Assembly: GCA_005801385.1 (NCBI GenBank) | Contig: SYEM01000249.1 | Location: forward strand, 1-33,284 | DNA length: 33,284 nt | Reading direction: 5' to 3' | Origin: Verrucomicrobiales bacterium | Lineage (GTDB): Bacteria; Verrucomicrobiota; Verrucomicrobiia; Limisphaerales; UBA9464 | In this document: positions 1-33,284 of the stretch, piece after piece | How positions within the stretch are numbered: position 1 is the first letter of the stretch | Layout: each line of letters starts with the position of its first letter | Translations under genes and position numbers: made by a program | The notes under the pieces: generated by a model | Seen by the model: only the letters and a program-made list of their open reading frames with translations | The model's database searches: none | What the model was told of the DNA's origin: nothing

Positions 1-341
<341 letters not shown>

Positions 342-465
342 TCATCGAGCTTCTGTTGTTTTTTGACCACCCCATTCCAATTGCTTCAGTCGGGTGGAAC
401 GCGTGGGGATCGTGAATCCTTAGATGGGATGTGAGCGCCCTACCGGTAAGTCGAGGCTCCGGGTA

Positions 466-495
466 CGGGTCCACCGTGGGCTGGCCTTGGACCCG
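466..495. other. Inverted repeat, 7-bp perfect arms
   Basis: CGGGTCC (466-472) is perfectly complementary to GGACCCG (489-495) across a 16-nt centre. It lies in the glnB-cyclophilin gap, about 55 bases before the family A repeat. It may be part of a larger structured element with that repeat; function is unknown. Confidence 0.3.
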
Positions 496-548
496 GAATC
501 CGCCAGCACCTGGTTCACAAGGCCCACATTGAGGTTGCACGACCCAGG

Positions 549-588
549 GGGTGCTGGCGCACCCGGTGATGCAGGGCACTGCAGTACC
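549..588 (+). repeat. Family A double-hairpin repeat, copy 1
   Basis: Hairpin 1 is GGGTGC (549-554), loop TGGC, GCACCC (559-564). Directly after it, hairpin 2 is GGTGATGCAG (565-574), loop GGCA, CTGCAGTACC (579-588), with 8 of 10 positions paired. The same two-hairpin layout recurs at 4306-4344, 5777-5817 and 30332-30370, and in reverse orientation at 30216-30257. The stems change in a compensating way: GGGTGC/GCACCC here, GGGCGC/GCGCCC in copies 2 and 3. It is intergenic, with no T-tract after it. Confidence 0.65.
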
Positions 589-689
589 CACCACAGGGGT
601 CACCGCCCCATGAATCGCCGGCCCTCCACTTCCTCCGGAATGAACTTCCGCGTGACACCTGCGGGAGGCTGTGGATTCCTTTGCGGGCC

Positions 690-1295
690 ATGAAGCGACT
701 GAATTTCCTGATCTGTCTCGGACTCGCTGTTCTGGGCCTGTCCCTGAACGCGGCCGATGCCCCCAAGACCGCCGCCTCCGACCAGGTCGCGGTCCTCAAG
801 TTCAAGGACTTCGGGGACATTGTCCTCGAATTCTCGCCCGACGTCGCCCCGAAGACCGTCGAGAACTTCAAGAAGCTTGCCGGTGAGAAGTTCTACAACG
901 GCACCAAGTCGCACCGCCTCATCCCGGGATTCATGATCCAGCTGGGCGATCCGCTCACGAAGGACCCTGCGATGGAGGCCCGCTGGGGCACCGGGGACCC
1001 GGGCTACAAGATCAAGGCCGAGTTCAACGACCGTCCCCATGTGAAGGGAACCGTCTCGATGGCCCGGAGCCGGGACCCAGACTCGGCCGGAAGCCAGTTC
1101 TTCATCTGCTTCGGCACGGCGTCCCATCTTGACCGCCAATACACAGCCTTCGCCAAGGTGATCCAGGGCATGGATGTCCTCGACAAGCTCCAGGCCGTGC
1201 CCGTGGGTGGACCCCAGGGCAGCAGCCCAAAGACCCCGGTGGTCCTCGAGAGCGTCACCCTCATCCCCCGCTCCGAACTGAAGCCCGCGAAGTAA
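690..1295 (+). CDS. Exported cyclophilin-type peptidyl-prolyl isomerase
   Basis: This is a cyclophilin-family cis-trans prolyl isomerase of about 201 residues. The start chosen is the ATG at 690, which opens a clean signal peptide (MKRLNFLICLGLAVLGLSLN followed by AADA); a TTG at 681 is possible but less likely. The cyclophilin core follows, with VAPKTVENFKKLA, the HRLIPGFMIQLGD strand, and the SMARSRDPDSAGSQFFI block typical of the active site. The signal peptide places it outside the cytoplasm, where it would help fold exported proteins. A paralogue without a signal peptide starts 33 bases downstream. The two share an insertion (MEARWGTGDPGYKIKAEFN) that is nearly identical at DNA level. 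The family call is secure; the substrate is unknown. Confidence 0.9.
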   Translation: MKRLNFLICLGLAVLGLSLNAADAPKTAASDQVAVLKFKDFGDIVLEFSPDVAPKTVENFKKLAGEKFYNGTKSHRLIPGFMIQLGDPLTKDPAMEARWGTGDPGYKIKAEFNDRPHVKGTVSMARSRDPDSAGSQFFICFGTASHLDRQYTAFAKVIQGMDVLDKLQAVPVGGPQGSSPKTPVVLESVTLIPRSELKPAK

Positions 1296-1327
1296 GGCGC
1301 CCTCCATACTCGCCCATCCCCTCCTCC

Positions 1328-1861
1328 ATGAGCACCCCCCAGTCCACCGACGACGTCGCTGTCATCGAAACCTCCCAAGGCCGCATGGTCCTGGAGTTCT
1401 GGTCCGACGTCGCCCCGAAGACCGTCGAGAACTTCAAGAAGCTCGCCAGCCAGGGATTCTATGACGGCACGGCGTTCCACAGAATTGTCCGCGGCTTCAT
1501 GGTCCAGGGTGGGGATCCGCTCACCAAGGACCCCTCCATGGAGGCCCGTTGGGGCACCGGGGACCCGGGCTACAAGATCAAGGCCGAGTTCAACGCGAAG
1601 TCCCATCAGCGCGGCGTGATCTCGATGGCCCGCTCGGCGAATCCCGATTCCGCTGGGTGTCAGTTCTTCATCTGCCTGGGCGACGCCTCCTTCCTCGATC
1701 GGCAGTACACGGCGTTCGGAACGCTGGTGCAGGGAGACGACGTCCTCGGGAAACTGGGTGAAGTGCCCACCCGCGTGGCAGGCGGCGGCGAGCGGAGCCG
1801 ACCCGTGGAACGCCAGAACGTGGCGTCCATCAAGATCGTCAGCCGAGCCTCCCTGGGCTGA
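1328..1861 (+). CDS. Cytoplasmic cyclophilin-type peptidyl-prolyl isomerase
   Basis: This 177-residue cyclophilin is the paralogue of its upstream neighbour. It starts MSTPQSTDDVAVIETSQG with no signal peptide, so it should act in the cytoplasm. The core is complete: VAPKTVENFKKLA, FHRIVRGFMVQGGD with the catalytic-type HR and FMVQGGD block, the shared MEARWGTGDPGYKIKAEFN insertion, SMARSANPDSAGCQFFI, and LDRQYTAFGTLVQGDDVL. It retains the usual Phe-His-Arg motif, whereas the exported copy has SHRL in that place, so this copy looks closer to a standard active enzyme. The two genes are 32 bases apart and probably co-transcribed. The pair looks like a tandem duplication in which one copy gained or lost an export signal. 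Confidence 0.93.
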   Translation: MSTPQSTDDVAVIETSQGRMVLEFWSDVAPKTVENFKKLASQGFYDGTAFHRIVRGFMVQGGDPLTKDPSMEARWGTGDPGYKIKAEFNAKSHQRGVISMARSANPDSAGCQFFICLGDASFLDRQYTAFGTLVQGDDVLGKLGEVPTRVAGGGERSRPVERQNVASIKIVSRASLG

Positions 1862-1886
1862 GACCGTCCCACCGGCACTGGACGCG

Positions 1887-2090
1887 ATGGTCCCCTCCGA
1901 CAGCGAGATCGCTCAGGTCCTCGAATCCCTAGGCTGCCCGCCCGCCCAGTGCCCCGACCTCGCGGTACAATTGTGCCGGCGTGCCCATCAGCTCTCGGCG
2001 ACCACCGGACGCACCCCGGAAGAGGCCCTCACCCACCTCCTGCGACTGATGTCGCAGGGGTGGGCCGCCCAGTCCAAGACCGGATCGTGA
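1887..2090 (+). CDS. Small protein of unknown function (67 aa)
   Basis: An ATG at 1887, 25 bases after the cyclophilin stop, opens a 67-codon frame that fills most of the space before the Nudix gene. The product begins MVPSDSEIAQVLESLGCPPA and reads as a short soluble, helical, mildly acidic protein with Cys-Pro near residue 16 and a C-terminal stretch EEALTHLLRLMSQGW. There is no signal peptide and no membrane segment. I do not recognise the family. Support is positional (collinear, tight spacing) and compositional (ordinary amino-acid use, unlike the shadow frames nearby). It could be a real conserved small protein or a chance frame. Confidence 0.5.
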   Translation: MVPSDSEIAQVLESLGCPPAQCPDLAVQLCRRAHQLSATTGRTPEEALTHLLRLMSQGWAAQSKTGS

Positions 2091-2126
2091 TCCACCAGAC
2101 GGAACCTTCCGCACTCCATCCCGCTG

Positions 2127-2687
2127 ATGCCCCCCGATCCCTCCATCAAGACTTGGCATCGGATGTCCTCGCGATCCGTAGCGCACTACCGGATCTTCTC
2201 CCTGCGGTCCGATCTGAAACTCAACCCCCGCACAGGGAGCCAGCACGACTTCTTCGTCATCGACTGCCCTGACTGGGTGAACGTGGTTCCGGTGACCCAG
2301 GACGGACGCATCGTGATGGTGGAGCAATTCCGTCATGGATCCGAGACGGTCGAACTCGAGATCCCTGGCGGCATGATGGATCCCCATGAGACCGATCCGG
2401 TGGCCGCGGGCATCCGGGAACTCCGCGAGGAGACGGGCTACGAGGGGCAGCAACCGGAATTGATCGGCCGCATCTTCCCGAACCCCGCCATCCAGTCGAA
2501 CACCTGCCACACGCTGCTGGTGAAGGACTGCGTGCTGCGCCACGAAACGGAATTCGACCAGGCCGAGGACATCGCGGTCCGGCTGGTGCCGCGGGACCAG
2601 ATCCCAAGCTTGCTGGCCAACGGCACCATCCGCCATGCGCTGGTGGTCGTGGCGCTGTCGCACTACCTGATGCGGTCGACCCCGTGA
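2127..2687 (+). CDS. Nudix hydrolase, ADP-ribose pyrophosphatase-like
   Basis: This 186-residue protein has a clear Nudix box, GGMMDPHE followed by RELREETGYEG around residues 80-107, with the metal-binding glutamates REXXEE intact. The spacing between the first Glu and RELREE is one residue longer than the classical pattern. The upstream strand VNVVPVTQDGRIVMVEQFRHG and the E-L-E-I-P-G-G approach are typical of ADP-ribose/NDP-sugar pyrophosphatases, which hydrolyse X-linked nucleoside diphosphates in the cytoplasm. The start at 2127 keeps the IKTWHRMSSRSVAHYRIFSLR lead-in seen in this subgroup. The gene converges on the glutamine-synthetase-like gene with 56 bases between stops. The exact substrate is not determined. 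Confidence 0.88.
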   Translation: MPPDPSIKTWHRMSSRSVAHYRIFSLRSDLKLNPRTGSQHDFFVIDCPDWVNVVPVTQDGRIVMVEQFRHGSETVELEIPGGMMDPHETDPVAAGIRELREETGYEGQQPELIGRIFPNPAIQSNTCHTLLVKDCVLRHETEFDQAEDIAVRLVPRDQIPSLLANGTIRHALVVVALSHYLMRSTP

Positions 2688-2743
2688 TGCAGGTCTCACG
2701 ACGACTTCGCCATCGTTGACGGCCTCCACTCGGCCTCCTCCGC

Positions 2744-4147
2744 TCAGATCTGCTCGAAGTATCGGCGCTTCTCCCAGTCGGTGACCGCATCGCTGAACGA
2801 CTGGTGCTCCAGTCGTGCATGGCGCACGTAGAAATCCACCACGCCGTCCCCGAAGACGCGTCGGGCCAGCGTCGACCCCTCGAAGAGGTCGGTCGCATCG
2901 CGCAGCGACGACGGCAACCGGGCGAGCTTCGGATCGATGTAGGCGTTCCCACGGTATTCCTCACCGCAATCGAGCCCCTCCTCGACGCCTGCGAGTCCGG
3001 CCGCGAGCATCGCCGAGAAGGCCAGGTACGGATTGGCGTCCGCACCCGGCATGCGGTTCTCGGGTCGGAAGGACTTCCCGGCCCCCACGATCCGGAATCC
3101 CGTGGTCCTGTTGTCGGTCGCCCATGCCATGCGGGTCGGCGCCCAGCTGCCGGACTGGTACCGCTTGTAGCTGTTCACCGTCGGGGCATAGAAGAGACAC
3201 AGCTCCGGCGAATACTTGAGCAGCCCTCCGAGGAACTTCCGGAACAGCGGCGAATGCGGCACCGCCTCCCCCGTGACCCTCCCCTTGCCCGCCCGAACCG
3301 GCTCGGCCGCAAAGAGGTTGCGTCCCCCCTTCCAGAGACTGAGGTGGAGGTGACAGGAGTTCCCGGCCTCGGTGGGAGAGTACTTCGCCATGAAGGTCAC
3401 AGCCTTGCCATGCTGCGCCGCCATCTCCTTGACACCCTGCTTGAAGAGCACATGCCGGTCACACATCTCGAGCGGCGCTGCGTAGGTGAAGTTGATCTCG
3501 TGCTGCCCCCGACTCCACTCGCCCTTGCTGCTCTCGACCGGGATCCCAGCGCCCACCAGACCGTTGCGGATCGTGCGCATCAGCGCCTCGTCCCGGGTCG
3601 TCTGCATGAGATGGTAGTCGATCCGGTAGTCGCTCGAGGGGATGAGATCGCGGTACCCGGAGGCGCAGGCCGACTCGAAGGTCTGTTTGAAGAGATAGAA
3701 CTCCAGTTCGGAAGCGCAGGCGCAGGTCCAGCCCAGCGTCTCCAGCCGGGCAAGCTGTCCACGCAGGACGGACCGCGGCGCCTCCGCGACGAGGTGGCCA
3801 TCCGGACGGTTGAAATCGCAGATCACCAGGGCCGCACCGGGCTGCCATGGCAGGATGCGCAGGGTGGACAGATCGGGATGGAACTCGAAGTCACCAAACC
3901 CCGACTCCCAGTTTGCCACGGCGAATCCCTCGAGCGGGTCCATGTCGAGATTCACCGTCAGCAGGTAGTTGCACCCATGCGTGCCATGATGCGCGACGCT
4001 TTTCAGGAAGAAGTCGGCGTGGAACCGCTTGCCCACGAGGCGGCCGAAGGGGTCGGGGATGGCGACAAGGACGGTGTCGATGGTGCCCTGGCGGATGAGT
4101 GCGGTGAGTTCGGCGAGCGTCATGGGAAGTGCGGAGGAACCGGGCAC
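2744..4147 (-). CDS. Glutamine synthetase family protein (possibly gamma-glutamyl-polyamine/amine ligase type)
   Basis: This 467-residue protein belongs to the glutamine synthetase fold. Visible markers are the N-terminal beta-grasp (DPFGRLVGKRFHADFF), the metal/ATP site blocks SELEFYLF, GQHEINF, TFMAKYSPTEAGNSCHLHLSLW and NSYKRYQSGSWAP, and the C-terminal ENRMPGADANPYLAFSAMLAAGLAGVEEGL. The wording KRYQSGSWAPT and FMAKYSPTEAGNSCH is closer to PuuA-like and other GS-like ligases than to nitrogen-assimilating GlnA, so the acceptor may be an amine rather than ammonia; this is inference. The start is either the GTG at 4147 or the ATG at 4123 (MTLAELTALI). A 17-bp dyad lies about 43 bases upstream of the GTG. 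The PII gene is near but not adjacent. Confidence 0.88.
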   Translation of the reverse strand: MPGSSALPMTLAELTALIRQGTIDTVLVAIPDPFGRLVGKRFHADFFLKSVAHHGTHGCNYLLTVNLDMDPLEGFAVANWESGFGDFEFHPDLSTLRILPWQPGAALVICDFNRPDGHLVAEAPRSVLRGQLARLETLGWTCACASELEFYLFKQTFESACASGYRDLIPSSDYRIDYHLMQTTRDEALMRTIRNGLVGAGIPVESSKGEWSRGQHEINFTYAAPLEMCDRHVLFKQGVKEMAAQHGKAVTFMAKYSPTEAGNSCHLHLSLWKGGRNLFAAEPVRAGKGRVTGEAVPHSPLFRKFLGGLLKYSPELCLFYAPTVNSYKRYQSGSWAPTRMAWATDNRTTGFRIVGAGKSFRPENRMPGADANPYLAFSAMLAAGLAGVEEGLDCGEEYRGNAYIDPKLARLPSSLRDATDLFEGSTLARRVFGDGVVDFYVRHARLEHQSFSDAVTDWEKRRYFEQI

Positions 4148-4174
4148 GGGTGGCGCCCCAGTGATCCCGCCAAG

Positions 4175-4206
4175 AAAATACGAATCCGAGAGACAGGACC
4201 AGTCTC
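4175..4206 (-). promoter_or_regulatory. Possible operator and -10 of the glutamine-synthetase-like gene
   Basis: GAGACAGGACCAGTCTC at 4190-4206 is a symmetric dyad (GAGACnGG n CCnGTCTC). On the minus strand it sits just upstream of a TATTTT hexamer (4175-4180) that could serve as a -10, so the dyad would cover the -35 region, a typical operator position. No convincing -35 hexamer is visible, which would fit a regulated promoter. The binding protein is unknown. Confidence 0.35.
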
Positions 4207-4305
4207 GACCTTGAAGGACACCGGCGGACCAAACCGACCCGATGTGGACCCCAAGGCGGCGCTCAACACCCGGGCCCGGAGGACGTGTCTACCCTGGGAT
4301 GTCTT

Positions 4306-4344
4306 GGGCGCAGAGCGCCCAGTACCGCAGGGCACTGCGGCACC
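4306..4344 (+). repeat. Family A double-hairpin repeat, copy 2
   Basis: Hairpin 1 is GGGCGC (4306-4311), loop AGA, GCGCCC (4315-4320). Hairpin 2 is AGTACCGCAG (4321-4330), loop GGCA, CTGCGGCACC (4335-4344). The downstream flank CCACC matches copies 1 and 4. It lies between the start of the glutamine-synthetase-like gene and the stop of cinA, about 30 bases beyond the cinA stop, so it could form in the cinA mRNA 3' end in the opposite sense. Confidence 0.65.
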
Positions 4345-4373
4345 CACCGAACTCACCAGACCCATCGGGTCGT

Positions 4374-5657
4374 TCAGCGGGACCCTGGGGACGGCGCCGT
4401 GGCGAGGGTGAGACGGAGCTGGTTGAACGCCTGCTGTGCGGTCGAGTACTTGAAGGTCAGACGGTCGAACCGGTTGAGCTGCTTCCGGACGGTGGTGCCA
4501 TGCGGACCCGCAATCGCGATGAAGACCGTGCCCACCGGCTTCTCCTCGGTTCCACCTCCCGGCCCAGCGATGCCCGTTGTACTCAGGGCATAGTCCGCCC
4601 CCGTGACGCGACGTGCCCCCTCGGCCATCGCACGGGCCACGGGCTCGCTGACCGCCCCATGCTCCGCCAGGAGGGTCTCTGGCACACCCAGCAGCACGGT
4701 CTTGGCGGCATTGGCATACGAAACCACCCCGGCCAGCAGTACGGCCGAGGCCCCAGGAACATTCGTGATGCGATTCGCGAGATGGCCCCCGGTGCACGAC
4801 TCGGCCAGGGCCAGGGTCTGTGACCGCTGGGTCAGGGTCCGCACGAGCACCTGCTCCAGGGAGTCCTCTCCTTCCCCGAAGACGAATTCACCGGCCTCCC
4901 GGAAGAGGATCTCCGCGGCAGCCCGGAGGAGCTGCGATGCCGTGGATCCCGCGGCCGAGAACCGGACATCGACCTCCCCGACCCGGGCGCAGTAGCCCAC
5001 CTGCAAGCCGTCGGCGATCAGAGGGCCCAGAGGGGTTTCAAGCCGACCCTCCATCAACGACTCTCCCAGTCCCGTCGTCTTGTAGGTCTTCGTCATGAAC
5101 CCCTCCGCCGCCCCCCAGCGGGACCCGATCCAGGGACGAACCTGTTCGTCGAACATGGGATGCAGCTCCCTCGGTGGCCCCGGGAGCAGGATCAGACCCG
5201 AGCGCCCCGCTCCGGACCGGAACGGATTTGGGGACAGGTCAAAGGCAAGCCCCGGAGCCGTTCCATGGTGGTTCAGAAAATAGGTCGCCCCCTCGGGAAC
5301 CCAGGCCTCGACGCGGGTCTTCTCGGGCATCGGGCGCCGACGCGACTCGAAGAAGGCCCGGATGGCGGCCTCGACCTCGGGGTGGAATACCAGTCGGGTG
5401 CCGAGCAGTCCCGCGATGCGTTCGCGGGTGATGTCGTCGCTCGTGGGCCCAAGTCCGCCGGTGGTGATCACCAGATCGGACCGGGACAGCGCCATCTGCA
5501 CCGCCCCGCAGATGGCCTCCGCGGTGTCGGGAACCGTCACATGATGCGACAGCGGCATTCCCAGCTCGGCCATTCGGGTGCCGATCCACTGGCTGTGGGT
5601 GTTCAGGACCCGCCCCAGGAGCAGCTCGGACCCGGTGGTGATGAGTTCGACAATCAC
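4374..5657 (-). CDS. cinA: CinA family protein (competence/damage-inducible; nicotinamide-nucleotide amidase)
   Basis: This 427-residue protein has both CinA parts. The N-terminal MoCF-like domain opens IVELITTGSELLLGRVLNTH and carries the TTGGLGPTSDDITRE motif. The C-terminal amidase domain contains ALAESCTGGHLANRITNVPGAS, VVSYANAAKTVLLGVP and STTGIAGPGGGTEEKPVGTV. CinA proteins recycle pyridine nucleotides: the N-terminal part is linked to ADP-ribose pyrophosphatase activity and the C-terminal part deamidates NMN in the cytoplasm. The start is a GTG at 5655-5657, giving the family's usual MxVEIITTGSEL-type opening. A TAGAGT hexamer ends only 6 bases before this GTG, suggesting a leaderless message. 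Length matches the family, and the call is secure. Confidence 0.95.
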   Translation of the reverse strand: MIVELITTGSELLLGRVLNTHSQWIGTRMAELGMPLSHHVTVPDTAEAICGAVQMALSRSDLVITTGGLGPTSDDITRERIAGLLGTRLVFHPEVEAAIRAFFESRRRPMPEKTRVEAWVPEGATYFLNHHGTAPGLAFDLSPNPFRSGAGRSGLILLPGPPRELHPMFDEQVRPWIGSRWGAAEGFMTKTYKTTGLGESLMEGRLETPLGPLIADGLQVGYCARVGEVDVRFSAAGSTASQLLRAAAEILFREAGEFVFGEGEDSLEQVLVRTLTQRSQTLALAESCTGGHLANRITNVPGASAVLLAGVVSYANAAKTVLLGVPETLLAEHGAVSEPVARAMAEGARRVTGADYALSTTGIAGPGGGTEEKPVGTVFIAIAGPHGTTVRKQLNRFDRLTFKYSTAQQAFNQLRLTLATAPSPGSR

Positions 5658-5663
5658 CTGCCC

Positions 5664-5669
5664 ACTCTA
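5664..5669 (-). promoter_or_regulatory. Probable -10 of cinA with leaderless start
   Basis: On the minus strand TAGAGT occupies 5669-5664, followed by six bases and then the GTG start of cinA. Transcription starting about 6-8 bases after a -10 would begin at or next to the GTG, giving a leaderless mRNA. The -35 is weak (CTGGCG or GCTGGC, depending on a 17- or 18-nt spacer). The same 6-base spacing is seen at gntK and at the M42 gene. Confidence 0.4.
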
Positions 5670-5717
5670 GGGTGGAAGCCTGGAACCGCCAGCGTGGGGA
5701 GGAGCGGGAACACGGTG

Positions 5718-5741
5718 GGTGTGTGCCATGGTCGACACACC
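5718..5741. promoter_or_regulatory. Inverted repeat upstream of cinA
   Basis: GGTGTGT (5718-5724) and ACACACC (5735-5741) are perfect inverted arms around a 10-nt centre that contains CCATGG. The site is about 60 bases upstream of the cinA start. The symmetry suits a dimeric DNA-binding protein, but it could equally be a chance dyad. Confidence 0.3.
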
Positions 5742-5776
5742 TCCCGTTCACGGATGGCGAAGGCAACGTCCCCCGG

Positions 5777-5817
5777 TTGGGCGCAGGGCGCCCAAGCATC
5801 ACAGGGTACTGCGATGC
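5777..5817 (+). repeat. Family A double-hairpin repeat, copy 3
   Basis: This is the most perfect copy. Hairpin 1 is TTGGGCGC (5777-5784), loop AGG, GCGCCCAA (5788-5795), an uninterrupted 8-bp stem. Hairpin 2 is GCATCACAG (5796-5804), loop GGTA, CTGCGATGC (5809-5817), with one mismatch. The outer stem bases differ from the other copies (GCATC/GATGC) but still pair. It lies between gntK and cinA. Confidence 0.7.
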
Positions 5818-5873
5818 CCTCCACTCCTCCCGGCGAATCCACCGACCCTCACAGCCACCGAGGCGGAGACGCC

Positions 5874-6365
5874 TCAGCCCCCGAGCTGCAGGCGGTCGAT
5901 GATGTCGGCCGCGACCCTCTCCGGGGAAGCGGCGATGTCGAAGCGCGGGATGTCGTCCGAGACCTCGAGCGTTGCGAACTGGCTCTCGAGGAGTGTGGCC
6001 GGCATGAAATGGCCTTTCCGTTCCCCGAGACGGGCGGCGATCAGATCACGGCTGCCATGAAGGTGGGCGAACCGAACCTGGGGATCCCCGAAGAGAAGCA
6101 GATCACGGTACTGCTGCCTGAGAGCGGAGCAGGCAATGACGGCACTGCGTCCAGCGGCATTCTCGGACCGTATGAACGACTGGATGGCGAGGAGCCACGG
6201 ACGGCGGTCCTGGTCATTCAACGGCTGGCCGGCACTCATCTTGGCGATGTTCTCGGGCGGATGGAACGAGTCGGCGTCCCGGAACGCCCAGCCCAGCCGC
6301 TGGGCCACCAACGAGCCCACGGTGGTCTTCCCGCATCCGGAGACACCCATCACGATGAGGATCAC
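5874..6365 (-). CDS. gntK: Gluconokinase
   Basis: This 163-residue P-loop kinase matches thermoresistant-type gluconokinases, which phosphorylate D-gluconate to 6-phosphogluconate in the cytoplasm. The Walker A motif GVSGCGKTT lies at residues 7-15. It is followed by the family signature DADSFHPPENIAKMSAGQPL and DRRPWLLAI, then ACSALRQQYRDLL and ERKGHFMPATLLESQFATLE, which contains the GHFMP substrate-loop block. Length is normal for GntK. The start is a GTG at 6363-6365; a TAGCCT hexamer lies 6 bases before it, as at cinA. cinA follows on the same strand after 216 bases containing a repeat, so the two probably have separate promoters. The call is secure. Confidence 0.95.
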   Translation of the reverse strand: MILIVMGVSGCGKTTVGSLVAQRLGWAFRDADSFHPPENIAKMSAGQPLNDQDRRPWLLAIQSFIRSENAAGRSAVIACSALRQQYRDLLLFGDPQVRFAHLHGSRDLIAARLGERKGHFMPATLLESQFATLEVSDDIPRFDIAASPERVAADIIDRLQLGG

Positions 6366-6371
6366 GCGGGA

Positions 6372-6377
6372 AGGCTA
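6372..6377 (-). promoter_or_regulatory. Probable -10 of gntK with leaderless start
   Basis: TAGCCT on the minus strand (6377-6372) is followed by six bases and the GTG start. The hexamer is identical to the -10 proposed for the second peroxiredoxin gene. The -35 at an 18-nt spacer is poor (TTTCTC). The spacing implies that the message begins at the start codon. Confidence 0.42.
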
Positions 6378-6417
6378 GGGAGATCGGGCCCGGAGGAGAA
6401 ACCGGAAAAAAGGGGAG

Positions 6418-6743
6418 GAGACTCACGCGAAGGCGCGGAGACGCGAAGGAAGACCATTTCAGGGAGGGATCGGCTGCACCGCAGAACCATGCAGGACACC
6501 CCGGAATGCCCGGAATACCGCAGACATGGCGCCATCGCCTCGAATTTCGCACTACCTCACGGAGGGCGGCAGACATCCGAGAACCCCAACTCGGCGGCTT
6601 CCCCCATTCCTTCTTCCCAATCCCCCGCTTTGAAAATCCGCCTCTCCGCTCCCCTCTTTTTACTCGGCGTCTCCGCGCCTCCGCGTGAGTCCCCTTCCCC
6701 CCATCCGCGTTCCTCGAAGGCACTTGAAGGAGCAGGCATCCCC
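6418..6743. mobile_element. MITE-like repeat, left copy, flanking the GxxExxY gene
   Basis: This 326-bp segment is repeated directly, with few differences, at 7217-7544. Within it, 24-bp terminal inverted repeats run from 6421-6444 (starting ACTCACGCGAAGGCG) to 6667-6690 (ending CTCCGCGTGAGT), with one mismatch between arms; about 50 more bases to the right are also duplicated. It has no coding capacity of its own. The structure suits a non-autonomous element moved by a transposase encoded elsewhere, or a repeat that recombines with its partner. No target-site duplication is obvious. It fills the 424-base gap between gntK and the GxxExxY gene. Confidence 0.8.
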
Positions 6744-6789
6744 AAATCTGGCGATGGAATTGCCACGGAACCCCCATGGAATTGCGCGC

Positions 6790-7212
6790 ATGGAAACCAA
6801 ACCCGAAAACTCTCCGCACGAATCACTGCCGGCTGTCATTGTCGATGCGGCGCTGCAGGTGCACCGCGAGCTCGGACCCGGGTTGCTCGAGCAGGTCTAC
6901 GAGTCGGTCCTCGCCCGGGAACTTGAATGCCGGGGACTCACCGTGCGACGCCAGGTCTCGATCCCGATCCGGTACCGGGACCTCCATTTTCCGGAAGGGT
7001 TCCGTGCGGACATGATCGTCCAGGATGAGGTCCTCCTCGAACTCAAATCGGTGGAGCAGCTGTCCCGCGTTCACTCGAAACAGGTACTGACCTATCTGAA
7101 GCTCACCGGCCTGCGGCTGGGGTTTCTGCTCAACTTTGGAGCCCCGTTGATGAAGGACGGCATTGAACGCATCGCTCTCGGGTATGTCCCGCGGGTGGCA
7201 CGCGTGGCATGA
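6790..7212 (+). CDS. GxxExxY protein (PDDEXK-like nuclease fold)
   Basis: This 140-residue protein carries the family signature G31-LL-E34-QV-Y37 in ELGPGLLEQVYESVLARELE. A PDDEXK-type core follows: D74 in GFRADMIV, E84-L-K86 in LLELKSVE, and HSKQVLTYLKLTGLRLGFLLNFG with Q98 and Y102. The start at 6790 gives the usual short N-terminus; longer in-frame starts upstream run into the repeat. GxxExxY proteins are widespread, usually single copies of unknown function, often in repeats or accessory positions. Nuclease activity is inferred from the fold and not proven for the family. Here the gene is bracketed by direct MITE-like repeats, and its stop codon lies 6 bases before the right copy, so gene and repeats may move together. 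Confidence 0.88.
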   Translation: METKPENSPHESLPAVIVDAALQVHRELGPGLLEQVYESVLARELECRGLTVRRQVSIPIRYRDLHFPEGFRADMIVQDEVLLELKSVEQLSRVHSKQVLTYLKLTGLRLGFLLNFGAPLMKDGIERIALGYVPRVARVA

Positions 7213-7216
7213 AGAG

Positions 7217-7544
7217 GGACTCACGCGAAGGCGCGGAGACGCGGAGGAAGACCATTTCAGGGAGGAATCGGCTGCACCGCAGAACCATTCAGGACACCCC
7301 GGAATGCCCGGAATACCGCAGACCCGGTGCCATTGCCTCGGATTTGGCCGTGCCTCAGGGAGAACGGCAGCCATCCGAGAACCCCAACCCGGCGGCTCCC
7401 CCCCATTTCCCTCTTCCCAATCCCCCGCTTTGAAAATCCGCCTCTCAGCTCCCCTCTTTTTACTCGGCGTCTCTGCGTCTCCGCGTGAGTCCCCTTCCCC
7501 AACCCTCCGAGTTCCTCGAAGGCACTTGAAGCAGCGGGCATCCC
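7217..7544. mobile_element. MITE-like repeat, right copy, flanking the GxxExxY gene
   Basis: This is the second direct copy of the 6418-6743 element. The inverted ends are at 7219-7242 and 7467-7490, with three mismatches between arms. Long internal blocks match the left copy, including the stretches beginning AGGAAGACCATTTCAGG and CCCAATCCCCCGCTTTGAAA. It fills nearly all of the 347-base gap before the M42 peptidase gene. Its right end supplies the TTGAAG that may act as the -35 of that gene. Confidence 0.8.
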
Positions 7545-7553
7545 TCATACCCT
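7526..7553 (+). promoter_or_regulatory. Probable promoter of the M42 peptidase gene, overlapping the repeat end
   Basis: TTGAAG (7526-7531), a 16-nt spacer and TACCCT (7548-7553) precede the ATG at 7560 by six bases, predicting a leaderless transcript. The -35 half belongs to the duplicated repeat and the -10 lies just outside it. The left repeat copy has the same TTGAAG, but no TAnnnT hexamer at the matching position. Confidence 0.4.
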
Positions 7554-7559
7554 CGCACG

Positions 7560-8630
7560 ATGCGTCCCGAATCGCTCGCGTTCCTCGAAACCCTCGTCAA
7601 CACCCCCAGCCCCACCGGCCACGAACACCGTGGCCAAAGGGTCTGGCTCGACTACGCCCGGCAGTTCGCCGACGAGACGTTCAGTGATGCGTATGGCAAC
7701 TGCGTGGCGCGGATCGGCAAAGGGCGCCGCCCCCGCATCATGCTGGCCGCCCATGCCGACGAGATCGCCATGACGGTCAACCACGTCACCGAGGACGGAT
7801 TCATCCATGTCCGCCGTGCCGGTGGCGTGAACCCCGGCATCACCCGTGCCCAGAGGGCGGTCATCCATTCCAGGACCGGCCCCGTTCACGGCGTCTTCGG
7901 ATCCGTAGCCCCTCACCTCACCAAGGGCGACGACAAGAAGGACGAGCCCAAGATCCACGACCTCTTCCTCGACATCGGGGAGACCTCGCGCGAGGCCGTG
8001 CTGAAGCGGGTCCGGATCGGCGACCCGATCACGATCGCCGCTGGGTTCCAACGTCTCAACGACGACATCGCCGTGGCCCGGGCTTTCGACAACCGAATCG
8101 GCACCTGGGCCGTGGTCGAGGCGCTCCGCCTGATCCGGGAGGATGGCGGCCCGATCGAGGCCGAGGTCTGCGCCGTCTCGAACATCCAGGAGGAGGTCGG
8201 GCTGCTCGGCGCCCGACAGATCGCCTACTCGCTGCACCCGGATGTGGCGCTGGTGGTGGACGTCACCCACGCAACCGACATCCCGACCGTGGACAAACGC
8301 CAGCATGGCGACGTGCGTCTGGGACGCGGCCCGACGCTGACCCACGGCGGCTGCAATCATCCGGAGGTCGTGGCCCGGCTCGAGGAGTGCGCCTCCGATT
8401 CGAAGATCGCACTCCAGCACGAGGCGATGAGCTCCACGAGCGGCACCGATACCGATGCCATCTTCTGGACGCGCGGCGGGATCCCGAGCGCCCTGGTCAG
8501 CCTCCCCAACCGCTACATGCACTCGCCGGTGGAGATGATTTCCCTGAAGGACCTTGCGCAGATCCCGGTCCTGCTCGCGGCCTTCGTCCGGAGCGTCCGG
8601 GGTGGGGAACACTTCAAGGTCGCGCTCTGA
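7560..8630 (+). CDS. M42 family metallopeptidase (glutamyl/aminoacyl aminopeptidase type)
   Basis: This 356-residue protein fits the M42 family, whose members form large cytoplasmic tetrahedral complexes that remove N-terminal residues from peptides. The co-catalytic metal site is readable: H65-A-D67-E in LAAHADEIAM, D177 in AFDNRIG, the E211-E212 pair in NIQEEVGLLGAR, D234 in VVDVTHATD, and H321 in RYMHSPVE. The N-terminal TPSPTGHE block is also typical. Length matches the family. The gene stands alone on the plus strand immediately after a MITE-like repeat and is followed by a GC-rich hairpin. Members were once called endoglucanase M by error; a peptidase role is far more likely. Confidence 0.93.
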   Translation: MRPESLAFLETLVNTPSPTGHEHRGQRVWLDYARQFADETFSDAYGNCVARIGKGRRPRIMLAAHADEIAMTVNHVTEDGFIHVRRAGGVNPGITRAQRAVIHSRTGPVHGVFGSVAPHLTKGDDKKDEPKIHDLFLDIGETSREAVLKRVRIGDPITIAAGFQRLNDDIAVARAFDNRIGTWAVVEALRLIREDGGPIEAEVCAVSNIQEEVGLLGARQIAYSLHPDVALVVDVTHATDIPTVDKRQHGDVRLGRGPTLTHGGCNHPEVVARLEECASDSKIALQHEAMSSTSGTDTDAIFWTRGGIPSALVSLPNRYMHSPVEMISLKDLAQIPVLLAAFVRSVRGGEHFKVAL

Positions 8631-8652
8631 CCGCCAAGGGGGCGTCCCGGGC

Positions 8653-8683
8653 GGGTTCGCGTCGGTGCCGCGGCGCGAATCCC
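8653..8683. other. GC-rich hairpin between the M42 and DUF5069 genes
   Basis: GGGTTCGCG (8653-8661) pairs with CGCGAATCCC (8674-8683) with a single bulged base and a 12-nt loop. It lies 23 bases after the M42 stop. No T-run follows on the plus strand, so termination would be weak or factor-dependent. It could instead be an mRNA 3'-end stabiliser. Confidence 0.35.
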
Positions 8684-8693
8684 GTCAAAAGCG

Positions 8694-8723
8694 TTGCCCC
8701 CTCGGAAACGGTTCGCCTAGTCT
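8694..8723 (+). promoter_or_regulatory. Promoter of the DUF5069 gene
   Basis: TTGCCC (8694-8699), an 18-nt spacer and TAGTCT (8718-8723) lie 29 bases before the ATG at 8753. The same shape is seen before the second peroxiredoxin gene (TTGACT, 18 nt, TAGCCT) and the DUF1549 gene (TTGACC, 18 nt, TAGCGT). The short leader has no Shine-Dalgarno sequence. Confidence 0.5.
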
Positions 8724-8752
8724 GACGGCTCACCGAATTCATCTCGATTACC

Positions 8753-9199
8753 ATGAGTGACTCCTACGTTCCCCTGATCAGCTCCGGCCTCGCCGGCCCG
8801 CTCGGCATCCTCCACCTCCCCCGCCTCTGGCAGAAGGTCTCCCTCGAGGCCCGCGGCAAGCTTGCCCCCGGCTATCCTGGCATCGGCCAGGGCTATGACA
8901 TGATGGTCATCGGCGCCCTCGGACTCAAAGCCGAGGCCGTCAAGGCCTTCATCACCGAGCAGAAGCCCACCTATCCCCAGTTCGAGGCCTGGATCAAGCA
9001 GCAGCCCGGCGTGAACCTCACCAAGGGCAACATCCACAAGCTCAACGTCTCCATCGCCGGCTACATCCATGCCGACGAGACCCGGAAGGGTATCCTCTCC
9101 GCCAACGGTCTCCCGGACGACGGTGGCGTGCTCCCCGACGCCATCAACCTGAACAACCTCGACGACTGGTTCGAGTTCCATCAGGCGGTGCTCAAGTAA
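8753..9199 (+). CDS. DUF5069 domain protein
   Basis: This soluble 148-residue protein has no signal peptide or membrane segment. The N-terminal part (GILHLPRLWQKVSLEARGKL) and the following GYDMMVIGALGLKAEAVKAFI and PQFEAWIKQ fit my recollection of DUF5069, a family found in Verrucomicrobiota and Planctomycetota with no known function. It has its own promoter and a strong intrinsic terminator 25 bases after the stop, so it is a monocistronic unit. Codon use is strongly biased to C-ending codons, which suggests good expression; this is inference. A metabolic or stress role cannot be read from the sequence. Confidence 0.72.
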   Translation: MSDSYVPLISSGLAGPLGILHLPRLWQKVSLEARGKLAPGYPGIGQGYDMMVIGALGLKAEAVKAFITEQKPTYPQFEAWIKQQPGVNLTKGNIHKLNVSIAGYIHADETRKGILSANGLPDDGGVLPDAINLNNLDDWFEFHQAVLK

Positions 9200-9224
9200 C
9201 ACGGGACACCCCTGTGGATCGCAA

Positions 9225-9251
9225 GGCCGGCACCTCGGTGCCGGCCTTTTT
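9225..9251 (+). terminator. Rho-independent terminator after the DUF5069 gene
   Basis: GGCCGGCAC (9225-9233), tetraloop CTCG and GTGCCGGCC (9238-9246) form a perfect 9-bp stem followed by TTTTT and then CTTT. A short A-run before the stem may give some termination in the reverse direction. Confidence 0.92.
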
Positions 9252-9267
9252 CTTTACCTCGGACCGG

Positions 9268-9295
9268 TTGCCGACACCGACTTCCGCGATACGCT
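9268..9295 (+). promoter_or_regulatory. Possible promoter of the PrxQ/BCP gene
   Basis: TTGCCG (9268-9273), a 16-nt spacer and TACGCT (9290-9295) precede the ATG at 9304 by only eight bases, implying a leaderless or nearly leaderless transcript. It directly follows the terminator of the previous gene, so a promoter is expected here. Confidence 0.38.
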
Positions 9296-9303
9296 GACTT
9301 CTT

Positions 9304-9777
9304 ATGCCTAAAGCCATCACACTCGCGCTCAAGGTCGGAGACCGTGCCCCCGATTTCGAGGCACTCACGACGGACGGCACCCAGGCCCGGCTCCGCGACG
9401 CCAAGGGGAAGCCGGTCGTCCTGTTCTTCTATCCCAAGGACGATACCCCGGGATGCACCAAGGAGGCCTGCGGGTTCCGCGACCTCCATGCGGACTTCCG
9501 GAAGAAGGGGGCGCTTGTCTGGGGTGTCAGCGTCGACCCGGTCACCGCCCACCAGAAGTTCACCACCAAGTTCCAGCTCCCCGTCCCGCTGATCGCCGAT
9601 ACGGACAAGTCCATCGTCACCGCCTACGGGGTCTGGGGTGAGAAGGTCTTCATGGGCCGCAAGTACATGGGCACGAACCGGGTCACCTTCCTGATCGGGG
9701 CCGACGGAAGGATCCAGCACATCTGGACCACAGTGAAACCCGAGACCCACCCGGCCGAGGTCCTTGCGGTTCTGTGA
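9304..9777 (+). CDS. bcp: Thioredoxin-dependent thiol peroxidase, PrxQ/BCP type
   Basis: This 157-residue peroxiredoxin reduces hydrogen peroxide and organic hydroperoxides in the cytoplasm using thioredoxin. The active-site block LFFYPKDDTPGCTKEACGFRD contains the peroxidatic Cys51 and the resolving Cys56, five residues apart, which defines the atypical two-cysteine PrxQ class. Later blocks GVSVDPVTAHQKF, PLIADTD and GVWGEKVFMGRKYMGTNRVTFLI are also typical of BCP. The start at 9304 gives the normal length. It is followed by a second peroxiredoxin gene of a different subclass with its own promoter, so the two form a peroxide-defence pair that is probably not one operon. Confidence 0.95.
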   Translation: MPKAITLALKVGDRAPDFEALTTDGTQARLRDAKGKPVVLFFYPKDDTPGCTKEACGFRDLHADFRKKGALVWGVSVDPVTAHQKFTTKFQLPVPLIADTDKSIVTAYGVWGEKVFMGRKYMGTNRVTFLIGADGRIQHIWTTVKPETHPAEVLAVL

Positions 9778-9805
9778 TCCAGGTCCATCCATCTTGTGAA
9801 GTGCT

Positions 9806-9835
9806 TTGACTCGCCACAGGGGCGGCTCCTAGCCT
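9806..9835 (+). promoter_or_regulatory. Promoter of the second peroxiredoxin gene
   Basis: TTGACT (9806-9811), an 18-nt spacer and TAGCCT (9830-9835) stand 37 bases before the ATG at 9873. This is one of the best matches to the promoter shape repeated in the window. The leader of about 30 bases has no Shine-Dalgarno sequence. Confidence 0.55.
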
Positions 9836-9872
9836 TCCACCGCATTAACAACGATCAACCTGTCATTCCATC

Positions 9873-10352
9873 ATGCCCATCCCTGTTGGCTCCAAAGCCC
9901 CTGACTTCGTCCTCAAGCAGAAGACCGCCTCCGGACTCGAGGACATCAAGCTCTCCGACAACTTCGGCAAGAAGAACACCGTCATCCTGTTCTTCCCGCT
10001 GGCCTTCACCGGCGTCTGCACCCAGGAGCTGTGCGACATCACCGCCGGTCTGGGAGCCTACCGGTCGCTGAATGCCGACGTCATCGGCATCAGCGTCGAC
10101 AGTCCCTTTGCCCAAGAGGCCTGGGCGACCCAGAGCAAGATCGGTATCCGACTTGGCAGCGACCTCAACAAGACCACCACGAAGGCCTATGACGTCGTGT
10201 TCCCGAACCTCGCCGGGATCGGAGACACCTCCGCCCGCGCGGCGTTCGTCGTCGACAGGAACGGGGTCGTCCAGTACTCGGAGCAGACCGCGACTCCCAA
10301 GGACCTGCCCAACTTCGAGGCGGTCAAGGCAGCCTTGGCGAAGCTCGGCTGA
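9873..10352 (+). CDS. Peroxiredoxin, AhpE/redoxin type
   Basis: This 159-residue AhpC/TSA-family protein has the active-site block [15 protein letters not shown], with the peroxidatic Cys49 in the PxxxTxxC context and another cysteine at 54. The N-terminus ([12 protein letters not shown]), [13 protein letters not shown], and the [15 protein letters not shown] strand fit the AhpE-like/redoxin branch rather than PrxQ. It should reduce peroxides in the cytoplasm; the electron donor is unknown. There is no signal peptide. The gene has its own promoter and an intrinsic terminator 18 bases after the stop, so it is a single-gene unit next to the PrxQ gene. Confidence 0.92.
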
Positions 10353-10369
10353 ACCGTCCTTTCTTCCTC

Positions 10370-10403
10370 AACCCCGCAGGCCAGGTGGGCCGCGGGGTTT
10401 TTT
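10370..10403 (+). terminator. Rho-independent terminator after the second peroxiredoxin gene
   Basis: AACCCCGC (10370-10377) pairs with GCGGGGTT (10392-10399); an inner GGCC/GGCC segment can extend the stem. A run of six T follows (10398-10403). Confidence 0.9.
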
Positions 10404-10530
10404 GTTCCCGGGATCGTCCGTGGGGGAGTGCTGGCCTATCGTTCCGCGACTCCCAGCAACCGCCCCCCGGTGCGATCAACCACAGTTTTCGCTCCCAAAA
10501 CCGACCGATCACCGCTCTCATCTCGCCGTC

Positions 10531-11247
10531 ATGTCCGAATCCCCTCAACCCATGGAGTTCAAGATCTGGGCGGCCGACGATGTCGTCTACGGCCCCGTCC
10601 CCCTCGCCACCCTGGAACAGTGGGTGCGGGAGGAGCGGGTCGTGGCCGCGACCTGGGTGCATCTCGGCGGGAAGGACCAGTGGATCAAGGCCGGGGACGT
10701 GGCCGAGCTGAAGGACGCCTTCGCCGGCCGCTCGACGGCCACGGGTGCCGCGGATGAGGTGACCCCGCTGGTGATGGGGCTCCGCCCCGGGATGCTGCGA
10801 CGCGTCCGTGCCCTCTCGGGCATAAACGACCAGCAGCTCGGCCGCTTCGTGCAGATCATGGAGATCGTGAAGGCCGACGCCTACAAGGTCATCGTCCACC
10901 AGGGCGCTCCCGGTGACGCGATGTACGCGGTCCTCGACGGCGAGGTGCGCGCCCGCATCATCGCCGGCGGCAAGGAGACCGAGCTCGCGCGCTTCGGTCC
11001 CGGCGACATCTTCGGAGAGATGGCCCTGTTCGACGGGGGGCCGCGCTCGGCGGACGTCGTCGCAAACTCCTCCTCCACCCTGCTCCGGATCACCGCCAAC
11101 CGGTTCGAGAAACTCTGCACGGAACAGGCCGAACTGGCCACGCCGCTCCTGTTCGAGCTCGCCAAGACCCTGGCCAAACGGATCCGGGCCGACGTGAAGA
11201 AGATCGCCGACGTCTACCAGCTGGCCCGTGCCGGACATCTCGACTGA
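10531..11247 (+). CDS. GYF_2 (DUF4339) plus cyclic-nucleotide-binding domain protein
   Basis: This 238-residue protein has two domains. Residues about 8-65 ([20 protein letters not shown], then [16 protein letters not shown]) look like a GYF_2/DUF4339 module, a presumed peptide-binding fold. Residues about 90-225 form a cyclic-nucleotide-binding domain with [16 protein letters not shown] and the phosphate-binding cassette [16 protein letters not shown], where Glu163 and Arg172 keep the residues that contact cAMP or cGMP in family members. There is no DNA-binding helix-turn-helix and no kinase, so it may be a signalling adaptor; that is inference. The start at 10531 gives an intact GYF_2 module. 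The thiD start follows the stop after one base, so the two are translationally coupled. Confidence 0.87.
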
Positions 11248-11248
11248 G

Positions 11249-12052
11249 ATGCCCTCCCAAAAACACCCGTCCCAGTCCATCGCCCTGACCATTGCCGGTT
11301 CCGACTCCGGCGGCGGTGCGGGACTCCAGGCCGACCTCAAGACCTTCGCCGCCATCGGAACCTTCGGCACCTCGGCCGTCACCTGCCTCACCGCCCAGAA
11401 TCCAAAGAGGGTCTCCGCAGTACAGGCGGTGACCCCCGCGTTCCTGCAGGAACAGATCCGGGCCGCCTTCTCGGAGCTGCGCCCTGCCGCCTGCAAGACG
11501 GGCATGCTCTACAGCGGGTCCCTGATCCGGGCGATGGTGGAGGTCTGGCCCACAAAGAAGGCCCCGCCCCTCGTGGTCGATCCCGTCATGGTCGCCACCA
11601 GCGGCGCCCAACTGCTGAAACCGTCCGCCATACGGACCCTCACACGCGACCTGTTCCCGCTGGCGACCCTCATCACGCCCAATCTCGACGAGGCGGTCCT
11701 GCTGCTCGGACATCCCATCCGATCCCTCGACGAACTGCAGGGCGCCGCGGTGGAACTCCACCTGAGATTCGGATGCGCGGTGCTGCTCAAGGGGGGACAC
11801 CTCCGCCGCAGTCCCAAGGCCTCGGACGTGTTCGTCGACAGCCGCCAGCAGGTGATCCTTTCGGCACCATTCGTTCGAGGAGTGTCCACCCACGGCACCG
11901 GCTGCACCTACTCCGCCGCGATCACGGCCTACCTTGCGCTGGGGCTCGCCCTCGATGAGGCCGTGGGTATGGCGAAGCAGCACATCACGGCCGCCATCGC
12001 ACAGAGCGTCCAGGTTGGACGACACTCGGCGCTGAATCCATTCTGGAGCTGA
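11249..12052 (+). CDS. thiD: Hydroxymethylpyrimidine/phosphomethylpyrimidine kinase
   Basis: This 267-residue ribokinase-fold enzyme phosphorylates HMP and HMP-P for thiamine biosynthesis in the cytoplasm. Signatures include [22 protein letters not shown] at the N-terminus, [55 protein letters not shown], the AVLLKGGHL strand, and the anion-hole block [18 protein letters not shown]. The start is the ATG at 11249, one base after the preceding stop; a GTG at 11228 would overlap the upstream gene. Coupling to a GYF_2/cNMP-binding gene is unusual, and no other thiamine gene is visible. The gene converges on ndk with a 54-base gap. Confidence 0.95.
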
Positions 12053-12106
12053 ACCCTGACGGAAGGCAGCGCACCGCACGGGGCGCCAACCGGAGGGAAT
12101 GGTGGC

Positions 12107-12523
12107 TCAGACCGGGATCTCGTCGGCCCGGAAGAATCGACGGACCTCGATCTCGGCGTTCTCGGTCGAATCCGAGGCATGGGCGATGTTGTGCATGCTG
12201 TCGGTGCCGAGATCGCCACGGAGGGTTCCCTTGGGGGCCTTGCGGGAATCGGTCGGCCCCAGCAGCTCACGGACCTTCGTCACGGCCTGGTCGCCGGACA
12301 GGATCACCGCCAGGACCGGCTGGGACATCATGAACGACACGATCTCGGGGAAGAACGGGCGGTCCTTGAGATGAGAGTAGTGCTCGGCCAGCAGCTCTGG
12401 GGTCAGGCGCATCATCTTAGCGGCCTGGATGCGGAGTCCGGCGCGCTCGAAGCGGGACAGGACCTCGCCGGAGAGGTTGCGTTCGACGCAGTCGGGCTTG
12501 CAGAGGATGAGTGTGCGTTCCAT
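12107..12523 (-). CDS. ndk: Nucleoside diphosphate kinase
   Basis: This 138-residue enzyme transfers the gamma phosphate of ATP to NDPs in the cytoplasm. It opens MERTLILCKPDCVERNLSGE, with the conserved lysine in the CKPD block. Further on are KDRPFFPEIVSFM, the RELLGPTDSRKAPKGTLRGD block, and the active-site segment DSMHNIAHASDS with the phosphohistidine at His115. The family more often has HGSDS; HASDS is a tolerated variant. Length matches the bacterial family. On the minus strand a TAATCG hexamer lies 7 bases upstream of the ATG, so a very short leader is possible, but the -35 is poor. Confidence 0.96.
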   Translation of the reverse strand: MERTLILCKPDCVERNLSGEVLSRFERAGLRIQAAKMMRLTPELLAEHYSHLKDRPFFPEIVSFMMSQPVLAVILSGDQAVTKVRELLGPTDSRKAPKGTLRGDLGTDSMHNIAHASDSTENAEIEVRRFFRADEIPV

Positions 12524-12651
12524 GGGGCCGCGATTACTGCCGGAAGGAGGCCGGGGGGTAAAGACTGATTCCTGTGGACGAGGATCCCTCCTGAAACCCC
12601 GGGCCTTCCCCGGCGGATGGGTTTCGTGGTTCGATCCTCGGAAAGCGACCC

Positions 12652-14187
12652 ATGCCCGACACCCTGCTTCCCTCCGCCTCCGGTCTTCTCCTCATGGCGC
12701 AGTCGACCCCCACCCCGCAGATCGGCATGAGCCTCCTCACGGAGGCCCTCTTCGCGGTCGGCGCCTGTGTGCTGCTCCTCATGACGCTTCCCGGCGGATC
12801 CCGGATGCGCGCGCGCTGGCCGGTCCTGCTCCTCGTCATGGCACCCCTTCCCTGGATGGTGTCGCTGCTCTTCCAGAATTTCGCCGGCGCGGTCACCGCC
12901 GCAAGACTCCTCACCCGCTTCCTCCTCCTCGCCTCCCTCCTCCAGTCGGTGCTGCTCCTCGCCACAGCGTCGCTCTGGGAACGCCTCCGCAAGCCCCTTC
13001 CACAGATCGTCATCGACGTCCTCCGCTGGATCATGGTCGTCATCGCCTTCATCGCCTTCCTGCACGAGGGAGGAATCAACGCCCAGAACCTGTTCACGGG
13101 GTCGGCCATGCTCACGGCCGCGCTCGGCTTCGCCCTCAAGGACACCCTCGGCAACGTCTTCGCCGGCCTCGCCATCCATGCCGAACACCCGTTCGAGGTC
13201 GGCGACTGGATTCAGTACGACACCAACCCCGCCCACATTGGCCGAGTCGTCGAGGTCAACTGGAGGGCCACCAAGGTCCTCACCCTCGACGAAGCCTATG
13301 TGATCATCCCGAATGGCCAATTGGCTCAGGCCTCCATCCGCAACTTCACGAAGCCCGATCCGTGGTCCAGACGCTCCCTATTCGTCATCGCCCCCTACGG
13401 CGTCCCGACCCAAAGGATCCAGTCGATCATCCTCGATGCCATCCCCGGCAGCTTCGGGGTCCTCGAATACCCATCGCCATCGGTGGTGACCAATGACTTC
13501 AAGGATCGTGGCATCGAGTACTGGGTCCGGTTCTTCACCAAGGACTTCGACAAACGCGACCGGGTGGACGGCATGGCTCGGGACCGCATCTGGTACGCCC
13601 TCGCCAGACACGGCATCGAGATGCCGGTGGCCACCCACTCGATACGTCTCACCCAGATGCCACCGCCCGAGGTCGATTCGGTCGAGGATGCCGTGGAGCG
13701 TCGGATTGCGCGGCTCGGAACGATCGGCCTGCTCAGCGTCTTCGAGGAGAGCGAGCTCCAGCGGATCGCCCGGGAAGGGGCCGAACGGTTGTACGGCGTC
13801 GGCGAACCCATCGTTCGGCAGGGCGCCTCGGGCGAGAGCCTGTTCGTCCTGCTCCAGGGACACGTGGAGGTCACCGCCCGGAGCGGCGACGGTCCGTCCA
13901 CCCGCCTCGCCACCCTCAATGCGGGGGACTACTTCGGGGAGATGTCCCTCCTGACCGGCGCGCCCCGGTCGGCAACCGTGACGGCCCTCGAGGAGACCCG
14001 GGTGCTGGAGATCTCCAAGGCGTCATTCGCCCGGATCATGTCGATGCGCCCTGAATTGGTGACCACACTCGGCAACGCCCTGCAGGCCCGGATGGCCGAT
14101 CGCGATGCCGTGCTCGCCAGCGCCAGGAAGGAAACGGCCGGGGCCGGAGACCTGCTGGGAAGGATTCGCCAATTCTTCGCTCTGTAG
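12652..14187 (+). CDS. MscS-family mechanosensitive channel with C-terminal cyclic-nucleotide-binding domain
   Basis: This 511-residue inner-membrane protein has about four hydrophobic segments near residues 27-45, 58-75, 84-105 and 122-140. The MscS pore helix and beta domain follow (SAMLTAALGFALKDTLGNVF, AGLAIHAEHPFEVGDWIQYD, EAYVIIPNGQLAQASIRNFT). Residues about 350-480 form a cNMP-binding domain with the cassette FGEMSLLTGAPRSATV, in which Glu430 and Arg439 are conserved. Known proteins of this layout (bCNG channels) are gated or modulated by cAMP and have often lost mechanosensitivity. The N-terminal start could also be the ATG at 12694 or 12727. A gene for a small membrane-anchored protein starts 28 bases after the stop and is probably co-transcribed. 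Confidence 0.93.
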   Translation: MPDTLLPSASGLLLMAQSTPTPQIGMSLLTEALFAVGACVLLLMTLPGGSRMRARWPVLLLVMAPLPWMVSLLFQNFAGAVTAARLLTRFLLLASLLQSVLLLATASLWERLRKPLPQIVIDVLRWIMVVIAFIAFLHEGGINAQNLFTGSAMLTAALGFALKDTLGNVFAGLAIHAEHPFEVGDWIQYDTNPAHIGRVVEVNWRATKVLTLDEAYVIIPNGQLAQASIRNFTKPDPWSRRSLFVIAPYGVPTQRIQSIILDAIPGSFGVLEYPSPSVVTNDFKDRGIEYWVRFFTKDFDKRDRVDGMARDRIWYALARHGIEMPVATHSIRLTQMPPPEVDSVEDAVERRIARLGTIGLLSVFEESELQRIAREGAERLYGVGEPIVRQGASGESLFVLLQGHVEVTARSGDGPSTRLATLNAGDYFGEMSLLTGAPRSATVTALEETRVLEISKASFARIMSMRPELVTTLGNALQARMADRDAVLASARKETAGAGDLLGRIRQFFAL

Positions 14188-14215
14188 ACGTCGCAGCCCC
14201 GGTGGACACCAACCC

Positions 14216-15013
14216 ATGAAACTGAACCGTCGTGAAGGCACCTTCCTGACGGCCATCGTCCTCGCCTGGGCCCTGACACCCCTGCTCCTCCACGTCCTCC
14301 TGCCCCGCTACGAGGACCATACCGGCACCGTCATGGTGATCGGCCTGCTCGTTGGCGGCATCGCCATCCTCAGACTCCTCATGGGCGTGGCCCGGCGACT
14401 GGTTCTCGAATGCAGTGATCGTCTCGCCACGCTGGGATTCCAGGTCGTGGACCTCGGATCCGACCAGCTTCCCGGATGGATCCCGGCAGAACATCGGAAC
14501 CGTCCCAGACTCGCTTTCGACGGATTCCGATCGGCCGGGAATCCGTCCTCACGACCGGGCTACGAACGCACGCAGGGAGGTCTGCGGACCGCCCTGTTCG
14601 GATACCGGTGCGGTGAGGAAGAACGGAGGGAAGGGTTCACCGTGATGCGACTCGAGAGCCTGCACTGGTCCTGGCCAGAGTTCTCCTGTGCCGTCGGATC
14701 ACATTGGACCGGGATCCATCCGATCCCGGGATGGGACCGGATGCAGTTCAACGATGATCCAGCGTTCTCGAAAGCCGCCTGGCTCCAGGCACCCCGACCC
14801 GATCGGATCCGGCCGCTCTTCACCCCGGAACTCCGCCGCCTTGTCCTGGACCATCCCAGATTCCGGGTCTTCGCCTCGGGCCCTGTGCTGATGCTGTACA
14901 GCGACTCCTTTCGCCTCATCCCGGGCGAGGCCGAGGCGTTCCTCGAACAGGCAGGCCAGCTGGCCGCCCGATGGACCCAGGCGTTGGAGCGCGTCCAACA
15001 CAGGACTGGGTGA
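14216..15013 (+). CDS. Membrane-anchored protein of unknown function (265 aa), C-terminus encoded by a dispersed repeat
   Basis: The product starts MKLNRREGTFLTAIVLAWAL and has two hydrophobic segments (about residues 10-30 and 40-60), then a soluble domain of about 200 residues rich in Trp and Arg, for example WSWPEFSCAVGSHWTGIHP. I do not recognise the family. It follows the MscS/cNMP gene by 28 bases and may be its partner. The last codons and the TGA stop lie inside a family B double-hairpin repeat whose other copy, at 21193, is intergenic and can encode the same ALERVQHRTG ending. This suggests that repeat insertion replaced or extended the original C-terminus. Confidence 0.8.
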   Translation: MKLNRREGTFLTAIVLAWALTPLLLHVLLPRYEDHTGTVMVIGLLVGGIAILRLLMGVARRLVLECSDRLATLGFQVVDLGSDQLPGWIPAEHRNRPRLAFDGFRSAGNPSSRPGYERTQGGLRTALFGYRCGEEERREGFTVMRLESLHWSWPEFSCAVGSHWTGIHPIPGWDRMQFNDDPAFSKAAWLQAPRPDRIRPLFTPELRRLVLDHPRFRVFASGPVLMLYSDSFRLIPGEAEAFLEQAGQLAARWTQALERVQHRTG

Positions 15014-15036
15014 CCCCAGAAAAGGTGGGGAGACCG
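14971..15036 (+). repeat. Family B double-hairpin repeat, copy 1 (overlaps the 3' end of a gene)
   Basis: This segment matches 21193-21258 closely. Hairpin 1 is TTGGA (14984-14988), loop GCGCG, TCCAA (14994-14998). Hairpin 2 is CTGGG (15006-15010), loop TGAC, CCCAG (15015-15019). The stop codon of the upstream gene is in the loop of hairpin 2. Stem 2 differs between the copies (CTGGG/CCCAG here, CCGGG/CCCGG there) but still pairs. Confidence 0.65.
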
Positions 15037-15145
15037 ACACTCAGGCTCGGCGACACGGAGGAAGTTGGAGAACAAGGGGAGACAGAAAGGCCGGGCGGAG
15101 TGGGTGGCCCGTTGCATGTCCGCCTTTGATCGCAACGCGACACCC

Positions 15146-18100
15146 TCAACGCTTCGACCCCGACCCTACGGGAATCCGGTAGGTTCCGATGCCGAATGCC
15201 CGCATTCCCAGTCCCGTGGCCTCAGGGACAGGATCCTCGACCGCGGTGCAGGGCCGGATTCGCAGCTCCTTACCAGAAGGCCCCCGCAGCCGGGGAACAG
15301 ACGGCGCTCCGCCGACCTCCACCAGCCGCACCACGGTCCCCGGCCCTGCCTCGGCCGTCTTCCAAGTCACCAGGGCAAGGTTCCCCGGCCCGATCTCAAG
15401 GAAGGATCGTTCGTCCGCAGGCCAGCCATCCGAAGGCAGCCCGGCCTTGTCGTTCCGGGTGATCTCATGCAGTTCGAGCGGAACCAGCGCCTCTGCACCG
15501 CGTCGATGCGCCTCGACAGGATCGAACCGATCCTGGAATTGCAGCCGGTATCGGAACCGGAATTCGCCGCCCTGCTCCGCCTGATAACCCTCCGGTGTGT
15601 AGTTGGCCATCCCATAGGAGAAGACGGTCGCCGGACGCTGTCCGAACTGACGTGGCCACAGGCCACGGGCGATGTCCCCCAAGGTCACGAGAGGCGCGTC
15701 GGGGGACGACCACAGCACGCCTCCCCCAGCCGCCTCCTGCACCGAAAGCCATTCCTGGTGGCAGAACCACTCCTGGCAGGCACCCGGAAGGAGATCCTTC
15801 GTGGGATCGACAAACCCGTTCTGCCCCGCCAGCCGGAACCGTGGCTCCTCCGCGCGGAACGGGAACACGAAGTAGGCCGCCTCCTTCGTCCGGACCGCCT
15901 GTTTCTCCACCCGGTTGTCGAGATCGAGAATCGTCGAATCATCTCGCAGGGTGACGGTTGTCAGGATCCGCGGATGGTGGAGGTTGGTGGACTCCATCCG
16001 TGCCACCATTCCCCACGGATGCCGTTGGATCCCCAGCAGACGCCCCCCGGATGCGGCATGGATCGTCAGCTCGGGCGCCGGTGTCACAGTGCTGTACTGA
16101 ACCAGGCGGTTTGGCAGCCGGTCCCCCCCGGTCACGTACAGATGACGATTCAGGCCCCAAGACGTTTTTGCGGCGACCCAGTCCCTGCCCGTGACGCGGT
16201 CGACCCAGTGCCGGATCGACCCTGATATCGGATCCAGCTCTACCCGCATCCGTGGCGTCTCCAGCACGACGCCCTCCATCGACACCGGAGCCGATGGAAG
16301 GCGCGGGAAGGGTCGGAGCGTGTAGCATCGGTATCCGACGGACGGAACGCCACGTGCGAGGAAACGAATCCGATGGAATGCGTTGCCGACATGCAGCACC
16401 TCCATCGGCGGGATCTCGCCGGTCCCAAGGTCGACCGGGAGGAGACCCTTCGGCAGGTCACCCTCGACCCACCCATCGCGGCGCCAACCGAGGGCATTGA
16501 ACACGACGAGGGTTCGGCTTGGGTTGGGGATCCGATCCGCCAGCGCTGCCAGAGCCCGGGCCAAAAGATGGTCGGCAGCCCGGGCCGCGTCGGTCGTCCG
16601 GTGGTTACGGAGCTCGCCCTGACGCCGGCTCTGGAGGCTGTCCGGATCGCTCACGCTGACATCGGCATGCCACGTGTGCTCATCGGTCAGCAACAGCGAC
16701 TCCCACAGATGCTCCAAGGCCCGAGGGTCGGCCCGGAACCCGGGCACCGTGACAGCGGCAACGGTGGAGAAGATCTCAGCCGAGCGCGCCCTCGACATGG
16801 TGTTGCGGGCAAGCGCCGTGATCGAGGCGTTGGCGGCGAGGCCATCCTCCCAATAGGGACCCCCATCCCCCCGGACCACCGCCGGTTCGACCGTCTGACG
16901 GGTCACCCGTGACATGGCCTCGGCGAAGGTCGCGTATTCAAGCCTTGGGAACGCAAACTTCTCGTTCCATCGGGCGGCGAAAGAGGCCTGGCCCGGATCC
17001 AATGCGACGTTCTCCACCTGCGTGCCATACAGGATCACCGTCGAGCCGGGGTGGTCCGGACGGTCGTAGGCCTGAAGGAAACGCGGCAGGGATTCCACGG
17101 CCGACTCAACATGGGGAGGGGTCCCGAACAGGCTTGCCCCCTGGTGGTAGTGACGCGAATACCACGTCGTCACACGTCCCCCATCGGGCCCCTCCCATCG
17201 GAAGGGCGACCGCTGATGAAGCCGGTTCTCGAGCAGGAACGGGGCCCGGTAGGCGTCGCTGGCGGCCACGAAGTAATCCACCCCGGAGGCCGCCAACACC
17301 GAGGGCCAGGACCAAGCGTGCGACGGGACATCGGTGCTCAACGCCACCCTGAAGGGCAGCCCGTGCTCGCGGCTGATCCGGCGGGACGGATAAAGCGACC
17401 GCACCAGGTTCTCGAGCGAGGCAAATCCCGTGAAATGGCTGGCATAAACGGCCGGCACCTCGATGCCACCCCGCCGCACCTCGCGAACAAGGTCCCTGAC
17501 CCGGTCTGGCGAACGTCCCCGCTCGTACTCCTGGAAGACCCATGAGCCATCGAGGGTGTAGCGGAATTCCGGACGTTGACGGATCAGAGCGAGGGCCTGG
17601 TCGACCGCCCTCGTCTGAAGCTCAGAGACCTTCGATGGATGGTCCGTGTAGCCGATGTCGAGATGCTGGTTCGGCACCAACAGCAGGACCCACTTCCGGG
17701 CCGGGCGAAGCCTGTGCTCCTGGACGACCTCACGATCCTTTCCCACAAGGCGAACCCGGGCGACTCCAGGATCCATGAACTCCGGCACATCAATGCTCCA
17801 CTGCGCCTCGCCATGGGCCCGACCGGAGGGCATTGGCCGACGCCATCGGAAGAACCCCATCGACACCTCGACCTCGGAGATCGAGGACCAGTCCCCTGGA
17901 TCCACGGTCAGTTCCAGTTGAGCCATCAACCGCCCAGCCTCGCGGCGATGGAATGGCGTCGCGACCAGACGCACGGTCGGCTCCGACGCGCCCGCCCCCG
18001 GCCCCTGGGATTCGAGGGTGATCGCGTCATACACAACCCCGGAGACACCCGGCCAGGTGAAGCCAGACGGCTGGGCATCATCCCGCTCGACGGCCGTATC

Positions 18101-18649
18101 CAAGGGAGTCAGAACGATCCGGTTGTTTCCCCGGCGAAGCCGCGACGCGGGGATAGGGATCCGGAGCCGGGACCTCGAGTAGTGGGGCAGATAGAAGACC
18201 GCCGGATCACCTGCAGTGTAGGCCAGCTCCGGACGCTGATGATACCAACCGCGCTCCCCAGCGATTTCCACCTGCATCCGGGGAAGCCGCACGCTGTAGG
18301 CAAGCAGGTCGAGGGAGAGCACGGCGCCGGCCTCCGGGACCTCGTCGAGGTCGAACTCGATCGTGAACGGGTGTTCGCGGAACCCCGTGACGCCGTTGAC
18401 GGATCCAGGCTGGAACGCAAACCAACGCCGCGCGGGATCATCACGTCCGACCCGGAAGACGGGGTCGTCGGCCGGGTCGGTGTAGTCGATCCGGGGCCGG
18501 GTCGAGGATGGATCCCGCCAGTGGCTGAATTCGGCCGACGATTCGTCAGGCCGACCCAGGCGCCAGAGGATCTCCCCGGCCGAAGTGGTGGACGACACCA
18601 GGCCAAACACCAGCGCGACGGCCCCCAGGCACCAACGGCCCAGGGCCAT
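15146..18649 (-). CDS. Secreted GH38-like glycoside hydrolase with N-terminal lyase-type accessory domain
   Basis: This 1167-residue protein starts at the ATG complementary to 18647-18649, with a signal peptide MALGRWCLGAVALVFGLVSS ending near TTSAG. Residues about 25-215 (ILWRLGRPDESSAEF, then FDLDEVPEAGAVLSLDLLAY) resemble the carbohydrate-binding third domain of family 4 polysaccharide lyases. Residues about 320-600 look like a GH38 catalytic domain: the zinc-type motif NQH329-L-D331-IGYTD, and STD440-VPSH-AWSWP, which carries the candidate nucleophile. The C-terminal half is beta-rich, like alpha-mannosidase C-terminal domains. The likely role is exo-cleavage of mannosides or similar sugars outside the cytoplasm; the substrate is inference. 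Its start overlaps the stop of the upstream secreted protein by one base (TGATG), implying translational coupling. Confidence 0.83.
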   Translation of the reverse strand: MALGRWCLGAVALVFGLVSSTTSAGEILWRLGRPDESSAEFSHWRDPSSTRPRIDYTDPADDPVFRVGRDDPARRWFAFQPGSVNGVTGFREHPFTIEFDLDEVPEAGAVLSLDLLAYSVRLPRMQVEIAGERGWYHQRPELAYTAGDPAVFYLPHYSRSRLRIPIPASRLRRGNNRIVLTPLDTAVERDDAQPSGFTWPGVSGVVYDAITLESQGPGAGASEPTVRLVATPFHRREAGRLMAQLELTVDPGDWSSISEVEVSMGFFRWRRPMPSGRAHGEAQWSIDVPEFMDPGVARVRLVGKDREVVQEHRLRPARKWVLLLVPNQHLDIGYTDHPSKVSELQTRAVDQALALIRQRPEFRYTLDGSWVFQEYERGRSPDRVRDLVREVRRGGIEVPAVYASHFTGFASLENLVRSLYPSRRISREHGLPFRVALSTDVPSHAWSWPSVLAASGVDYFVAASDAYRAPFLLENRLHQRSPFRWEGPDGGRVTTWYSRHYHQGASLFGTPPHVESAVESLPRFLQAYDRPDHPGSTVILYGTQVENVALDPGQASFAARWNEKFAFPRLEYATFAEAMSRVTRQTVEPAVVRGDGGPYWEDGLAANASITALARNTMSRARSAEIFSTVAAVTVPGFRADPRALEHLWESLLLTDEHTWHADVSVSDPDSLQSRRQGELRNHRTTDAARAADHLLARALAALADRIPNPSRTLVVFNALGWRRDGWVEGDLPKGLLPVDLGTGEIPPMEVLHVGNAFHRIRFLARGVPSVGYRCYTLRPFPRLPSAPVSMEGVVLETPRMRVELDPISGSIRHWVDRVTGRDWVAAKTSWGLNRHLYVTGGDRLPNRLVQYSTVTPAPELTIHAASGGRLLGIQRHPWGMVARMESTNLHHPRILTTVTLRDDSTILDLDNRVEKQAVRTKEAAYFVFPFRAEEPRFRLAGQNGFVDPTKDLLPGACQEWFCHQEWLSVQEAAGGGVLWSSPDAPLVTLGDIARGLWPRQFGQRPATVFSYGMANYTPEGYQAEQGGEFRFRYRLQFQDRFDPVEAHRRGAEALVPLELHEITRNDKAGLPSDGWPADERSFLEIGPGNLALVTWKTAEAGPGTVVRLVEVGGAPSVPRLRGPSGKELRIRPCTAVEDPVPEATGLGMRAFGIGTYRIPVGSGSKR

Positions 18650-21051
18650 CACGGCTTGGTTCGGAGTTGGTAGAACCCAGCAGGTTCCACACCCTGACCC
18701 GACAGTAACCCCCCAGACTCGGGAACCAGAGTCCACGGCCCGTCCAGGGAGGACGACCGCGACAGGAAACCCAGTCCGAACCATTCGACGGTGAGATCCC
18801 CCGAGGATTGGCGGACCACGGAGATTCGGGGTGCAGGCACGACGGGCTCGAACATGAAATTGCCGGCCGCATAACGATCGGCCGGCCCACCCTCTATGAT
18901 CTCCGGGAAGGCATCCGGGTTGTCGCCCCAGCGGGCCAGGCCCACGAAGCGGAGGCTGCCGCCGTCAAAGGTCGAGAACTCGATCTGCCCTGCGCCGCGA
19001 TTGCCGTCCCGTTCGTCGGCTCCATAGCCAGATGCCACCACGGTGCCCCAAAAACCGGGGGAAAGCTCGAGAGGCTTGGCGAGCGGCTTGAATCGCGTTC
19101 CACCCTTGAGCTCGCCCGGGCTCGCCGTGTCGAAGACCAGCAGCGCCAGTTCCTGGCGCGTCTGACGCGAATAGATCCGGCACTTGATCGTACGCTTGAG
19201 CCCGTCCCCCCCATCATCGAAGACACCCAGATGGGTGATCCGGATGGGACGCACCACGTCGAAGTCATTGCCCACGGAACCCCCATAGGCCTGGTTCCCT
19301 GCCGTGTTCTCGGGGACCACATAGGGCACACCCGCGACCGGAGGGTTCGGTGTCGCCACGAGAGTGTCCGATTCAATCCCTTCGGCGGAGTCCGAGGCGA
19401 CAGCCCGGAGGCGGTATTCCTGGGCTATCCCGTTCGCCAGGGCCGGGTCGTTGTAGACCGTGGACTGGGTCTCGGCGATTGGCTCGAAGACGCCCGACGC
19501 ATTCTTGCGCAGGACCTTGTACCGGCTGGCGGCGACAGGCTGCCGGATCTGGTCCCAGAAGAGGGTCACCTCGCCATTGCCGGGGATCGCCGCAAGCCGG
19601 GTCTTGCCCGGGAACCGGGCCGGCGTGGTCACATAGTCGAAGGTCCCGGCCGCGAAGAAGGTTGCTGGGGCCGTTTCCAATCCCGTGGGAAACTCACCGG
19701 GAGGCCCGATCCGGGCGACTCCCGGGAAGAACACGGAACCTCGCCCCGTCCCGGTCGAGACCTTCAGACCTCCCGTTGCAGTCGTGCCCGCCTTCTCCTC
19801 GGGCCCATAGCCCTCGGCCACGATCGATCCACGGAATCCCCTCGGCAGCTCAAGCACCGGCGTCAGAGGCTTGAACCGGCTTCCATCGCGCAGGACGCCC
19901 GGGTTGGCAGGAGTGAACGTGGCCGAGGCGATCGCCTTTGTCGTGTCGCGGTCGAACAGAGAAACCCGGAGCTCGGAGCGCAGGCCGTTGGCGCCGTCGT
20001 CGAAGACCCCGAGCTGCTCCACCCGGATGGGATTCGCGACTTCGAAATCGACTCCAAGCTGTCCGGAGTACGGAAGGTTTCCGGGGGTCCCAGACGGGAC
20101 CCTGACGGCGATGAACTCATCAGGACCCATCACATACGGCGACACCAGTTGCGGGATCGAATAGGGCCCGGTCTCGCCGGTCGAAGACACCGCCTGGACC
20201 ACGAAGCAGTATTCAGTGCCGTTGACCAGCCCGGTGATCATGTTGGCCAGACCGCTGGTCTCGGCCACCTGTGTGAACGGTCCGGCGATCCCGGGACCCG
20301 AAAGCACCCGATACTTCGCCACCGGAGCCGGGGACGACACCGCCTCCCAGACCAGACTCACCTGGCGGTCCCCAGCCTGGATGGTCACCCTCGGGCCAAC
20401 CGCCTCGACAATGAATCGCCCGACATCCAGCCGGTCGAACGAGTCATCCTTGAAGAAGCGGATCTCATAGTCACCCGGACTCGCGAATCCCCCAGGGAAC
20501 ACGAGGGTCCCATCCTTCAGCCCGGTCTTTCCTTCCTGCGTGCCATCCACGTACTGCCAGTCGATCGGTGATCCGTCGGCCCCTCCGAGTCGGTAGATGC
20601 CGACCCAATCCTTGGCGTTGCCTGGACCATACCGGAACTCGACAGAGACCTTGGCGCCGGGACGATAGGTCCGCGCCTCGGAACGGACCCGGGGCTCGAC
20701 CACCACCTGGAACTCGATCTCCTCGAGCACGACGTATCCGTCGTTCTCCAGGATCCGGACCAGATAGTTTCCTGGCTCAGGCGCACCCTTCGGGAAGGTA
20801 ACCTCACCATCGATCACGATCGAGTTCCCAACCTCCGTTCCGTCGAGGTATTGCCACGCGAAGTAGTCCTGCGCCGACTTGCCTTCGACATACAGCCCGA
20901 TCCAGTCCTTCTGGTTGCCAGGGGTTCCTTTGAAGCGGACCGCAATGGGTTCGCCGGGGACGTAGGAGGTCCGATCCAGGATCACCTCGGCTGCGGGGAC
21001 GGCAGTGAGGACTCCGAGGATTGCAATGCAGGACGCGAGGAATCTTTTCAT
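18649..21051 (-). CDS. Secreted modular protein with duplicated KDWIGLY-type domains and two FN3 plus beta-sandwich repeats
   Basis: This 800-residue exported protein starts MKRFLASCIAILGVLTAVPA (ATG complementary to 21049-21051). It is built from duplications. Residues about 22-120 and 121-217 are two related domains with KDWIGLY at 48-54 and KDWVGIY at 147-153, each followed by a WQYxDGT block; these resemble SKICH-like beta-sandwiches. An FN3-like domain (about 218-310) and a module containing GVFDDGANGL follow. A second FN3-like domain and a second such module with GVFDDGGDGL come next. The end (about 765-800) has the LSRSSSLDGPWTLVPESGG pattern common at C-termini of verrucomicrobial exported proteins. 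No catalytic motif is visible, so it may bind carbohydrate or the cell surface for its GH38-like partner. Confidence 0.8.
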   Translation of the reverse strand: MKRFLASCIAILGVLTAVPAAEVILDRTSYVPGEPIAVRFKGTPGNQKDWIGLYVEGKSAQDYFAWQYLDGTEVGNSIVIDGEVTFPKGAPEPGNYLVRILENDGYVVLEEIEFQVVVEPRVRSEARTYRPGAKVSVEFRYGPGNAKDWVGIYRLGGADGSPIDWQYVDGTQEGKTGLKDGTLVFPGGFASPGDYEIRFFKDDSFDRLDVGRFIVEAVGPRVTIQAGDRQVSLVWEAVSSPAPVAKYRVLSGPGIAGPFTQVAETSGLANMITGLVNGTEYCFVVQAVSSTGETGPYSIPQLVSPYVMGPDEFIAVRVPSGTPGNLPYSGQLGVDFEVANPIRVEQLGVFDDGANGLRSELRVSLFDRDTTKAIASATFTPANPGVLRDGSRFKPLTPVLELPRGFRGSIVAEGYGPEEKAGTTATGGLKVSTGTGRGSVFFPGVARIGPPGEFPTGLETAPATFFAAGTFDYVTTPARFPGKTRLAAIPGNGEVTLFWDQIRQPVAASRYKVLRKNASGVFEPIAETQSTVYNDPALANGIAQEYRLRAVASDSAEGIESDTLVATPNPPVAGVPYVVPENTAGNQAYGGSVGNDFDVVRPIRITHLGVFDDGGDGLKRTIKCRIYSRQTRQELALLVFDTASPGELKGGTRFKPLAKPLELSPGFWGTVVASGYGADERDGNRGAGQIEFSTFDGGSLRFVGLARWGDNPDAFPEIIEGGPADRYAAGNFMFEPVVPAPRISVVRQSSGDLTVEWFGLGFLSRSSSLDGPWTLVPESGGLLSGQGVEPAGFYQLRTKP

Positions 21052-21192
21052 GGGGATGATCGGATGGCAGCCGTGGCGCGGGCCGATGTCAAGAACCCAC
21101 AGCGAAGCACCTCGCAGGCATCCAGAAATCACGGTCCGGCGCCGGAGGTCACTGCATCCCGAAAGGGGACAGGCAGGCCCGTTGGCCACCCC

Positions 21193-21258
21193 ATGGACCC
21201 GGGCATTGGAGCGCGTCCAACACAGGACCGGGTGACGCCCCGGAAAGGGTGGAGAGAC
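21193..21258 (+). repeat. Family B double-hairpin repeat, copy 2 (intergenic)
   Basis: Hairpin 1 is TTGGA (21206-21210), loop GCGCG, TCCAA (21216-21220), identical to copy 1. Hairpin 2 is CCGGG (21228-21232), loop TGACGC, CCCGG (21239-21243). The flanks ATGGACCC upstream and GGTGGxGAGACC downstream also match copy 1. Here it is not part of a recognisable gene. Confidence 0.65.
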
Positions 21259-21263
21259 CCGCC

Positions 21264-21290
21264 GCAGACACAGCGAAGCTCCGTGTCTGC
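21264..21290. other. Strong hairpin beside the family B repeat
   Basis: GCAGACAC (21264-21271) is perfectly complementary to GTGTCTGC (21283-21290) with an 11-nt centre. It begins 6 bases after the family B repeat, so it may be a third stem of the same element. No equivalent is seen after copy 1, and there is no T-tract. Confidence 0.4.
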
Positions 21291-21406
21291 ATCATGCGTT
21301 CACCCGTAATGCGGAATGCTGTATGAGCCACCGAGACGCTCTGTCTCTCCGCTCCCCGATCCGATCGTCTCCTTCCGCACGTATGCGGGTCCACTCACCA
21401 CGGGGT

Positions 21407-21436
21407 TTGACCCACACGATCCGTCGTCTGTAGCGT
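21407..21436 (+). promoter_or_regulatory. Promoter of the DUF1549/DUF1553-DUF1501 operon
   Basis: TTGACC (21407-21412), an 18-nt spacer and TAGCGT (21431-21436) match the promoter shape proposed for this genome. The predicted transcript would have a leader of about 85 bases before the ATG at 21528. Confidence 0.5.
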
Positions 21437-21527
21437 CACAACGAAACCCACCCACTCCTGCCCTACCCAGACGGATGTTGCCATCCCCCACCCCAACCGC
21501 CGTCCGCGGCCTCCTCGGAATCGCCGC

Positions 21528-24512
21528 ATGATCGGCCCCTGCTCCGCGATGCAGCTCCTCCGCAACTGGGGCGCCGCACTGGTGGTGGCCTGCCTCGCAG
21601 CAGGAACCACCGCCTCCGGAGCCGAGCCCTCCTCTCCGGACCGCACGGCCGAGTGGGAGGCCCTGTTCCAGTCCCGGGCCGAACGCTGGTCACTCAGGCC
21701 CGTGACATCGCCCGTCATCCCGGAGGTCCGGGACGGCGCGTGGGCGAAGGATGCCGTGGATCGGTTCATCCTGTCCCGACTCGAGGCCGCCGGCATCCGG
21801 CCCGCCGAGCCGGCGCCGCCCCAAATATGGCTGCGCCGAGTGCATGTGGCGCTGACAGGACTCCCACCGGACCCCGAGACCACCCTCACGTTCCTCCGGG
21901 ACCCTTCCGACACGGCACGGGTCCGGATCGTGGACCGGCTCCTCGCCTCACCCCGGTTCGGGGAACGCTGGGCCCGCCACTGGATGGATCTCGTGCGGTT
22001 CGCCGAATCCTATGGCCATGAGCAGGACTACCCCATCGCCAACGCCTGGCGCTACCGGGACTACCTCATCCGCGCCTTCAACGAGGACCTTCCCTACGAT
22101 CGTTTTGTCGCCGAACACATCGCCGGGGACCTCCTCCCGGCTCCCCGCCATGCCACTGCGGGCGGCTGGAACGAATCCGTCGTCGCCACGGGCTTCTGGT
22201 ATCTCCACCAGGCCACCCATGCCCCCGTCGACCTGCTCCAGGACGAGGCCGACCGGATCGACAACCAGGTCGACGTCTTCTCCAAGACCTTCCTCGGACT
22301 GACGGTCTCCTGCGCCCGGTGCCATCACCACAAGTTCGATGCCATCGCCATGGAGGACTACTATGGGCTGACCGCCTTTCTCCGCGGCGCGCGGCAGGAC
22401 AGCGCCGTGCTCGATCCCGAGGGCTCCCTCGGAACACAGGCCGCCGAGCTGGAGGAGCTCCATGCCCGACAGACCCCCAGGCTGCGCTCCGTGGTCCGAA
22501 GAGCCATCCGGGAGGGTGCCCCTCGTCTGAAGGACCATGTCCTCGCCGCGGAACGGATCGCAGCGGTTCTCTCGGCGGCCGGCTCGACCCACCGCATGGA
22601 TCCGCCCCCGGAGGAGGTGGTCCGGGCGGCCGCCGCGCAGGGACTGGACGCCCGGACCCTCGCACGCTGGGTGACGGCGCTCCGGGAGCTCAAACCGGGG
22701 GACACCCAGCATCCCCTTGCCAGCGTGGTGTCCCCAACCCAGAGGCCTCCCACCCAGAAAGCCGAGGCCGCAGGCGCCCCACGCCCGGGGGACCAGCCGA
22801 TCGCGATGGATCCCCAACAGGGCTTCGCCAGCGGCCACGCGTTTGCATCGAAGCCAACGCCGCCAGCCGCCTGGCGCTTCGTCGAGGACCAGGTCGATTT
22901 CCTTCCGGCGGGGGTCCTCCATAGCGGATACCTCGCGCCGGGATTCGAGGGGACCCTTCGGACCGCCACCTTCACCCTCACGGAACCCCACCTCCACCTG
23001 CGCCTCGCCGGTCGGAGTGGTCGGGTGAAGCTCATCCTCGCCCGCTATGCCCTGCGGGAGTTCAACCCGCTCCTCTTCGAGCGCACCCAGTTCGATGTGG
23101 ACACCGGCGGCCGCTTCCAGTGGTTCTCCATTCCCGACCTGAAACGCCATCTCGGGAAGTCGGTGTACCTCGAGTTCCTCGACGGAGGCGACGGGGACCT
23201 CGCCATCGGACAGGTCCTGATGTCCCACGAGGCCACACCGCCACCGGATCCGCCGCTCCTCCCGGACCCCGGCCGCGGGGACACACTCGAGTCGCGGGCC
23301 ACCGCCCTGGAACGCTCCGTCCAGGAAGGGCTCCGCCGCTGGTCCCGCGGAGAGGATCCCGGTCCGGACCTCGGTCGGATCTCCTGGCTCTCGCGACACG
23401 GTCTGCTCGACTGGGGTCGACAGGGCGACACGATTGCAACGCTGGCTCGGGAGCATCGTCGGGTCGCGACCGCCGTGGGTGACCCGGTCCGGGCCCTCGC
23501 CATGACCCGGGGAAACCTCGAGCCGACGCGGGTGCAGCTGCGCGGGGATCCCCGGAAACCCGGGCCCGAGATCCCACCCCGGTTTCCCAGGGCCCTCTCC
23601 TCCTCGCGCCCCGATGGCCCCCGCTGCGACGGCGGACGCCTCGAACTCGCCGCCCGGGTGACCGACCCCGCCAATCCGCTCACCCACCGGGTCTTCGTCA
23701 ACCGCATCTGGGCCCACCTCTTCGGTGTCGGGCTCGTCCCGTCGGTCGACAACTTCGGTGCCCTGGGACAGGACCCGACCCATCCGGAACTGCTCGACCA
23801 CCTCGTGGTCTCATTCCGTCAGGGTGGCGGCTCGGCGAAGCCGCTGATCCGACGGCTGTGCCTGACCCGCACGTTCGGGATGTCCAGCACGCCGTCCGAT
23901 CCGGAGGCGGAGCGACGGGATCCCGACAACACGCTGCTGCATCGCATGCGCCTGCGCCGGCTCGAGGGCGAGGCGATCCGGGACTCCCTGCTCGCCGTGT
24001 CGGGGCGGATCGACTCGGCCATGTTCGGTCCCTCCGTCCTCACCCATTTCACCCCCTTCATGGGGGACCGCATGTGGGTGAAGAACCCCTCGGGGCCCCT
24101 CGACGGCGCGGGTCGCCGGACCGTGTACCAGGAGACGCGCCGGAACTTCCTGTCGCCCTTCCAGCTGGCCTTCGACCTCCCGATTCCCGATTCGACCGTG
24201 GGCCAGCGCTCCGTCTCCAACGTGCCCGGTCAGGCCCTCGCCCTGATGAACGATCCCTTTGTCCGGGACCAGGCCAGGGTCTGGTCGGAACGGCTCCTCG
24301 CCGGACCTCCGGCCACTCCCCGTGAACGGATCCGGTCCCTCTACCTCGAGGCCCTGGGGAGATTCCCGGACGACGCGGAGACGGAGGCCCTGCTTCGGCT
24401 GGTGGGGCATCGGCAGGGAGAACCGTCCAAGGACAGCGAGGTCGTCGAGGAGACCTGGACCGAGGCCTGCCATGTGATGTTCCTGCTCAAGGAGTTCCGG
24501 TATGTGCCCTGA
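21528..24512 (+). CDS. DUF1549/DUF1553 exported protein lacking the N-terminal cytochrome domain
   Basis: This 994-residue protein has a hydrophobic export segment (NWGAALVVACLAAGTTASGA) and starts at the ATG at 21528 or 21549. DUF1549 (PSCyt2) spans about residues 70-290, with AVDRFILSRLEAAGI, LTGLPPDPE, ERWARHWMDLVRFAES and YDRFVAEHIAGDLLP. It ends in C262-AR-C265-H266-HHKFD, a CxxCH that could bind haem c or a metal. A sugar-binding-like beta region (about 445-570) separates it from DUF1553 (about 690-960; LTHRVFVNRIWAHLFGVGLV, LMNDPFVRDQARVW). The usual PSCyt1 cytochrome domain is absent, unlike the homologue at 30487. The 3' end overlaps the DUF1501 gene by 11 bases. The biochemical role of this family is unsettled. 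Confidence 0.88.
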   Translation: MIGPCSAMQLLRNWGAALVVACLAAGTTASGAEPSSPDRTAEWEALFQSRAERWSLRPVTSPVIPEVRDGAWAKDAVDRFILSRLEAAGIRPAEPAPPQIWLRRVHVALTGLPPDPETTLTFLRDPSDTARVRIVDRLLASPRFGERWARHWMDLVRFAESYGHEQDYPIANAWRYRDYLIRAFNEDLPYDRFVAEHIAGDLLPAPRHATAGGWNESVVATGFWYLHQATHAPVDLLQDEADRIDNQVDVFSKTFLGLTVSCARCHHHKFDAIAMEDYYGLTAFLRGARQDSAVLDPEGSLGTQAAELEELHARQTPRLRSVVRRAIREGAPRLKDHVLAAERIAAVLSAAGSTHRMDPPPEEVVRAAAAQGLDARTLARWVTALRELKPGDTQHPLASVVSPTQRPPTQKAEAAGAPRPGDQPIAMDPQQGFASGHAFASKPTPPAAWRFVEDQVDFLPAGVLHSGYLAPGFEGTLRTATFTLTEPHLHLRLAGRSGRVKLILARYALREFNPLLFERTQFDVDTGGRFQWFSIPDLKRHLGKSVYLEFLDGGDGDLAIGQVLMSHEATPPPDPPLLPDPGRGDTLESRATALERSVQEGLRRWSRGEDPGPDLGRISWLSRHGLLDWGRQGDTIATLAREHRRVATAVGDPVRALAMTRGNLEPTRVQLRGDPRKPGPEIPPRFPRALSSSRPDGPRCDGGRLELAARVTDPANPLTHRVFVNRIWAHLFGVGLVPSVDNFGALGQDPTHPELLDHLVVSFRQGGGSAKPLIRRLCLTRTFGMSSTPSDPEAERRDPDNTLLHRMRLRRLEGEAIRDSLLAVSGRIDSAMFGPSVLTHFTPFMGDRMWVKNPSGPLDGAGRRTVYQETRRNFLSPFQLAFDLPIPDSTVGQRSVSNVPGQALALMNDPFVRDQARVWSERLLAGPPATPRERIRSLYLEALGRFPDDAETEALLRLVGHRQGEPSKDSEVVEETWTEACHVMFLLKEFRYVP

Positions 24513-25935
24513 ACACCCCACCCCTCCGGATCCCTCAGGACGACTCGTCGGAATGACCCGTCGTCGCATGCTGCGCGAGGGAGCCCTTGGGTTCGGGGCC
24601 GTGGCGCTCGCATCGCTCCTGGCCGAGGACGGGCGATCCACGATCCGTCCGGTCCGGCTCCCCACGGCCCGACCCAAAGCACGGAACATCATTTTCCTCT
24701 ACATGGACGGCGGGGTGTCACAGGTGGACACGTTCGATCCGAAGCCGCGACTGACCCGCGAGGACGGCAAGCCATTCGGGTTGAAGGCGGAACCGACCCA
24801 GTTCGAGGACAACGGGGCGGTGCTCGGGAGTCCGTGGGCCTTCCGCCATCATGGGCAGAGCGGACTCGAGATCAGCGACCTGTTCCCCTCCCTCGCCCGC
24901 TGCGCCGACGACCTCTGTGTGGTCCGGTCGATGGTCTCCAACTTCTCCGAACACAACGCCGCCAACTACTTCCTCCACTGCGGCACCGGCATGGCCGGCC
25001 GTCCCTCGATGGGCGCCTGGGCGACCTACGGCCTGGGATCCGACGCCGCGGACCTCCCGGGATATGTCGTGCTGGATGGCGGACTCACGCCATCGGGTGG
25101 ACTCGACTGCTTCGGTGCGGGATTCCTCCCGGCAACCCACCAGGCCTCCCTGCTCCGGAACCAGTCCCCCGCCCTCGCCAACATCCAGCCGCTGGAGCGC
25201 GTCCCGGACCTCCAACGGCTGAAGCTCGACACCGTGCGTCGCCTGGATGCGGCGGGCCTCGGTTCCCTGGGGCGGCACGACGCCCTCGAGTCGGCCATCG
25301 CCAACCAGGAGCTGGCGGCCCGGATGCAGATGTCGGTCCCGGACGCCACGGACATCACGGGCGAGTCGGCGGCCACGCGTCGGCTCTACGGGATGGACGC
25401 CGCGTTCGAACACACGCGGAGCTACGGCCGGCAGTGTCTCGTGGCGCGCCGGCTGGTGGAACGCGGGGTGCGGTTCATCGAGCTCACCTGTCCCCGGGCG
25501 CACGGCAATGCCCGATGGGACGCTCACGGCGACCTCCGCAACAACCACTCCCTCAATGCCCGGGCCGTCGACCAGCCCATCGCGGGACTCCTCAGCGACC
25601 TGAAGGCTCGAGGACTCCTCGATGAGACCCTCGTGCTGTTCTCCGGCGAGTTTGGCCGGACCCCGTTCGCCCAGGGACGCGATGGACGCGATCACAACCC
25701 GTTCGGCTTCAGCCTCTGGATGGCCGGCGGCGGGGTCCGTGGCGGCATCGCCCATGGTTCGACCGACGAGTATGGCTACAAGGCGGTGGAGAACCGCGTC
25801 GAGGTCCACGATCTCCACGCCACGCTGCTCCATCTGCTGGGGCTCGACCACGAGCGGCTCACCTTCCGATTCGGCGGCCGGGACCATCGACTCACCGATG
25901 TCCACGGACATGTCGTGCGCCCCATTCTGGCATGA
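24502..25935 (+). CDS. DUF1501 family exported protein (alkaline-phosphatase/sulfatase-like fold)
   Basis: This 477-residue protein of the DUF1501 family is the regular genomic partner of DUF1549/DUF1553 proteins. The N-terminus has a Tat-like signal, TRRRMLREGALGFGAVALAS, around residues 19-38. Typical blocks are NIIFLYMDGGVSQVDTFDPK, SNFSEHNAANYFLHCGTGM, RQCLVARRLVERGVRFIEL, LVLFSGEFGRTPFAQGRDGR, DHNPFGFSLWMAGGGVRGG, and DLHATLLHLLGLDHERLTF. The metal-site-like residues of the alkaline-phosphatase fold (Asp in MDGG, Glu/Arg in GEFGRTP, the HNPFGF His) are present. The start at 24502 overlaps the upstream gene by 11 bases, giving translational coupling. It should be exported folded; the substrate is unknown. 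Confidence 0.92.
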   Translation: MCPEHPTPPDPSGRLVGMTRRRMLREGALGFGAVALASLLAEDGRSTIRPVRLPTARPKARNIIFLYMDGGVSQVDTFDPKPRLTREDGKPFGLKAEPTQFEDNGAVLGSPWAFRHHGQSGLEISDLFPSLARCADDLCVVRSMVSNFSEHNAANYFLHCGTGMAGRPSMGAWATYGLGSDAADLPGYVVLDGGLTPSGGLDCFGAGFLPATHQASLLRNQSPALANIQPLERVPDLQRLKLDTVRRLDAAGLGSLGRHDALESAIANQELAARMQMSVPDATDITGESAATRRLYGMDAAFEHTRSYGRQCLVARRLVERGVRFIELTCPRAHGNARWDAHGDLRNNHSLNARAVDQPIAGLLSDLKARGLLDETLVLFSGEFGRTPFAQGRDGRDHNPFGFSLWMAGGGVRGGIAHGSTDEYGYKAVENRVEVHDLHATLLHLLGLDHERLTFRFGGRDHRLTDVHGHVVRPILA

Positions 25936-25981
25936 CGGCATCGCCGCGTGGGTCCCCGCCCAGAAAGTCCTGAGTCGGGCG

Positions 25982-26010
25982 TTGAGACTTGGGCGCCGCA
26001 CCCGTTAACT
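25982..26010 (+). promoter_or_regulatory. Possible promoter of the Gfo/Idh/MocA gene
   Basis: TTGAGA (25982-25987), a 17-nt spacer and TTAACT (26005-26010) lie 23 bases before the ATG at 26034. Shifting the -10 to TAACTC gives the 18-nt spacer seen elsewhere in the window. This suggests that the gene can be transcribed separately from the DUF1501 operon. Confidence 0.35.
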
Positions 26011-26033
26011 CTTCCCTCTCCCACCTTCTGCCC

Positions 26034-27392
<1,359 letters not shown>

Positions 27393-27524
27393 GGCGGGGA
27401 AGCAAGTCGAGAGCTGACGGCTGAAAGTTCAAACCCGGCTGGGCCGTCCCCATGTTGCGAATCACGGCAGCTCCGAACCCGAAGATCCTGGTGGCCCACG
27501 TCTTCACAATCTCCTCCCCCCTTC

Positions 27525-27548
27525 GCGTCTCCGCGTCCCTGCGTGAGT
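27525..27548. repeat. Solitary MITE-type terminal repeat
   Basis: GCGTCTCCGCGTCCCTGCGT followed by GAGT matches the right inverted end of the elements at 6418 and 7217. No left end lies within the 130 bases upstream, so this is a decayed or partial copy. It sits about 30 bases before the start of the spermidine-synthase-like gene, in its leader or promoter region. Confidence 0.6.
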
Positions 27549-27576
27549 CCCTCTGACACCGTCGGGAGTCGTCCCA

Positions 27577-30168
27577 GTGCCCGGCCCTGTGCTCCCAACC
27601 CTTCGACTCCTCTTCACACTGTCCGGCGCCGCCGGACTCGGACTCCAGCTCGCCTGGACCCGCATGCTGTCGCTGGGACTCGGACAGGAAATCCCCGCGA
27701 CCTTCGGGGTGCTGACCACCTTCTTCGGCGGCCTGGCCGGCGGTGCCTGGTGGTGGCATCGACAGCGGGACGATCCCCGCGCGCAGGCCCTCCGCTGTGC
27801 CGGTCTTGAAGGTCTGATCGGAAGCTGGGCCCTGCTCTCCGCCTGGCTCATTCCGATGGCGTCCGAGGCGTCGTGGCAGGCCCTGGGCCCGGCACCGTCG
27901 CAGGCCATCCACTGGCTCGCCTGCCTCCTCCTACCCGGACTCACCCTCCTGCCCGCCACGCTGGCCATGGGAGCGACCCTCCCGGCGATCGAACACCTCG
28001 CCTCCCAGCTGCACCCCACGAACTCCCACCGCCAGATCGGCCCCCTCTACGCCGCCAACACCTTCGGTGCCGTCCTGGGAGTCGGTCTCGCCATCCTCTG
28101 GATCCAACCCACCCTGGGCCTGCCCAACTCCGTGAAGATCTTCGCAGGGGGCAACCTCCTCTGCGCCCTCGTCCTCGCAGCCATCGGTCTCGCACGGAAG
28201 TCCGATACTACCCCCGCTCCGTCCTCGAGGACTCCGCGGCCGGCACCGGCACCCCGTCGAGCAGCGCCGGCTTCCAGCGGCACGAGGTCCCTGTCCCGAC
28301 TTGGGCTTCTCCTCTGGACGACGGGGCTTGTCGGAATCGGATACGAGCTGCTCGCCACAAGGCTGCTGAGCCAGGTCCTTGAGGACACCGTCTTCACCTA
28401 CGCCGCGATCCTGTCCTTGTACCTGATCGGGACCGCCATCGGCGCCGCGCTGCAGAACCGGCTCGCTCCGGACCCGGCCCATGCCGCCCCCAGGCTGCTT
28501 GTGGCACTCGCCGCCACGTTGGCCCTTGCCGGATGGACCTTCCCCATCACCGGAGCCCTGAACGAACTGCTCCGTGGTCTGATGGGCAACGGAACCCTCG
28601 CCTCGATCCTCGCCGAGTTTGGTGTGGCCGCGTCCGTCATGACCCTGCCATCGGTCGTGATGGGACTCCTCTTCGGCACCCTCGCCACCGGGGCCCGTGT
28701 TTCGCCGATGGGACTCGCGCGCGGTGTCGCCTGGAATCTCACCGGTGCGGCTCTCGCCCCGATCGTGGTCGGACTCGGCCTCCTTCCAGCGCTCGGCTCC
28801 CGCTGGACCCTGTGCATCCTTGGAACCGCCTACCTCGCCCTGCTCGGTCTCCTCTCCCTTCAGAAACGACAATGGATCGGCGTGATCGGGGTGGCGGTCG
28901 CGCTGTTCACAGTGCCCAAGAGTCTCCACCTGCAACAGCCTCCCCCGGGCAGCCAGATCCTCCACCTGGTGGAAGGGCCATCGGACACCGTCACGGTGGT
29001 ACGACAGCCCGACGGCAACCGGATCCTCCGCACCAACAACCGGTTCACCATGGGGGGCACCGCCTCTGCCATCGCGGAGCGTCGCCACGGTCATCTTCCC
29101 CTGCTGTTCCACCCGGATCCACGCAGAGCCCTCTTTCTCGGGGTGGGCACCGGGATTTCCTTCGCCTCCCTCGGGACCCATCCCGGACTCATCGCCGACG
29201 GGGTCGAACTCGTACCCGAGGTCGCCGACCTCCAAGCCGCATTCGCACCCCAGAACGACCATGGCGCCCAGCTCCGACTCCACGTCGCCGACGCCCGCCG
29301 CTTCGTGCGGGGTTCGAACGCCCGGTACGACGTGGTCATTGCCGACCTCTTCCATCCGGCCCGTGACGGCGCGGCGGGGCTCTACACCCGCGAGCACTTC
29401 GTCGCCATCCGACAACGCCTTGCCGACGGCGGGCTCTTCTGTCAGTGGCTGCCCCTCTTCCAGCTCGATCTGGCCACGCTGCGCTCGATCACCGCGACGT
29501 TCCTGTCGGTCTTCCCCGACGCCCAGGCGCTGCTGCTGCGCTTCAACGCCGACACCCCCGTGCTGGGTCTGGTGGGAGGCACCGGGCCGCTCCGGGTGGA
29601 TCCCGCGGTGCTGGCGCAGCGGGTTTCCAATCCCGAGCTACGGGACGCGCTCAAGCCCTTGGCGCTGGCCGACATCTGGCCGGTCGCGGGATGCTGGTTT
29701 GCCGATGCCCCCTGGCTTCGCGATCTGGCAGGGGATGCCAGAATCAACACCGATGCCAACCCGGTCGTGCTGTTTGAGGCCCCCAGGACCCTGACGCGAT
29801 TCCCGATGCCCGGACATCGTCTGCTTGGCCAGCTCCTCGATCGGCCGCGGCCGGTTCCCTCGACCCTGTTCACCGGAGTGTTTCCGGAGTGGCGGCAGCG
29901 GTTTGACGAGTATCTGGCGGCGCGCGACGCCTATCTGCGTGGGGTGATCGCCGAGGTGGATGGGGATGGAATTAGGGCGGAACAGGGATTCTGGGCGAGT
30001 CTTCGCCTGAGCCGGGACTTCACCAGCGGGTACGCGCAACTTGTCTCCCGCGCCACGGCTCAGGCCCGGACCGATCCCGAGAAGGCCCGTCGGATCCTCG
30101 ACGAACTGACCACCGCCCGTCCCGACCTCAAGGTCGCTGCCGAACTGCGCCGCCGTCTGGGCCTTTGA
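27577..30168 (+). CDS. Membrane-bound spermidine-synthase-like protein (fused transporter-like and SAM-fold domains)
   Basis: This 863-residue protein has two blocks of hydrophobic helices. Each opens with the signature of this family (GAAGLGLQLAWTRMLSLGLG near residue 18; VGIGYELLATRLLSQVLEDT near 255). A cytoplasmic spermidine-synthase/SAM-methyltransferase fold occupies about residues 465-680, with ALFLGVGTGISFASL, ADGVELVPEV and YDVVIADLFHPARDGAAGLY, and there is a C-terminal helical tail of about 130 residues. Some relatives are annotated as fused MFS/spermidine synthases, but polyamine synthesis by this type is not established. The start is a GTG at 27577, with no better ATG nearby. A Pro/Ala-rich linker (about 210-235) separates the membrane blocks. 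Confidence 0.85.
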   Translation: MPGPVLPTLRLLFTLSGAAGLGLQLAWTRMLSLGLGQEIPATFGVLTTFFGGLAGGAWWWHRQRDDPRAQALRCAGLEGLIGSWALLSAWLIPMASEASWQALGPAPSQAIHWLACLLLPGLTLLPATLAMGATLPAIEHLASQLHPTNSHRQIGPLYAANTFGAVLGVGLAILWIQPTLGLPNSVKIFAGGNLLCALVLAAIGLARKSDTTPAPSSRTPRPAPAPRRAAPASSGTRSLSRLGLLLWTTGLVGIGYELLATRLLSQVLEDTVFTYAAILSLYLIGTAIGAALQNRLAPDPAHAAPRLLVALAATLALAGWTFPITGALNELLRGLMGNGTLASILAEFGVAASVMTLPSVVMGLLFGTLATGARVSPMGLARGVAWNLTGAALAPIVVGLGLLPALGSRWTLCILGTAYLALLGLLSLQKRQWIGVIGVAVALFTVPKSLHLQQPPPGSQILHLVEGPSDTVTVVRQPDGNRILRTNNRFTMGGTASAIAERRHGHLPLLFHPDPRRALFLGVGTGISFASLGTHPGLIADGVELVPEVADLQAAFAPQNDHGAQLRLHVADARRFVRGSNARYDVVIADLFHPARDGAAGLYTREHFVAIRQRLADGGLFCQWLPLFQLDLATLRSITATFLSVFPDAQALLLRFNADTPVLGLVGGTGPLRVDPAVLAQRVSNPELRDALKPLALADIWPVAGCWFADAPWLRDLAGDARINTDANPVVLFEAPRTLTRFPMPGHRLLGQLLDRPRPVPSTLFTGVFPEWRQRFDEYLAARDAYLRGVIAEVDGDGIRAEQGFWASLRLSRDFTSGYAQLVSRATAQARTDPEKARRILDELTTARPDLKVAAELRRRLGL

Positions 30169-30215
30169 TCCTTCGTTCCCCGGTGGGCAAGTCCGTCCCA
30201 ACACCCGTCCGCTGA

Positions 30216-30257
30216 GTGCTGCAGCGCTTTGCGGCACATGGGCGTCCCCGACGCCCA
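30216..30257 (-). repeat. Family A double-hairpin repeat, copy 5 (reverse orientation)
   Basis: On the minus strand the order is TGGGCGT, loop, ACGCCCA (30257-30239), and then GTGCCGCAA, loop AGCG, CTGCAGCAC (30237-30216). Plus-strand arms are GTGCTGCAG (30216-30224) with TTGCGGCAC (30229-30237), and GGGCGT (30240-30245) with ACGCCC (30251-30256). The loop differs from the GGCA of the other copies, so this is a divergent member. Confidence 0.55.
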
Positions 30258-30331
30258 CCCACCCCAGGGTCTTACCGCCTGCCACTCCCGAACTGACCCC
30301 GGTAACCCCACCTCCAAGCCACACCCCTCGT

Positions 30332-30370
30332 GGGTGCTCCCGCACCCAGTCATGCAGGGCACTGTATCAC
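30332..30370 (+). repeat. Family A double-hairpin repeat, copy 4
   Basis: Hairpin 1 is GGGTGC (30332-30337), loop TCCC, GCACCC (30342-30347). Hairpin 2 is GTCATGCAG (30349-30357), loop GGCA, CTGTATCAC (30362-30370), with one mismatch and one G-T pair. The downstream flank CCACC matches copies 1 and 2. Confidence 0.65.
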
Positions 30371-30425
30371 CCACCTAACCCGGGCCGCGGGCAAGTTGCC
30401 GTCCGCTCTTCGCAAGCAGCCTCTG

Positions 30426-30455
30426 TTGACACCTCTCCACCTCACCGCGGAGACT
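30426..30455 (+). promoter_or_regulatory. Possible promoter of the PSCyt1-DUF1549-DUF1553 gene
   Basis: TTGACA (30426-30431), an 18-nt spacer and GAGACT (30450-30455) lie 31 bases before the ATG at 30487. The -10 has G instead of T at its first position but otherwise fits the TAGnCT shape. The leader length resembles those of the DUF5069 and second peroxiredoxin genes. Confidence 0.38.
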
Positions 30456-30486
30456 TCAGTCCATCTCCCCAGACCTACCGGTGTCC

Positions 30487-33284
30487 ATGCCCTCCGCCCC
30501 TACTCTGCTCCTCGCCCTCTGCGCGTTGCTCTGCGCCGCTGGATCCACCCATGCCGCCCAGGAGCGGGTCGACTTCAACCGGGACATCCGCCCGCTGCTC
30601 GCCGACTACTGCTACCAGTGTCACGGACCCGACCAAGCCAAACGGAAGGCAGGCCTGCGACTCGATCAATCCGAGGGCGCCCGGGTCCGGCTCGACTCGG
30701 GACACCACGCCATCGTACCCGGGAAGCCTGCCGACTCCCGCCTCCTCGCCGTCGTGACCAGCTCGGATGCCGACGAACAAATGCCCCCGGCCAAGACCGG
30801 CAAGCGGCTCAGCCCGGCCCAGGTCGAACTCCTCGCCCGCTGGATCCGCGAGGGCGCGGAGTGGAAGGCCCACTGGGCGTACATCACCCCCGAGAAGCCC
30901 ACGGTTCCCAAGGTCCGGAACCCCGACTGGGCCCGCAATGCCATCGATCAGTTCGTCTTCGCGCGGCTTGAAAAAGAGGGACTCCGACCCTCGCCCGAGG
31001 CCGACCGACGCACCCTGGCCCGACGGGTCACGCTGGATCTGACCGGTCTGCCCCCCACCGTCGAGGAGGTCGATGCGTTCCTCGCTGACACCAGCGGCAA
31101 TGCCTACGAGAAACTCGTGGATCGCCTGCTCACCACCGAGGCCTACGGCGAACGGATGGCGGTGCCGTGGTTGGACCTCGCGCGGTTCGCCGACAGCGAC
31201 GGCTACCACGCCGACGCGCCCCGCTCCATGTGGCAGTACCGCGACTGGGTCATCCAGGCCTTCGTCCGCAACCAGCCGTTCGACCAGTTCATCACCGAGC
31301 AGATCGCCGGCGACCTGCTCCCCGGTGCAACGCTCGACCAACGCATCGCCACCGCCTTCAACCGCAATGGCATGTCCAGCACCGAGGGGGGTGCCGATCC
31401 CGACGAGTACCTCAACAAGTACGTCACCGACCGGGTGAACACCTTCGGCACCGTCTTCCTGGGGTCATCGATCCAGTGCGCCGAGTGCCACAACCACAAG
31501 TACGACCCCTTCACCCAGCGCGAGTACTACCAGCTGTACGACTTCTTCAACCGAATCGACGAGAAGGGCCTCGACAGTGATCCGGCACCGCCCTTCGTGA
31601 AGGTCCCAAGCGAGGCCCAGGCGCGTGAGCTGCAGGCCGCCAGGACGCAGGCCCAGGGGCTTGCGGCCCGACATCAGGAGGCCCTCGACATCGCCCAACC
31701 CGGGTGGGACGCCGCCCAGACCGCGTGGGAGCAGGAGATCGTGCGGAACACCGGATCGCCCGACGGTCTCACCCTCGGTCCGTGGAGCCAGGCGGGACCG
31801 TTCGTGGAGACCGATGCCGCCATCCCCTTCGCCAAGGAGTACGGTCCCGAGAAGGGCTTCCGCGCCGATGCCACATTCCAAGATGGACGGGTCGCGTGGC
31901 AGTCCAGGACGAACTGGAAGGACGGGGTTGTCCAGGGTCTCGACACCGCCATCGGAGCCACCTACCTGCACCGGGTCCTCACCACCGAAACGGCGCGGAC
32001 CCAACCCCTCTTCTTCGGCAGCGACGATGGCATCCGGGTCTGGCTCAACGGCAAGGAGGTGCTGTCCAAGGACATCAGCCGCTCGGTCGGCCCCAACCAG
32101 GATGAAGTCCAGGCACCGCTCCTGGCCGGCGAGAACCACCTGCTCGTCAAGATCGTCAACAAGGGCGGCGCGTGCGGGGTCTACTTCGCCACCGATCGTG
32201 ATGCCGGGGATCCGAAGTTCCTGGCGATACGCGAGATCGCCCGGCTCCCGGTCCCGAAGCGCAGCCCTGAACAGGTCACGGACCTGCGCCGCTACTTCCG
32301 GGAGTCCCGCCTCCCCGAGGTGAAGACCCTTGGCTCGGAGCTCGCCTCGGCCCGCAAGCGGCAGTCGGACGCCGAGGCGGTGATCCCGACGCTCCGGATC
32401 ATGGAGGACATGGCCAAGCCCCGGGCCAGCCACATCCGGGTGCGCGGCGACTACCGGGCAAAGGGAGACATCGTCAGCGCCGACGTGCCGACCAGCTGCC
32501 TGCCCCGCGCCCGCTATTCCGGATCCACCAATCGCCTCGACCTCGCCCGCTGGGTCGTCGATCCCGCCAACCCCCTCACCTCACGGGTCGCGGTGAACCG
32601 GTTCTGGGGCCTCTTCTTCCCCAACCCCCTCGTGAAGACCGCCAACGAGTTCGGCACCAACGGGGAGCCTCCGTCCCATCCCGAACTCCTCGACTGGCTG
32701 GCCCGTCAGTTCATCGACGACCACTGGGATGTGAAGGTCTTCCTGAAGCGGATCGTCACCAGCGCCACCTACAGGCAGTCGTCGCACGTCGACGCCACCC
32801 GCCTCGCACGGGATCCCGACAACCGCCTGCTCGCCCGGGGACCCCGGTTCCGGATGTCGGCCGAGATGCTCCGCGACAACGCCCTCGCGGTCAGCGGACT
32901 CCTCGTCCGGCGGATCGGGGGTCCGAGTGTCCGGCCCTACCAGCCGCCCGGGCTGTGGGAGGAGAAGATGTTTGCCGGGAACAAGTACGAGGTCGGTCAG
33001 GGCGAGGAGCTCTTCCGACGCAGCCTCTACACCCTCTGGAAACGCACGGTGCCGAACCCGACGCTCCAGACGTTCGACGCGCCGGACCGCGCTCTCTGCA
33101 CGGTGCAGCGTCAGGCCACCTGCACCCCGCTCCAAGCCTTCGTCACCATGAACGATGTCACCTACCTCGAGGCCTCCCGGGTGTTCGCCGAGCGGATCCT
33201 CCGTGAGTCGCCCGATGCCACGCCGCACTCCCGCATCGACCGCGCCTTCCAGACCGCCCTCGCGCGCCCGGCCACCAACCGGGA
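30487..33284 (+). CDS. PSCyt1-DUF1549-DUF1553 exported protein (3' end cut by window)
   Basis: The frame opens MPSAPTLLLALCALLCAAGS, a signal peptide, and stays open to the window end (932 codons visible). Residues about 30-120 form the planctomycete-type cytochrome domain, with haem motif C42-YQ-C45-H46 and a likely distal ligand Met99 in EQMPPAKTGKRL. DUF1549 follows with AIDQFVFARLEKEGL and LTGLPPTVEE, and contains C331-AE-C334-H335-NHKYD. A beta-sandwich insertion around 420-590 (PLFFGSDDGIRVWLNGKEVL) looks like a PA14-type sugar-binding module. DUF1553 begins near 690 (PLTSRVAVNRFWGLFFPNPL) and runs off the edge at ALARPATNR. A DUF1501 partner gene is expected just downstream, outside the window. 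Electron transfer is inferred from the haem motif only. Confidence 0.9.
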   Translation, partial: MPSAPTLLLALCALLCAAGSTHAAQERVDFNRDIRPLLADYCYQCHGPDQAKRKAGLRLDQSEGARVRLDSGHHAIVPGKPADSRLLAVVTSSDADEQMPPAKTGKRLSPAQVELLARWIREGAEWKAHWAYITPEKPTVPKVRNPDWARNAIDQFVFARLEKEGLRPSPEADRRTLARRVTLDLTGLPPTVEEVDAFLADTSGNAYEKLVDRLLTTEAYGERMAVPWLDLARFADSDGYHADAPRSMWQYRDWVIQAFVRNQPFDQFITEQIAGDLLPGATLDQRIATAFNRNGMSSTEGGADPDEYLNKYVTDRVNTFGTVFLGSSIQCAECHNHKYDPFTQREYYQLYDFFNRIDEKGLDSDPAPPFVKVPSEAQARELQAARTQAQGLAARHQEALDIAQPGWDAAQTAWEQEIVRNTGSPDGLTLGPWSQAGPFVETDAAIPFAKEYGPEKGFRADATFQDGRVAWQSRTNWKDGVVQGLDTAIGATYLHRVLTTETARTQPLFFGSDDGIRVWLNGKEVLSKDISRSVGPNQDEVQAPLLAGENHLLVKIVNKGGACGVYFATDRDAGDPKFLAIREIARLPVPKRSPEQVTDLRRYFRESRLPEVKTLGSELASARKRQSDAEAVIPTLRIMEDMAKPRASHIRVRGDYRAKGDIVSADVPTSCLPRARYSGSTNRLDLARWVVDPANPLTSRVAVNRFWGLFFPNPLVKTANEFGTNGEPPSHPELLDWLARQFIDDHWDVKVFLKRIVTSATYRQSSHVDATRLARDPDNRLLARGPRFRMSAEMLRDNALAVSGLLVRRIGGPSVRPYQPPGLWEEKMFAGNKYEVGQGEELFRRSLYTLWKRTVPNPTLQTFDAPDRALCTVQRQATCTPLQAFVTMNDVTYLEASRVFAERILRESPDATPHSRIDRAFQTALARPATNR

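Follow-up and report, generated by a model that had tools for sequence, protein, structure and literature searches.

The locus described here raises the question of why a gene for a small GxxExxY protein is bracketed by two long direct repeats and whether the gene and the repeats belong to one system. It lies in the window, the whole stretch of 33,284 nucleotides that was analyzed, which lies on contig C219 of a genome (G000) of 3.88 Mb in 330 contigs that is 80% complete. The first-pass annotation had described direct repeats of about 330 bp around the gene, and these were confirmed. The left copy was at positions 6412–6742 and the right copy at 7214–7544, both on the forward strand, and the two copies were 331 nt long and 90% identical (E value of 7e-126 for the second copy). 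The stop codon of the gene, however, had been placed 6 bases before the right copy, and the distance is in fact 1–5 nt, depending on the chosen copy start. The terminal inverted ends assigned to each copy are also present, but their length had been given as 24 bp, and they are 34–40 nt long, 85% complementary and have cores of 27 nt.

Each 331-nt repeat contains an inverted pair of ~27-nt arrays with three ACGCRRAG words per array. In the left copy, the 5′ arm CTCACGCGAAGGCGCGGAGACGCGAAG (6422–6448, +) matched the array consensus at 27/27 positions and the inverted 3′ arm (6663–6689, −), 100 bp upstream of the gene, matched it at 26/27 positions. This copy is a gene-less unit made of a 5′ word array, ~200 bp and a 3′ word array, together with another ~29 nt. 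The right copy is a second gene-less unit, of which the 5′ arm (7220–7246, +, 27/27) begins 7 nt past the stop codon of the gene and the 3′ arm is found at 7463–7489 (−, 26/27); it ends right before an M42 peptidase gene (7560). The outermost pair of arms, 6422–6448 (+) and 7463–7489 (−), encloses the gene and has the canonical orientation. The direct repeat extends ~29 nt beyond the outermost word CTCCGCGT, and this stretch coincides, in the right copy, with the M42 peptidase gene leader. Given this overrun, the two copies appear to stem from a segmental duplication and not from separate insertions. It is unusual for two whole gene-less units to stand in direct orientation, and a duplication seems to be the best explanation of this form.

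The GxxExxY/PDDEXK_3 gene at 6790–7212 (+) is the sole open reading frame between the repeats, and it was the only GxxExxY gene found in the search of this 80% complete genome. Its product of 140 amino acid residues scored 139.1 bits against TIGR04256 (cut-off 35) and 139.8 bits against PF13366 (cut-off 22). Thus, the cargo that the first-pass annotation had called PDDEXK-like is a full member of the family. The protein possesses G19, E22, Y25, D62, E72, K74, and Q86, which were found in 228–234 of 234 relatives, and the active-site residues D62, E72, K74, and Q86 were kept in 231–234 of the 234 genes. The predicted catalytic D, E, and K are encoded at 7009–7011, 7039–7041, and 7045–7047 (+), respectively. 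The AF2 model (pLDDT 93.5) displayed a restriction-endonuclease-like alpha/beta fold. Its matches among solved structures included Cas4 (SSO0001; 4ic1, Z 8.0), Hjc (1gef, Z 6.7), and McrC (Z 6.3) as well as AF1548, XisH, and restriction enzymes, and a sequence search of the solved structures found no relative of GxxExxY. The Z values are middling, and the catalytic residues and the Pfam match concur with them in placing the modeled protein among the PD-(D/E)XK nucleases. The polypeptide length of GxxExxY proteins was 125–145 amino acid residues. A longer protein of 266 amino acid residues, encoded in G032 (L296:660-1457), scored 77.8 bits against TIGR04256 and had an unrelated C-terminal extension.

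The repeats had also been called MITE-like. Only the end arrays are dispersed, and the full 331-nt unit is not. The array consensus GGGGACTCACGCGGAGACGCGGAGACGCGGAGGAAGAAGAG had 49 BLAST matches in the genome, including the arrays of the repeats themselves, and ~45 of them were elsewhere. The full unit was present only twice, with both copies at this locus, and the 330-bp repeat was therefore rejected as a dispersed MITE. At several loci, the dispersed arrays form convergent pairs 235–400 bp apart. Comparison of the interiors of these pairs revealed no mutual similarity except for a nested second repeat, and the possibility that gene-less interiors are decayed GxxExxY genes was rejected since such similarity was not found. 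A second dispersed repeat, ~45 nt around GTGATGCAGGGCACTGCATCACCCACC, was found within or next to several ACGC units of this genome (L004, L012, L015, L022, L029, and L030). In the window, one further dispersed arm with words of this family (27521–27547, −, 26/27) stands alone in a short intergenic gap between the genes for a GFO/IDH/MocA oxidoreductase and a protein with a spermine-synthase domain. The genome has one gene in an ACGCRRAG setting, and ACGCRRAG was the sole array type present in it.

GxxExxY genes were found in 69 of the 145 genomes of the phylum to which the window belongs, none of them closely related to G000, with 1–15 diverged genes per genome; the contig scan for the family was run with an alignment of 8 sequences. 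When the flanks of 30 genes were read, nearly all had an array of short words upstream and its reverse complement downstream. The words varied by gene and included ACAGAG, ACGGAG, ACGAAG, GCAAAG, GCCAAG, ACAGGAT, ACGAAA, GCGAAT, and others. Because the word varies from gene to gene, pairing was tested without a presupposed word. For each gene, the 300 bp on its upstream side were compared with the 300 bp on its downstream side, and the best local inverted match was scored, with a threshold of ≥13. Among 139 genes sampled from this and many other phyla, archaea included, 77% had paired arms, compared with 10% for swapped flanks and 3% for windows 500–800 bp off. In an independent hold-out of 75 genes, the corresponding values were 81, 5.4, and 1.4%, and other genes at the same loci were paired in 4.1% of 74 cases. 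About 20% of the GxxExxY genes had no detectable arms. A scan of relatives for the word of the window alone caught only 7 of 30 loci, and the weak association that it implied was rejected as misleading, since the word differs by gene. Thus, the enrichment of GxxExxY genes beside repeat ends, for which the first-pass annotation had suggested a check, was found across phyla, and the outcome that it had named as fatal to its proposal, repeats unassociated with GxxExxY genes, was not the one observed.

The arms are inverted as a rule. Usually, a single pair of short, mutually inverted arrays directly surrounded the gene, with 99 of 116 pairs in the canonical orientation, so that direct repeats of ~330 bp, which the first-pass annotation had taken as the anatomy of the locus, were rejected as the general form. 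In the culturable Bacteroides finegoldii (TSDC17.2-1.1), for instance, the gene for WP_032839887.1 lies between radA and the gene for an FAD-dependent protein, and its arms are TTCACCACAGAGGACGCAGAGGACACGGAG and CTCTGTGACCTCTGTGTCCTCTGTGGTGAA. The GxxExxY gene of Sphingomonas parapaucimobilis (NZ_CP155749.1, L350:871-1299) lies between fabD and fabG; its 5′ arm CACGCGAAGGCGCGAGGACGCGAAG was present and its 3′ arm was not detectable. At five other loci (L042, L045, L049, L050, and L100), a small hairpin CCGCTTCGCTGG (ACCACCCGCTTCGCTAGAGG...) interrupts the outermost word.

The distribution of arrays among genomes was assessed by tallying exact triple arrays of CACAGAG, CACGGAG, or CACGAAR in the 145 genomes. 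Such arrays were found in 41 genomes, of which 39 had a GxxExxY gene (base rate 69/145, p = 4e-14); given that gene and array presence both track clades, this and the other Fisher p-values overstate independence. The arrays were confined to the gene-bearing genomes in 496 of 503 cases, and G071 and G115 had 2–5 arrays with no GxxExxY gene detected. The reversed patterns served as controls: one of them matched no more than 6 times, another once, and the last never. Moreover, arrays of a given word were more common where a sampled gene had that word (mean 5.9 vs. 2.1, p = 2e-7). For instance, G086, whose genes have the words ACAGAG and ACGAAR, contained 21 and 26 matching arrays, respectively, and none of ACGGAG, and G080, with two ACGGAG genes, contained 20 ACGGAG arrays and none of the other words. 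Many gene-less copies are hairpins of 75–110 nt, with dG of about −36 to −70 kcal/mol, and others are single arms. The hairpins follow the layout AAC-CACAGAG-n-CACAGAG-nn-CACAGAG, an unrelated loop of 20–50 nt and the reverse complement. Different from the hairpins of G086 and G088, ~10 near-identical single arms CACAGAGGACACAGAGAGCACAGAG of G125 (L315–L320) had no inverted partner; these may be remnants or a one-armed form.

The layout of the gene-less hairpins is shared with REPINs (PMC3116915), and 38 of the 41 array-bearing genomes also had a Y1 gene. The arrays might therefore be REP-like repeats moved by RAYT/Y1 transposases, inside which GxxExxY genes merely sit. Y1/RAYT transposases were found in 102 of the 145 genomes. 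Among genomes with GxxExxY genes, however, Y1 had no effect on the presence of arrays (p = 0.69), whereas among genomes with Y1, arrays were present in 36 of 62 with GxxExxY genes and in 2 of 40 without (p = 1.5e-8). G017, with two GxxExxY genes and no Y1 detected, contained 89 arrays. Word arrays were located within 250 bp of 173 of 221 GxxExxY genes (78%) but beside only 4 of 20 Y1 genes, which is the background rate (33/167). The word also covaries with the GxxExxY protein, as described below. Y1/RAYT is thus unsupported as the agent of the arrays, and we regard this explanation as highly improbable.

Orthologous loci show that arms and gene are gained as a unit, as judged from empty sites at two junctions. 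In the genus of G081, a 430-bp element consisting of arms and gene lies between two almost overlapping transporter genes, and the same junction is empty in five congeners. At this junction, G032 contains the gene for the 266-residue GxxExxY protein, of which the inverted arms (TTTACAAAATCATGAACAGCAAAATCATTTT and the inverse sequence) are unrelated to those of the 430-bp element, and G196 contains a gene-less hairpin-like element of ~75 nt. The occurrence of unlike elements at one junction indicates that elements with different words entered independently. The second junction was followed through a genus of 21 genomes, where at least nine species retain the gene and G210 lacks it. Synonymous sites there are near saturation, nonsynonymous divergence ranged from 0.07 to 0.26, and dN/dS was 0.03–0.15 where computable, which indicates purifying selection. 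The words at this locus are ACGAAA, ACGGAA, and GCGAAT, and both arms switch together. The species with ACGGAA carry T at residue 2, and the others carry S or C.

The joint gain of gene and inverted ends at orthologous sites and the existence of gene-less derivatives with the same ends are also features of an IS-like transposon, of which the arms would be the terminal inverted repeats, the nuclease the transposase and the gene-less units MITEs formed by internal deletion. The copies of the gene do not fit this explanation. Their mean identity was 42% within genomes as well as between genomes, and only 1 of 111 same-genome pairs exceeded 80% identity. Since copies that share a genome differ as much as copies from separate genomes, amplification of the gene form in the manner of an insertion sequence does not occur; the gene-less arms do multiply. 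Moreover, members of one genus retain the gene at the same site under purifying selection. No target-site duplication was visible at the two empty sites inspected, where divergence is 15–25%, and no transposition intermediate was observed. Finally, the family was found in 8 of 72,556 plasmid records, in none of 50,697 phages and in viral contigs with 3 matches, by which a phage or plasmid origin is also unsupported. An IS-like transposon is therefore unlikely.

The arms could also serve the gene without any mobility, either as operators or transcript hairpins to which the protein would bind, or at which it would cut, to regulate its own mRNA, or as self-sites of a restriction-like defense nuclease. 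The arms adjoin the gene, starting at a median of 7 nt past the stop codon, and the gene is under strong purifying selection. The neighboring genes are mostly co-oriented with the GxxExxY gene (74:16 upstream and 58:23 downstream), so that read-through transcripts would hold both arms. Such a role alone, however, leaves the tens of gene-less arrays elsewhere in a genome unexplained, as well as the unrelated elements gained at one junction in three species, and GxxExxY proteins matched none of the anti-phage defense models searched. Autoregulation or defense as the whole explanation is thus quite improbable.

The similarities among proteins and among arms were correlated (Mantel rho 0.44), and 500 permutations peaked at 0.14. 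Column analysis of the first set tied base 4 of the word to residues 2–3 of the domain, which are part of the LTE/LSN stretch at the start of helix 1. G at base 4 occurred with T at residue 2, or with S followed by E or R, and A occurred with S at residue 2 followed by N, H, K, or Y, or with A or G at residue 2. This rule was fixed as a prediction before it was tested on held-out genes, among which T at residue 2 occurred with G at base 4 in 19 of 20 cases and the rule table was [[22,3],[8,21]] (p = 8e-6). On a tree built from 160 proteins, 15 phylogenetically independent contrasts agreed with the association and 1 contradicted it (p = 5e-4). When every column was scanned, columns 2 and 3 came first and second. 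A reading of base 6 by R60 was dropped, because the strong raw association was confounded by phylogeny (2 vs. 0 contrasts). The window protein has P-A at residues 2–3 and its word has G or A at base 4; it is no test of the code. The covariation strongly suggests that the GxxExxY protein recognizes its word, probably by direct binding through residues 2–3. The covariation also makes an action of the nuclease on the repeat ends, about which the first-pass annotation had speculated, the best-supported reading, although we infer it from sequence comparison.

We consider it likely, with a probability of roughly 0.7, that GxxExxY genes and the surrounding word arrays form one system in which the nuclease reads the word and spreads word-bounded elements. 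The N-terminus of the first helix, i.e., the LTE/LSN stretch, would read the word of 6–7 nt, and three consecutive words would make one arm. Two opposed arms would bracket either a gene, giving an element of ~430 bp and more, or a short loop, giving a hairpin of 75–110 nt. Cutting or nicking at the arms by the nuclease, combined with replication and repair by the host, would insert new arm-bounded copies, mostly at gene-gene junctions. Dispersal would be mainly of gene-less copies, presumably mobilized by the nuclease, and occasionally of the gene, which would normally stay diverged and non-amplifying while the gene-less arms amplify, as in REPIN-RAYT systems. In the window, the nuclease is predicted to recognize the ACGCRRAG words in both units and in the ~45 dispersed copies. 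On a broader scale, we are inclined to think, with some reserve, that GxxExxY proteins are sequence-specific nucleases with a readable code and underlie a second class of REPIN-like elements in bacteria and archaea, which arose independently of the first and comprises many word lineages. A large fraction of the intergenic repeats of the CTCTGTGG, CTTCGTGG, and CTTTGCG types in several phyla would then probably stem from this class.

Bacterial genomes often contain short intergenic repeats, and few of those beyond the REP/RAYT group have a known agent. Our results connect a very common protein family with several abundant word-array repeats found across many phyla and in some archaea. Given that each GxxExxY gene carries its own predicted substrate on both flanks, the link is testable. 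If the code is true, proteins of 125–145 amino acid residues would be naturally diversified, small, sequence-specific DNA-binding nucleases whose targets are legible from their flanks. For annotation, GxxExxY genes and word hairpins belong together as one element. A repeat-and-nuclease system similar to REPINs and RAYTs with an unrelated enzyme is apparently undescribed in open-access papers. Within that literature, with subscription journals and preprints outside the scope, there were only two passing mentions of GxxExxY and no description of its function or of the flanking arrays, and queries with the repeat sequences returned only eukaryotic primer papers.

Among known systems, insertion sequences also have inverted ends, but near-identical gene-bearing copies in one genome, which are typical of them, were represented here by 1 of 111 pairs. 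The Rpn/YhgA-like proteins (PF04754) are PD-(D/E)XK nucleases with paralogs and a link to RecA-independent recombination; independent insertions at one place are reported for them, and RpnA cleaves with little sequence specificity (PMC5350276). They belong to a Pfam family separate from that of GxxExxY, and the abstract mentions no cognate word arrays (PMC5350276). The closest solved folds (Z 5.9–8.0) are those of XisH (the fdxN element excision controlling factor), the Hjc Holliday junction resolvases, and Cas4. Similar to GxxExxY, they are small DNA-processing PD-(D/E)XK proteins; a sequence relation is undetectable, and the match is one of shared fold only.

The system most similar to that of GxxExxY is REPIN-RAYT, which consists of REP doublets and Y1 HUH transposases (PMC3116915; PMC8049555). 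Similar to RAYT genes, GxxExxY genes lie between inverted copies of short repeats that are more common in gene-bearing genomes, are not amplified within genomes, and are nearly absent from plasmids and phages. RAYT genes are single-copy and vertically inherited; GxxExxY genes may be kept vertically too, as suggested by one locus retained across a genus, but number 1–15 diverged copies per genome. Similar to REPINs, gene-less doublets with variable spacers form hairpins in extragenic space, of 75–110 nt here. Different from RAYTs, GxxExxY proteins match PF13366 and not PF01797, and an HUH-like motif was found in 3 of 234 proteins. Different from REPs, which are palindromes of 20–40 nt, the arms are arrays of direct words of 6–7 nt. 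The GTAG or CGTC tag of REPs is not a feature of them either: GTAG/CTAC was found in 8 of 116 arms, with CGTC not counted separately. Moreover, there are often several diverged GxxExxY genes per genome (up to 15), each with its own word, and the word tracks identifiable residues of the protein. By analogy, the layout and population behavior of GxxExxY elements match those of REPINs and RAYTs (PMC3116915; PMC8049555; PMC3733652). Given that they have neither a Y1 HUH enzyme nor tagged palindromic REPs, GxxExxY elements would work like REPIN-RAYT systems without being members of them.
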